This document shows, piece by piece, positions 1-64,000 of a DNA stretch of 64,000 nucleotides (position 1 is the first letter of the stretch; every line of letters starts with the position of its first letter). The notes below the pieces were generated by a model. It did no database searches. It had not been told where the DNA came from and was given only the letters and a program-made list of their open reading frames with translations. Origin of the DNA: Pseudomonadota bacterium (lineage in GTDB: Bacteria; Pseudomonadota; Gammaproteobacteria; Steroidobacterales; Steroidobacteraceae). The DNA lies in contig JAJYAM010000007.1 in the NCBI GenBank assembly GCA_021779535.1, forward strand, positions 1 through 64,000, written 5' to 3'. The translations under genes and the position numbers were made by a program.

Positions 1-1227
1 GGTCGCTGCCGCCGTCCCCGCCCCCTCCGTCGCAGCCGCCGAGCGCGCGCCCGGTGCCGGCGCCGGCTGCGCCTCGCCCGACCGCTTCGCCGGGGCCGGC
101 GCCGGTTTCGCGGCGGACGGTGCGACACCGCGGGCGTCCTCACCGGGCCGGAACGCGAGCATGCGCAACACGGTCATTTCGAACCCGATGCGTGGATCGG
201 GCGCGAGATTCAGGTCACGGCGACCGATCAGCGCGATCTGGTAGTAGAGCTGCGCGTCCTCCGGCGTCAGCGCGGCGGCGAGGCGCGGCAGATCGGCGTC
301 CGGCACCGCCTCCTCGTCGCGCGCCGCCTCCGGCACCACCTGGACGATCGCGATTCGCTGCAGGTACGCCGCGAGCTCGACGAGCGCCCGATCGTAGTCC
401 GGGGCGTCCTGGTCGAACTCGCGCACGACCGCCAGGAGGCCCGCGCCATCGCCGCGCGCGAGCGCATCGATCAAGCGCACGACGTGCCGCCGATCGATCG
501 TGCCGAGCATCGCCCGTGCGTTGCGCTCGGTCAGCTGCGCGCCGCCGAACGCGACGAACTGATCGAGGAGGCTCAGCGCATCGCGCAGGCTCCCGTCCGC
601 CGCGCGGGCGATCGCGTCGAGCGCGCCGATCTCGCAGTTCAGGCCCTCCTCGCCGGCGATGAACCGCAGCCGGCCGCCGATCAGCGCCGGCGACAATCGC
701 TTCAGGCTGAACTGCAGGCACCGCGACAGCACCGTGACCGGGAGCTTCTGCGGATCGGTCGTCGCGAGCAGGAACTTCACGTGCGGCGGCGGCTCCTCGA
801 GCGTCTTCAGCAACGCGTTGAAGGAGTGGTTCGACAGCATGTGCACCTCGTCGATCAGGTACACCTTGAACCGGCCGCGGGTCGGCGCGTATTGCACGTT
901 GTCCAACAGGTCGCGGGTGTCGTCGACCTTGGTCCGGGAGGCCGCGTCGACCTCGATCAGGTCGACGAAGCGGCCTTCGTCGATTTCGCGGCAGGCGGCG
1001 CACGTGCCGCAGGGATTCGAACTGACGCCGGTCTCGCAGTTCAGCGATTTCGCGAGGATCCGCGCGACCGTCGTCTTGCCCACTCCGCGCGTCCCGGTGA
1101 ACAGGAACGCGTGGTGCACCTTGCCGCTGTCCAACGCGTTCGACAGCGCACGCAACACGTGCTCCTGCCCGACCAGCTCCGAAAACCTCTTCGGACGCCA
1201 CTTGCGCGCCAGTACGACGTAGCTCAT
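1..1227 (-). CDS. dnaX: DNA polymerase III subunit gamma/tau, partial (C-terminus off window)
   Basis: Reverse-strand translation from 1227 reads MSYVVLARKWRPKRFSELVGQEHVLRALSNALDSGKVHHAFLFTGTRGVGKT, the DnaX N-terminus with Walker A. The frame runs off the window, so it is missing from the ORF track. Confidence 0.95.
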   Translation of the reverse strand, partial: MSYVVLARKWRPKRFSELVGQEHVLRALSNALDSGKVHHAFLFTGTRGVGKTTVARILAKSLNCETGVSSNPCGTCAACREIDEGRFVDLIEVDAASRTKVDDTRDLLDNVQYAPTRGRFKVYLIDEVHMLSNHSFNALLKTLEEPPPHVKFLLATTDPQKLPVTVLSRCLQFSLKRLSPALIGGRLRFIAGEEGLNCEIGALDAIARAADGSLRDALSLLDQFVAFGGAQLTERNARAMLGTIDRRHVVRLIDALARGDGAGLLAVVREFDQDAPDYDRALVELAAYLQRIAIVQVVPEAARDEEAVPDADLPRLAAALTPEDAQLYYQIALIGRRDLNLAPDPRIGFEMTVLRMLAFRPGEDARGVAPSAAKPAPAPAKRSGEAQPAPAPGARSAAATEGAGTAAAT

Positions 1228-1277
1228 GGGACTCGAGTTTAGCGGTAACGCGGCGGTTGCGGATCGGATTCGGGTGG

Positions 1278-1376
1278 CGGCCCGCGCCCGCAGGACTCCG
1301 GCGCCCGATCAAGTACCGCTACCGCTGCTCCCTTCCGGGCCTGACGGGGTTCACGGACGATCGTCGCGAAGATGCG
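1278..1376 (-). ncRNA. ffs: Signal recognition particle 4.5S RNA (boundaries approximate)
   Basis: Reverse complement contains GTGAACCCCGTCAGGCCCGGAAGGGAGCAGCGGTAGCGG, matching the conserved SRP RNA apical core (CAGGTCCGGAAGGAAGCAGC). Confidence 0.9.
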
Positions 1377-1408
1377 AACGCGAGCCACCATGGACTCATC
1401 CCGGCGAT

Positions 1409-1500
1409 TGGCGGAGAGGGAGGGATTCGAACCCTCGAACACCTTTTGGGGTGTTACTCACTTTCCAGGCGAGCGCCTTCGACCACTCGGCCACCTCTCC
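1409..1500 (-). tRNA. tRNA-Ser(GGA), CCA encoded
   Basis: Reverse complement GGAGAGGTGGCCGAGTGGTCGAAGGCGCTCGCCTGGAAAGTGAG...GGTTCGAATCCCTCCCTCTCCGCCA; acceptor stem pairs, long variable arm, anticodon GGA. Confidence 0.95.
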
Positions 1501-1584
1501 GCGCGCGAGCCGCGGGGTGGCAAGCCTACCGGAGGTCTTCGCGGCGGGCAAATCGGCGCGCGGCGAGCCGCCGTGCGCGGCGGC

Positions 1585-1842
1585 TCATTTCGGGTTTTCC
1601 TTGTATTGCGGCGGTTTCTCGAGACAGGCGTCCTTGGACGCGAGCGGCGCCCCGGGCGCCGCGGGCGGAATCCGCAGCGCCTCCTTCGACTCCGGTGCCT
1701 GCATTCCCTCGGGAACCCGCAGTGGCGCGATCACCTCGGCGGTCTTGTATTCCTCGTACCCGCCGCAGTGCGGCCGCAACAGGTGGCAGCCGGACATCAA
1801 TGCGGCGACGGCCGCGATTCCCATTGCCCGAATTGGTCTCAT
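1585..1842 (-). CDS. Small outer-membrane-type lipoprotein, 85 aa, BamC N-terminal (lasso)-like
   Basis: Lipobox LMSGC; start overlaps dapA stop; segment YKTAEVIAPLRVPEGMQAP resembles the BamC N-terminal region, and the gene follows dapA as bamC does. Confidence 0.75.
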   Translation of the reverse strand: MRPIRAMGIAAVAALMSGCHLLRPHCGGYEEYKTAEVIAPLRVPEGMQAPESKEALRIPPAAPGAPLASKDACLEKPPQYKENPK

Positions 1843-2732
1843 GAATTCGATTCCTCGTTGGAGATCCCGGCGGCGCGCATCGCGCGCCGCACGGCCTCGT
1901 GGTGGCTGGCGTTCAGCTCAATCAACGGCGGCCTGATTCCGGAGCCGATCAGCCCCAGCTGCGCAACCGCCCATTTGACCGGTATCGGGCTCGACTCGAC
2001 GAACAGCGCCCGATGCAGCCCCTGCAGGGACCCGTCGATCCGCCGCGCCGCGTCGCGATCGCCCCGCATCGCCGCGGCGCACGCCTGCTGCATCCGGCGC
2101 GGCGCGACGTTCGCGGTCACCGAAATCACCCCGCGCGCACCGATTCCGATCCACTCGACCGCGCTCGCGTCGTCCCCGGACAGCACCGTGAAGCCGGGCG
2201 GACAGGCCGCGAGCAGCTCCCGCCCGCGGTCGAGCGACGGCGTCGCCTCCTTCAGCGCGACGATACGCGGATGCCCGGCGAGACGGGCGACGGTCGCCGG
2301 CAGCAGATCGACCGCGGTGCGACCCGGGACGTTGTACAGGATCACCGGGACCGCGGAAACCTCCGCCGCGGCCTGGAAATGCCGGATCATCCCCTCCTGC
2401 GGCGGCTTGTTGTAATACGGGGTCACGATCATCACGCCGTCGACCCCCGAGCGCGACAGCGCCCGCGTGCGGGCGACCGTCTCGGCGGTCGAGTTCGTCC
2501 CCGTGCCGACGATCACCGGCATCGCGCCGCGGCAGCGCGCGACGGCGCGCCGCGCCATTTCCGCGATTTCGTCGAGGGTCAGCGCCGGCGATTCGCCGGT
2601 CGTGCCCGCGACGACGATCCCGTTCGAGCCCTCGGCCCGGTGGAAATCGAGCAATCGGTCCCAAGCGGGCCAATCGAGCGATCCGTCCGCCGTCATCGGC
2701 GTCACGATCGCGACCAAACTACCGGTGAACAT
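1839..2732 (-). CDS. dapA: 4-hydroxy-tetrahydrodipicolinate synthase
   Basis: MFTGSLVAIVTPM...GTTGESPALT...VTPYYNKPPQEG..YNVPGRTAVD..KEAT. Start chosen at MFTG, internal to the listed ORF. Confidence 0.96.
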   Translation of the reverse strand: MFTGSLVAIVTPMTADGSLDWPAWDRLLDFHRAEGSNGIVVAGTTGESPALTLDEIAEMARRAVARCRGAMPVIVGTGTNSTAETVARTRALSRSGVDGVMIVTPYYNKPPQEGMIRHFQAAAEVSAVPVILYNVPGRTAVDLLPATVARLAGHPRIVALKEATPSLDRGRELLAACPPGFTVLSGDDASAVEWIGIGARGVISVTANVAPRRMQQACAAAMRGDRDAARRIDGSLQGLHRALFVESSPIPVKWAVAQLGLIGSGIRPPLIELNASHHEAVRRAMRAAGISNEESNS

Positions 2733-2866
2733 CGCCCTGACTCCGCTACGAACCACCCGAGCCCCGATCCAGCGCGCTAAAATAAGTGGCATCCGCATCC
2801 ATGGCAAGCGCGGCCCGGCGGGCCGCATCGCCACGACGGGCGATCCTTAGGTAGAATCTGCGCGCC

Positions 2867-3397
2867 ATGAAACAGCACATCGTGATTTCGGCGGTCGGTC
2901 CCGACCACGTCGGTATGGTCCACGAACTGACCAAGGCGGTCGCCGACTGCGGCGGCAGCATCAGCGAGAGCCGCATGGCGTCGCTGGGCAACGAGTTCGC
3001 GATGCTGCTGCTCGTGACCGGCAACTGGCACACGCTCGCGAAGCTCGAGGGAGAGTTCAAGAAGCTCGGCGATGCGAGCGGCATCAACATCCAGATGCGC
3101 CGCACCGAAGCGCGCGCGGCGCGCAACGACCTGCTGCCCTACTCCGTCGACGTCGTCTGCCTCGATCAAACCGGGATCGTCGCCTCGATGGCGGGGTTCT
3201 TCTCCCAGCGCGGCGTCGACATCGCCGAACTGTCGACGCGGTCCTACGCGGCGGCGCATACCGGCGCACCGATGTTCTCGATCCAGATGATCGTGAACGT
3301 CCCGAGCCGGCTGCACATCGGCGTGCTGCGCGAGGAGTTCCTGGATTTTTGCGACCACCAGAACCTCGACGCGATCTTCGAGCCGGTGAAGAGCTGA
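2867..3397 (+). CDS. gcvR: Glycine cleavage system transcriptional repressor-like ACT domain protein
   Basis: MKQHIVISAVGPDHVGMVHELTKAVADCGGSISESRMASLGNEFAMLLLV; two ACT domains. Confidence 0.88.
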   Translation: MKQHIVISAVGPDHVGMVHELTKAVADCGGSISESRMASLGNEFAMLLLVTGNWHTLAKLEGEFKKLGDASGINIQMRRTEARAARNDLLPYSVDVVCLDQTGIVASMAGFFSQRGVDIAELSTRSYAAAHTGAPMFSIQMIVNVPSRLHIGVLREEFLDFCDHQNLDAIFEPVKS

Positions 3398-3401
3398 TCG
3401 G

Positions 3402-3872
3402 ATGGCGCGGGGCACACTCGAGATCGGCAGGCCGGCGCCGCCGTTCCAGCTCGCGGGCACGGCCGGCGACTGGTCGCTCACCGCGGCGCCCGGCACGCCG
3501 CGGGTGCTCTATTTCTACCCCCGCGACAACACGCCGGGCTGCACCACGGAAGGCCGGGCGTTCGCGGCCGGCCACGCGAAGTTCCGGGCGGCCGGCGCGA
3601 CGATCGTCGGCATCTCGCCGGACAGCGTCGAGTCCCACCGCAAGTTCAAGGCGAAGTTCGCCTTTCCGTTCGAGTTGCTGAGCGACCCCGATCGCCGCGT
3701 CTGCGAGCTCTACGGCGTGATCCGCGAGAAGCGCCTGTGCGGGCGCAAGTTCCTCGGCGTCGAGCGCAGCACGTTCCTGATCGATGCGCAGGGCGTGTTG
3801 CGGCAGGAGTGGCGCAAGGTCAAGGTCGACGGACACGCCGAAGCGGTGCTGGCGGCGGTGAAGGCATTGTGA
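3402..3872 (+). CDS. bcp: Thioredoxin-dependent peroxiredoxin, Bcp/PrxQ family
   Basis: LYFYPRDNTPGCTTEGRAF..GISPDSVESHRKFKAKFAFPFELLSDPD. Confidence 0.95.
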   Translation: MARGTLEIGRPAPPFQLAGTAGDWSLTAAPGTPRVLYFYPRDNTPGCTTEGRAFAAGHAKFRAAGATIVGISPDSVESHRKFKAKFAFPFELLSDPDRRVCELYGVIREKRLCGRKFLGVERSTFLIDAQGVLRQEWRKVKVDGHAEAVLAAVKAL

Positions 3873-5317
3873 CCGGCGAGTCTCGCCCGGCCCGCGGCGG
3901 CAAGGCCAAGCGTGACGTGCCGGCGGACCGCCGGATCTTCGTGCTCGACACCAACGTGTTGATGCACGACCCGACCGCGATCTTCCGGTTCGAGGAGCAC
4001 GACGTCTACATCCCGATGACGGTGCTCGAGGAGCTCGACGCGGGCAAGAAGGGACTGTCCGAATCGGCGCGCAACGTGCGTCAGGTGAGCCGGTTCCTCG
4101 ACGAGCTGATGCAAGGCGCGACCAAGGCGCAGATCGACCGCGGGCTCGCGTTGCCCGCGGACGCACCGATCAACCATGGCAAGCGGCCGCCGGCGGGTCG
4201 GTTGTTCTTCCAGACCGCGTTGCTCGAAAGCGCGCTGCCGGAAAGCCTGCCGGGTCAGGGCGCCGACAACGCGATTCTCGCGAACACTCTCGCGCTGCAG
4301 CAGAAATTCCGCGGGGGCCGCGTCACACTGGTCTCGAAGGACATCAATCTGCGGATCAAGGCCGCGATCGTCGGTGTCCACGCCGAGGACTATTCCAGCG
4401 ACCGGACCATCGAGGATGCGGACCTGCTGGCGAGCGGCGCGCAGCGGCTGCCCACGGACTTCTGGGACCGGCACGGCAAGGATGTCGAGTCCTGGCAACA
4501 ACAGAGCCGCACGTTCTACCGGCTGGGCGGACCGCTGGTGCGCGAATGGAAGCCGAACCAGTTCGTCTACGAGGAGACGAGCGGATTCGAGGCCATCGTG
4601 CGGCGCCTGGAGCGCGACACCGCGGAGCTCGAACTGACCGTCGACTACCGTAATGAGCGCAACGGCGTCTGGGGCGTGGTCGCGCGGAACAGGGAACAAA
4701 ACCTCGGGCTGAACCTGCTGCTGGATCCACAGATCGACTTCGTCACGATCCTGGGACCCGCCGGCACCGGCAAAACACTGCTCACGCTCGCGGCGGGGCT
4801 CTCGCAGACCCTGGATCACAACCGGTTCAGCGAGATCATCATGACCCGGGTCACGATCCCGCTCGGCGAGGACATCGGCTTCCTGCCCGGCACCGAGGAG
4901 GAGAAGATGGAGCCGTGGATGGGCGCGCTGATGGACAACCTCGAAGTCCTGACGCAGAGCCAATCCGGCGGCAGCTGGGGCCGCGCGGCCACGAACGATC
5001 TGCTCCGGCACCGGATCAAGATCCGCTCGCTGAATTTCATGCGCGGGCGTACGTTCCTCAATCGATTCATCATCATCGACGAGGCCCAGAACCTCACCCC
5101 GAAGCAGATGAAGGCCTTGGTCACGCGCGCCGGACCGGGGACCAAGATGGTGTGTCTCGGCAACATCGCCCAGATCGACTCGCCCTACCTCACCGAAACG
5201 ACGTCCGGCCTCACCTTCGTCGTGAACCGTTTCCACGGCTGGCCGCATGCGGGCCACATCACGATGGTGCGCGGCGAGCGGTCGCGGCTCGCCGACTACG
5301 CGTCGGAAAACCTGTAA
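3869..5317 (+). CDS. PhoH family protein with N-terminal PIN domain
   Basis: PIN start RRIFVLDTNVLMHDPTAIFRFEEH; ATPase GPAGTGKTLLTLAAGL and IIDEAQNLTPKQMK; GTG start overlaps the bcp stop. Confidence 0.93.
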   Translation: MTGESRPARGGKAKRDVPADRRIFVLDTNVLMHDPTAIFRFEEHDVYIPMTVLEELDAGKKGLSESARNVRQVSRFLDELMQGATKAQIDRGLALPADAPINHGKRPPAGRLFFQTALLESALPESLPGQGADNAILANTLALQQKFRGGRVTLVSKDINLRIKAAIVGVHAEDYSSDRTIEDADLLASGAQRLPTDFWDRHGKDVESWQQQSRTFYRLGGPLVREWKPNQFVYEETSGFEAIVRRLERDTAELELTVDYRNERNGVWGVVARNREQNLGLNLLLDPQIDFVTILGPAGTGKTLLTLAAGLSQTLDHNRFSEIIMTRVTIPLGEDIGFLPGTEEEKMEPWMGALMDNLEVLTQSQSGGSWGRAATNDLLRHRIKIRSLNFMRGRTFLNRFIIIDEAQNLTPKQMKALVTRAGPGTKMVCLGNIAQIDSPYLTETTSGLTFVVNRFHGWPHAGHITMVRGERSRLADYASENL

Positions 5318-5377
5318 AATCCCCCTGACTCGCGCCCCGGCGAACTTATCGGACGTCCGCGGACTCTAAGGACCACG

Positions 5378-7015
5378 ATGACTCAGCGCCGCCCCCGATT
5401 CGGTTCCTGGCTCGCCGGGTGCGTTGCGCTCCTGGTCGGAATGGGCGCCGGCGTCGCCTACTCGGCCGGGGCCGGGCCCGCAACGGCGACCGCGGCCAAC
5501 GACCCGACCGCGTATGCGCAGCGCCACGTCGGCACCGAGGGTGAGCTGCCCGCGCTCGGCAGCGCGGCGAACGCGGCGATCAGCCTGCAGGAAGAATACG
5601 ACGCGGGTGTGATCTTCACGCGGGAATTGCGCCAGCGCGGCGACATCCTCGAGGACCCCGAGGTCAGCGCCTACATCCAGGAGATCGGCCACGAGATCGC
5701 CAGCTACGCGCAGAACGGCCAGCGCCAGTTCTCGTACCACGTCGTCAAGGATCCGACGATCAACTCGTTCGCGATTCCGGGCGGCTTCGTGTTCATCAAC
5801 AGCGGGTTGTTCCTCGCGACCCGCAACGAGAGCGAACTCGCGGCGGTGGTCGCGCACGAAACCGCGCACGAGACCCAGCGCCACATCGCCCGCGGGATCT
5901 ACGACCAGCAGCACGCGAGCCTGATCTCGACCGCGGCGATGCTGGCCGCGGTGTTGCTCGGCGCAACGGTCGGCGGCGGTTCCCCGGACGCGATGGAGGG
6001 GGCGATCGTCGCGGGCCAGGGCGCCGCGATCCAGCACCAGATCAATTACACGCGGGCCGAGGAAGCGGAAGCCGACCGCATCGGGATCTACACGATGGCG
6101 AGCGCCGGCTTCGATCCGCTCGCGATGGCGAGCTTCTTCCAGCGGCTCGAGACGACCGAGGGCAACCCCGCGTTCGCGAGCGCCTACGGCTTCCTGATGG
6201 ATCACCCGGTCACCGCGGACCGCATCGCCGAGGCGCGCAACCGCGCGGCGCAGATCGGCCGGATCCATCACGTCGACTCGATCAGCTACGGGCTGATGCG
6301 CGAACGGCTGCGCTCCCTGGTCGGCGATCCGCAAGCCGCGATCCGCTACTACCAGGCCCTGCGCGCGAACGGCGGCGGACGCGCTCTCGACGACCGCTAC
6401 GGCCTCGCGGTCGCCTACACCTACGCGCACACCCCGGCGCCGGCGATCCCGATCCTGAAGAAACTGCTCGCCGAGAACCCCCGCGTGACGCAGCTCTACG
6501 GTGCGCTCGGCCAGGCGTACCTCGCGAACGACGAGCCGAAACGGTCGCAGGCGATTCTCGAGAAGGCGCGCGGACTGTTCCCGCACAACGTGCCGATCAC
6601 GATCCGTCTCGCGCAGACCTACATGCAGCAGGGGCAGAATGCGCGCGCGCACCACATCCTGCTGGACCTGTTCAACGTCGTCGATCCGACGCCCGAGCAG
6701 ACCCGCCTGATCGCGCGGGCCGCGCACGCGGCGGGCGACCTCGCCGACTCGTACTATTACATGTCCGAGTTCTATATCATGAACGGCGAACTCGAGCGCT
6801 CGTCCGGCCAATTGAGGCTCGCGCTCGCGCAGCCGAAACTGAATCCGGTCCAGCGCGCCCGCTTCAGCGCCCGCCTCGCCCAGGTGCGCGCCGCACTCGA
6901 CGAGATGAAGAAGCAGAACCGGGGGCGCTCGCGGCACGATCACTCCGGAGGCGGCTCCGGGGACGGCGGCTCCGGTGGTGGCGGCGGTGACGGCGACGGT
7001 GACGGCGGACACTGA
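5378..7015 (+). CDS. M48 family metalloprotease with TPR repeats, BepA-like
   Basis: HETAH zinc motif (VVAHETAHETQRH), signal-like N-terminus, TPR-like C-terminal half, Gly/Asp-rich tail. Confidence 0.88.
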   Translation: MTQRRPRFGSWLAGCVALLVGMGAGVAYSAGAGPATATAANDPTAYAQRHVGTEGELPALGSAANAAISLQEEYDAGVIFTRELRQRGDILEDPEVSAYIQEIGHEIASYAQNGQRQFSYHVVKDPTINSFAIPGGFVFINSGLFLATRNESELAAVVAHETAHETQRHIARGIYDQQHASLISTAAMLAAVLLGATVGGGSPDAMEGAIVAGQGAAIQHQINYTRAEEAEADRIGIYTMASAGFDPLAMASFFQRLETTEGNPAFASAYGFLMDHPVTADRIAEARNRAAQIGRIHHVDSISYGLMRERLRSLVGDPQAAIRYYQALRANGGGRALDDRYGLAVAYTYAHTPAPAIPILKKLLAENPRVTQLYGALGQAYLANDEPKRSQAILEKARGLFPHNVPITIRLAQTYMQQGQNARAHHILLDLFNVVDPTPEQTRLIARAAHAAGDLADSYYYMSEFYIMNGELERSSGQLRLALAQPKLNPVQRARFSARLAQVRAALDEMKKQNRGRSRHDHSGGGSGDGGSGGGGGDGDGDGGH

Positions 7016-7038
7016 TCAACCAATACGGGAATTAGACG

Positions 7039-7782
7039 ATGGCCTACTACTGGCGGGCGGCATGCACCGCGTTCGTATTGATCGCGGCCAACGGACTGAG
7101 CGGCTGCGTGACGCTGCCGCCGAACGCGCCCCGCTCGCCGCAGGACCCGCTCGAAAGCTGGAACCGCGGGGTCTACAAGTTCAACGACGTGCTCGATCGT
7201 CACGTCGCGAGGCCGGTCGCGCGCGGCTACGTGCATTACGTTCCGTCACCGCTTCGCACCGGCGTCAGCAACTTCTTTGCGAACCTCGACACGCCGACGG
7301 TGATGATCAACGACCTGTTGCAGGGCCAGTTCCGGGCCGCGGGCACCGATCTCGGCCGGTTCCTGCTGGACTCGACCGCCGGGTTCGGCGGGCTGCTCGA
7401 TCCGGCGACCGCCGCCGGGATCGATCACAACTCGGCCGACTTCGGCGAGACGCTCGGCGTCTGGGGCGTGCATCCGGGCCCGTATCTCGAGCTGCCGCTG
7501 CTCGGGCCCTCGGACCTGCGCGATGCCCCGGGCCGCGTCGTCGATGCGTACACGAATCCGCTGAAATACGCGCCCAACACCGACGTGACCTACGGGCTGA
7601 CGGGCCTCGACCTCGTGAAGACGCGCGCCGGCTTGCTGCCGCTCGACCGGACGCTGCAGAACGTGTTCGACCCGTACGCGTTCATTCGCGACGCGTACCT
7701 GCAGCGACGCGCGTACATGATCTCGCAGGTCCGGGCCGCGAATCACGACGATTCGGACTCCACGGACGGATCCCAGCCCTGA
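7039..7782 (+). CDS. mlaA: MlaA (VacJ) family outer-membrane lipoprotein
   Basis: DPLESWNRGVYKFNDVLDRHVARPVARGYVHYVPSPLRTGVSNFFANLDTP; lipobox LSGC. Confidence 0.95.
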   Translation: MAYYWRAACTAFVLIAANGLSGCVTLPPNAPRSPQDPLESWNRGVYKFNDVLDRHVARPVARGYVHYVPSPLRTGVSNFFANLDTPTVMINDLLQGQFRAAGTDLGRFLLDSTAGFGGLLDPATAAGIDHNSADFGETLGVWGVHPGPYLELPLLGPSDLRDAPGRVVDAYTNPLKYAPNTDVTYGLTGLDLVKTRAGLLPLDRTLQNVFDPYAFIRDAYLQRRAYMISQVRAANHDDSDSTDGSQP

Positions 7783-7825
7783 CGGCGCTCGCGCGCCGGG
7801 GGCGGTCCGCACCCCGCGCCGCCGC

Positions 7826-8149
7826 TCAGCCCGTCGGCGCCGCCGGCAGGACGAGACCCTGCACGTCGCTCAGGCGGGCGAGCTGTTCGATCTGCGCCGG
7901 AACGTTGCGGTAGACCAAGGGTCGGCCCGCCTGCCGCGCGAGGCTCAACCACTCGATCAGCAGCGCGAGCCCGGCGCTGTCCGCCCCGGTGACCCCCGCG
8001 AGATCGACCGCCTCCGCGCGACCCGCGAGGATCGCGTCGCGGCCCGCGGCGAGCAACGGACCGACGCTGCGCAACGTGACCTCGCCCTGGAGCCGCGCGA
8101 TCCCGTCGCTCGCGGGTTCGAAGCGGGCGCCGGCCGGGTCGGCGCGCAT
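7826..8149 (-). CDS. mlaB: STAS domain protein, MlaB-like
   Basis: 107 aa STAS-like; VDLAGVTGADSAGLALLIEWL; last gene of the mla operon, start overlaps mlaC stop. Confidence 0.88.
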   Translation of the reverse strand: MRADPAGARFEPASDGIARLQGEVTLRSVGPLLAAGRDAILAGRAEAVDLAGVTGADSAGLALLIEWLSLARQAGRPLVYRNVPAQIEQLARLSDVQGLVLPAAPTG

Positions 8150-8865
8150 CAACCCTTGCCGTCCCCGCCGCGCCCGGCCGCGGCGTGCTTCACGTTGGTC
8201 GAGGCATTCTGCCGTTCGAGCCGGTCGATCACTTCCTGCAGACCCTTCTGGTCGATCTCCGATGCGAAATCGGTGCGGAAGCTCTGCACGTAGGAGATCC
8301 CTTCGATCACGACGTCCCAGGCCTTCCAGCCCTCCGGCGTCCGGTGCAGCCGGAAGTCGACCGGCACCTTCTCGCCGTTCTCGCGCAGCACGGTCGTGCG
8401 CACGGTCGCTTCGGTCGCGTCGGGACTGCCGCGGTACGGCAGGATCTTGAACCGGTTCGCGGTGAAATCGACGAGCGCCGCTCCGTAGTTGTGCAGCAGC
8501 GAATGGTAGAACGCGGCGACGAACTGCTTGCGCTGTTGCGGCGTCGCCTTGCGCCACGCCGGCCCGAGCACGAGCTGCGCCGCGTAGTTGGTGTCGAAAT
8601 CCGGCAGCAGGACCGTCGCGACCAGGTGATCGAGCTTCGCGGAATCCTTCGCGTACATCGCGCGGTGCGCCGAGAGCTCCGTCAGCATGCGCTGCGCCGA
8701 GTTGGCGACGAGCTGCTCCGGACCGAGCGACGCGGTGGCGGTCGCACCGCCGGCCGGCGCCGGCGTGCCGGCCGCCGCGAACGCGCCGGCGATGCCGCCG
8801 GCGCCGAGTGCGGCGCCGAGCGCCGCGGCCGAGAGCGTTCTACCGAGCGATCGATGCACAGTCAT
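8149..8865 (-). CDS. mlaC: Phospholipid-binding protein MlaC
   Basis: Signal peptide; LVLGPAWRKATPQQRKQFVAAFYHSLLHNYGAALVDF; position between mlaD and mlaB. Confidence 0.93.
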   Translation of the reverse strand: MTVHRSLGRTLSAAALGAALGAGGIAGAFAAAGTPAPAGGATATASLGPEQLVANSAQRMLTELSAHRAMYAKDSAKLDHLVATVLLPDFDTNYAAQLVLGPAWRKATPQQRKQFVAAFYHSLLHNYGAALVDFTANRFKILPYRGSPDATEATVRTTVLRENGEKVPVDFRLHRTPEGWKAWDVVIEGISYVQSFRTDFASEIDQKGLQEVIDRLERQNASTNVKHAAAGRGGDGKG

Positions 8866-9362
8866 TTCGGTGATCCTCCGGAGGAGCCCGACGTGCTCGA
8901 GCTCTTGTTGAAATTCGCGAGAAACTGGCCGATCAGCTTCTCCAGCACCAGGGCCGAATTGGTAAATGTGATCTCGCCGTGATTCTTCAAGTACGTCTCG
9001 GCCCCGCCCGGGCTCAGACCGATGTACTGTCCGCCGAGCAGCCCCTGCGTGTAGATGTTCGCGCTGCTGTCGGTCGGGATCTGGTTGAACTTGTCGTCGA
9101 TCCGCATCGTGACGACCGCCTTGAAATCCTGCGAGTCGAAGCCGATCGCGGCGACCCGGCCGACCTGCACCCCCGCCATCGAGACCGGCGCGCCGACCTT
9201 GAGGTCGCCGATGTCGCGGAACTTCGCGGTGACGACGTAGTACGGCTCCGACCCGAACGACAGTCCGTGGCTGGTCGTCTGCGTCGTCAGGAAAAACAGC
9301 GCTGCGAACCCGAGCAGCACGAACAGGCCGGTGCCGAGATTCAACGCACGCGACTTGCGCAT
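8862..9362 (-). CDS. mlaD: MlaD, MCE-domain lipid transport protein
   Basis: Single TM, MCE domain YYVVTAKFRDIGDLKVGAPVSMAGVQVGRV. Confidence 0.95.
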   Translation of the reverse strand: MRKSRALNLGTGLFVLLGFAALFFLTTQTTSHGLSFGSEPYYVVTAKFRDIGDLKVGAPVSMAGVQVGRVAAIGFDSQDFKAVVTMRIDDKFNQIPTDSSANIYTQGLLGGQYIGLSPGGAETYLKNHGEITFTNSALVLEKLIGQFLANFNKSSSTSGSSGGSPK

Positions 9363-9372
9363 ACCGTGTCCC

Positions 9373-10137
9373 TCATTTCAGGAAGAATGCCGTGATCAGA
9401 TAGTCCAGGAACAGCACGATGACCGCCGAGGTCACGACCGTCCGCGTGGTCGCCGTGCCGACGCCCTCGGCGGTCGGCTCCGAATGATAGCCCTGGTAGA
9501 CGGCGATCAGGCTGCAGGCGATGCCGAACACCACGCTCTTGACGATCCCTTCGTTGACGTCCCGCAGCTCGACGGACGCCTGCATCTGCGACCAGAAGCT
9601 GCCGGCGTCGACGTGCATGACCTGCACGCCGACGAGCTGCGCGCCGTAGATGCCGATCATGCTGAAGATCGCCGCGAGCAGCGGCATCGCGATCACGCCG
9701 CCGACGAAGCGCGGGACGACGACCCGGCGCACCGGGTCGACCGCCATCATCTCCATCGCGGACAGCTGGTCGGTCGCGCGCATCAGGCCGATCTCGGAGG
9801 CGAGCGCCGTGCCCGCGCGGCCCGCGAACAGCAGCGCGGTGACGACCGGGCCGAGCTCGCGCACCAGACCGATCGCGGCGGCGGTGCCGAGCGCGTCCTC
9901 GGATCCGAATCGCTGCAGCAGGTCGTAGCCCTGCAGGCCGAGCACCATTCCGACGAACAAGCCGGAGAGCATGATGATCACCAGCGACAACGCGCCGGCG
10001 TTGTAGATCTGGTCGAAGATCAGCTGCGGCCGCAGCAACGCGCTCGGCACCTGCGCGAGGATCCGCGCGAGGAACCGGACCGTGTCGCCGAGGCGCTCGA
10101 TCGACTCCGACAGGCTGTCGAGAAAATCGCGAATCAC
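9373..10137 (-). CDS. mlaE: MlaE permease
   Basis: LFVGMVLGLQGYDLLQRFG..GRAGTALASEIGLMRATDQLSAMEMMAVDP. Confidence 0.96.
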   Translation of the reverse strand: MIRDFLDSLSESIERLGDTVRFLARILAQVPSALLRPQLIFDQIYNAGALSLVIIMLSGLFVGMVLGLQGYDLLQRFGSEDALGTAAAIGLVRELGPVVTALLFAGRAGTALASEIGLMRATDQLSAMEMMAVDPVRRVVVPRFVGGVIAMPLLAAIFSMIGIYGAQLVGVQVMHVDAGSFWSQMQASVELRDVNEGIVKSVVFGIACSLIAVYQGYHSEPTAEGVGTATTRTVVTSAVIVLFLDYLITAFFLK

Positions 10138-10955
10138 GCGAAACGTCCTCCGTCCCGGGCGAGCAGTTCCTCGAAGTAATCGGGTGCCGGGTAGTGGAAC
10201 GGCACCGGGCCGTCCGCGAGGCCGCCGACGAACTGCTTGACGATGTCGGACGGCGAGTCGTGCAACTCCTGCGGCGTCCCCTGCGCGACCACCCGCCCCC
10301 CGGACAACAGGAACACCCGGTCGGCGACCGCGGTGATCTCGTGCACGTCGTGCGACACCACGATGCTGGTCAAGCCGAGCGCGTCGTTGAAGCGCCGGAT
10401 CAGCCGCAGGATCACGCCCATCGAGATCGGATCGAGGCCGACGAAAGGCTCGTCGTAGAGCAGGATCTGCGGGTCCATCACGATCGCGCGCGCGAGCGCG
10501 ACGCGCCGCGCCATCCCGCCGGAGAGCTCCGCGGGCATCAATCCGGCCGCGCCCCGCAACCCGACCGCCTGGAGCTTGGTCAACACCAGTTGCCGGATGA
10601 GCCGCTCAGGCAGGCGGGTATGTTCGCGCAGCGGGAACGCGACGTTCTCGAACACGCTGATGTCGGTCAACAACGCCCCGTTCTGAAACAGCATGCCCAT
10701 GCGCTGCCGGAGCGCGTACACCTGCGAACGCGACGCGCCGACGACCGCGACCCCGCCCACGTCGATCGAACCGGCGTCGGCGGTCGCCTGTCCGGTGATC
10801 AAGCGCAGCAGGGTCGTCTTGCCGGTCCCGCTCGGTCCCATCACCGCGGTGACCTGCCCGGGCAGGATCTGCATGTCGAGGCCGTCGAAAATGACCCGGC
10901 CGCCGACCGTATAGCGGACCTCGCGCAAGTCGATGATCGGAGATGTCGCGTTCAC
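10134..10955 (-). CDS. mlaF: MlaF ABC transporter ATP-binding protein
   Basis: GPSGTGKTTLL, AELSGGMARRVALARAI, LYDEPFVGLDPI; GTG start. Confidence 0.95.
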   Translation of the reverse strand: MNATSPIIDLREVRYTVGGRVIFDGLDMQILPGQVTAVMGPSGTGKTTLLRLITGQATADAGSIDVGGVAVVGASRSQVYALRQRMGMLFQNGALLTDISVFENVAFPLREHTRLPERLIRQLVLTKLQAVGLRGAAGLMPAELSGGMARRVALARAIVMDPQILLYDEPFVGLDPISMGVILRLIRRFNDALGLTSIVVSHDVHEITAVADRVFLLSGGRVVAQGTPQELHDSPSDIVKQFVGGLADGPVPFHYPAPDYFEELLARDGGRFA

Positions 10956-11169
10956 TGTCGTCGTATCCGTCGCGAACGCGGCCAGGCCTGCGTCGCGCAC
11001 CCTCGTGGTTCGGTGAGCCCTTGCAAATTTCCGTCGTCGCGCCCGGCGCGCGCCGTCCCTCGAGGGGTTCGACCGGGCCGACCGTGATCCGTTCCGCGCG
11101 CGGCGCGGGGTATCCGAGTCTACCAAAGACTCGCCGGGTCGGTCGCGATGCTGGCGCGCCGGCGCAATC

Positions 11170-11186
11170 AGGACTAAACTAGTCCT
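11170..11186. promoter_or_regulatory. Candidate Rrf2-type operator (17-bp palindrome AGGACTA-AAC-TAGTCCT)
   Basis: Perfect 7-bp inverted repeat with 3-bp spacer, 48 nt upstream of the Rrf2-family regulator start; GACTAAACTAGTC core resembles the IscR type 1 half-sites. Confidence 0.65.
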
Positions 11187-11234
11187 ACTTTGGGCGCTGC
11201 GCCGCCCGCACGCCCGCGATCCGGAGGTCGCGCG

Positions 11235-11699
11235 ATGCTGCGAATGGGGAAAATGACCGACTACGCGACCGTCGTGCTCGCGGCGCTCGCCGACGACCCC
11301 GCGCGGCAGTGCGCGTCCGCGGACCTCGCCGAACGCACCCATCTGAGCCCGCCGACCGTGAGCAAGATCCTCAAAGGCCTGCAGCGCGCCGGCATGGTGC
11401 ATTCGGCGCGGGGCACGCGCGGCGGCTATCGGCTCGCGCGCCGGCCCGACGAGATCACCGCGGCCGAGATCCTCGACGTGTTCGAGGGGCCGATCGCGAT
11501 CACCGAATGCAGCACCCCGGCGAGCCAGTGCGGGATCGAGAAGCGCTGCCGCGTCGGCACCGCCTGGCAGCGGATCAACGCGGCGATCCGGCGCGAGCTC
11601 GAGGACGTGACCTTGCGCGAACTGCTCGCGCCCGAGCCGCCGACCCTGCGCGGCGGCTCGCTCGCGAGCCGGATCCGCATCGTCGCGGCACGGCTCTAA
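11235..11699 (+). CDS. SUF system Fe-S cluster assembly regulator, Rrf2 family
   Basis: [58 protein letters not shown] cysteine cluster; first gene of the suf operon. Confidence 0.93.
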
Positions 11700-11728
11700 C
11701 CCGCTCTTCGCTCCCACGGAACGCCATC

Positions 11729-13177
11729 GTGTCCAGCAAAGCCCCCGAACTCGAGACCCTGCTGAGCCGCAAGTACCAGCACGGCTTCGTGACCGACATC
11801 GAGTCGGACAGCCTGCCGCCCGGCCTCGACGAGACCACCGTGACCTTCATCTCGCGCAAGAAACGCGAGCCGCAGTTCCTGCTCGACTGGCGCCTGAAGG
11901 CGTACCGGCATTGGCTCACCCTGCGCGAGCCGTCCTGGGCGACGGTGCAGCACCCGCCGATCGACTACCAGGCGATCTCGTATTTCTCCGCGCCGCGCAC
12001 GCCGGGCGACGCGCCGAAGAGCATCGACGAGGTCGACCCGAAGCTGCTCGCGACCTACGAGAAGCTCGGGATCCCGCTGCACGAGCGGGCCCGGCTCGCC
12101 GGAGTCGCGGTCGACGCGGTGTTCGACAGCGTGTCGGTCGCGACGACCTTCAAGGACAAGCTCGCGAAGGCCGGGGTGATCTTCTGCTCGTTCTCCGACG
12201 CGGTCCGCGATCATCCGGAACTGATCGAGCGCTACCTCGGCACCGTCGTCCCGCCGGGCGACAACTTCTTCGCCGCGCTGAACTCGGCGGTGTTCTCCGA
12301 CGGCTCGTTCGTGTACGTGCCGGCGGGCGTGCGTTGCCCGATGGAGCTGTCGACCTATTTCCGGATCAACGCGGCGAAGACCGGCCAGTTCGAGCGGACC
12401 TTGATCGTCGCGGCCGAGGGCGCGTCGGTGAGCTACCTGGAAGGCTGCACCGCGCCGATGCGCGACGAGAACCAGCTGCACGCGGCGGTCGTGGAGCTGA
12501 TCGCGCTGGACGACGCGAAGATCAAGTACTCGACGGTGCAGAACTGGTATCCGGGTGACGAGCACGGGGTCGGCGGCATCTACAACTTCGTGACCAAGCG
12601 TGGCGAGTGCCGCGGCCGCAATGCGAAGATCTCCTGGACGCAGGTCGAGACGGGCTCGGCGATCACCTGGAAGTACCCGAGTTGCGTGCTCAAGGGCGAC
12701 GGGTCGGTCGGCGAGTTCTACTCGGTCGCGGTCGCGAACAACTACCAGCAGGCCGACACCGGCACGAAGATGATCCACATCGGCCGGAACACGAAGAGCA
12801 CGATCGTCTCGAAGGGCATCTCGGCGGGCCATGCGGTCAACACCTATCGCGGCCTGGTGAAGGTGCTGCCGACCGCGACCGGCGCGCGCAATTTCACGCA
12901 GTGCGACTCGCTGCTGATGGGCAGCCGATGCGCCGCGCACACCTTCCCGTACGTCGAGGTGCGCAACCCCGACGCGACCGTCGAGCACGAGGCCAGCACG
13001 TCGAAGATCGGCGAGGACCAGCTGTTCTACTGTCTGCAACGCGGCGTCTCGGCCGAGGACGCCGTGAACATGATCGTCAGCGGATTCTGCAAGGCGGTTT
13101 TCAAGGAACTGCCGATGGAGTTCGCGGTGGAGGCGCAAAACCTGCTCAGCGTGAGCCTCGAAGGCGCCGTCGGTTGA
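11729..13177 (+). CDS. sufB: Fe-S cluster assembly protein SufB
   Basis: [50 protein letters not shown] start (GTG TCC AGC). Confidence 0.96.
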
Positions 13178-13200
13178 ATCGGGTCCCGGAGTCACATCAA

Positions 13201-13949
<749 letters not shown>

Positions 13950-13953
<4 letters not shown>

Positions 13954-15250
13954 GCGCCGCCCGGGACCAGGACGCGGCGCTGCGCTCGTTCGAAGCGGCG
14001 TGGCGGGCGCGGCCCGAAGATCGGATCGCGGCGGCCCGCGCCGACGCGATGCAGCGCTTCCTCGCGCTCGGCCTGCCGACCACCCGCGACGAGAGCTGGC
14101 GCTACACGAGCTTGCGCGCGCTCGCCGGCCGCCCGTTCGTCGACGCCGAGCCGGCGCCGCCCGCGCGCAGCTCCTGGCTCGCCGGCGTCTGCGCGGCGCC
14201 GGTCACGATCGTGAACGGCCGGCCGTCGTCCGGCGCGCCGCAGCCGGCCGGGGATCCGGCGCTCACGATCGAAAGCCTGCGCGCCGCGATCGACCGCGAC
14301 CCGGCGTCGCTCGCCGCGCGCCTGGGATCGATCGGCGCGGCGGAATCGGAACGCTGGGCCCTGCTCAACCGCGCGCTGTTCGTCGACGGCCTGCAGGTGC
14401 GCGTCGCCGGCCGCGCCGCCGCGCCGCTGCTGATCGTGCACTCCGCCGAATCGGCCCGGGACGACGCCGCGGTGCACTCGCGCGTGATCGTCGACGTCGC
14501 CGCCGGGGCCGAGGCGACGATCGTCGAGCATCATCTCGGCGGCAGCGGACACGCGACCCTGGTGAACCACGCGACGCAGCTGCATCTCGCGCCGGGCGCG
14601 TCGGTCGAGCACTATCGCGTGTTCTCGAGCGACGAACGCACGACCCACTTCGATGCGCTCGAAGTGCTGCAGGGCGCCGGCAGCCGCTGCCGGCAGTTCA
14701 CGGTCGCGCTCGGCGGCGCGATGGTCCGCGCGAACCTGAGCGGCCGGCTCGACGCCCCCGGCGCCGAGCACGACAGCTACGCACTGCTCGTCGGACGCGG
14801 CGCGCGGCAGCTGGACTGCGTGAACGCGATCGTGCACGCCGCATCGCGCACGACGAGCCGGCAGACCGCGCGGGCGCTCGCCGCGGGCTCGAGCCGCGTC
14901 GTGTTCAACAGCCGCGTGCTCGTCGAGGCGGGCACCGCCGGCGCGTCGTCGAACCAGTCCTGTCGCGGCTTGCTGCTGTCGCCGACGGCCGAGATCGACA
15001 CGCGCCCGCAGCTCGAGATCCTCGCGGACGACGTCAAGTGCGCGCACGGCGCGACCACCGGCCGGCTGGACCCGAACATGCTGTTCTACCTGCTCTCGCG
15101 CGGCATCGACCGCGCGTCCGCCCAGACCTTGCTGATCTACGCGTTCCTCGACGACCTGCTGACCGGGATGTCGCTCCCGGGCGCGCGGCGCGCGATCGAG
15201 GACGCGCTGATCGGCGAATTGCCGGGCGCCGACTTGCTGAGGTCTTATCG

Positions 15251-15254
<4 letters not shown>
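13950..15254 (+). CDS. sufD: Fe-S cluster assembly protein SufD
   Basis: LPTTRDESWRYTSLRAL..PQLEILADDVKCAHGATTGRLDPNMLFYLLSRG. Confidence 0.95.
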
Positions 15255-16524
<1,270 letters not shown>

Positions 16525-16525
<1 letters not shown>

Positions 16526-16980
16526 TGGACCTGCAGGATCTCTACCGCGACGTGATCCTCGATCACAATCGCACCCCGCGCAACTTCGGCCCGCTCGAGG
16601 GATCCTCGACCGACGTGCAGGGCTCGAACCCGCTGTGCGGGGACCGGCTCACGCTGCACCTGCGGCTCGCCGGCGACCGGATCGAGGACGTGCGCTTCGA
16701 AGGCCACGGCTGTGCGATCTCGACCGCGTCGGCCTCGCTGATGACCGAGGCGATCAAGGGGCGGACGCGTGCCGAGGCGCTCGCGCTGTTCGAGCGCGTG
16801 CACGCGCTGCTGACCGACGACGCGGCCGCGCCGGACGAGGGCCTCGGCAAGCTCGCGGCGCTGTCGGGCGTCCGGGAGTTCCCGGCGCGCGTGAAGTGCG
16901 CGAGCCTGTGCTGGCACACGCTCGCGACCGCGCTGAAGTCGCCCGCGCCGGACGCGATCGCCGCGGTCTCGACCGAGTGA
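16525..16980 (+). CDS. sufU: SufU/IscU-like Fe-S scaffold or sulfur transfer protein
   Basis: MDLQDLYRDVILDHNRTPRNFGPLEG..GSNPLCGDRLTLHL..GHGCAISTASASLMTEAIKG..KCASLCWHTL. Confidence 0.93.
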
Positions 16981-16993
16981 CCCGGGAGAACCG

Positions 16994-17542
16994 ATGCGCA
17001 GCCATGAAAACGAGCCGATCGTCGTGCAACGCCCGACCCAGGCGGTCGCGATTCCGTCGGGCGTGGAAGTCGAGTTGAAGCCCGGCGTCGTCGGGTACGT
17101 GACGCAGGCGCTCGGCGGGAGCTTCACGGTCTACATCGACGGCAACCTGTTCCGGATCGCCGGCGCCGACGCCGACGCGATCGGGATGACGCCCGTGAAG
17201 CCGCCGGAACTGCCCCCCGGCGCGTCCGAGGCGGACATCCTGAACGTGATCTGGGACCAGTTGCGCACCTGCTTCGATCCCGAGATCCCGGTGAACATCG
17301 TCGATCTCGGGTTGATCTACGAGTGCACGCTGGCGCCGGGACCGGACGGGCGCACGGCGATCATCAAGATGACGCTGACCGCGCCCGGCTGCGGCATGGG
17401 CGAGATCCTCGTGCAGGACGTGCGCGAGAAGGTGCAGGTCGTGCCGACGATCGCCCGCGCCGACGTCGAGCTCGTGTTCGATCCGCCTTGGAACCCGGCG
17501 CTGATGTCCGAAGCGGCGCGATTGCAGACGGGCATGCTGTGA
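16994..17542 (+). CDS. sufT: Putative Fe-S cluster assembly protein SufT (DUF59/MIP18)
   Basis: LRTCFDPEIPVNIVDLGLIYE..TLTAPGCGMGEILVQDV..VELVFDPPWNPALMSEAARLQTGML. Confidence 0.93.
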   Translation: MRSHENEPIVVQRPTQAVAIPSGVEVELKPGVVGYVTQALGGSFTVYIDGNLFRIAGADADAIGMTPVKPPELPPGASEADILNVIWDQLRTCFDPEIPVNIVDLGLIYECTLAPGPDGRTAIIKMTLTAPGCGMGEILVQDVREKVQVVPTIARADVELVFDPPWNPALMSEAARLQTGML

Positions 17543-17555
17543 GCCGGGTCCCGCG

Positions 17556-17867
17556 ATGAGCTGGTTCGACGTCGGCGCGGACACCGACCTCGAGGAGGGC
17601 CGCGCGATCGGCGTGCGCGCCGGCGAGCGCTTCGTCGCGATCGCGCGCTGCGAGGGCGGCGTCCGGGCGGTCGACGACGTGTGCACGCACGACGGGGCCG
17701 AGCTCGCGGGCGGCGAGGTCGAGGACTGCGCGATCGTCTGCCCGCGGCACGGCGCGCGCTTTTGCCTGCGGACCGGCGCCGCGTTGACGCCGCCCGCCTA
17801 CGAGGCGATCCGCACCTACGAGGCCAAGCTCGAGGGAGGCCGGATATGGGTCCGCACCGACGATTGA
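17556..17867 (+). CDS. Rieske-type [2Fe-2S] ferredoxin-like protein
   Basis: CTHDGAELAGGEVEDCAIVCPRHGARF = CxH...CxxH Rieske motif; within the suf operon. Confidence 0.92.
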   Translation: MSWFDVGADTDLEEGRAIGVRAGERFVAIARCEGGVRAVDDVCTHDGAELAGGEVEDCAIVCPRHGARFCLRTGAALTPPAYEAIRTYEAKLEGGRIWVRTDD

Positions 17868-18376
17868 CGCTGCTGCGCCACGGCCAGGCGCGTCCGGCGG
17901 TCGACGGCGAGGATCGCGTGCGCACGCTCACCAAGCGCGGCGTACGCCAGGCGGAGGCCATGGGGCGGCGGCTGCACGCGCAGGGCTGGGTCCCCGATCT
18001 GGTCGTCGCGAGCCCGGCGGCGCGCACCGGGGCGACCGCCGAGATCGTCGCGCGCGCCTGCGGGCTCGGCGCGCACTCGGTGCGCCGGGCCGACGCGCTG
18101 TACGGCGCCGACCCCCGGACGATCTGGCGCGTGGTCGCCGGCACGGCTCCCGAGGTAAGGCATCTGCTGATCTGCGGGCACAACCCCGGTCTCAGCGAGC
18201 TCGCGAGCCGGTTCGGACCGCGCCCCGAGTCGCGCCACCTGAGCACGGGCGCGCTCGCGAGCGCGATCTGGGATCGCGGTGGCTGGGACGAGATCGATCC
18301 CGGCGACGCCGTACGCTGCGACTGCGAGGAGCCGCAGGACGATCCGGCCGGGCGCGGCTCCCGCCTTCAGGACTGA
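17846..18376 (+). CDS. sixA: SixA-like phosphohistidine phosphatase
   Basis: LTLLRHGQARP..RTLTKRGVRQAEAMGRRL..VVASPAARTGATAEIV..LICGHNPGLSELA. Confidence 0.9.
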   Translation: MGPHRRLTLLRHGQARPAVDGEDRVRTLTKRGVRQAEAMGRRLHAQGWVPDLVVASPAARTGATAEIVARACGLGAHSVRRADALYGADPRTIWRVVAGTAPEVRHLLICGHNPGLSELASRFGPRPESRHLSTGALASAIWDRGGWDEIDPGDAVRCDCEEPQDDPAGRGSRLQD

Positions 18377-18765
18377 CCGCGATGCAGTTTGAGCAGCCGG
18401 CGGCGGTCGCGCTTGTCCGGCCGCGTGTCGGGTCGCGGACGCGACGCGGCCGCGAGGCGCGCGCCTTCGCTGAAGGCGGCGCGGCGCGCGGCGCTCGCGT
18501 CGGTCTCGCGGTAGTGGGTGCGCGCCTCGGGTGCGGGTCCGCGGCGCTCGGGCAGGCCCAGCACCTCGAACTCGGCGACGATGCCCCCCTGCATCACGTC
18601 GACGTGGTCGCCGATCGCGACGCGCCGCGACGGCTTCGCCCGATCGCCGTTCACGCGCACCTTGCCGGCGCCGATCGCCTCCGCGGCCGAGCCGCGGGTC
18701 TTGTAGAAACGCGCGTGCCAGAGCCACTTGTCGAGTCGACGGTTTGCGGCGGATTCCTCGGTCAC
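18367..18765 (-). CDS. hslR: RNA-binding S4 domain heat-shock protein Hsp15
   Basis: [45 protein letters not shown]. Confidence 0.92.
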
Positions 18766-18826
18766 GGCTGGCTATAATAACGGACCCGAAAAAACCACGG
18801 CAAACGCCCGCGAGCACGGAGTTCCG

Positions 18827-20017
18827 GTGAACAGCGAATTCCTCGATCGACTGCGCCTCGAGACCGCCGGCCTCGAGGCGGCAGGCCTGCTGAAGCGCGA
18901 GCGGATCATCGGGTCACCGCAGGGCCCGATCGTGCGGCTCGCGGACGGCCGCGAGCTCGTGAATCTGTGCGCGAACAACTATCTGGGTCTCGCGGCGCAT
19001 CCCGCGGTCGTCGCGGCCGCGCATCGCGCGCTCGACGAGTACGGCTACGGCATGGCCTCGGTGCGGTTCATCTGCGGGACGCAGAGCGTGCACCGCGCGC
19101 TCGAGGAGCGTCTGGCCGGGTATCTGTCGATGGAGGACGCGATCCTCTACTCCTCGTGCTTCGACGCGAACGGCGGCCTGTTCGAGACCCTGCTCGACGA
19201 GCGCGACGCGGTGATCAGCGACGCGCTGAACCACGCGAGCATCATCGACGGCATTCGCCTGTGCAAGGCGCGTCGGCTGCGCTACGCGAACAACGACGTC
19301 GGCGAGCTCGAGCGCTGCCTGCGCGAGGCGGGCGACGCGCGCGTCCGATTGATCGCGACCGACGGGGTGTTCTCGATGGACGGGTCGATCGCGAAGCTCC
19401 GCGAGATCTGCGACCTCGCCGGCCGTTACGACGCCTTGGTGATGGTCGACGATTCCCACGCGACCGGCTTCATCGGCCCGCGCGGCCGCGGAACCCCGGA
19501 AGCCTGCGGCGTCCTGGGCCGGGTCGACATCCTGACCGGCACGCTCGGCAAGGCGCTCGGCGGCGCGAGCGGGGGCTACGTCGCGGCACGCCGCGAGATC
19601 GTCGCGTGGCTGCGGCAGCGATCCCGCCCCTACCTGTTCTCGAACAGCATCCCGCCGGCCGTCGCCGGCGCGACGCTGCGGGTCCTCGACCTGATCGAGG
19701 CCTCGGGCGAGCTGCGCGAACGGCTGGGCGCGAACGCGCGGCACTTCCGCGCACGGATGCAGGCGCTCGGGTACCGGTTGCTGCCGGGCGAGCACCCGAT
19801 CATCCCGATCATGCTCCACGACGCGCCGCTCGCGGTCCGCCTCGCCGAGCGCATGCTCGCCGAAGGAGTCTACGTGATCGCGTTCTCCTACCCGGTGGTC
19901 CCGCAGGGGCAGGCGCGGATCCGCACCCAGATGAGCGCCGCGCACACGATCGAACAGCTGGACCGGGTCGTCGACGCGTTCGCGCGCGCCGGCCGGGATC
20001 TCGGCATCATCCCGTAG
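18827..20017 (+). CDS. kbl: Glycine C-acetyltransferase
   Basis: [48 protein letters not shown] start; followed by tdh. Confidence 0.95.
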
Positions 20018-20026
20018 GAGCCGCCG

Positions 20027-21058
20027 ATGAAAGCACTGGTGAAGTCGCGCGCCGAGGCCGGAATCTGGCTCGAAGAGGTCGCCGAGCCGGACGTCGGCCA
20101 CAACGACGTGCTGATCAAGATCCATCGCACCGCGATCTGCGGCACCGACATGCACATCTTCAACTGGGACGCGTGGGCTCGAAAGACGATCCCGGTGCCG
20201 ATGGCCGTCGGCCACGAATACTCCGGCGAGATCGTCGAGATCGGCAGCGAAGTGCGCGGCTTCGAGCCCGGCGACCGCGTCTCCGGCGAAGGCCACATCA
20301 CCTGCGGGCATTGCCGCAACTGCCGCGCGGGCCGGCGGCACTTGTGCCGCAACACGCGCGGGGTGGGCGTGAATCGCGCCGGCGCGTTCGCCGAATACCT
20401 CGCGATCCCGGCCTCGAACGTGTTCAAGCTGCCGCCGGCGATCGACGACGAGATCGCCGCGATCCTCGACCCGCTCGGCAACGCGACCCACACCGCGCTC
20501 GCGTTCAACGTGGTCGGCGAGGACGTGCTGATCACCGGCGCGGGGCCGATCGGGATCATGGCGGTCGCGATCGCGCGCCATTGCGGCGCCCGGCACGTCG
20601 TGATCACCGACGTGAACGACTACCGGCTCGCGCTCGCGGAGCGAATGGGCGCGACGCGCGCGGTGAACGTCGCCAACCGGCCGCTCGACGGGGTGATGAA
20701 GGAACTCGGGATGGAGGAAGGGTTCGACGTCGGATTCGAGATGTCCGGCAATCCGGCGGCGCTGCGCGAGATGCTGCGGACGATGAACCACGGCGCAAGC
20801 CTCTCCCTCCTCGGCATACCGCCGGAGGAGACCGCGATCGACTGGAATCAGGTGATCTTCAAGGGACTCGTGATCAAGGGCATCTACGGCCGGGAGATGT
20901 TCGAGACCTGGTACAAGATGTCGAGCATGCTGCAGAGCGGACTCGACGTGCGGCCGATCATCACCCACCGGCTCGGCATCCGCGATTTCCGCGAAGGCTT
21001 CGAGATCATGAACTCGGGGCGGTCCGGCAAGGTCGTGCTCGACTGGGCCGCGCTGTGA
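20027..21058 (+). CDS. tdh: L-threonine 3-dehydrogenase
   Basis: [56 protein letters not shown]. Confidence 0.97.
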
Positions 21059-21065
21059 CACGGGC

Positions 21066-22922
21066 TCAATCGGCGGGCGCGCCACACCAGCAGTACGCGT
21101 AGATCCCCCGCGGATCGTTGAAGCGCGCGAGCTCACGGGCGCTGTCGATCAGCGGGTCGAGCGCGGCCCCCGCGAACGGCACCGCGCCGGGGATCCAGCC
21201 CGCGTCGCGCCCCCAGACGAGCGCCTCGGAACGCAATTGCATCAACAACTCGTCGCGGAGCCCGAGCTGCGGCTCGATGTAGTCGACTCCGTACGGACCG
21301 CGGATGCGCGCGAGCTTCGCGGCCGCGGCGATCGCGCGCTTCAGGCCGCCGAGATGATCGACGAGTCCGAGGTGGCGCGCGTCGGCGCCGGACCAGACAC
21401 GGCCCTCGGCGATCTTCTCGACGTCGGCGACGCTCATCCGGCGGCCCTCGGCGACGCGCTGCAGGAACTGTGCGTACGCGTGCTCGACCGAACTCTGCAG
21501 CATCTGCTTCTCGCCGTCGCTCAACGGCCGGTCGATGCGGCCCATGCCGGCGAGCGGCGTCGTCCCGATCCCGTCGACCGCGACACCGAGCTTCGCGAGC
21601 GTGCGCTGGAAGGTCGGCACCACCGCGAACACGCCGATCGAGCCGGTCAGGGTGGTCGGACTCGCGAAGATCTCGTTCGCGCCGGAGGAGATGTAATAGC
21701 CACCGGACGCCGCGTAGCTGCTCATCGAGACGACGACCGGCTTGCCCGCGCGGCGCACGCGCAGCACCGCCCGCAGGATCTGTTCCGACGCGAACATGCT
21801 CCCGCCCGGGCTGTCGACCCGCATCACGACCGCCTTGACCGCCGGGTCGTACTGCGCCTCGCGCAGCAGATCCGAGGTGCTCTCGCCGCCGATCGCGCCC
21901 GGCGGCTGGCGCCCGTCGAGGATGTCGCCGGCCGCGACGATCACCGCGACCCGGGCGCTCGGCTTCGAGCGGAACCAGTGCTTCGCGCGCATCGCGACCA
22001 GGTACGAATCCATCGAGATCGCCTGGTAGGAATGCGTGTCGGAGTTCGTGCCGACCCGCTTCGCGATCTCGCGGTCGACCTGATGACGGGTCATCAGCGC
22101 GGTGACCAGCCGCCGCTGCAGCGCGAGCCGCGCCGCATCGCCGTTCGCGGCCTGCAGCGCCTGCGGCTCCGTGTTCACGTAATCCTGGATCGCGTCCGGC
22201 GGCAAGCCGCGCGCGCGGGTGACGTCGCGCTGGTACTCGCTCCACAGGGTGCCGAGCCAGGCCGCGCTCTCGGTGCGCTCGGCCGCGCCCATGTCGGTGC
22301 GCGAGTACTCGTCGGTATAGCTCTTGAAGGTCCCGGCCCGGAAGATGTTCACGTCGACCCCGAGCTTGTCGATCGCGGTCTTCAGGTACATCCGGTAATA
22401 GTCGAATCCGTCGATCGACACCGATCCCAGCGGATCGAGGTCGACGGCGTTCGCCTGCGCCGCGAGGTAGTACTGCGTTTGATCGAGCGAGTCCGCGGCC
22501 GCGATCACCGGCTTGCCCGATGCGCGGAAGTCGCGGATCGCGGCACCGACCTCCTGCAGCTTCGAAAGCCCCGTCGGCGCGAGCTTGTCGAGCACGAGCA
22601 CCAGCGCCTTGATCCGCGGATCGCCCTTCGCCGCCTCGATCGCGTCGATCACGTCCCGCAGGCGCGTCTGCCGGGTCGACCGGCCGGAGGCCTCGCCGAA
22701 CGCGCGCCGCAACGGATCGACCGCGGTCTGCTCGACCAGCTGGCCGCGCGGCGCGATCACCAGGGCGGCCGAGTCGGGGACGATCGGGATCGAGGTATGC
22801 AGCGCCGCGAGCAGGAAGCCGAAGACCAGCAGCAGCAGCACGAGATGCAGCGCCTTGCGGATCCGGTCGAGGATCCGCCAGACGAGCTTGAGCACGCTGC
22901 CGACTGCCGCTGCGGGTTTCAC
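21066..22922 (-). CDS. sppA: Signal peptide peptidase SppA, 67K type
   Basis: TM N-terminus, VMRVDSPGGSMFASEQILRAV, VVVSMSSYAASGGYYIS. Confidence 0.93.
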   Translation of the reverse strand: MKPAAAVGSVLKLVWRILDRIRKALHLVLLLLVFGFLLAALHTSIPIVPDSAALVIAPRGQLVEQTAVDPLRRAFGEASGRSTRQTRLRDVIDAIEAAKGDPRIKALVLVLDKLAPTGLSKLQEVGAAIRDFRASGKPVIAAADSLDQTQYYLAAQANAVDLDPLGSVSIDGFDYYRMYLKTAIDKLGVDVNIFRAGTFKSYTDEYSRTDMGAAERTESAAWLGTLWSEYQRDVTRARGLPPDAIQDYVNTEPQALQAANGDAARLALQRRLVTALMTRHQVDREIAKRVGTNSDTHSYQAISMDSYLVAMRAKHWFRSKPSARVAVIVAAGDILDGRQPPGAIGGESTSDLLREAQYDPAVKAVVMRVDSPGGSMFASEQILRAVLRVRRAGKPVVVSMSSYAASGGYYISSGANEIFASPTTLTGSIGVFAVVPTFQRTLAKLGVAVDGIGTTPLAGMGRIDRPLSDGEKQMLQSSVEHAYAQFLQRVAEGRRMSVADVEKIAEGRVWSGADARHLGLVDHLGGLKRAIAAAAKLARIRGPYGVDYIEPQLGLRDELLMQLRSEALVWGRDAGWIPGAVPFAGAALDPLIDSARELARFNDPRGIYAYCWCGAPAD

Positions 22923-22965
22923 CGAAGACTCCGCGACCGAGCCAACCGCCGGTCCGCGACGCGCC

Positions 22966-23310
22966 TCAGATCTTCTCTTCGATTCGCGCCGCCTTGCCGG
23001 ACAGGTCGCGCAGATAGTAGAGCTTCGCGCGACGCACCGCGCCGCGGCGCTTCACGCTGACCTCGCTGATCCACGGGCTGTGCGTCTGGAACACGCGCTC
23101 GACGCCTTCGCCGTGGGACACCTTGCGTACCGTGAACGAGGAGTTCAGGCCGCGATTCTTCTTCGCGATCACGACGCCCTCGTAGGCTTGCACGCGCTCG
23201 CGGTCGCCCTCGACGACCTTCACCTGCACGACGACGGTGTCGCCGGGATTGAACTCCGGGAACTTGGCCTTTTCCCGTTCGCCGTTCAACTGTTGGATGA
23301 TCTTGTTCAC
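22966..23310 (-). CDS. rplS: 50S ribosomal protein L19
   Basis: [60 protein letters not shown]. Confidence 0.97.
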
Positions 23311-24092
23311 GTTATCGACCTCGTCGTTGACTCATCGTCGTCCCGGCCGGCGCGCCCCGCGCGCTCGGCCTTGAATTCCTCGAGCAGTCCCCGCTCCTCG
23401 GCGCTCAGCGCACGCCGCTCGAGCAGGTCCGGGCGCAGCAGCCAGGTCCGGCCGAGCGCCTCCCGCAGGCGCCACCGCCGGATCGCGGCATGATCGCCGG
23501 TCAACAGCACCCCGGGCACCCGCCGACCCGCGATCTCCACCGGCCGCGTGTAGTGCGGCCAGTCGAGCAGCCCGTCGCTGAACGACTCCTGCTCGGCGGA
23601 CTCGGCCGCGCCGAGCGTTCCCGGCAGCAGTCGCGCGACCGCGTCGATCACCACGAGCGCCGGCAGCTCGCCGCCCGACAGCACATAATCTCCGATCGAC
23701 CAACGCTCGTCGATCTCCGCGTCGATCAAGCGCTCGTCGATCCCTTCGTATCGGCCCGCCAGCAACACGAGCCCCGAAGCCCGCGACGCCTCGCGCGCGA
23801 CCGCCTGGTCGAACCGCCGGCCGTCCGCGCCGAGTGAGACCCGACGCACCGGCCCGGTGAAACTCGCGACCGCCTCGCGCAACGCGCTCGCGGTCGGCTC
23901 GTACTTCAGCACCATCCCCGGTCCGCCGCCATACGGCCGATCGTCGACCGTCCGGTGCGGGTCCGTCGCGTGGTCCCGCGGATCGTAGCAATCGACCACC
24001 AAGGCGCCGCGCTCGACCGCCCGTCCGACCACCCCGTGAGCGAGCGCCTCGCGCACCATCCGCGGGAACAGCGTGACGACCGCGACGCGCAT
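23307..24092 (-). CDS. trmD: tRNA (guanine-N1)-methyltransferase TrmD
   Basis: [69 protein letters not shown]. Confidence 0.96.
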
Positions 24093-24097
24093 CGCGC

Positions 24098-24613
24098 TCA
24101 CCCCCGTGGTTCGTCGTCCCAGTCGACGACGACCTGCCGCGCCTCGGGGTCGACGCGCCGCAAGTGGCGCGGTACCGCCGGTATCAACCATTCGCCGCGG
24201 CCCCGCACGACCATCAGCGGGTGCGCCGGCGTGTCGACGAAGTGGTCGACCGATCCCAGCTCCCGCCCGGTCCCGTCGACCACCCGATAACCGATCAGGT
24301 CCGCCCGATAATGCTCTCGCGGCCCTTGGGCCGGCAACGCCGCCCGCGGCACCCCGAGCTGCGCGCCGACCAACGCCGCCGCGCCGTCTCGATCCTCGAC
24401 GCCGGCGAATTTCGCGGTCACCCGCCCGCCGCTATGGCCGCTCGCCTCGATCCGGCAGAGGCTCCAGGTCCCGCGATGCAACATCCGCAGGTCCGGGTAC
24501 TCGAGCAAGCGGTCGGCAGGATCGGTGTCCGACCGCAGCTTGACCCACCCTTTGATGCCGAACGGCGCGGTCACCGCGCCGAGCACGACGAGCGGCGGTT
24601 CGCTTTCGGCCAC
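24098..24613 (-). CDS. rimM: Ribosome maturation factor RimM
   Basis: LVVLGAVTAPFGIKGWVKLRSDTDP; rpsP-rimM-trmD-rplS order. Confidence 0.95.
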   Translation of the reverse strand: MAESEPPLVVLGAVTAPFGIKGWVKLRSDTDPADRLLEYPDLRMLHRGTWSLCRIEASGHSGGRVTAKFAGVEDRDGAAALVGAQLGVPRAALPAQGPREHYRADLIGYRVVDGTGRELGSVDHFVDTPAHPLMVVRGRGEWLIPAVPRHLRRVDPEARQVVVDWDDEPRG

Positions 24614-24630
24614 CGCAGCGCCGCCAGCGA

Positions 24631-24882
24631 TCAGGCCGACTGCTGGCGGTACGTCTTGACCAGTTGCTTCACGCGATCGGACATGTGGGCGCCGAGGCCG
24701 ACCCAGTGCTCGATGCGCGCGACGTCGAGACGCAACTTCGTCTCGCCGCCCCGTGCGACCGGGTTGAACAAGCCGACGCTCTCGAGGCTCGTGCCGCCCT
24801 GCCGCTTACGGCTGTCGGTCACGACGACGTGGTAGAACGGCATCTTCTTGCCACCGCGCCGGGTCAAACGGATCGTCACCAT
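24631..24882 (-). CDS. rpsP: 30S ribosomal protein S16
   Basis: [30 protein letters not shown]. Confidence 0.97.
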
Positions 24883-24952
24883 CGCTTTGATTCACCTTCG
24901 GAAATATCAGCCCGTTATTTTAGCCGTCTCTTCGCCTCGAGAGCAAGGCATA

Positions 24953-26317
24953 TCAGGGGCCGAACCCCGGCGGCAGGCGGCCGGCCATTCCGCGCATCAT
25001 GTTCCGCAGCATCCCGCCCTTCGCGAGCTTCTTCATGGTCTTGTGCATCTGATCGAACTGTTTCAACAGGCGATTCACCTCCGGCAGCGCCACGCCCGCG
25101 CCGTTCGCGATGCGCCGCTTGCGCGAACCGTCGATCGAGTCCGGCCGGCGCCGCTCTCGCGGCGTCATCGAATCGATGATCCCGATCTGGCGTTTCAGCG
25201 CCTTGGGGTCGACCGCGCCGGCGGCCTTCGCCGCGTTCGCCTGCAATTGCGCCGGCAGCTTCTCGAGCACCGCCGCCATCCCGCCCATCCGCTGCAGCTG
25301 GCTCAGCTGGTCGCGCAGGTCCCCGAGGTCGAAGGACTTGCCGGTGTGGAGCTTCTTCGCGAGCTTCTCGGCCTTTTCGCGATCGACCTGCTCGTGCACC
25401 TGCTCGACCAGCGACAGCACGTCGCCCATGCCGAGGATTCGCGACGCGATGCGCTCGGGCTGGAACGGCTCGAGCGCATCGGTCTTCTCGCCGGTACCGA
25501 TGAAGCGGATCGGCTTGCCGGTCACCTGCCGGACCGACAGCGCGGCGCCGCCGCGCGCGTCACCGTCCGTCTTCGTGAGGATCACGCCGGTCAGGCTCAA
25601 CGCCTCGTTGAACGCGCGCGCCGCGTTCACCGCGTCCTGCCCGGCCATGCTGTCGACGACGAACAGCCGTTCGTGCGGATGGATGGCGGCCTCGAGGTCG
25701 CGCACCTCCGCCATCATCTCGGCGTCGACGTGCAGCCGGCCCGCGGTGTCGATCAGCAGCACGTCGTAGGCGCTCCGGGTCGCCTCGTCGAGCGCCCGGC
25801 GGGCGATCGCGATCGGCGCCTCGTCGGCGGTCGACTCGGCGAACCCCGCGCCGACCTGCGCGGCGAGGGTCTGCAGCTGCAGGATCGCGGCCGGACGGTA
25901 CACGTCGGTGCTGACCAGCAGCACCTTCTTGCGCTCCTTCTCGATCAGCCAGCGGGCGAGCTTGCCGGCGCTGGTCGTCTTGCCGGCGCCCTGGAGCCCG
26001 GCGAGCATCACGACCACGGGCCGCTGCGCCCGCAGATCGAGCCCCGTGCTCGGCTCGCCCATCAGCCGGGTCAGCTCGTCGTGGACGATCTTGATGAACG
26101 CCTGCCCCGGCGTGAGGCTCTTCGCCACCTCGGCGCCGACCGCGCGCTCGCGGACCGCGTCGGTGAACGTCTTCACGACCGGCAGCGCGACGTCGGCCTC
26201 GAGCAACGCGAGCCGCACCTGGCGAACGGTGTCGGCGACGTTCTCGTCGGTCAGGCGGCCGCGTCCGGAGAGATTTCGCAGGGCGGTCGAGAGTCTTTCG
26301 GTGAGTTGGTCGAACAT
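24953..26317 (-). CDS. ffh: Signal recognition particle protein Ffh
   Basis: MFDQLTERLSTALRNLSGRGRLTDENV..GLQGAGKTTSAGKLARWL, M-domain at C-terminus. Confidence 0.97.
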   Translation of the reverse strand: MFDQLTERLSTALRNLSGRGRLTDENVADTVRQVRLALLEADVALPVVKTFTDAVRERAVGAEVAKSLTPGQAFIKIVHDELTRLMGEPSTGLDLRAQRPVVVMLAGLQGAGKTTSAGKLARWLIEKERKKVLLVSTDVYRPAAILQLQTLAAQVGAGFAESTADEAPIAIARRALDEATRSAYDVLLIDTAGRLHVDAEMMAEVRDLEAAIHPHERLFVVDSMAGQDAVNAARAFNEALSLTGVILTKTDGDARGGAALSVRQVTGKPIRFIGTGEKTDALEPFQPERIASRILGMGDVLSLVEQVHEQVDREKAEKLAKKLHTGKSFDLGDLRDQLSQLQRMGGMAAVLEKLPAQLQANAAKAAGAVDPKALKRQIGIIDSMTPRERRRPDSIDGSRKRRIANGAGVALPEVNRLLKQFDQMHKTMKKLAKGGMLRNMMRGMAGRLPPGFGP

Positions 26318-26400
26318 GGCGCCTAGTATAGCGGCCGCTGGGACGCGGCACGCCGTTGTGTCATCATCGCCCCGGTCAATGAAGAAGCGCTGAGCTGGCC

Positions 26401-27192
26401 GTGATCGTCCCCCTCACTCTGTTCGTACTGTACGCCGCGGGCGCCTGGTTGATGCTCCGCAGCGTGAGCAACCGGCGCCTGGCCCCGTACGCATGGGCGT
26501 TGTCGCTCGCCGCGATCCTCGCGCACAGCGCCGCGATCGCGCACCTGATGCGCCGGGTCGGCCCGTTCTCGATCGGCCTGCTCGAGGCGATCTCGTTGCT
26601 CGCGTGGACGCTCGCGGTGCTCGCCTGCCTGATCGCGATCGACCGGCGCTACCGCGTGCTCGGCGCGATCCTGCTCGGCAGCGCCGCGCTCGGCGCGACC
26701 GCGACCGGCAGCGGCGAGAAGTTCCACGTCGACCACGTGCCCGAGTGGGAACTGTCGGCCCACATCCTGCTGTCGATGGCCGCGGCGGCGTTGCTGTTCG
26801 CGGCCGCGGTGACCGCGACGATGCTCGTGCTGCTCGACCGGCGGCTGCGCAGCCGCCGCATCGCCCACCTGCCGAGCGTGCTGCCGCCGATCGACGTGCT
26901 GGAGACGGTGCTGTTCCGGCTGATCGGAACGGGCTTCGCGCTGCTCACGCTCGCGCTGGTCACCGGCTTCGCGTTCGTGACGAACCTGTTCGAGCAGCAC
27001 CTCGTGCACAAGACCGTGCTGTCGCTGATGGCCTGGGTGTTGTTCGCGATCCTGCTGTTCGGACGGGTTCGCTACGGCTGGCGGGGCCGGTCGGCGGTGC
27101 GCTTCACCCTGTGGGGCTTCGGCATCCTCGTGCTCGCCTACTTCGGCTCCAAGTTCGTGCTCGAGGACATCTTCGGACGGCACTGGGGATGA
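26401..27192 (+). CDS. CcsA/YpjD-like cytochrome c assembly membrane protein
   Basis: Multi-TM protein; WELSAHILLSMAAAALLFAAAVTA; adjacent to ffh and a CorC-like gene. Confidence 0.82.
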   Translation: MIVPLTLFVLYAAGAWLMLRSVSNRRLAPYAWALSLAAILAHSAAIAHLMRRVGPFSIGLLEAISLLAWTLAVLACLIAIDRRYRVLGAILLGSAALGATATGSGEKFHVDHVPEWELSAHILLSMAAAALLFAAAVTATMLVLLDRRLRSRRIAHLPSVLPPIDVLETVLFRLIGTGFALLTLALVTGFAFVTNLFEQHLVHKTVLSLMAWVLFAILLFGRVRYGWRGRSAVRFTLWGFGILVLAYFGSKFVLEDIFGRHWG

Positions 27193-27205
27193 GCCCGTCG
27201 CGTCG

Positions 27206-28501
27206 GTGATGCTCCACCCGTCCCTGACCGCATTGTTCGCGTCGCTCGCCGCGCTGCTGGTCGCCGCGGCCTTGCTCGCCGGCAGCGAGACGGCGTTGAT
27301 GCGCCTGAACCGCTATCGGCTGCGTCACGCGGCCCAGGCGGGACACCGCGGCGCACGCCTCGCCGAGGAACTGCTCGCGAAGCCGGACCGGCTGATCGGC
27401 CTGATCCTGCTGCTGAACACGATCGTGAACGTCATCGCACCGATGCTCGTCGGCGTGATCGCGCTGCGGCTCGGCGGCGAGGTGCTGCTGGTGATCGGCG
27501 TGGTCGCGCTGACCGTGATCATGCTGGTGTTCTGCGAGGTGGGGCCGAAGACCTTCGCGGCGCTGCATCCGGAGCGGCTCGCGCTGCCGGCCGCCTACGT
27601 GTACACGCCGCTGCTGCGGGTGCTCTACCCGTTCGTGTGGGCGACGAACCTCCTCGCGAACGGCGCGCTGCGGCTGTTCGGGGTATCGGCGCAGCAGAGC
27701 GGCCACGCGCTGAGCGGCGAGGAGCTGCGCACCGTGCTCGCGGAGGCCGGCGCCCTGATCCCCCAGCGCCACCGGCAGATGCTCGTCGGCATCCTCGACC
27801 TGGAGCGGGTCACGGTCGAGGACATCATGGTGCCGCGCGCCGACATCGTCGGCGTCGACCTCGAGGACGACTGGGACGAGATCGTCGAGCGGCTGCGCCA
27901 GACCCAGCACACGCGGCTGCCGGTGTACGAGGGCGAGATCGACCGCATCGTCGGCCTGCTGCACATGAAGAACGTCGTGCACGCGCTCGCGCGCGGCCGC
28001 CTCGACCGTGACGCCCTGACCGCCGCGGCGACCGCCCGCGACACCTACTTCGTGCCGTCCGGGACGCCGCTGAACACCCAGCTGCTGAATTTCCAGCGGG
28101 ACAAGCGCCGGCTCGCGTTCGTCGTCGACGAGTACGGCGACGTCCAGGGCCTCGTCACCCTCGAGGACATCCTCGAGGAGATCGTCGGCGAGTTCACGAC
28201 CGATCCGGCGACGATGATGCACAAGGACGTGCATCGGGACGGCGACGGCAGTTTCGTCGTGAACGCCGCGGCGAACGTCCGGGCGCTGAACCGGTCGATG
28301 CGCTGGAATCTGCCGATCGACGGGCCGAAGACGCTGAACGGCCTGATCCTCGAGTTCCTGGAGACGATCCCCGATCCCGGAACGACGCTGAAGCTCGCCG
28401 ACTACACCATCGAGGTGCTGCAGACCGGCGACAACGCGGTGAAGACCGTCCGGGTGCATCCGCCGCCGGCCGCGAACGCGCCGGCGGGCCCGGCCGGCTG
28501 A
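27206..28501 (+). CDS. HlyC/CorC (CNNM) family transporter, DUF21 + CBS domains
   Basis: AGSETALMRLNRYRLRH, VEDIMVPRADIVGVD, FVVDEYGDVQGLVTLEDILEEIVGEF. Confidence 0.92.
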   Translation: MMLHPSLTALFASLAALLVAAALLAGSETALMRLNRYRLRHAAQAGHRGARLAEELLAKPDRLIGLILLLNTIVNVIAPMLVGVIALRLGGEVLLVIGVVALTVIMLVFCEVGPKTFAALHPERLALPAAYVYTPLLRVLYPFVWATNLLANGALRLFGVSAQQSGHALSGEELRTVLAEAGALIPQRHRQMLVGILDLERVTVEDIMVPRADIVGVDLEDDWDEIVERLRQTQHTRLPVYEGEIDRIVGLLHMKNVVHALARGRLDRDALTAAATARDTYFVPSGTPLNTQLLNFQRDKRRLAFVVDEYGDVQGLVTLEDILEEIVGEFTTDPATMMHKDVHRDGDGSFVVNAAANVRALNRSMRWNLPIDGPKTLNGLILEFLETIPDPGTTLKLADYTIEVLQTGDNAVKTVRVHPPPAANAPAGPAG

Positions 28502-28507
28502 TCCCGC

Positions 28508-29869
28508 TCAGCCGCCGCGCGCGACCTCGAGCGCCTCGGCGAGGCGCTTCACGGCGAACACGCGCATCCCCTCCGGGGGGCGCCGCGGCGCATTCGCCGC
28601 CGCGACGATCGCGGTGCCGAAGCCGTGCTTCGCGGCCTCTTGCAGGCGCTCCTCGCCGAACGGGACCGGACGGATCTCCCCGGCGAGACCGATCTCGCCG
28701 AACGCGACCAGCGAGTGCGACACCGCGCGGTCCTCGAGGCTCGAATGCGCCGCGAGCACGATCGCGAGATCCGCCGCGGTATCGTCGATACGCACCCCGC
28801 CGACCACGTTCGCGAACACGTCCGCGCCCTGGAACCCGAGCCCGCCGTGCCGATGCGCGACCGCGAGCAGCATCGTCAATCGATTGCCGTCGATGCCGAC
28901 CGCGACGCGCCGGGGATTGCCGACGGCGCCCGTGTCGACGAGTGCCTGGACCTCGATCAACAACGACCGGGTCCCCTCGCGCAGCACCGTGACGACGCTG
29001 CCGGAGGCGGGCTGCGGATCGCGCGACAAGAAGATCGCGGAAGGGTTCTTGACTTCCCGCAGGCCCTGCTCGGCCATCGCGAACACGCCGATCTCGTTCG
29101 CCGCGCCGAACCGATTCTTCACCGACCGCAGGATGCGGAAGCGGCTGCCGGTGTCGCTCTCGAAGTACAGCACCGTGTCGACCATGTGCTCGAGCACCCG
29201 GGGGCCGGCGATCTGCCCCTCCTTCGTCACGTGGCCGACGAGCAGCACCGCGGTCCCGCTGCGCTTCGCGTGGCGCACGAGCAACGCGGTGCACTCGCGC
29301 AGCTGCGCGACCGACCCCGGCGCGGACTCGATGCCCTCGGTGTAGGTCGTCTGGATCGAGTCGACGATCAGCACCCGCGCACCGAGCGCGCGCGCCGCCT
29401 CGAGGATCTGCTCGACGCAGGTCTCGGCGAGCAGCCGCGAGGTCGATTCCCCGAGACCGAGGCGCCGGCCGCGCAGCGCGACCTGCTGCAAGGATTCCTC
29501 GCCGGTCGCGTACAGCACCGGTCCGGCGGATGCGAGCGCCGTCGCCGCCTGCAACATCAACGTCGACTTGCCGATGCCCGGATCGCCGCCGAGCAAGGTC
29601 ACCGATCCGGCGACCAAACCGCCGCCGAGCACCCGATCGAACTCTCCCGACCCGGTCGCGACGCGGATCGGCGAGTGCTGCGACTCCGCGGCGAGCGTCG
29701 AAGGCGGCGCCGACTCGAGGCCCGGCCCGCGGCTGCGCCGGTCGGCGCCGGCCGCGGCGGCCGCCGCGACCAGCGTGTTCCACTCGCCGCAGGTGCCGCA
29801 CTGCCCCTGCCACTTCGGCGAGACGCTGCCGCAGCTACCGCAGACGAATACCTCGCGCCCCTTCGCCAT
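28508..29869 (-). CDS. radA: DNA repair protein RadA
   Basis: MAKGREVFVCGSCGSVSPKWQGQCGTCGEWNT zinc finger; GGDPGIGKSTLMLQ; KNRFG motif (VKNRFGAANEIGVF). Confidence 0.96.
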   Translation of the reverse strand: MAKGREVFVCGSCGSVSPKWQGQCGTCGEWNTLVAAAAAAGADRRSRGPGLESAPPSTLAAESQHSPIRVATGSGEFDRVLGGGLVAGSVTLLGGDPGIGKSTLMLQAATALASAGPVLYATGEESLQQVALRGRRLGLGESTSRLLAETCVEQILEAARALGARVLIVDSIQTTYTEGIESAPGSVAQLRECTALLVRHAKRSGTAVLLVGHVTKEGQIAGPRVLEHMVDTVLYFESDTGSRFRILRSVKNRFGAANEIGVFAMAEQGLREVKNPSAIFLSRDPQPASGSVVTVLREGTRSLLIEVQALVDTGAVGNPRRVAVGIDGNRLTMLLAVAHRHGGLGFQGADVFANVVGGVRIDDTAADLAIVLAAHSSLEDRAVSHSLVAFGEIGLAGEIRPVPFGEERLQEAAKHGFGTAIVAAANAPRRPPEGMRVFAVKRLAEALEVARGG

Positions 29870-29968
29870 GCCGATCCTTTCGTGTCGATTTTGTGAGCTT
29901 AGCATTGCCGTGCCCGACGCCCGATCCCCTATACTGCTGCCGTCGTCGACCGGGGTCATGTCCATTCA

Positions 29969-31399
29969 ATGAGAAAAATCGGGTTGATCGCTGCCGTCGC
30001 CGGGGTCGCGATCGTCGCGCTGACCGTCGCGTTGCGGCTGCTCGGCGAGCACGGCCCCTGGCTCTGGCTCCCCGGCGGCGTGCTGCTCGCCGCCGCGACC
30101 GCGACGCTCGCGTTCACGCAGTTCGGCGCCGGCGGCACCCGCTCGAGCGGGAACGGCGGGCCGCGCCCGCCCGGCGCGGACACGGCCCGGCTGCTCGACA
30201 ATTTCGAACAGCGTTTCGCGGAACTGAAGGCCCGGAAGCCGAACGCGACGGTGCTCGGCGACCTGTACGCGCTCGGCAGCCAGCTCGAACAGCGCGGGCG
30301 CTTGCTGCAGGCGACCGCGGTGTTCCGCCACCTGACCCGCGTCGACGCGAGCTACCGCGACGTCACCGCCCGCCTGCAGCGCTTGATGGACGCCGATCGC
30401 GCCTCGTTGCGATCCGGTCCCGCGCGCAGCCCCGCGCGCGACACCGGCGCGCCGGCGAGCGCCGCGGGTGCCGCCACGCGCCCGGCGGCGGTACCGCGCA
30501 CGGTCGACCCGCCCGCCCCGACCGGGACCGCCGAACCCGAAGCCGGCCCCACCACCGCACCGGCGCAACTCGGCCGCTACCGCCTGGAGCGGGAGATCGG
30601 CCGCGGCGCGATGGGGGTCGTCTACCTCGGCCGCGACCTCGCGATCAACCGGCTGGTCGCGATCAAGGCGATTCCCCTGGCCAGCGAGTTCGGCGAGACC
30701 GAGCTCGCGGAGGCGCGCGCCCGGTTCTTCCGGGAAGCGGAGACCGCCGGTCGCTTGAACCACCCGAACATCGTGACGATCTACGACGTCGGCGAGGAGC
30801 GCGGGCTCGCGTACATCGCGATGGAGTACCTGAAGGGGCAGCACCTGAGCGAATACGCGGCGCCGAGCCGGCTCCTGGAGCCGCGCAAGGTCGTCGATCT
30901 GGTGAAGCGCACCGCCGAGGCGCTGAATTTCGCGCACAAGCAGCAAGTCGTGCACCGGGACATCAAGCCGGCGAACCTGATGTACGATCCGGCGACCGAC
31001 GTGCTGAAGATCACCGACTTCGGGATCGCACGGATCACCGACGCCGGCAGCACCCGCACCGGGATCGTGCTCGGCACCCCTTCGTTCATGTCGCCGGAAC
31101 AGCTCGAAGGACGAACTGTGACCGGCCACTCGGACTTGTTCTCGCTCGGTGTTAGCCTGTTCCAGCTCTTGACCGGGCACCTGCCGTTCACCGCCGACTC
31201 GATGACGGGACTGATGCACCAGATCGCGGAGAAACCGCACCCGTCGTTGCGTGCCTATCGCCCGGACCTGCCCGCGTGCCTGGAATCCGTGCTCGACCGG
31301 GCGCTCGCGAAAGCGCCCACCGCGCGCTTCGACAGCGGCGCGCAGATGGCGATCGCGCTCGAGGATTGCAAGACGCACCTGCCGGGCGGAACCCCGTGA
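29969..31399 (+). CDS. Membrane-anchored serine/threonine protein kinase with C-terminal kinase domain
   Basis: Two N-terminal TM helices, Pro/Ala linker, kinase IGRGAMGVVYLGRD..VVHRDIKPANLMYD..ITDFGIARITD..LGTPSFMSPEQ. Confidence 0.94.
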   Translation: MRKIGLIAAVAGVAIVALTVALRLLGEHGPWLWLPGGVLLAAATATLAFTQFGAGGTRSSGNGGPRPPGADTARLLDNFEQRFAELKARKPNATVLGDLYALGSQLEQRGRLLQATAVFRHLTRVDASYRDVTARLQRLMDADRASLRSGPARSPARDTGAPASAAGAATRPAAVPRTVDPPAPTGTAEPEAGPTTAPAQLGRYRLEREIGRGAMGVVYLGRDLAINRLVAIKAIPLASEFGETELAEARARFFREAETAGRLNHPNIVTIYDVGEERGLAYIAMEYLKGQHLSEYAAPSRLLEPRKVVDLVKRTAEALNFAHKQQVVHRDIKPANLMYDPATDVLKITDFGIARITDAGSTRTGIVLGTPSFMSPEQLEGRTVTGHSDLFSLGVSLFQLLTGHLPFTADSMTGLMHQIAEKPHPSLRAYRPDLPACLESVLDRALAKAPTARFDSGAQMAIALEDCKTHLPGGTP

Positions 31400-31436
31400 A
31401 CCCTTCGAGAGCGACGAGACCCACGTGCCGACCACG

Positions 31437-32261
31437 ATGAACTTGCGCGGAAAGATCAGCAGCGTCGCGTCGAGCGACACGGGCAAGGTGCGCGAGCACA
31501 ACGAGGATGCGATCGCCGCCGAGACCGAGATCGGCTTGTTCGTGCTCGCCGACGGCATGGGCGGCTACAACGCCGGCGAGGTCGCGAGCGGGATCGCGGT
31601 GAAGACGATCATGAACCTCGTGCGGGATGCGCTCGCGCGCGAGGACCTCACCGCGAACGACCCCGAGACCGGGCTCAGCCGCCCGAGCATCATCCTGCGT
31701 GACGCAATTCACAGGGCGAACAACATCATCTACCACACCTCGCGAACCCAGCCACAATGCGAGGGAATGGGAACGACCGTGGTCGCCTGCCTGTTCCATG
31801 ACAACCGGATCTCGATCGCGCACGTCGGCGACTCACGGCTGTACCGGCTGCGGGACAACCGCTTCGAGCAGCTCACGCTGGACCATTCGCTGCTGCAGGA
31901 GCTCGTGGACCGTGGCTTCTACTCCCAGCAGGAGGCGCAGCGGGCATCGAACAAGAACTACGTGACTCGCGCGCTCGGCGTCGAGGAGACCGTGCAGGTC
32001 GAAATCAACGAGGACTCCGTGCATCCGCGCGATCATTACCTGCTCTGCTCCGACGGCCTGTCCGACATGCTCGAAGACGAAGATATCCATCTGACGATCA
32101 ATACATTCAGCGATAATCTAGATATGGTCGCCAAGCAATTGATCCAGCTGTCGAATGACAACGGCGGACGGGATAATATTTCGGTGATCATGGCTCGAAT
32201 TGACGAGCCGTTCCCGGCGCGCCGGGGTATATTTAACAGAATACTGGGATGGTTCGGCTAA
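31437..32261 (+). CDS. PP2C family protein serine/threonine phosphatase
   Basis: SDTGKVREHNEDAIAAETEIGLFVLADGMGGYNAGEVAS..AHVGDSRLYRLRD..LCSDGLSDML..GGRDNISVIM. Alternative GTG start at 31425. Confidence 0.94.
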   Translation: MNLRGKISSVASSDTGKVREHNEDAIAAETEIGLFVLADGMGGYNAGEVASGIAVKTIMNLVRDALAREDLTANDPETGLSRPSIILRDAIHRANNIIYHTSRTQPQCEGMGTTVVACLFHDNRISIAHVGDSRLYRLRDNRFEQLTLDHSLLQELVDRGFYSQQEAQRASNKNYVTRALGVEETVQVEINEDSVHPRDHYLLCSDGLSDMLEDEDIHLTINTFSDNLDMVAKQLIQLSNDNGGRDNISVIMARIDEPFPARRGIFNRILGWFG

Positions 32262-32278
32262 CGACACTGGGAGTCTGA

Positions 32279-33010
32279 ATGGCACGCCTGCTGCTTAGTC
32301 TGGACGGTCAAGTCCTCGCGGAATACAACATGAACAAGGAGCGCTACACGATCGGGCGCCTCCCGGACAACGACATCCGGATCGACAACCCGGCGGTGAG
32401 CGGCCACCACTCCCTGATCATCAACATCCTCAACGACTCCTTCCTCGAGGACTTGAACAGCACCAACGGCACCTACGTCAACGGCAAGCTGATCAAGAAG
32501 CACGCGATGCAGCACGGCGACGTGATCACGGTCGGCCATCATCAGCTGCGCTACATCGACAGCCAGGAGGACAACGCGTCGCAGGAGGAATTCGAGAAGA
32601 CGATGGTGATCACCCCGGGCAGCCAGGGTGAGGACCGGATCCGCCGCGTCGGGCAGGCGGTCGATCGCGCGGCGGCGAACGCCGCCGCGGCGGCCGCACC
32701 GCGCAAGCCGGCCGTGGTGGCCGAGGCGGCGGTCGCGCTGCCGAAAGCCAAGCTCCAGGTCCTGAGCGGCGCGTTCGCGGGACGCGAGCTCGAGCTCACC
32801 AAGGCATTGACGACGCTCGGCCGGCCGGGCATCCAGGTCGCCGCGATCACGCGGCGCGCGGAAGGCTACTACATCGTCCACGTCGACAGCGGGAAGGAGG
32901 ACGATTACCCGCTGGTGAACGGCGTCCCGATCGGGCCGCAGGCCCGCAAACTCGCCGACAACGACATCGTGCAGCTCGCCGGCGTGAAAATGGGATTCTT
33001 CGAGAACTAA
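32279..33010 (+). CDS. FHA domain protein, probably two FHA domains
   Basis: YTIGRLPDNDIRIDNPAVSGHHSLIINILNDSFLEDLNSTNGTYVNGKLI; second LGRPGIQVAAITRRAEGYYIVHV..PLVNGVPIG. Confidence 0.92.
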   Translation: MARLLLSLDGQVLAEYNMNKERYTIGRLPDNDIRIDNPAVSGHHSLIINILNDSFLEDLNSTNGTYVNGKLIKKHAMQHGDVITVGHHQLRYIDSQEDNASQEEFEKTMVITPGSQGEDRIRRVGQAVDRAAANAAAAAAPRKPAVVAEAAVALPKAKLQVLSGAFAGRELELTKALTTLGRPGIQVAAITRRAEGYYIVHVDSGKEDDYPLVNGVPIGPQARKLADNDIVQLAGVKMGFFEN

Positions 33011-34074
33011 CGACCCTCGACCGCGACCCGCTGGCTGATCCCGCAGAGCAGCTCGTACGGGATCACGCCCGCGGCGGCCGCCACCTCCTCCACCGGCAAT
33101 CCCGGGCCCCACAGCACGACCGGCTCGCCGACCCGGACCGCGGGCTCGAGGTCGGTCGCGTCGATCGCGAGCATGTCCATCGACACCCGCCCCGCGAGCG
33201 GTGCTCGCCGCCCGCGCAGCAGCACCGACCCGGCCGCGCCGGCGCTGCGCGGGTAGCCGTCGCCGTAGCCGATCGCGGCGATCGCGAGCATCGTCGGCCG
33301 CGATGCGACCCAGGCGCCGCCATAGCCGACGCGCGCCCCCGGGCGGATGGCCTTCACCGCGATGACCTGGGACCGGAGCGTCATCGCCGGTCGCAGGCCA
33401 TGATCGGCGCCGACCGCGCCCGGCATCGGCGATGCGCCGTACAGGAGCAGGCCGGGCCGGACCCAGTCCGCGAGCGCGGACGGCAGGTTGAGCAGCGCGG
33501 CGGAGTTCGCGATGCTGCGCTCGCCGGGCAAGCCCCGGGTCGCCGCCTCGAAACACGCGAGCTGCCCCGCGGTCGCGGCGTCGCGCGGCTCGTCGGCGCC
33601 CGCCAGATGGGTGAACGAGTGGACGGGCCCGCGCACCGCGGCGAGCGCGCCGAGCGCCGCGCGGGCCGCCGGGAAATCGGCCGGATCGAATCCCAGCCGG
33701 TTCATCCCGCTGTCGAGCTTCAGCCACACCTTGAAGCTCGCGGGCGCGGCGCCCCGCAGCAACTCGATCTGCGCGGCGCCGTGCACGACCAGGTCGAACC
33801 GGGACGCCGCCGCGGCCTCGCGCTGATCGGCGTCGAACACCCCTTCGAGCAGCACGATCGGCTGCTCGATCCCGGCGTTGCGCAACGCCAGGCCTTCCTC
33901 GACCCGCGCGACCGCGAACGCATCGGCTTGGGCGAGCGCGCGCGCGACCGGCACCAGGCCGTGCCCGTAGGCGTTCGCCTTCACGACCGCCATCACGCGC
34001 GAGCCCTGCGCGCGGGTGCGCACGATGCCCAGGTTGTGCTTGAGCGCGGACGTGTCGATCGTCGCGCTCGCCAT
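33007..34074 (-). CDS. alr: Alanine racemase
   Basis: VMAVVKANAYGHGLVPVARAL..WLKLDSGMNRLGF..RPGLLLYGASP. Confidence 0.95.
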   Translation of the reverse strand: MASATIDTSALKHNLGIVRTRAQGSRVMAVVKANAYGHGLVPVARALAQADAFAVARVEEGLALRNAGIEQPIVLLEGVFDADQREAAAASRFDLVVHGAAQIELLRGAAPASFKVWLKLDSGMNRLGFDPADFPAARAALGALAAVRGPVHSFTHLAGADEPRDAATAGQLACFEAATRGLPGERSIANSAALLNLPSALADWVRPGLLLYGASPMPGAVGADHGLRPAMTLRSQVIAVKAIRPGARVGYGGAWVASRPTMLAIAAIGYGDGYPRSAGAAGSVLLRGRRAPLAGRVSMDMLAIDATDLEPAVRVGEPVVLWGPGLPVEEVAAAAGVIPYELLCGISQRVAVEGR

Positions 34075-34160
34075 CGGTCGGATCGGGTGAGACAAGCGGG
34101 AAAGCGCTCCGTCGCTGCGAGAGGCCGGCGTGCCCGGGGGGCGGTAGTATAGCGGCGTGC

Positions 34161-34234
34161 CCGGACGGGCCAAACCGTCCGGCGGGGCGCCGGGTACCGG
34201 GCCGGCGCCGGCCCGTCGATTAAAAAATTTCGAC
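34161..34234. repeat. Three consecutive inverted repeats between alr and the EF-G-like gene
   Basis: 34161-34182 CCGGACGG-gccaaa-CCGTCCGG; 34198-34215 CGGGCCGGCGCCGGCCCG (perfect 18-bp palindrome); 34215-34234 GTCGA-ttaaaaaatt-TCGAC. Confidence 0.7.
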
Positions 34235-34333
34235 AGGCGCGCGGCGACGTGGCAGACTCCGCGCCCTGGCGCGTTGGGCCGGCCGGCCCGTGCGCTCGTC
34301 TTTCTCAACTCAACAGGCAACGGAAGATCGATT

Positions 34334-36484
34334 ATGCCCCGTCAAATCCCGCTCTCCGATATTCGCAATATCGGCATCATCGCCCACGTCGACGCCGGCA
34401 AGACGACGACGACCGAGCGAATCCTGTACTACACGGGGCGCAAGCACACGATCATCGACATCCACGACACCAAGGATCTGAAGACGTCGACGACGACCGA
34501 CTACCTCGAGCAGGAACAGAAGCGCGGGATCACGATCCAGAGCGCCGCGGTGTCGGCGTACTGGCGCGGCAAGAAGATCAACCTGATCGACACCCCGGGA
34601 CACGTCGACTTCACGATCGAGGTGAACCGGAGCCTGCGCGTGCTCGACGGCGCGGTCGTCGTGTTCGACGGGGTCGCCGGCGTCGAACCGCAGTCCGAGA
34701 CCAACTGGCGCCTCGCGGACAACTACGGCGTGCCGCGGATCTGCTACGTGAACAAGATGGACCGCAGCGGCGCGAACTTCCTGCGCTGCGTCGACATGAT
34801 CAAGAAGCGCCTCGGCGCCCGGCCGCTGCCGATCCAGATCCCGATCGGGTCGGAGGACAACTTCCGCGGGATGATCGACCTGGTCGAGATGAAGGCGCTG
34901 GTGTGGGACTCGGACGACAAGGATGCGGTCTGGCAGGTGCTCGACGCGACCCCGGACCTCGCCGACACGCTGCACATCACCGTTCCGACCGACCGGCAGC
35001 TGCTCGCGAACGTCGAGAAATTCCGCACGGAGCTCGTCGACACCTGCCTCGAGCAGGACGACGCGGCGATGGAGGCCTATCTCAACGACGGCGCGGTGCC
35101 GTCCGCGGACGTGCTGCGCGCGGCGCTGCGCAAGGGCACCTTGAGTTCGGCGTTCAACCCGGTGCTGTGCGGTTCCTCGTACAAGAACAAGGGGGTGCAA
35201 CAGGTCCTCGACGCGGTCGTCGACTACCTCCCGGCCCCGACCGACGTCGAAGCGATCAAGACCGTCGACGCCGACGGCCATCCGATCGGCGAGCGCAAGT
35301 GCTCGGACGACGAGCCGTTCTCCGCGCTCGCGTTCAAGGTGATCAACGACGCCTACGGCGCGCTCACCTTCGTGCGCGTGTACTCCGGGGTGCTCACCAA
35401 GGGCATGTCGGTGCAGAACACGACCCGCGGCAAGCGCGAGAAGATCGGCCGCATGGTCGAGATGTTCGCGAAGGAAGCGAACGCGATCGAGGAGGCGCGC
35501 GCCGGCGACATCATCGCGTTGGTCTCGCTCTCCGAGACCGAGACCGGCGACACGATGTGCGACGCCGCGAGCCCGGTGATCCTCGAGCGCATGCGCTTCC
35601 CGGACCCGGTGATCAGCGTGTCGGTCACGCCGAAGGTCAAGGCCGAACAGGAGAAGTTCTCGAGCGCGCTCGGCAAGATGGTCCGCGCCGATCCATCGCT
35701 GCACCTCGAGACCGATCGCGAGACCGGCCAGACGATCCTGCGCGGGATGGGCGAGCTGCACCTCGAGGTCACGCTCGACCGGATGCGCACCGAGTTCGGC
35801 GTCGAGGGCAACATGGGCGAGCCCCAGGTCGCCTACCGCGAGACGATCACGCGCAAGCAGGACGAGCAGTACATCCACAAGAAGCAGACCGGCGGCGCCG
35901 GGCAGTTCGCGGAGGTGTGGATCGACTTCGAGCCGCTGCCGCGCGGCACCGGTTTCGAGTTCGTCGACAAGACGGTCGGCGGCTCGGTCCCGAAGGAATT
36001 CGTGCCCTCGGTCGAAAAGGGCTTGAAGGTGCAGAAGGAAGACGGGGTGCTCGCCGGCTTCCCGACCGTGGACTTCCGCGCGACGCTCACCGACGGCAGC
36101 TACCACGACGTCGACTCGAACGCGATGACGTTCGAGATCGCGGCGAAGGCCTGCTTCCGCGAAGCGATCCGCAAGGCCGGGCCGATCCTGCTCGAGCCGG
36201 TGATGAAGGTCGAGACGGTGACGCCGGGCGATTACCTCGGCGACGTGATCGGCGACATCAACCGGCGGCGCGGTTCGATCCAGGACCAGCTCGAGCGCGG
36301 CACCAACATCGCGGTCGTCGCGACGGTGCCGTTGTCGGAGATGTTCGGCTACATCGGGCACCTGCGCGGAATGACGAGCGGCCGCGCCTCGTACACGATG
36401 GAGTTCTCGCACTACGACCCGGTCCCGAGGAACGTCGCCGACGAGGTGATCGCGCAGCGGGCGAAGGCGAAGAACGCCTCCTGA
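34334..36484 (+). CDS. Elongation factor G-like translational GTPase, stand-alone paralogue (716 aa)
   Basis: G1 [13 protein letters not shown]3 DTPGHVDF, G4 NKMD; domain [19 protein letters not shown]-terminal [26 protein letters not shown]. Confidence 0.94.
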
Positions 36485-36504
36485 CGGGGGGCTGCTGCGC
36501 GCGG

Positions 36505-36533
36505 TTGCCTGCACCCGCTGGGGTCTATATATT
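36505..36533 (+). promoter_or_regulatory. Candidate sigma70 promoter of the squalene synthase - shc operon
   Basis: TTGCCT - 17 bp - TATATT, ending 54 nt upstream of the ATG at 36588. Confidence 0.45.
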
Positions 36534-36587
36534 CAAGGGCTTGCGCGCGGGTGGCGCCCCAAAGCGCGAGCCCGGAGACCACACGCG

Positions 36588-37700
36588 ATGCAAACCGGCA
36601 GTGCCGATGACGACTTTCAGCGGGAAATCCTGCCGCATGTCTCGCGCACCTTCGCGCTGACGATCCCGCAGCTGCCGGGCGCGCTGCGCAGCCCGGTGAC
36701 CAATGCGTACCTGCTGTGCCGGATCGCCGACACGATCGAGGACGAGCCGACCATCGCGCCGGACGAGACGCGGCGGTATCTGGAGCGGTTCAAGGAGGTC
36801 ACCGCCGGGCGCGCGGCGGCGGACCCGCTCGCGCGCGAGCTCGACGGACGGCTCAGCGACCAGACGCTGCCCGCCGAACGGGACCTCGTCGCCCACCTCG
36901 CAGGCGTGGTGCGCGTGACCGCGCGGTTCAACGACGCGCAGCGCAGCGCGATCCTGCGCTGCGTCGAACGGATGTGCTATGGGATGCCGCGCTTCCAGTC
37001 GAACGCGAGCCTGCACGGCCTCGCCCGTTCCAGCGACTTGAACGACTACTGTTATTACGTCGCGGGCGTCGTCGGCGAGATGCTGACCGAACTGTTCTGC
37101 GATTACTCCCCCGCGATCGCGCGTCACGGCGAGGCGCTGCGGGCCCGGGCGGTGTCGTTCGCCCAGGGGCTGCAGATGACCAACATCCTGAAGGACGTCT
37201 GGGAGGACCGCAGCCGCGGCGCGTGCTGGTTGCCGCGCGAGGTGTTCGACCGGCATGGCGTCGACCTGTCCGGCCTGCGCGCCGCGCCGCCCGTGCCCGG
37301 CTTCGCCGACGGCCTGCACGAGCTGGTTGCGGTCGCGCACGCACACCTGCGCAATGCGCTGGACTACACCTTGCTCATGCCGCGGGGCGAGACCGGGATC
37401 CGCCGCTTCTGCCTGTGGGCCGTCGGCCTCGCGGCGCTGACCTTGCGCAACATCGATCGGAACCCGGGCTTCACGGCGGGGTCGGAGGTCAAGGTCTCGC
37501 ACGCCGCGGTCGCGATGACGCGGCTGTGCAGCGACCTCGCCGTGCGCAGCAATGCGACGCTGCGCGGCCTGTTCGCGTTCGCGGCGCGCGGCCTGCCGCT
37601 CGCCGAGCTGCCGGCGACGATCGGCGCGCCGGCGCCGGACGCGGAACTCACCGCGGCGGAGGACGCGCAACGGCATCGCTACGGGGGATCGGGCGCATGA
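36588..37700 (+). CDS. Squalene synthase (farnesyl-diphosphate farnesyltransferase type)
   Basis: SRTFALTIPQLPGALRSPVTNAYLLCRIADTIEDEP, MTNILKDVWEDRSRGACWLPREVF: both Asp-rich motifs. Larger than a typical HpnC/HpnD. Confidence 0.87.
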   Translation: MQTGSADDDFQREILPHVSRTFALTIPQLPGALRSPVTNAYLLCRIADTIEDEPTIAPDETRRYLERFKEVTAGRAAADPLARELDGRLSDQTLPAERDLVAHLAGVVRVTARFNDAQRSAILRCVERMCYGMPRFQSNASLHGLARSSDLNDYCYYVAGVVGEMLTELFCDYSPAIARHGEALRARAVSFAQGLQMTNILKDVWEDRSRGACWLPREVFDRHGVDLSGLRAAPPVPGFADGLHELVAVAHAHLRNALDYTLLMPRGETGIRRFCLWAVGLAALTLRNIDRNPGFTAGSEVKVSHAAVAMTRLCSDLAVRSNATLRGLFAFAARGLPLAELPATIGAPAPDAELTAAEDAQRHRYGGSGA

Positions 37701-39664
37701 AGACCACCGCGCAATCGGCGACGGGCGCCGCGACGGGCCGCACGACGCTGCGCGCGCAGAGCCTCGCCGCGCACGACCGGCTGGACGACGCGGTCGCCGC
37801 GGCCCGCGACGCGCTGCTCGCGCGCCAGGAAGCGGCCGGGAACTGGCTGTTCGAGCTCGAAGCGGACTGCACGATCCCGGCCGAGTACGTGATGATGATG
37901 CACTACCTCGACGAGATCGACACGGCTCTCGAGGGGAAGATCGGCGTCTACCTGCGCGCGCACCAGGCCGATCACGGCGGCTGGCCGCTCTACCACGGCG
38001 GCGCGCTCGACCTGAGCTGCACCGTGAAGTCGTACTTCGCGCTGAAGCTGATCGGCGACGACCCCGACGCGCCGCACATGCGCCGCGCGCGCGAGGCGGT
38101 TCTCGCGCTCGGCGGGGCCGCCCGCGCGAACGTGTTCACCCGGGTCGCGCTCGCGCTGTTCGGCGAGATCCCCTGGCGCGGGGTGCCGTACATCCCGGTC
38201 GAGATCATGCTGCTGCCGCGGTGGTTCCCGTTCCACCTGGACAAGGTCTCGTACTGGTCGCGGACCGTGATGGTGCCGCTGTTCGTGCTGTGCACCGGGA
38301 AGCCCCGCGCCAAGAACCCGCGCGGCGTGCACGTGCGCGAGCTGTTCACCGTGCCGCCGGAGCACGAGCGGCATTATTTCGCCGAGATTCGCCGGCGCGG
38401 CGGCGTGTTGCCGCGCGTGTTCCTCGCGATCGACCGGATCTTCCGCGGACTCGATCCGCTGATCCCGCGGGCGATGCGCGCGGCCGCGACCCGGCGCGCG
38501 GAAGCCTGGGTCCTCGAGCGCCTGAACGGCGAGGACGGCCTGGGCGCGATCTTCCCGGCGATGGTCAACGCGCTCGAGATGATGGTGCTGCTCGGCTATC
38601 CGGCGGACGACCCGCGCCGCGTGACCGCGAAGGCGGCGCTGCGCAAGCTGGTGATCGAGACCGCGGACTCCGCGTATTGCCAGCCGTGCGTGTCGCCGGT
38701 CTGGGACACCGCGCTCGCCGCGCTCGCGATGCAGGAGACCGGCGATCCGGCCGCGGTCGATGCGGCGAATCGCGCGCTCGACTGGTTGCGGCTGCACCAG
38801 CTGCGGGACGAACCCGGGGATTGGCGGGTCAACCGGCCGACGCTCGGCGGCGGCGGCTGGGCCTTCCAGTTCGCGAATCCGCACTACCCCGATCTCGACG
38901 ACACCGCGGTCGTCGCCTGGGCGATGCATCAGTCGAACCGCGCCGGCGACTACGCCGGGAACATCACGCACGCACTCGACTGGCTCGCCGGGATGCAGAG
39001 CTCGAACGGCGGCTTCGCCGCGTTCGACGTCGACAATACCCACTACCGGCTGAACCAGATCCCGTTCGCCGACCACGGCGCCCTGCTCGATCCGCCGACC
39101 AGCGACGTCACCGCGCGCGTGGTCACGCTGCTCGCGCGAGTCGGGCGGCCGGAGGATGCACCGGTGATCCGCAAGGCGATCGACACCCTGCGCCGCGAGC
39201 AGGAGCCCGACGGCTCCTGGTTCGGCCGATGGGGAACGAACTACGTCTACGGCACCTGGTCGGTGCTCACCGCGTTCGCGCAGGCGCGCGTCCGTCCCGA
39301 CGATCCCGCGGTCCGCCGTGCGGTCGCGTGGCTGCAGCGGTGCCAGAACGGCGACGGCGGCTGGGGCGAGAGCAACGACGGCTACGCGGGCGGGGCGGCG
39401 CAAGCCGCGAGCACGCCACACCAGACCGCGTGGGCGCTGCTCGCGCTGGTCGCCTCGGGCGAGGCGCGCGGCGAGAGCGCGCGGCGCGGCGCCGAGTGGC
39501 TGGTCCGCCAGCAAGGCGCCGATGGCCTGTGGAGCGATCCGCACTTCACCGCGCCCGGGTTCCCGCGGGTGTTCTATCTGCGCTATCACGGCTACGCGGC
39601 ATACTTTCCGCTGTGGGCGCTCGCGGCGTATCGAACCTTGTCCCGACGGGCCCTGACCCATTGA
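37697..39664 (+). CDS. shc: Squalene-hopene cyclase
   Basis: DLDDTAVVAWAM (DXDD motif), multiple QW motifs (QNGDGGWGESNDGY), GTNYVYGTWSVLTAF. Confidence 0.97.
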   Translation: MKTTAQSATGAATGRTTLRAQSLAAHDRLDDAVAAARDALLARQEAAGNWLFELEADCTIPAEYVMMMHYLDEIDTALEGKIGVYLRAHQADHGGWPLYHGGALDLSCTVKSYFALKLIGDDPDAPHMRRAREAVLALGGAARANVFTRVALALFGEIPWRGVPYIPVEIMLLPRWFPFHLDKVSYWSRTVMVPLFVLCTGKPRAKNPRGVHVRELFTVPPEHERHYFAEIRRRGGVLPRVFLAIDRIFRGLDPLIPRAMRAAATRRAEAWVLERLNGEDGLGAIFPAMVNALEMMVLLGYPADDPRRVTAKAALRKLVIETADSAYCQPCVSPVWDTALAALAMQETGDPAAVDAANRALDWLRLHQLRDEPGDWRVNRPTLGGGGWAFQFANPHYPDLDDTAVVAWAMHQSNRAGDYAGNITHALDWLAGMQSSNGGFAAFDVDNTHYRLNQIPFADHGALLDPPTSDVTARVVTLLARVGRPEDAPVIRKAIDTLRREQEPDGSWFGRWGTNYVYGTWSVLTAFAQARVRPDDPAVRRAVAWLQRCQNGDGGWGESNDGYAGGAAQAASTPHQTAWALLALVASGEARGESARRGAEWLVRQQGADGLWSDPHFTAPGFPRVFYLRYHGYAAYFPLWALAAYRTLSRRALTH

Positions 39665-40362
39665 CCGGGATCGGGATCGTCGCCGCGCTCGACGCCGAGG
39701 CGCGCACGCTGCGTGACGCGCGCCGCTTTCGCGACGGCCGGGATCGGCTCGACGGCCGTGCAACGGTGATCGTCGCCGGGATCGGGCCCGTGGCCGCCGC
39801 GAGCGCGGCGCGCGCGCTCGCCGAGGCCGGCGCCGCCGCGCTGCTCAGCTGGGGCGTCGCCGGCGGTCTCGACCCGCGGCTGCGCCCCGGCGCGATCGTG
39901 CTGCCCGCCGAGATCCTCGGCCCCGCGGGAGAACGCTATCCGACCGACGCCGCGTGGCGCGAGCGCGAGCGGCGCCGGCTCGCGGGGCGCGAGCCCGTCT
40001 GCGCGGGAGCGATCCTCTCGCAAGGCACGGCGATCGCCGATCCGCGGGCGAAGCACGCCGCGCACCGCGCGAGCGGCGCGGTCGCGATCGACATGGAGAG
40101 CGCCGCGATCGCGGCGGTCGCCGCGAGCCGCGGGCTGCCGTTCCTCGTCCTGCGCGCGATCGTCGATGCGGCTTCGGACGCGCTGCCGGACGCGGTCGTC
40201 GACGCGAGCCGCGACGGCCGGCCGGACCTCTGGCGCGTGCTCGGCGGCGTGATCCGCTCGCCCGGCGACCTCGGCGCCCTCCTCGGGCTCGCCGGCCGGT
40301 TCCGCATCGCGCGGCGCGCGCTCGCCGCGGCCGCGGCCGCCGGCCTCGCGACACCCTCATGA
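39661..40362 (+). CDS. hpnG: Hopanoid-associated phosphorylase/nucleosidase HpnG
   Basis: GIVAALDAEARTL..GIGPVAAASAARAL..SWGVAGGLDPRLRPG..AIDMESAAIA; TTG start overlapping shc stop. Confidence 0.9.
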   Translation: MTGIGIVAALDAEARTLRDARRFRDGRDRLDGRATVIVAGIGPVAAASAARALAEAGAAALLSWGVAGGLDPRLRPGAIVLPAEILGPAGERYPTDAAWRERERRRLAGREPVCAGAILSQGTAIADPRAKHAAHRASGAVAIDMESAAIAAVAASRGLPFLVLRAIVDAASDALPDAVVDASRDGRPDLWRVLGGVIRSPGDLGALLGLAGRFRIARRALAAAAAAGLATPS

Positions 40363-41369
40363 AGGCGCTGGTCACCGGGGCGACCGGATTCGTCGGCGCG
40401 GCGGTCGGGCGCGCGCTCGCGCATGCCGGCTGGGACCTGCGCGCCCTCGTCCGTCGTGGCGCCGACCGGCGCAATTTGCACGACTTCCCGGTCGAGCCGG
40501 TCGAGGGCGATCTCGCCGACCCGCGCTCGCTGCGCACCGCGCTCGAGGGCTGCGACGCGCTGTTCCACGTCGCGGCGGATTACCGTCTCGGGGTTCGCGA
40601 CCCGGCGCCGCTGTACGCGGTCAACGTCGAAGGCACGCGCAACGTGCTCGCGGCCGCGCGCGACGCCGGGATCCGCCGCATCGTGCACACCAGCAGCGTC
40701 GCGACGATCGGGATCCCGGACGACGGGACGCCGGGCGACGAGCGCACCCCGGTCACGCTGAATGCGATGATCGGCCACTACAAGCGTTCGAAGTATCTCG
40801 GCGAGCAGGTCGCGCTGCAGTTCGCGCGCGACGGGCTCGACGTCGTGATCGTGAACCCCTCGACGCCGGTCGGACCCGGCGACGTCAAGCCGACGCCGAC
40901 CGGCCGCATCGTGCTCGATGCGGCCTCGGGGCGGATGCCCGCGTACGTCGACACCGGCCTGAACGTCGTGCACGTCGACGACGTCGCCGCGGGCCACCTC
41001 GCGGCGTACGAGCGCGGCCGCACCGGCGAGCGCTACATCCTCGGCGGCGAGAACCTGAGCCTGCGGGCGATCCTCGCCGAGGTCGCCGGCCTCGTCGGAC
41101 GCCGTCCGCCCCGGATCGAGCTGCCGTACGCCGCGGTGCTCCCGATCGCGGTGGTCGCCGAGGGGATCACCCGCCTCACGGGCCGCAGCCTCACGATCTC
41201 GCTCGAAGGCGTGCGGATGGCGAGGAAGCGGATGTATTTCTCGAGCGCGAAGGCGCAGCGCGAGCTCGGGTACCGCGCGCGCCCGCCGGCCGAGGCGTTC
41301 CGCGACGCGGTGCGCTGGTTCGAAGCGCAAGGAATGCTGAGGATCGGGCCGCGCGGCCGCGGTCGTTAA
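40359..41369 (+). CDS. hpnA: Hopanoid-associated sugar epimerase HpnA
   Basis: MKALVTGATGFVGAAVGRAL..LFHVAADYRLGVRDPAPLYAVNVEGTRNVL..YKRSKYLGEQVAL. Confidence 0.94.
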   Translation: MKALVTGATGFVGAAVGRALAHAGWDLRALVRRGADRRNLHDFPVEPVEGDLADPRSLRTALEGCDALFHVAADYRLGVRDPAPLYAVNVEGTRNVLAAARDAGIRRIVHTSSVATIGIPDDGTPGDERTPVTLNAMIGHYKRSKYLGEQVALQFARDGLDVVIVNPSTPVGPGDVKPTPTGRIVLDAASGRMPAYVDTGLNVVHVDDVAAGHLAAYERGRTGERYILGGENLSLRAILAEVAGLVGRRPPRIELPYAAVLPIAVVAEGITRLTGRSLTISLEGVRMARKRMYFSSAKAQRELGYRARPPAEAFRDAVRWFEAQGMLRIGPRGRGR

Positions 41370-42364
41370 GTCTCGCGGCGCGACGCGAATCCGCCGCGCC
41401 CGACGATCCATTGCCAGGCGACGAGCGCCGGCACGCCGAACAGGATCTCGCGCATCCGTTTCGCGAGCGACAGCGCGAGCGCGACGTCCGGGGCGATCCC
41501 GAGCACGTGACCGAGCCCGACCAGACTCGCCTCCTGCACGCCGATGCCGGCCGGCACCAGAAACACGAAGTTGCGCACCGCTTGCGTCAGGCTCTCGAGC
41601 GCGATCGCCTCGACGACGCCGATCGGGTGGCCGATCCAGCGCAGCGCGAGCCAGGTCTCGGCCGTCCCTGAGAGCGCGCCGGCGAATTGCCACGCGATCG
41701 AGCGCAGCAGGCGTCCGTGCGCCCGGCAGGACACGCGGATCGCGGCATCGATCCCGGCCGCGCTCGCGCCGAACCCGACCGGCGCCTTGCCGCCGGTGAC
41801 CACGTTCACGCTGCCGATCAGACGCATCCCGAGCCGCCGGAGCCAGTCGAACACCGATCCGTAACGCATCAGCGCGACCAGCAGCACGATCACCGGCAGG
41901 CTCGCGGCGAGCAGGACCGCGAGGTCCTCGGTCAACGCGACCTCGCCGGTCAGCTCGAGGATGCACACCACCCCGAGCGCGACCAGCAGATACTGGCTGA
42001 CCAGGGTCATCAGCACCTCGACCACGACGCTCGCGGCCGCGACCGGCAGGTCGACGCCGGACCGCGCGAGCAGTCCGACCCCGACCATCTCGCCGCCGAC
42101 GTTCGCGACGGGGAGCAAGCGGTTGATCGCCTCGCGGATGCACGCGATCCCGAACAGCGTGCGCAGCCGGGTACGCACCGGCACCAGCGCCTGCCACCCG
42201 ATCGCGTCGAGCACGATCGGCACCGTGCGCAGCGGCACGAGCCACAGCAGCCACCAGCTCGCCCGTGACAGCAGGTCGAAGATCTGCGCGGCGCCGCTGC
42301 GCAGGATCAGCGCGATCGCGACCGCGAGACCGGCGACGAACGCGATCCGCACCGCGGTCTTCAT
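41366..42364 (-). CDS. hpnL: HpnL-like lysylphosphatidylglycerol synthase-type membrane protein
   Basis: Multi-TM; INRLLPVANVGGEMVGVGLL; FLVPAGIGVQEASLVGLG; hopanoid cluster context. Confidence 0.88.
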   Translation of the reverse strand: MKTAVRIAFVAGLAVAIALILRSGAAQIFDLLSRASWWLLWLVPLRTVPIVLDAIGWQALVPVRTRLRTLFGIACIREAINRLLPVANVGGEMVGVGLLARSGVDLPVAAASVVVEVLMTLVSQYLLVALGVVCILELTGEVALTEDLAVLLAASLPVIVLLVALMRYGSVFDWLRRLGMRLIGSVNVVTGGKAPVGFGASAAGIDAAIRVSCRAHGRLLRSIAWQFAGALSGTAETWLALRWIGHPIGVVEAIALESLTQAVRNFVFLVPAGIGVQEASLVGLGHVLGIAPDVALALSLAKRMREILFGVPALVAWQWIVGRGGFASRRET

Positions 42365-43236
42365 CGGCGCGCACGCCCCGCGGCGAGGTCGCCGTAGCCG
42401 CCGAGCCGCGCGCCGGCCGCCTGCACCGCCGCGCGCACGCGCGGGCTGCGCAGCGCGGCGAGCTCGTCCGCGTGCCGGTAATCGCGCATCGTCGGCACGA
42501 TCGGTTCGTGGGTCGCCGCCGGGTGCGCGTAGACCTCGGTGACGCCGTCCGGCAGCCGCGCGAGGATCTCGAGCCACGCCGCCTCGTCCATCCGGCCGCT
42601 GCGCGCGATCCCGAACACCCGATCGCCGTATGCGACGCCCGCACGCCGCAGGCGCCGCTTCATCGCGGCGAGCCAGGGCGCGAGCAAGGTCGCGCCGGCC
42701 GCACCGGCCGCACCGGCGAAGCGGGCGCCGGCGCGCGCCGCGAACCACGCCGGCTCGTTCGGGACCCGGACCGCCCGCAGGCCGTGGTCGGCGCCGACGG
42801 CGAGCAGGGTCGCGAGCACGGTCGGGTGCAGGTGGAAGTGCTTGTGCGCGTCGACGTGATCGAGCCGCAGACCGGTCGCGCGGTACGCGTCGAACTGCGC
42901 GCGCACTTCCCGCTCGACCTGCCGGCGCGCCGACGGCGACGCGAAATAACGAAAGCCCCGGGCGACCATGTGCGCATCGAAGTGCCCGCGCGCGTCGACC
43001 AGCGCGGGAATCGACTCCGGGGGCGAGACCGCGGGTCCGTCCGCGAGCACGAGGTGCAGGCCGACCCGCAGATCGGGCAGCCGCCGCGCGCGCCGGACCG
43101 CATCCGCGGCCGCCGGCGCGGCGACCATCAGGCTTGCGGCGGTGAGCACGCCGTCGCGATGCGCGGACTCGACCGCCTCGTTGACCGCCTCGTGCAGACC
43201 GAAATCGTCCGCGGTGACGATCAGGAGCTTACGCAT
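42361..43236 (-). CDS. hpnK: HpnK hopanoid biosynthesis deacetylase (YdjC-like)
   Basis: LLIVTADDFGLHEAVNEAVESAHRDGVLTAASLMV; LDHVDAHKHFHLHPTVL. Confidence 0.93.
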   Translation of the reverse strand: MRKLLIVTADDFGLHEAVNEAVESAHRDGVLTAASLMVAAPAAADAVRRARRLPDLRVGLHLVLADGPAVSPPESIPALVDARGHFDAHMVARGFRYFASPSARRQVEREVRAQFDAYRATGLRLDHVDAHKHFHLHPTVLATLLAVGADHGLRAVRVPNEPAWFAARAGARFAGAAGAAGATLLAPWLAAMKRRLRRAGVAYGDRVFGIARSGRMDEAAWLEILARLPDGVTEVYAHPAATHEPIVPTMRDYRHADELAALRSPRVRAAVQAAGARLGGYGDLAAGRARR

Positions 43237-43278
43237 GCCTCGGGCGTCGCCGCGCCCCCGATCCCGCCGGCCGCATGG

Positions 43279-44700
43279 TCAAGCCTCGCGTGCACGCAGG
43301 AAGCGGAAGAACTCGACGCCCTCGCGCAGCCGCCGCCTGGTCATGGTCCAGCTCGTCAACATCTCGCCGGTCAACTCGGCGATCTTGCGCGGCCGGAAGT
43401 AGAACTTCTTGTAGAACGTCTCGACCGCGTGATGGATCTGCGCCGCATCGAGGTTCGGATAGGAGATCGGCGCGAGCTGCACGCCCTCGCTGTTCACGAG
43501 GTTCAATCCGTCGTTCTCCTTGAGCCACCCGTTCGCGACCGCCTGGGCGTACAGCTCGGTCCCGGGATACGGCGCCGCCAGCGAGACCTGGATCGTGTGC
43601 GGATTGATCTCGACCGCGTAGTCGATCGTCTCGCGGATCGTCTCCGGCGTCTCGCCGGGCAGGCCCAGGATGAACGTGCCGTGGATCGTGATGCCGAGCT
43701 TGCGGCAGTCGCGGGTGAACCGCCGCGCAATGTCGGTGCGCAGGCCCTTGCGGATGTTGTGCAGGATCTGATCGTTGCCGGACTCGTAGCCGACGAGCAG
43801 CAGGCGCAGTCCGTTGTCGCGCATCACCCGCAGCGTCTCGTACGGCACGTTCGCCTTGGCGTTGCACGACCAGGTGACGCCGAGCTTGCCCAGACCGCGC
43901 GCGATCTCCTCGGCGCGCGGGCGGAAATCCGTGAACGTGTCGTCGTCGAAGAAGATCTCCTTGACCTCGGGCATGTGCTCCTTGATCCAGCGCACCTCGT
44001 CGACGACGTTCTGCGGGCTGCGCACGCGGTACTTGTGCCCGCCGACGGTCTGCGGCCACAGGCAGAACGTGCACTTCGAGCGGCAGCCCCGTCCGGTGTA
44101 GATCGACACGTACGGATGCTGCAGGTAGCCGATGAAGTAGTTCGGGATCGTGAGGTCGCGCTGGTACACCGGCGACACCCACGGCAGCTCGTCCATGTCC
44201 GCGATCATCGGCCGCGGCGCGTTGTGCCGCGGGGTCCCGTCGGCGTCGCGATAGGACAGACCGAGCACCTCGGAGAGCGGACGCCCCTCCGCGACCTCCT
44301 TGCAGGTGTAGTCGAACTCCTCGCGCGCGACGAAGTCGATCGCCGGCGACGCCGCGAGCGAGCCCGCCGGATCGACCGCGACCTTCGCGCCGACCATGCC
44401 GATCACGAGCCGCGGATTGCGCGCCTTCAACAGCTCCGCGACGTGCGCGTCCTTCGGGAACGACGGCGTGCTCGTGTGCATGATCACGAGGTCGTATTGG
44501 TCGGCGAGCGGCAGCACCGCATCCATGCCCAAGCCGTCGGCCGGTGCGTCCAGCAGGCGGCTCCCCGGCACCATCGCGGCCGGCTGCGCGAGCCAGGTCG
44601 GATACCAGAACGAGCGCACCTCGCGCTTCGCCTGGTAACGCGCCCCGGCGCCGCCATCGAAGCCGTCGAATGACGGGGGATGCAGGAACAGTGTTCTCAT
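43279..44700 (-). CDS. hpnJ: HpnJ hopanoid biosynthesis radical SAM protein
   Basis: MRTLFLHPPSFDGFDGGAGARYQAKREVRSFWYPTWLAQPA; CRSKCTFC radical SAM motif. Confidence 0.95.
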   Translation of the reverse strand: MRTLFLHPPSFDGFDGGAGARYQAKREVRSFWYPTWLAQPAAMVPGSRLLDAPADGLGMDAVLPLADQYDLVIMHTSTPSFPKDAHVAELLKARNPRLVIGMVGAKVAVDPAGSLAASPAIDFVAREEFDYTCKEVAEGRPLSEVLGLSYRDADGTPRHNAPRPMIADMDELPWVSPVYQRDLTIPNYFIGYLQHPYVSIYTGRGCRSKCTFCLWPQTVGGHKYRVRSPQNVVDEVRWIKEHMPEVKEIFFDDDTFTDFRPRAEEIARGLGKLGVTWSCNAKANVPYETLRVMRDNGLRLLLVGYESGNDQILHNIRKGLRTDIARRFTRDCRKLGITIHGTFILGLPGETPETIRETIDYAVEINPHTIQVSLAAPYPGTELYAQAVANGWLKENDGLNLVNSEGVQLAPISYPNLDAAQIHHAVETFYKKFYFRPRKIAELTGEMLTSWTMTRRRLREGVEFFRFLRAREA

Positions 44701-45851
44701 CGCGTCGAGTCCTCATATCGCTGGAACGCGCCATCGTCGGCGAGGCGGTATCGGTCGCCGCGCCAGCGCACGCTGCGCGTCGCGAATCCCCAGCACCAAA
44801 GGGCAAGGCTCAGCGAATCGCCGAGCGGAAGCGCGAGCCAGTCCCACCAAGGCGCCTCGCGCCCGCGCACCTCGTAATGTAGCACGAGACGGGCCAGCGC
44901 CGCGATCCCCAGCGCCGCCGCCGCGAGCGGCGCGCCGCCGGCGAGCCCCGCGCCGATCGCGGCGACCGGGACCCCGAACGTGACCAGGGAGGCGGCATAA
45001 CCCCCGGGCCGGACCATGCGGATCGTGCGCAGCCAGCGCAGCAGGTGCCGCAGCGAGTCGCGCAGCGAGCGCTCCTCGACGACCGTCTCGACCTCGACCG
45101 CCGCGAGCACCGTGCGCAGCCCGAGCCGGCGGGTCTTCTCCCCGAGCGCATAGTCGTCGGCGAGCTGGTCCGCGATCGACTCGAACCCGCCGATCGCCGC
45201 GAGCGCATCGCGGCGCAGCGCGATGGTCGCGCCGAACGCGAACTCCCGCGACCCGAACGCGGCCGCGACGCACACCGACGGATAGAACCAATCGTTCACG
45301 AACGTGGCCGCGAGCCACGACGCGAGGCCCGGCCGTGCGACCGCCCGATAGGCGGTCGTGACCACGCCGACGCCGGGCTCGAGCAGCGGCGCGATCACCG
45401 CGTCGAGATACCGCGGCGTCACCCGGATGTCGCTGTCCGCGAGCACCAGATGGTCGTACGCCGCCACGCTCAGCATGTTGATCAGGTTGGAGACCTTGCG
45501 GTTCGCGCCGTGCTGTCGCCGATCCGCGACGATGCGCAAGCGCAACGACGGGAATTCACGGACCAGGCGTTCGGCGATCGCGAGCGCCGGATCGGCCGGG
45601 TCCTGGACGCCGAACACGATCTCGTACCGCGGATAGGTCAGCGCGCAGAACGAGCGCAGGCAGTCGTAGGTGCCCGCCTCGACGCCGCACAGCGGCTTCA
45701 ACACCGTCACCGCGGGCCGGTGCGCCGGCGGCGCGGCCGCCCGCGTGGCGCGGCGACGGACCGCCCAGAGCGCGACGCCGAGGTACGCGGCCGGCGCGGC
45801 GGCGAGCGCGACCCCGAGCAGGTGCAGCGCGTGGAGCACGTCGGGGCTCAT
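44697..45851 (-). CDS. hpnI: HpnI hopanoid glycosyltransferase
   Basis: PAVTVLKPLCGVEAGTYDCLRSFCALTYPRYEIVFGVQDP..LADSDIRVTPRYLD..QLADDYALG. Confidence 0.94.
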   Translation of the reverse strand: MSPDVLHALHLLGVALAAAPAAYLGVALWAVRRRATRAAAPPAHRPAVTVLKPLCGVEAGTYDCLRSFCALTYPRYEIVFGVQDPADPALAIAERLVREFPSLRLRIVADRRQHGANRKVSNLINMLSVAAYDHLVLADSDIRVTPRYLDAVIAPLLEPGVGVVTTAYRAVARPGLASWLAATFVNDWFYPSVCVAAAFGSREFAFGATIALRRDALAAIGGFESIADQLADDYALGEKTRRLGLRTVLAAVEVETVVEERSLRDSLRHLLRWLRTIRMVRPGGYAASLVTFGVPVAAIGAGLAGGAPLAAAALGIAALARLVLHYEVRGREAPWWDWLALPLGDSLSLALWCWGFATRSVRWRGDRYRLADDGAFQRYEDSTR

Positions 45852-45926
45852 CGGGTCCGGCTGCGGCCAGCTGACATCTTCGCAATCATCCCCTCGGTCG
45901 GTGCACGATTTGGCTAGAATACCGTC

Positions 45927-47093
45927 ATGGGCATTCCACTGCTTCAGGTTTACCGGGTCGCCCGCTATCTCGCCGCACGCAAGCTGCGCGGCGACAAGCG
46001 CTATCCGTTGGTGTTGATGCTGGAACCGCTGTTCCAGTGCAACCTGGCTTGCGCCGGTTGCGGCAAGATCGACTATCCGAAGGAGATCCTGCAACAACGC
46101 GTCAGCGTCGAGGATGCGCTGCGCGCGGTCGACGAGTGCGGCGCACCGATCGTGTCGATCCCGGGCGGCGAGCCGCTGATCCACAAGGAGATGCCGCAGA
46201 TCGTCGAGGGCATCGTCGCCCGCAAGAAATTCGTGTACCTGTGCACGAACGCGCTCCTGCTCGCGAAGCACATCGACGAGTACCGGCCCTCGCCGTACCT
46301 GACCTTCTCGATCCACCTCGACGGCAACCGGCAGCGTCACGACGAATCGGTCTGCCAGGAAGGCGTCTTCGACAAGGCGGTCGCGGCGATCCAGCTCGCG
46401 CGGCAGAAGGGCTTCCGGGTCACGATCAACTGCACGCTGTTCAACGGAGAGAACCCGGACGACGTCGCGGATTTCTTCGACACCGCGATGGATCTCGGCA
46501 TCGAAGGAATCACGGTTTCGCCGGGTTACAGCTACCACCATGCGCCGCGGCAGGACGTGTTCCTCGGCCGCCACGCGAGCAAGCAGCTGTTCCGCGAGAT
46601 CTTCCGCCGCCGTGGCCAGGCGCGCCGGCGCTGGGTGTTCAATCACTCGGCGCTGTTCCTGGATTTTCTGGCCGGCAATCAGCGCTATCAATGCACGCCG
46701 TGGAGCAACCCGACGTACAACGTGTTCGGCTGGCAGCGGCCCTGCTACTTGCTGACCGACGAGGGCTATGCGCCGAGCTACCGCTCGCTGATCGAGGAGA
46801 CCGACTGGGAACGCTACGGCGTCGGCCGGAATCCGCGTTGCAACAACTGCATGGCCCACTGCGGCTTCGAAGGCACCGCGGTCAACGATGCGTTCAGCCG
46901 GCCGCTGAAGGCGATGCTCACCGCGCTGCGCGGGCCGCGCGTCAGCGGGCCGATGGCGCCGGAGCTGCCGATCCAGTACGCGGAGGAAGGCGTACGGTCA
47001 CCCGCGGTCGCGACGGTGCCGGTCGGCGCGATCGGCCGTCGCGAGCCTGCCGGGGAACCCGGCGCCGCTCAGCCGAATACGCCCTCGGCGTAG
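45927..47093 (+). CDS. hpnH: Adenosyl-hopene transferase HpnH (radical SAM)
   Basis: MGIPLLQVYRVARYLAARKLRGDKRYPLVLMLEPLFQCNLACAGCGKIDYP; CxxxCxxC. Confidence 0.96.
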   Translation: MGIPLLQVYRVARYLAARKLRGDKRYPLVLMLEPLFQCNLACAGCGKIDYPKEILQQRVSVEDALRAVDECGAPIVSIPGGEPLIHKEMPQIVEGIVARKKFVYLCTNALLLAKHIDEYRPSPYLTFSIHLDGNRQRHDESVCQEGVFDKAVAAIQLARQKGFRVTINCTLFNGENPDDVADFFDTAMDLGIEGITVSPGYSYHHAPRQDVFLGRHASKQLFREIFRRRGQARRRWVFNHSALFLDFLAGNQRYQCTPWSNPTYNVFGWQRPCYLLTDEGYAPSYRSLIEETDWERYGVGRNPRCNNCMAHCGFEGTAVNDAFSRPLKAMLTALRGPRVSGPMAPELPIQYAEEGVRSPAVATVPVGAIGRREPAGEPGAAQPNTPSA

Positions 47094-48454
47094 GACTCGG
47101 GAGCGTAATTCTCGAATTTCGTGTACTGCCCGAGGAAGGTGAGCTGCACCTCGCCGATCGGGCCGTTGCGCTGTTTCGCGACGATGATGTCCGCAATGCC
47201 CTTGCGGGTCGTGTTCGAGTCGTACACTTCCTCGCGATAGATCAGCAGGATCACGTCGGCGTCCTGCTCGATCGCACCGGACTCGCGCAGGTCCGACATC
47301 ACCGGCTTCTTCTCGACCCGCTGCTCGACGCTGCGGTTCAGCTGCGACAGCGCGATCACCGGCACCCTCAATTCCTTCGCGAGCGCCTTCAGCGAGCGCG
47401 AGATCTCCGAGATCTCGGTCGCGCGGTTCTCCTTCGTGCCGGCGACCTGCATCAATTGCAGGTAGTCGACGACGATCAGGTCGAGCCCGCGCTCGCGCTT
47501 CAACCGGCGCGCGCGCGCACGGACTTCGGTCGGCGTGAGCGCCGGCGTCTCGTCGACGAAGATCCGCGCGTTCGACAGCTGCGTCATCGCCGAGTCGATC
47601 CGCGGCCAGTCGTCCTCCTGCAGCCGTCCCGACCGCAGGTGCGCCTGATTGATCCGTCCGAGCGAGGAGATCATCCGCAGCGTCAACGACTCGGCGGACA
47701 TCTCCATGCTGAAGATCGCCGCCGCCTTGTTCGCGCCGAGCGCCGCGTTCTCCGCGATGTTCACCGCGAGCGTCGTCTTGCCCATCGACGGCCGGCCGGC
47801 GACGACGATCAGGTCGCCCGGCTGCAAGCCCGAGGTGATCTCGTCGAGCTGCTTGAATCCGGTCGAGATCCCGGTGAGCAGGTCCGGCGAGTTGTACAGC
47901 TCGTCGATGCGGTCGACGACCGCGGGCAGGACGTTCTTCACGGGCTGGAAGCCGACGGTGCCGCGCGCGCCGCGCTCCGCGATCTCGAACACCGCCCGCT
48001 CCGCGTCGTCGACGATCTCGCGCGCCTCGCGCCCCTCGGGCTCGAGCGCCGAGGAGGCGATCGCGTTGCCCGCGGTGACGAGCTGGCGCAGGATCGAGCG
48101 CTCCCGGACGATGTCCGCGTACGCGCGGATGTTGGCCGCGGTCGGCGTGTCGCGCGCGAGCGCGCCGAGATAGGCGAGGCCGCCGATCTGGTCCGAGAGC
48201 CCCTGGCTCTCGAGGAAGCCGGAGACCGTGACCGCGTCGCAGGGCTGGCCGCGCTCGACCAGCGAGGCGATCGCGTCGAAGATCAACCGGTGATCGTGCC
48301 GGTAGAAGTCGCCGGCGGCGACGCGATCGGCGATCTGATCCCAGGCCGCCGAGTCCAGCAACAACCCGCCGAGCACCGATTGCTCGGCTTCGACCGAATG
48401 CGGCGGCAGGCGGATCCCCGCCTCGGTCGACCGCCGGCTCGCCGGTTCCGCCAC
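47069..48454 (-). CDS. dnaB: Replicative DNA helicase
   Basis: RLPPHSVEAEQSVLGGLLLD..VAGRPSMGKTTLAVNIAE..VDYLQLM. Confidence 0.97.
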   Translation of the reverse strand: MAEPASRRSTEAGIRLPPHSVEAEQSVLGGLLLDSAAWDQIADRVAAGDFYRHDHRLIFDAIASLVERGQPCDAVTVSGFLESQGLSDQIGGLAYLGALARDTPTAANIRAYADIVRERSILRQLVTAGNAIASSALEPEGREAREIVDDAERAVFEIAERGARGTVGFQPVKNVLPAVVDRIDELYNSPDLLTGISTGFKQLDEITSGLQPGDLIVVAGRPSMGKTTLAVNIAENAALGANKAAAIFSMEMSAESLTLRMISSLGRINQAHLRSGRLQEDDWPRIDSAMTQLSNARIFVDETPALTPTEVRARARRLKRERGLDLIVVDYLQLMQVAGTKENRATEISEISRSLKALAKELRVPVIALSQLNRSVEQRVEKKPVMSDLRESGAIEQDADVILLIYREEVYDSNTTRKGIADIIVAKQRNGPIGEVQLTFLGQYTKFENYAPESYAEGVFG

Positions 48455-48488
48455 GTGCTATCCGTGCGCGACGCGGCTCGGGGCGCCG

Positions 48489-48938
48489 CTATTCTTCGGC
48501 AACGATCGTGACCTGCAGGGTCACGTCCACGTCGGTGTGCAGGTGCAGCTCGACGGAGTGATCGCCGGTCGAGCGGATCGGTCCGTTCGGCATCCGCACT
48601 TCCGCGCGGGTGATCGGATAGCCGGCCTTCACGGCCGCCTCGGCGATGTCCGCCGTGCCGATCGATCCGAACAGCTTGCCTTCGGATCCCGCCTTCGCCT
48701 TCAGCTCGAGCTTGAAGTTCTCGAACTTCGCCGCACGCTCCTGCGCGTGCTGCAGCTCCGCGTGCGCCTTCGCCTCGAGTTCGGCCCGCTGCGCCTCGAA
48801 CCTGGCGACGTTCGCCGGCGTCGCGAGCGTCGCCCGCCCGGTCGGCACGAGATGATTGCGCGCGTAGCCCGGCTTGACCTTCACCCGGTCGCCGATCTGC
48901 CCGAGGTTCGCGACCTTCTGCAGGAGGATGATATCCAT
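48489..48938 (-). CDS. rplI: 50S ribosomal protein L9
   Basis: MDIILLQKVANLGQIGDRVKVKPGYARNHLVPTGRA. Confidence 0.97.
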   Translation of the reverse strand: MDIILLQKVANLGQIGDRVKVKPGYARNHLVPTGRATLATPANVARFEAQRAELEAKAHAELQHAQERAAKFENFKLELKAKAGSEGKLFGSIGTADIAEAAVKAGYPITRAEVRMPNGPIRSTGDHSVELHLHTDVDVTLQVTIVAEE

Positions 48939-48957
48939 CGATGCGCCCTCCGCCCTT

Positions 48958-49182
48958 TCAGTGCTGATCCGTGTACGGCAACAACGCGAGATAGCGCGCC
49001 CGGCGGATCGCGAGCTGCAGCTGCCGCTGGTAGTGCGCGCGCGTGCCGGTGATCCGGCTCGGGACGATCTTGCCGGTCTCGGTGACGTAGCCCTTCAGCG
49101 TGCCGAGATCCTTGTAGTCGATCTGCTTCACGCCGTCGGCGGTGAAGCGGCAGAATTTCTTGCGGCGGAAAAAACGTGCCAT
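48958..49182 (-). CDS. rpsR: 30S ribosomal protein S18
   Basis: [64 protein letters not shown]. Confidence 0.97.
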
Positions 49183-49206
49183 GGAAGCTCCTTGAACTGC
49201 GTCCGC

Positions 49207-49596
49207 TCAGCGCGCGCTGGCCGGGGTTTCTTCGTCGTCGGCGTCGTCGAATTCCTCGTGACGCCGCGCGCCGTCTTCCGAGGACTTCGCCATCGGCGAC
49301 GGTTCGGTCACCGCCTCGTCCATCTTCACGACCAGGTGACGCAACACCGCGTCGCTGAATCGGAATGCGCCGTAGAGTTCGCCCAGGGTCTTCTGGTCGC
49401 ACTCGACGTTCATCAGCACGTAGTGGGCCTTGTGGACCTTCGCGATCGGATAGGCGAGCTGACGCCGGCCCCAATCCTCGAAGCGATGCACCGCACCGCC
49501 GCCCGCCGTGATCATCCCGCGGTAGCGGTCGATCATCGCAGGCACTTGCTCGCTCTGGTCCGGGTGGACCAGGAGCACGATCTCGTAATGTCGCAT
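49207..49596 (-). CDS. rpsF: 30S ribosomal protein S6
   Basis: [58 protein letters not shown]. Confidence 0.96.
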
Positions 49597-49601
49597 GTCG
49601 T

Positions 49602-49646
49602 CTCCTTGCGGATTACGCCTCCCGTTGCGAGCGGTGAGGCAAGGAG
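49602..49646 (-). promoter_or_regulatory. Candidate S6:S18-type autoregulatory leader of rpsF
   Basis: RNA 5'-CUCCUUGC-CUCACCGCUCGCAACGGGAG-GCGUAAUCC-GCAAGGAG; perfect 8-bp outer stem that includes the AAGGAG RBS, 5 nt before the ATG. Confidence 0.65.
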
Positions 49647-49702
49647 TCAAGCCGGTTGCCCGGCGAAAAGAGCGCGAAGGATACGCGCCCCGGTTCCGGC
49701 GG

Positions 49703-50464
49703 TCAACCCGGCGGCTCGCGGCGCTGCCGCGCCGCCTCGAACAGCGCGATGCCGGTCGCGACCGAGACGTTCAACGACTCGATCCGGCCCGCCATCGGGA
49801 TCCGGACCAGGAAGTCGCAACGCTCCCGGGTCAACCGGCGCATCCCGCTGCCCTCGCCGCCGAGCACGAGTGCGAGCGGGCGGCGCAGGTCCGCCGAGTA
49901 GATCGTGTCCGGCGCGTCGGCGGCGGTCCCGGCGACCCAGACCCGGCGTTCCTTCAACCGCTCCAGCGTGCGCGCGAGGTTGGTGACCGCGACGACCGGC
50001 ACGAATTCCGCGGCGCCCGCCGCGGCCTTGCGGGCCGCGCCGTCGACGCCGGCGGCCCGGTCGCGCGGAATCACGACCGCGTGCGCGCCCGCGGCTTCCG
50101 CGGTCCGCAGGCACGCGCCGAGGTTGTGCGGATCGGTCACGCCGTCGAGCACCAGCAGGAGCGGGTCCTCGCCGAGCCGATCGACTGCGGCGAGCAGTTC
50201 CGATTCGTCCCAGGGACGGGTCGGGCGGATCGCGGCGACGATGCCCTGGTGCACGGCGTTCGAGCCCGCCATCGCCTCGAGCGTCCGGGGCGTCGCGCTC
50301 TGGGCGCGCAAGCCGAGCGCCTCCGCGCGTCGCTTCAGCTCCCGCATGCGCCGGTCGTCACGCCCCGCCGCGATCCAGATCTCGAGCACCCGCTCCGGGG
50401 CCCGGTCGAGCATGGCCTCGACCGCATGCAGTCCGTGCACGTACTGGCGGGCGCCGTCAGCCAC
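49703..50464 (-). CDS. rlmB: 23S rRNA (guanosine-2'-O-)-methyltransferase RlmB
   Basis: [72 protein letters not shown] start. Confidence 0.95.
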
Positions 50465-52802
50465 GCGCGCCCCGCCGGCGTCCGCCCGAGCGTCGCGCGC
50501 CGCGGCCGGTGCGCTGCGGCTCCGGCTGGTCCAGCAACTCGAAGTCCACCTGGCGCTGCGCGAGGTCGACCACGCGCAGCCGCACGCGCACCGGATCCCC
50601 CATCCGCAAGCGTCGCCCGGTCGAGCGTCCGACGAGCCCGAGCCCGCCATCGTCGAGCTGCCAGTAATCGCCGGGTATCGCGGTCACGTGGACCAGTCCG
50701 TCGATCGGCATCTCCTTCAGCTGCACGAACAGGCCGAACTCCAGCGCGCTGGTGATCGTCGCATCGAACGCCTCGCCGACGCGCGGGCGCAGGTACAGGC
50801 ACTTCAGGTACCCGAGCACCTCGCGCGAGGCTTCATCGGCCCGCCGCTCACGCTGCGAGCTCTCGCGACCGAGCGACTGCAGTTCCTCGACCCCGTAGCG
50901 GTGGCCGGACGGGCTCGACGGCGCGGTCGACGCCTTGAGCGCGCGATGCACCAGCAGGTCCGGATAGCGGCGGATCGGCGACGTGAAGTGCGCGTACTCG
51001 GTGAGCGCGAGGCCGAAGTGGCCGATGTTGGTCTGCTGGTAGACCGCCTGCGCGAGCGCACGGATCACGAGACCCTCGAGCAGCGCCCCGTCCGGCCGGT
51101 CGACGAGCCGTTCGATCAGCATCCGGAACTCGTTCGCGGTCGGCTCCTCGGAGAACGGCGCGCCGATCTTCAGCGCGTTCATGATCCGGCGCAGCTCGTC
51201 GACGCGCTTCTCCTCCGGACGGCCGTGCACGCGGTACAGGCTTCGGGTCTGCGTGAGACGCAGCGCGGTCGCCGCCTGGACGTTCGCCGCGATCATGCAT
51301 TCCTCGATCAGCCGGTGCGCGTCGGTGCGCACGACGGTGTGGAAACCCTCGATCGCGCCGTCGGCGCCGATCCGGGCCTTGACCTCGCCGCCACGGAAAT
51401 CGAGCGCGCCACGCGCGTCGCGCGCCGCCTTCAGCGCGCCGAACAGCGAGTGCAGCGCGCGCAGCGATGCGGCGACGGCGTCACCGAGCCGGGGCGCGCC
51501 GGGCGCATTCGGGTCCTCGAGGAACGCCCACGCGCCTTCGTAGGTCAGGCGTTCGTGCGACCGGATCACCGCCTCGTAGAAGCGCGCCTTGCCGAGCGCG
51601 CCGGTCTTGCCGACGCGCATGTCGCAGACATAGGCGAGCCGGTCGACCCGCGGCATCAGCGAACACAGGTGGTTCGACAGATGTTCCGGCAGCATCGGGA
51701 ATACGCGGTCCGGGAAATACACCGAGGTCGCGCGCGCGCGCGCCTCGAGGTCGATCGCGTCGCCGACGCGCACGTAGTTCGAGACGTCGGCGATCGCGAC
51801 GACGAGGCGCCAGCCGCCGCCCCGCAGCGGCTCGGCGTAGACCGCGTCGTCGAAGTCGCGTGCGTCCTCCCCGTCGATCGTGACCAGCGGCAGATCGCGC
51901 AGGTCCTCGCGCCCCGCGCAGTCGGCGGACGTGACCTGCGGTCCGAAACGGTTCGCGGCGGCGTTGACCGCCGCCGGAAACCGCTCCGGCAAGTCGTGGC
52001 GCAGCAGCGCGAGGCGGGCCGCCAGATCGGCGGGCCGAAGATCGCGCAGCACCTCGACGACCCGGCCGCGCGCCGCGATCTCGCCGAGCGGTCGCTTGGT
52101 GACCTCGACGATGACGTAGTCGTCATCGGATGCGCCGCCGCGATCCGCGAACGGCACTTCGACCCCGTACCAATGGCCGGGATCCTCGGGCGCGACCCGG
52201 CCGTGGGCGGGGCCCGTGTGCCAGATCCCGCCGAGCTTCATCGGTGCGTCCGCGATGCGGCGAATCAGGCGCGCGAGCGGACGGCCGCGCTCGTTGACGC
52301 CGACGACGCGCACCTCGACCCGGTCGTTGTGCATCAGCGTCGCCGCGTCGACGCGCGCGAGCGCGATCCACGTGCCGCCGTCGTCCGGCACGACGGTGAC
52401 CTCGCCGCTCGCGCGCCCGCGCACCCGACCGGCGACCCGCTCTCCCGACCCCACGCTCGCGTAACCGGTGGCGGTGAGCACCGCCTGCCCGTCGCGCACC
52501 ATCGCCGCGAGCCGCTTGTCGAGCGCGTCGCGCTCCGACTGCACCGTGATGCCGAGGCGCCGCGCGATGCGGTCGGTGCTGAGCGGCTCCGGTGCCTGCG
52601 CGAGATGCGAGAGCAGCAGCTCACGGCTCGCGATCGGTGCCGCGTAACGCGATTTCTCGAGCTCGAACTTCGGGTCCTGCGCCCGCCAGTCCGCGCCGGG
52701 CGGGTCGTCCGCGCCGGTCCCGCGCGGCCGGCCGGCGGCGCGCGCCGCTGCGTTCGCGCGCCGGCCGTTGCGCGGCCCGTGATCGCCGTTCTGATTCGTC
52801 AT
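50457..52802 (-). CDS. rnr: Ribonuclease R
   Basis: LVTIDGEDARDFDDAVYAEPL..PMLPEHLSNHLCSLMPRVDRLAYVCDM, C-terminal S1 domain; start chosen at MTNQNG. Confidence 0.96.
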   Translation of the reverse strand: MTNQNGDHGPRNGRRANAAARAAGRPRGTGADDPPGADWRAQDPKFELEKSRYAAPIASRELLLSHLAQAPEPLSTDRIARRLGITVQSERDALDKRLAAMVRDGQAVLTATGYASVGSGERVAGRVRGRASGEVTVVPDDGGTWIALARVDAATLMHNDRVEVRVVGVNERGRPLARLIRRIADAPMKLGGIWHTGPAHGRVAPEDPGHWYGVEVPFADRGGASDDDYVIVEVTKRPLGEIAARGRVVEVLRDLRPADLAARLALLRHDLPERFPAAVNAAANRFGPQVTSADCAGREDLRDLPLVTIDGEDARDFDDAVYAEPLRGGGWRLVVAIADVSNYVRVGDAIDLEARARATSVYFPDRVFPMLPEHLSNHLCSLMPRVDRLAYVCDMRVGKTGALGKARFYEAVIRSHERLTYEGAWAFLEDPNAPGAPRLGDAVAASLRALHSLFGALKAARDARGALDFRGGEVKARIGADGAIEGFHTVVRTDAHRLIEECMIAANVQAATALRLTQTRSLYRVHGRPEEKRVDELRRIMNALKIGAPFSEEPTANEFRMLIERLVDRPDGALLEGLVIRALAQAVYQQTNIGHFGLALTEYAHFTSPIRRYPDLLVHRALKASTAPSSPSGHRYGVEELQSLGRESSQRERRADEASREVLGYLKCLYLRPRVGEAFDATITSALEFGLFVQLKEMPIDGLVHVTAIPGDYWQLDDGGLGLVGRSTGRRLRMGDPVRVRLRVVDLAQRQVDFELLDQPEPQRTGRGARRSGGRRRGARG

Positions 52803-52917
52803 GTTCTCAATACTCCCGTGGCCGGCATTGCATCCGTCCGGCTCGATTCGATTCGATTGACAAGGCGCAGGGCTGTGCGTACATTTCGCGGCCTGCGCCG
52901 TAGGCGCGCCCCCTCGT

Positions 52918-53002
52918 GCCCAGGTGGCGGAACTGGTAGACGCGCTGGTTTCAGGTACCAGTGGAGAAATTCGTGGAGGTTCGAGTCCTCTCCTGGGCAC
53001 CA
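52918..53002 (+). tRNA. tRNA-Leu(CAG), CCA encoded
   Basis: GCCCAGGTGGCGGAACTGGTAGACGCGCTGGTTTCAGGTACCAG...GGTTCGAGTCCTCTCCTGGGCACCA; 7-bp acceptor stem, long variable arm. Confidence 0.96.
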
Positions 53003-53020
53003 CTCCTTGAGAACCCGTTG

Positions 53021-53040
53021 ACTATCAAATACTTGATGGT
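53021..53040 (+). terminator. AT-rich stem-loop downstream of tRNA-Leu (weak terminator candidate)
   Basis: ACTATCAA-atac-TTGATGGT, 8-bp stem with one G-U; only a weak T-rich stretch follows. Confidence 0.35.
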
Positions 53041-53176
53041 TGATTGAGCCTTCGCGGGTCGGCGCGCATCGGCGTCGACACCCGCCGGAGCGGACGGTCC
53101 GAGTCGGCAAGCGCCGGCGACCAGGCACCCGCGCAGTCTAACAGGAAACGGGATCGGCCGCGGCGTGTCGCGCGAG

Positions 53177-53641
53177 TCAAGCGGGATTCGCGTACAAAGC
53201 CGGCGACAAGGCCTCGTCGAGCGCCCCCTCGTCGAGGTGCACCAGGTCTTTCGGAATCTCGAGCACGACGGCCGCCTGGAGCGAGTGCGGCAAGACCGCG
53301 CGCAGCTGCCCGAGAAATCCCGGTTCGGCGACCAATGCGAGCCGCGTGAACTGCGCCCGAGCCTGCTCGAGCGCCGCGACGATGCGGTGCGCGAACACTT
53401 CGGCCTCGTGCTTCGACGGCGAGCGCTCGCCCTGCGTTCCGTGATGCGCGACCGCGCCGCGCCGCCCGCCGCCGGACGCATGGTCGAACACGCGGCCCGG
53501 ACGGTCGGACTTGAAGTCCCGGTCGTGCCAATGCGCCTGAGGGTCGTCGAGTTGCTCCACCAGACGCAAAGGCCCGCGAACCCGCGGCACCTCGTAGATG
53601 CGGGCCCGGGCACGGTCGGCGACGACGACGCGAAGACTCAT
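53177..53641 (-). CDS. Host attachment (Host_attach/baeRF-like) family protein
   Basis: MSLRVVVADRARARIYEVPRVRGPLRLVEQLDDPQAHWHDRDFKSDRPGRVFDHASGG. Confidence 0.8.
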   Translation of the reverse strand: MSLRVVVADRARARIYEVPRVRGPLRLVEQLDDPQAHWHDRDFKSDRPGRVFDHASGGGRRGAVAHHGTQGERSPSKHEAEVFAHRIVAALEQARAQFTRLALVAEPGFLGQLRAVLPHSLQAAVVLEIPKDLVHLDEGALDEALSPALYANPA

Positions 53642-53785
53642 GGCATGGAGCATACGATTCTCGCGGGGCCCGGTCATCGGGCCTGTCCGAACCGGCTTCC
53701 TGGAAACCCCGCATGACAGTGCGCGGGAATTCGGCGATCATTGGCCGGAACTCGATCGACACGCACTCCCGCACTGGATGGTCGG

Positions 53786-54133
53786 ATGCAAAAATCCCTG
53801 CAGATCACGTTTCGCCACATGCCCGCATCACCCGCCGTCGAGGCCAAGGCCCGCGAACTGCTCGAGCGCCTCGAGCGGATCCACTCGCAGATCGTCGGGT
53901 GCCACGTGACGATCGACACGCCGGACGCGCATCAAAACAAGGGCGCGCCGTTCGTGATCAAGATCGACATCGAGGTGCCCGGACGCACCGTGCACGTCGA
54001 CAGCGCCAAGCACCCGCATCCGGAGGACGTGGACGCCTACCTCGCGCTCCGGCATGCGTTCGACACCGCCCGCCGCCTCCTCGACGAACTCGCGCAGAAG
54101 CGGCACGCGCAGGACCATCGCCTGGAGGGTTGA
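53786..54133 (+). CDS. HPF/RaiA family ribosome-associated protein
   Basis: MQKSLQITFRHMPASPAVEAKARELLERLERIHSQIVGCHVTIDTPDAHQNKG..FVIKIDIEVPGRTVHVD. Confidence 0.85.
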   Translation: MQKSLQITFRHMPASPAVEAKARELLERLERIHSQIVGCHVTIDTPDAHQNKGAPFVIKIDIEVPGRTVHVDSAKHPHPEDVDAYLALRHAFDTARRLLDELAQKRHAQDHRLEG

Positions 54134-54155
54134 TCGCAGCCGCCGCCGCGCGCGC

Positions 54156-54830
54156 TCAGCTCGCCGCCGGCGGCGCCGCGGATCGCGCACGCAGCAGGTC
54201 GATCACCTCACGATCGGTCGTCGGGTCGAACTGCTCATACCACTCCCCGACCGCGTTGAACGACGGCGGCACCTGCAGACAGACGACGCGATCGGCGTCG
54301 CGCCGCAAGGCGCGGCAGGCCTCGGGCGACGCGGTCGGCAGCGCGACGACGACGAATCCGGCATGCAACGCGCGCGCGACGGCGACCGCCGCACGCATCG
54401 ACGCGCCGGTCGCCGCACCGTCATCGACCAGGAGCACCGTCCTCCCCTCGAGCGCGAGCGGCGGCGAGTTCGCGCGATAGAGGTGCTCGCGCCGCGCGAG
54501 TTCCGCCCGCTCGCGCTCGACGGTCGCGTCGAGCATCCGCCGATCGCCCGCGAACCAGCCGCCGACCTCCGGGTTGCGCACGACGACGCCCGCCGCGATC
54601 GCGCCGATCGCGAGTTCCGGCTGGCCCGGCGCGCCGAGCTTGCGGACGACGAGCACGTCGAGGGGCAGCTCGAGCGCGGCCGCGATCGCGTGCGCGACCG
54701 GCACGCCGCCGCGCGGCAGGCCGAGCACGAGCGCGTCGGGACGCCGCGCATACTCGCCGAGCCGCGCCGCGAGCGCGCGGCCGGCCTCGGTCCGATCGTG
54801 AAACACGCGCAAGCGCCCGACCTCGTGCAT
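54156..54830 (-). CDS. Phosphoribosyltransferase family protein
   Basis: LGLPRGGVPVAHAIAAALELPLDVLVVRKLGAPGQPELAIGAIA..VLLVDDGAATGASMRAAV (PRPP-binding loop). Confidence 0.9.
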   Translation of the reverse strand: MHEVGRLRVFHDRTEAGRALAARLGEYARRPDALVLGLPRGGVPVAHAIAAALELPLDVLVVRKLGAPGQPELAIGAIAAGVVVRNPEVGGWFAGDRRMLDATVERERAELARREHLYRANSPPLALEGRTVLLVDDGAATGASMRAAVAVARALHAGFVVVALPTASPEACRALRRDADRVVCLQVPPSFNAVGEWYEQFDPTTDREVIDLLRARSAAPPAAS

Positions 54831-54907
54831 GTGTCGATTGTCCGCGCCGAAGCGCCTCCCGGCACTCGTGGAAATCCCCGAGCGGATCGCGCGCCCGCGC
54901 GGCGGCC

Positions 54908-56405
<1,498 letters not shown>

Positions 56406-56422
56406 GATCGCCCCCGCGACCG

Positions 56423-57295
56423 TCAGCGCCCGGTGCCGGGGTGAGAGAAATACTTGAAGTACTCGCCCTTCGGCGATACGACCAGCACGTCGCCGGGCGT
56501 GCCGATCGAGTCGCGATAGGCCTGCATGCTGCGGTAGAACGCATAGAACGACGGATCCTGCGAGTACGCGAGCGCGTAGGTCTGGCTGGCCTTGGCGTCG
56601 CCGGCGCCGCGGATCTCCTGCGCCTTCGCGCCCGCGGCCGCGAGGATCTCGGTCTGTTCCTTGCTCGCCTCGGCGCGCGTCGTCTCGGCCGACTCGAGCC
56701 CTTGCGCGCGCAGCTTCGCCGCCTGGGCCTTGAACGTCGCGCGCATCCGGTCGAACACCGAGTCGCGCACCTGGGAGGGCAGATCGATCTTGGTGATGCG
56801 CACGTCGACGATTCGCACGCCGAGCCCGCGCGCGGCCGGTGCCGCGGTCTTCATCATCGCGCGGGTGAACTCCGTCCGGTCGGCGGTGATCACCTGCGGC
56901 AAGGTGCGCTGGGTCACGACGCTCTTCATCGCGTCCTCGATCGTCTCCCCGAGACGCGCGTTCGCGACGTCCTCCGAGCCGCCGGTCGCCTCGTAATAGC
57001 GGCGCAGGTGCACGATGCGCCACTTCACGTAGAAGTCGACGTTCAGCTGCTCCTGCTCGTGGGTCAGGAACCGCTCGTCCGGGTAGAACTGGGTGAGCAC
57101 GCGCTCGTCGAACTTCGACACCTGATCGACGAGCGGCACCTTGAAGTGCAGGCCCGGCGCGAAATGCGTGTCGACGATCTCGCCGCCGACCGACTCGATC
57201 GCTCCCTGACCCTCGCTGACCGTGAAGACGCTCGCGCGCACCAGCAGCGCGAGCACCGCCGCGCCGATCAACGCGAAGAGCACGCGGTTGTGCAT
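56423..57295 (-). CDS. hflC: HflC protease modulator
   Basis: MHNRVLFALIGAAVLALLVRASVFTVSEGQGAI..GLHFKVPLVDQVSKFDERVLT. Confidence 0.95.
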   Translation of the reverse strand: MHNRVLFALIGAAVLALLVRASVFTVSEGQGAIESVGGEIVDTHFAPGLHFKVPLVDQVSKFDERVLTQFYPDERFLTHEQEQLNVDFYVKWRIVHLRRYYEATGGSEDVANARLGETIEDAMKSVVTQRTLPQVITADRTEFTRAMMKTAAPAARGLGVRIVDVRITKIDLPSQVRDSVFDRMRATFKAQAAKLRAQGLESAETTRAEASKEQTEILAAAGAKAQEIRGAGDAKASQTYALAYSQDPSFYAFYRSMQAYRDSIGTPGDVLVVSPKGEYFKYFSHPGTGR

Positions 57296-58440
57296 CAGCG
57301 TCCCCCTCCGCCATCGTGGGTCGGCGCATCCGCCGGCGCGGCTGCATCCGGCGGCGCCGGGAGCACGGCCTGCACCCGCACCGACCCGGTCGGCGTGGAC
57401 GACGACGACGACGAGTCCGCGGCCGGCGGCGCGGCCATCAGCTTGTCGAGCGGCAGGTAAATCAGGTTGGTGCCGTGCGAGGTCGTGACGACCACCTTGC
57501 GGGCGCGCGCGTACACCTCCTGCATCGTTTGCAGGTAGATCCGTTCGCGGGTGACCGCCGGCGCGCGCCGGTATTGCGCGAGCACGTCGTCGAAGCGCGC
57601 GGTATCGCCTTGTGCGAGCGCGACGACCCGCGCCTGGTAGGCCTCGGCATCCTGGATCGTCTTCGCCGCATCGCCCCGGGCGCGCGGCAGCAAGTCGTTG
57701 CGGTAGGCCTGCGCCTCCTGCTCGTAGCGCTGGCGGTCCTTGTCGGCCTTGATCGCGTCGCGCTGCGCGGCCTGGACCGGCTCCGGCACGTTGATGTCGG
57801 TCAGGTTCACGCTGACGACGTGGATCCCCATCCGGTAGCCGTCGAGCGTGCGCTGGATCAGCACGCGGGCGCGCTGCGGGATCGTCGGATCCATGGCGAG
57901 CGCCTGGTTCAGCGTCGCCTGGCCGATCACCTCGCGCATCGCGCTCTCGCAGACCTGCACCAGCGTCTCGTCGACGTCGCGCACCTGGAACAGGAGTTTC
58001 AGCGGATCGGGCTGGGTGTACTGGACCGCGGATTTCACCTCGACCAGGTTCGTGTCGGCGGTGAGCACGCTCTCGTCGTCGGTGATGCTGTAGACGCGCG
58101 AGACGTTGACGATGATCTTGCGCTCGATCGGCCACGGCCAGTGCCAGTTGTAGCCCGGCGACATCGTCGCGACGTACTTGCCGAACCGCAGGATCACGGC
58201 CCGCTGCTGCGCATCCACCCGGTAGAAGCCGCTCCCGAGCCACAGCCCGCCGATCGCGACGGCCAGGATCGCGAGCCCCCGCTTCCAGTCGATCGGCGGC
58301 TTGGCCGATGCGCCGGCGGGCTTGCGACCGAACAGTCCGCCGATCGCGCGCCGCGCCTTGCGCAGGATCTCGTCCAAGTCGCTCTGCGGACGCTGGCGAT
58401 TCCAGGGGTTGCGCTTCTCGCCGGGGTCGTTCCAAGCCAT
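57295..58440 (-). CDS. hflK: HflK protease modulator
   Basis: MAWNDPGEKRNPWNRQRPQSDLDE..GFYRVDAQQRAVILRFGKY. Confidence 0.95.
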   Translation of the reverse strand: MAWNDPGEKRNPWNRQRPQSDLDEILRKARRAIGGLFGRKPAGASAKPPIDWKRGLAILAVAIGGLWLGSGFYRVDAQQRAVILRFGKYVATMSPGYNWHWPWPIERKIIVNVSRVYSITDDESVLTADTNLVEVKSAVQYTQPDPLKLLFQVRDVDETLVQVCESAMREVIGQATLNQALAMDPTIPQRARVLIQRTLDGYRMGIHVVSVNLTDINVPEPVQAAQRDAIKADKDRQRYEQEAQAYRNDLLPRARGDAAKTIQDAEAYQARVVALAQGDTARFDDVLAQYRRAPAVTRERIYLQTMQEVYARARKVVVTTSHGTNLIYLPLDKLMAAPPAADSSSSSSTPTGSVRVQAVLPAPPDAAAPADAPTHDGGGGR

Positions 58441-58544
58441 CATGGACCTTAACAATAACGTTCGGGGCGTCCGCCACGGCAGCGTTCGATCGCGCCGTGC
58501 GGAGCGCGACATTCTAGGCAGCCGGAGCGTCGCTCACAAGTCGC

Positions 58545-59855
58545 TCACGCAACTCGCTTTTTCTCGCCGGACTGCCGATCCGGCGCATTCTCGGCGGGGA
58601 ACCCGTGTCGACCGGCGAGCGCGGCGAGGTCGTTCGCGTCGATCTCGACGTCGACGTCCCAACCGCCGTCATCGCGCTGCCGTTCCGCGCGCACCGCATC
58701 GCGACGGTACAGCTCGGAGCGCAGCGCCGCCGCGGACAGCGGCAACCGCAGCGTCCGAGCGACCCGATCCGGCTTCACCCACACGCCGATCGCGTCCCGC
58801 AGCTCCGCAAGCCCCGCACCGGTGACCGCGGAGCACCACACCTGGACCGGGCGGCCGTCCGCATCGCGCTCGATCCGCGCGGGCTCGCCGCTGCGATCGA
58901 TCTTGTTGAACACCAGCAGTTCGGGAATCTCGCCGGCGCCGATCCCGCGCAGCACCTCGCGGACCTGCGCGATGCGCTCGTGACGGGCCGGATCCGCCGA
59001 ATCGACCACGTGGAGCAACAGGTCGCTCTCGCGCGCCTCGAGCAGGGTCGAACGGAACGCCGCCACGAGTTCGTGGGGCAGCTCGCGCACGAATCCCACG
59101 GTATCCGCGAGCACGGTCTCGCCGACTCGCTCGAGACGCAGGCGCCGCACGGTCGGATCGAGGGTCGCGAACAGCTGGTTCGCGACGTAGGTCGACGATC
59201 CGGTGAGCGCGTTGAACAGCGTCGACTTGCCGGCGTTCGTGTAGCCCACCAAGGCGACGGTCGGCACCGGTACGTCGCGGCGTACCCGCCGGCCGGTATC
59301 GCGCTGCAACGCGAGCTTCTCGAGGCGTCCGCGCAAGGTGCGGATCCGCTTGCCGATCAAGCGCCGATCGGTCTCGAGCTGGGTCTCGCCCGGACCGCGC
59401 AGGCCGATACCGCCCTTTTGCCGCTCGAGGTGGGTCCAGCCCCGGACCAGCCGCGTCGACAGATGGGTCAGTTGCGCCAGTTCGACCTGGAGCTTGCCTT
59501 CGAAGCTGCGGGCACGTTGCGCGAAGATGTCGAGGATCAAGCCATTGCGGTCGATCACGCGGCGGCCGACGAGCTTCTCGAGGTTGCGCTCCTGGCTCGG
59601 CGACAGCGTCCGGTCGACCAGGACCACGTCGGCTTGGGCCTCCTCGGCGCAGGCCTTGATCTCTTCCGCCTTGCCGGAACCGACGAAGTACTTCGGATCG
59701 GGGCGCGGCCGCGTCGCGAGCACGACCCCGGCGCAATCGGTGCCCGCGGACCCGGCGAGTGCGCGAAACTCCTCGATGTCCGCGGGATCGACCGGCCGGC
59801 CGATCCCGACCCCGACCAGGACCGCGCGCTCGCCGCGCCCCGGACGGTCAAACAA
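58545..59855 (-). CDS. hflX: GTPase HflX
   Basis: FVGSGKAEEIK..LLDIFAQRARSFEGKLQVELAQLTHLSTRLVRGWTHLERQKGGIGLRGPGETQLETDRR. Confidence 0.97.
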   Translation of the reverse strand: MFDRPGRGERAVLVGVGIGRPVDPADIEEFRALAGSAGTDCAGVVLATRPRPDPKYFVGSGKAEEIKACAEEAQADVVLVDRTLSPSQERNLEKLVGRRVIDRNGLILDIFAQRARSFEGKLQVELAQLTHLSTRLVRGWTHLERQKGGIGLRGPGETQLETDRRLIGKRIRTLRGRLEKLALQRDTGRRVRRDVPVPTVALVGYTNAGKSTLFNALTGSSTYVANQLFATLDPTVRRLRLERVGETVLADTVGFVRELPHELVAAFRSTLLEARESDLLLHVVDSADPARHERIAQVREVLRGIGAGEIPELLVFNKIDRSGEPARIERDADGRPVQVWCSAVTGAGLAELRDAIGVWVKPDRVARTLRLPLSAAALRSELYRRDAVRAERQRDDGGWDVDVEIDANDLAALAGRHGFPAENAPDRQSGEKKRVA

Positions 59856-59873
59856 CGGTCGGGCGCTCGCGCA

Positions 59874-60131
59874 TCATTCGGCGATCGCTGGCTCGACGAT
59901 CTCGCCATCCTCTTCGGTCGGCAGGCGCACGTTGCGCGCCGGCACCACCGTGGAAATCGCGTGCTTGTAGACCATCTGGCTGACGCTATTGCGCAGCAAG
60001 ACCACGAACTGGTCGAACGAGTCGATCTGTCCCTGCAGCTTGATGCCGTTCACCAGGTAGATCGACACGGGCACCCGCTCCTTCCGGAGTGCGTTTAAAA
60101 ACGGGTCTTGCAGCGACTGACCACGGGCCAT
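59874..60131 (-). CDS. hfq: RNA chaperone Hfq
   Basis: [65 protein letters not shown]. Confidence 0.98.
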
Positions 60132-60295
60132 GAGTGAAGCTCCTTGTTGTTCGATGTCATTTGTCCGGTCGTGGCAGCAAACCGTGAAACCCGCGGCAAA
60201 TGCCGTTCAATCCTAGCACAGCGGCGCTCTCGCCAGGTCGCCGCGCACGCCGCCGACCCGCCCGGTCCGACGCGCCGAACCTCGAGCGCGTCGCG

Positions 60296-61234
60296 TCAAT
60301 CGCGCGCCTCGATCTCGGCCGCGACCGCGTCCTCGAGCGCCCGCACCGCGTTTTCGCGCAGGGGATCGAACCATCGGGCGCCGGCGCGCCGCCGGAGCCA
60401 GGTCCACTGGCGTTTGGCGAGCTGACGCGACGCCGCAATGCCCGCGTCGACCGCAACGTTCAGCGGCCGGAGGCCGTCCAAATGCTGCCACAACTGGCGA
60501 TATCCGACCGCGCGCATCGACGGATGTTCCCGGGTCAGGTCGCCGCGGTGATAAAAATGCCGGACCTCGTCCAAGAACCCCGCGCGCATCATCGCGTCGA
60601 ACCGGGCCGCGAGCGCCACGTGCAGTTCGGCGCGCCGCGCGGGCGCGACCGCGATCTGCAGGTATCGGACGTCCGCGAGCGCCGACCGGCGGCGCGACTG
60701 CAGCTCGCTGATCGTCGTGCCGGTCAGGCGGAACACTTCGATCGCCCGCTGGATGCGTTGCGGATCGTTCGCATGGATGCGCGCCGCGGCAGCCGGATCG
60801 ATCCGACGCAGTTCCTCGTGCATCGCCGCCCACCCGACGCGCGCCGCCTGCGCGTCGATCGCCGCGCGCAGATCGGGATCGCGTTCCGGCAGCTCCGCGA
60901 TGCCTTCGGTCAGCGCGTGAAAATAGAGCATCGTCCCGCCGACCAGCAACGGAATCCGCCCGCGCGCCCAGATCCCGCCGATCGCGCGTTCGGCATCGCG
61001 AACGAAATCGCCGGCCGAATAGCGCTCCGCCGGATCGCGGATGTCGACGAGGTGGTGCGGCACCTGCGCGCGCACCGCCGCGCCCGGCTTCGCGGTGCCG
61101 ATGTCCATCCCGCGATACACGAGCGCGGAGTCCACGCTGACGATCTCGAGCGGCAGGCGACCGGCCAGGCGCAGCGCGAGGTCGGTCTTGCCCGCGCCGG
61201 TCGGGCCCATCAGCAGTACCGCGACGCGCGGCAT
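60296..61234 (-). CDS. miaA: tRNA dimethylallyltransferase
   Basis: MPRVAVLLMGPTGAGKTDLALRLAGRLPLEIVSVDSALVYRGMDIGTAKP. Confidence 0.96.
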   Translation of the reverse strand: MPRVAVLLMGPTGAGKTDLALRLAGRLPLEIVSVDSALVYRGMDIGTAKPGAAVRAQVPHHLVDIRDPAERYSAGDFVRDAERAIGGIWARGRIPLLVGGTMLYFHALTEGIAELPERDPDLRAAIDAQAARVGWAAMHEELRRIDPAAAARIHANDPQRIQRAIEVFRLTGTTISELQSRRRSALADVRYLQIAVAPARRAELHVALAARFDAMMRAGFLDEVRHFYHRGDLTREHPSMRAVGYRQLWQHLDGLRPLNVAVDAGIAASRQLAKRQWTWLRRRAGARWFDPLRENAVRALEDAVAAEIEARD

Positions 61235-63015
61235 CAGCGACCGCGAAGGAACAACCGGTCGAGATCGGCGAGCGACAGGCGGACCCAGGTCGGCCGACCG
61301 TGATTGCACTGATCCGCGCGGTCGGTCCGCTCCATCTCGCGCAGCAGCGCGTCCATCTCCGGCACGCTCAGCTTGCGATGGACCCGCACCGCGGCGTGGC
61401 ACGCCGCGGTCGCGAGGTGCCGATCGATCGCCTCCTCGACCCGGTGCGACAGGCCGTGCTCGACGAGGTCCCCGAGCACGTCGACGACGAGCGTGGCCGG
61501 CGCGTACCCGGCGAGCAGCGCCGGAACGGCCCGCATCGCGAGCTCGCCCGGCCCGAGGCGGCCGAGATCGAAGCCGAGCGCGGCGAATTCCGCGTGGTGC
61601 GCTTCGGCCGCATCGGCGCGCGCCGGCCCGACGCGCAGCGTCTCGGGCAGGAGCAACGGCTGGCTGTGCCGCTCGCCCCGCAGCAGCTTCTTCAAGCGTT
61701 CGTAGAGAATCCGTTCGTGCGCGGCGTGCATGTCGACGAGCACGAGGCCCTGCGCGGTCTCGGCGAGCACGTACGCGCCGTGCAGCTGGGCGATCGCATG
61801 GCCGAGCGGCGCATCGCCGGGCTCGCCGTCCGCGCCGGGGGATCCCCGGGGAGGCGGCGCATCGGCGCCGGTCTCGCGCACCGCCGCGCCCGCGTCGGGC
61901 GCGTTCGACCAGCGGAGCGCGCCCTGCGCGGACGCCGGCTGCCAGGGGGGCCTGCGTGCCTGCGCGCGGCTCGCCGCGTCCACGAGCCACGCCGTCGCAC
62001 CGCCCGCCGCTTCGCTCGGCCGGGTCTCGGCGAGCGCGCGCTCGACGGTACGGAACAGGAAATCGTGGATCGCGCGCGGATCACGAAAACGCACCTCGAG
62101 CTTCTGCGGGTGCGCGTTCACGTCGACCAGCGCCGGATCGAGATCGAGATAGATCAGGTACGCCGGGAAGCGGCCGTGGAACAGCACGTCCTGATAGCCG
62201 AGCCGCACCGCGCTCGCGAGCAACTTGTCCCGCAACGGGCGGCCGTTCAAGTACACGAACTGCAGATCCGACTGGCCGCGCGAGAAGGTCGGCAAGCCGA
62301 GCCATCCGTGCAACCGCAGGCTCTGGGTCACATGGTCGACTTCGAGCACGTGCGCCGCGAAATCCCCGCCGGCGACCTCGGCGACGCGCGCCAAGCGCTC
62401 CGGCGCGGACTCGGCCGGGGGCAGATCGAGGACCCGGCGCCCCTGGTGATCGAGGCGGAACGCCACGTCGAAACGCGACAGCGCGAGCCGTTCCAGCGTG
62501 CGCTGCACGTGCTGGAACTCGGTCTGCGGCGCACGCAGGAACTTGCGCCGCGCCGGGACGTTGAAGAACAGGTCGCGGACCTCGACCGTGGTGCCAAACG
62601 GATGGGCGGCCGGGCGCGGCGCCGCCGGCGCTGCGTCGCGCGGCTCGATCGTCCAGCCGTGCGGCTCGTCCGGCGCCCGCGTCGTCAACGTGAAACGTGC
62701 GACCGACGCGATGCTCGGCAAGGCTTCGCCGCGAAACCCGAGGCTGCGCACGTGCTCGAGATCCGCGAGCGACGCGATCTTGCTGGTCGCGTGGCGCGCG
62801 AGCGCGAGCGGCAGCTCCGCGGGAACGATCCCCCGGCCGTCGTCGCGCACCCGGATCGACGCCGCGCCACCGGCTTCGAGCTCGACCTCGATCCGTCGCG
62901 CTCCGGCGTCGAGCGCGTTCTCGACGAGTTCCTTGACCACGGAGGCCGGGCGCTCGACGACCTCGCCGGCGGCGATCTGATCGATCAACTCTTCGGGTAG
63001 GACTCGAATCGGCAC
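61234..63015 (-). CDS. mutL: DNA mismatch repair protein MutL
   Basis: MPIRVLPEELIDQIAAGEVVERPASVVKELVENALDAGARRIEVEL; GTG start at 63015 (TTG at 63021 also possible); C-terminal DMHAAHERILYE and CNHGRP. Confidence 0.96.
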   Translation of the reverse strand: MPIRVLPEELIDQIAAGEVVERPASVVKELVENALDAGARRIEVELEAGGAASIRVRDDGRGIVPAELPLALARHATSKIASLADLEHVRSLGFRGEALPSIASVARFTLTTRAPDEPHGWTIEPRDAAPAAPRPAAHPFGTTVEVRDLFFNVPARRKFLRAPQTEFQHVQRTLERLALSRFDVAFRLDHQGRRVLDLPPAESAPERLARVAEVAGGDFAAHVLEVDHVTQSLRLHGWLGLPTFSRGQSDLQFVYLNGRPLRDKLLASAVRLGYQDVLFHGRFPAYLIYLDLDPALVDVNAHPQKLEVRFRDPRAIHDFLFRTVERALAETRPSEAAGGATAWLVDAASRAQARRPPWQPASAQGALRWSNAPDAGAAVRETGADAPPPRGSPGADGEPGDAPLGHAIAQLHGAYVLAETAQGLVLVDMHAAHERILYERLKKLLRGERHSQPLLLPETLRVGPARADAAEAHHAEFAALGFDLGRLGPGELAMRAVPALLAGYAPATLVVDVLGDLVEHGLSHRVEEAIDRHLATAACHAAVRVHRKLSVPEMDALLREMERTDRADQCNHGRPTWVRLSLADLDRLFLRGR

Positions 63016-63077
63016 CGGCAACCTCGCGAACGGACTATGTTCGCATATTGCCCGGAGCCCGAGCGAACGCCGCGGCG

Positions 63078-64000
63078 TCAGCGTCGCTCGTCGTCGACTC
63101 GCCGGCTCTCGTTCGACCCGGCTCCGACCCGGCCCGCACCGTCGGCCACCAGCGTCTTGTCGGCGCGCGCCGCGACCCGCTGCGCGATCCGCGTGCCCGG
63201 CGGCGGGTTCGCGTAGAAATACCGGCGCACGCCGGCCAGGATCGCCCGCGCGATCTTCATCTGCTTCGCCGGGGTGCGCAGCTTCAGCTCCTCGCGCGGA
63301 TCGGAGATGTAGTCGGTCTCGACCAGCATCGACGGAATGTCGGGCGATTTCAGCACGACGAATCGCGCCTGCTGCACCCGATCGTAATGCACCTGCCCGA
63401 CGCGCTCGAGCGAATGCAGCACGTCCTGCGCCGCCTGTTCGCTCTCGGTCATCGACGCCGACTGGGACAGATCGAGCAGCACCGAGGCGAGCACCGGGCT
63501 CTTGTTCTCGAGCGACACGCCGCCGATCAGATCGGACGCGTTTTCCCGCTCCGCGAGCCAGCGGGCCGCCTCGTCGGTCGCGCCCCGCTGCGACAGGATG
63601 TACACGGATGCGCCGGCGACGTCGTGGTCGCGGATCGAATCGGCGTGGATCGACACGAACAGATCCGCATCGTGCGCGCGCGCCTTGCGCATCCGTTCGC
63701 GCAAGGGCACGAAGTAATCGCCGTCCCTCGTCAGGTACGCCCGCATCCCGGGCTGGGCGTCGATGTCGGCCGCGAGGTCGCGGCCGATCGCGAGCACGAC
63801 GTCCTTCTCGTGGGTGCCGTACACCCCGGTCGCACCGGGGTCGTCGCCGCCGTGGCCGGGATCGACCGCGATCACGACGTCGCGGCCGCGGGCGGGCGCA
63901 TGGATCGCGGTCGCCGGGATCGCGCGCGCGGCTGCGTCGGACAGATCCACGACGAGGCGATAGCCGTAACGCGCGTTCGGGAGACTCAGGAAACTCTTCG
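63078..64000 (-). CDS. amiB: N-acetylmuramoyl-L-alanine amidase, AmiB/C type (N-terminus off window)
   Basis: VVIAVDPGHGGDDPGATGVYGTHEKDVVLAIGRDLA..FVSIHADSI; upstream of mutL; frame stays open to 64000. Confidence 0.93.
   Translation of the reverse strand, partial: KSFLSLPNARYGYRLVVDLSDAAARAIPATAIHAPARGRDVVIAVDPGHGGDDPGATGVYGTHEKDVVLAIGRDLAADIDAQPGMRAYLTRDGDYFVPLRERMRKARAHDADLFVSIHADSIRDHDVAGASVYILSQRGATDEAARWLAERENASDLIGGVSLENKSPVLASVLLDLSQSASMTESEQAAQDVLHSLERVGQVHYDRVQQARFVVLKSPDIPSMLVETDYISDPREELKLRTPAKQMKIARAILAGVRRYFYANPPPGTRIAQRVAARADKTLVADGAGRVGAGSNESRRVDDERR

Follow-up and report, generated by a model that had tools for sequence, protein, structure and literature searches.

The bamC position of a Steroidobacteraceae genome (assembly GCA_021779535.1) is occupied by an 85-residue lipoprotein whose N-terminal segment, as judged by profile comparison, shares ancestry with the lasso through which BamC binds BamD, and which lacks both globular domains of that protein. 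Its gene lies at positions 1,585 to 1,842 on the minus strand of the 64,000-nucleotide stretch of DNA that was analysed, hereafter the window. We consider it very likely that this gene is a lasso-only bamC orthologue, from which both helix-grip domains have been lost while the membrane anchor and the lasso have been kept, and that its product would work as the BamC lasso does. The E. coli lasso winds around BamD, and it is chiefly through this lasso that BamC touches the complex; its helix-grip domains, for their part, are mobile, and deleting BamC has only a slight effect on phenotype (PMC13067283, PMC5056442).

Sequence comparisons confirm that the 85-residue open reading frame is a real gene under constraint, conserved after dapA across the order. 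Against three relatives at 79-91% identity, the dN/dS ratios (NG86) are about 0.31, 0.21 and 0.30 (0.054/0.174, 0.120/0.572 and 0.129/0.432), and third codon positions hold most of the differences in the two more distant of the three. The frame and its lipobox are exactly as the first-pass annotation had described them. The signal peptide ends in the lipobox LMSGC (1,786-1,842, minus strand), whose lipidated Cys19 (codon 1,786-1,788) is invariant in 28 relatives, and the start of the gene overlaps the stop of dapA in an ATGA at 1,839-1,842 (minus strand). This gap of -4 is shared by nearly all members of the genus, and we infer from the ATGA that dapA and the lipoprotein gene are translationally coupled. 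The mature part comprises 67 residues including the lipid-bearing cysteine, and about 17% of them are proline. Searches of NCBIfam and of PDB sequences with the 85-residue protein returned no match.

The surroundings of the gene reproduce those of bamC in E. coli K-12, where bamC and dapA are divergent from gcvR and bcp. In the window, dapA (1,839-2,732, minus strand; Pfam DHDPS, 287.9 bits) is followed directly by the short lipoprotein gene, which fills the bamC slot as the first-pass annotation had proposed, and is flanked by the divergent gcvR (2,867-3,397, plus strand; Pfam ACT_6) and bcp peroxiredoxin (3,402-3,872, plus strand; Pfam AhpC-TSA). A bepA gene, also found in the E. coli neighbourhood, was identified from its translation at 5,378-7,015. 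On the other side, an SRP RNA (1,282-1,380, minus strand; RF00169, 69.3 bits) and a tRNA-Ser(GGA) (1,409-1,500, minus strand) lie between dnaX, recognised from its translation, and the lipoprotein gene.

The homology to BamC is carried by a lasso core at residues 27-62, GGYEEYKTAEVIAPLRVPEGMQAPESKEALRIPPAA (1,657-1,764, minus strand). With the single sequence, the match to Pfam PF06804 is weak (14.2 bits, E 0.022, profile positions 1-31 against residues 31-61). Roughly 35 of the 60 genomes of the order show this partial match at the corresponding gene, almost always from profile position 1 to about 32, and so do 20 of the 28 members of our alignment. Mature sequences, from which the signal peptides had been removed to exclude them as the cause, were compared with full-length BamC by hhalign, which gave a probability of 96.2, an E-value of 2.6e-9 and a score of 48 across 36 aligned columns; none of 100 column shuffles scored above 11.2. 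The likeness to the BamC N-terminal lasso, which the first-pass annotation had noted and for which it had proposed such a profile-profile search, is strongly borne out by this result together with the PF06804 match. In the cases compared, moreover, the profile of the short forms (A1) matches the N-terminus of the very open reading frame that PF06804 covers lengthwise in other orders (for example at G113:C50, G324:C25, G327:C380, G148:C43, G184:C4 and G214:C61). By Pfam's own criteria the window protein is not a BamC, since its score of 14.2 lies below the gathering score of 25 bits, which is passed in none of the 60 genomes, and the globular domains are absent. What it has of a BamC is the lipobox with its lipidated cysteine (LMSGC, Cys19), the N-terminal lasso sequence recovered by hhalign, and the genomic slot directly downstream of dapA and beside gcvR-bcp.

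The absence of the two helix-grip domains, also claimed at first sight, holds for the whole genome. The protein itself ends at residue 85, and a model of both domains (A2), built from 22 full-length BamCs, finds no match at E 0.1 in 60 genomes, namely the window's own, which is 99% complete, and the 59 relatives searched alongside. The same model scores 271-427 bits on held-out two-domain BamCs (among loci L090-L114). A full-length BamC elsewhere in the genome, which was looked for because it would speak against a reduced form, was not found either, and nor was a separate helix-grip domain. The window's genome does encode BamD (233 bits), BamE (95 bits) and BamB (402 bits), with the BamD gene located outside the window, at G000:C74:9863-10585.

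The lasso-only form is found throughout the order and recurs elsewhere in the class, a spread on which the first-pass annotation was silent. The short lipoprotein is matched at E < 2e-4 in 44 of the 59 relatives searched, nearly always immediately after dapA; the exceptions seen are L028, L035 and L048, for which dapA was not found within the stretch fetched. One of these, L028 (G039:C137:6514-6747), is a lasso-type lipoprotein in a genome whose other match lies on contig C18, and it may be either a second copy or contamination. Across the class, which the distribution of BamC indicates to be Gammaproteobacteria, the short-form profile matches 162 of 274 genomes, with short forms recurring in other lineages as well. 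Of the 28 matches in 200 genomes drawn from across the phylum, 27 belong to the same class, and the sole match outside it contains an internal stop.

The first-pass annotation had regarded the lasso-like segment as the only conserved part of the protein, which did not hold up. The 28-sequence alignment contains six invariant columns, Cys19, Cys26, Pro44, Pro59, Cys73 and Pro78, so that invariant residues also lie outside the core: Cys26 (1,765-1,767, minus strand) just upstream of it, and Cys73 and Pro78 in a distal CLxxPPxY motif downstream, which reads CLEKPPQY in the window (Cys73-Tyr80, 1,603-1,626, minus strand; Cys73 codon 1,624-1,626). In short forms free of these cysteines, a distal motif can be aligned with that of enterobacterial BamC (VDL.PP opposite ALDIRPP), and in the window CLEKPPQY is spaced almost equally from the core. 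Its apparent counterpart in E. coli is ALDIRPPA, where the lasso has its distal end. This motif alignment and spacing suggest that the whole mature peptide is probably lasso, which would make it roughly as long as the ordered E. coli lasso (residues 32-85; PMC5056442).

The pairing of Cys26 and Cys73, likewise absent from the first-pass annotation, extends across the short forms. A script count gives 54 short forms with both cysteines, none with the first only, seven with the second only and 20 with neither; in five of the seven, judged by eye, the second cysteine appears to have been mis-assigned as the lipid one. The co-occurrence has a Fisher p of 2e-13, calculated on related sequences that are not independent, and none of 47 full-length BamCs carries either cysteine. 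On the RpoB tree the cysteine-bearing short forms need two changes, and one genome that lacks both cysteines (G206, locus L119) sits within the cysteine-bearing lineage. The pair thus arose essentially once, and its many occurrences are not independent. We also searched the BamD proteins of the relatives, leaving out the L174 row, which had been read in a wrong frame, for a matching conserved extra cysteine and found none, which makes an internal disulfide more likely. The likeliest reading of these patterns is probably an intramolecular Cys26-Cys73 disulfide that brackets the lasso core.

Two other explanations of the short protein bear on the lasso itself. One is a chance or compositional resemblance to the lasso in a small proline-rich lipoprotein of other origin, for which the high proline content of the mature part and the weakness of the lone Pfam match could be cited. 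We find this scarcely credible, and as far as our tools reach it is refuted by the column-shuffled controls (11 against 48), the shared operon slot, the reciprocal profile matches on BamC and the near absence of matches outside the class. The other is that the lasso sequence has been kept for a different partner, or that the CLxxPPxY end recruits one to the BAM complex, so that binding BamD would not be the main job of the protein. Apart from the core prolines, no part is indeed more invariant than the distal motif and the cysteines, and in related families the lasso is joined to Cds6_C/NTF2-like domains or an outer-membrane barrel. However, what aligns with BamC is the core, the very part known to contact BamD, and the alignment of cysteine-free short forms to enterobacterial BamC through the distal PP motif suggests that the distal end is probably lasso too. 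We give this explanation a slim chance, and prefer the reading of a BamC lasso that serves BamD.

Among the loci of the class we distinguish four architectures, with two helix-grip domains, with one, with none, and with the lasso joined to an unrelated domain. The one-domain form, in which the lasso is followed only by the second helix-grip domain, is an intermediate architecture seen in L079, L200, L208 and L217 and more weakly in others. In L075 and L204 (G071 and G223), a lineage that is sister to one of the one-domain forms on the RpoB tree, the lasso is followed by a domain of about 90 residues that Pfam does not recognise (L075 was scanned). In a further group (L035, L036, L042, L043 and L045; G025, G043, G059, G046 and G053), the lasso and its cysteines precede an NTF2-like domain; Pfam Cds6_C matches L035, L036, L042 and L045, above the cut-off in L036 and L042, and L043 looks alike. 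Right after dapA in another genome (G029:C16; L030/L054), a lasso lipoprotein runs into an OMP_b-brl barrel (E 5.8e-15, 312 residues), which is possibly a lasso-barrel fusion or else an artefact of assembly or frame.

The first-pass annotation had offered two origins for the short protein, reduction of a longer BamC or an ancestral short state, and it is the first of these that the RpoB phylogeny favours. The tree comprises 53 genomes and rests on one gene and a simple model, with some forks open. The counts of changes and the AU test come from a second RpoB tree, from which the outgroup and all rows that were unclassified, incomplete or on long branches had been omitted. Full-length and other states are separated by at least eight changes on the RpoB tree, and a single clade of full-length BamCs is rejected (AU p = 1e-4, lnL difference 211). 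The cysteine-bearing short forms group together with modest support, nested among full-length lineages. Since the full-length proteins do not form one clade, and all two-domain proteins are homologous, the tree speaks for domains lost repeatedly rather than for an ancestral short state. The opposite course, from an original lasso lipoprotein to which some lineages later added the helix-grip domains, would accord with the occurrence of short forms in many lineages of the class, and a common ancestor 'X' of BamC and alphaproteobacterial BamF with a shared N-terminal motif was considered by Anwari 2012 (PMC3359395). Nevertheless, one gain without loss predicts the single full-length clade that the AU test rejects, as do the many changes, and the clade of the window lies among full-length lineages, so that we regard an ancestral short form as rather unlikely and repeated reduction as the better account.

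If the protein is a reduced BamC, the 66 residues that remain after the lipid anchor most likely lie along BamD as the E. coli lasso does, and such a strap would stabilise BamD in a BAM complex having BamB, BamD and BamE. The predicted Cys26-Cys73 disulfide would probably close the strap into a loop, and this closed loop may replace the restraint that was lost with the globular domains. Both the binding to BamD and the stabilising role are predictions from homology to the E. coli lasso.

Among known systems, the closest counterpart is BamC itself (NlpB/DapX, PF06804) of E. coli and of beta- and gammaproteobacteria, which is likewise a lipoprotein encoded downstream of dapA and divergent from gcvR-bcp. 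The lasso core of the window protein aligns with it in register (P..GM..P.......IP), whereas the window protein has no helix-grip domains, carries two extra cysteines and scores below the Pfam cut-off. The one-domain BamC forms share the same lasso and have lost the globular part in part, with the second helix-grip piece kept. BamF, reported as the counterpart of BamC in alphaproteobacteria, is a lipoprotein whose short N-terminal, membrane-proximal motif is related to BamC, and it is reported to elute with BamD; its restriction to alphaproteobacteria and the unlikeness of its remainder to BamC (PMC3359395) set it apart by description from the window protein. Our search of the literature, confined to open-access papers, retrieved no account of a BamC that is lasso-only or closed by a disulfide. 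To the idea of the first-pass annotation, which proved right, the analysis adds how widely the short form occurs, in which direction it probably evolved, the two paired cysteines and the fusions in which the lasso is used again.

A survey in 2012 described BamC in all beta- and gammaproteobacteria, with the helix-grip motifs conserved throughout (PMC3359395), and the present order with lasso-only forms, together with the other lineages, qualifies that universal picture. BamC has been called the most mysterious BAM lipoprotein: E. coli is little affected by its deletion, and structures seldom resolve its globular domains (PMC13067283). Several lineages have lost the rest of BamC and kept the strap, which suggests that what counts is probably the strap; this would be natural evidence that the lasso is the part of BamC under selection, and the short forms offer natural minimal versions for testing the role of BamC. 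More tentatively, and with somewhat more doubt than confidence, we speculate that BamC does its work through the conserved lasso, a general BamD-docking strap from which the globular domains were repeatedly lost, which was locked by a disulfide in one large lineage, and which was reused elsewhere for NTF2-like domains and a barrel. If this is true, the fused domains, NTF2-like or outer-membrane barrel, would be brought to the BAM complex by the lasso strap.
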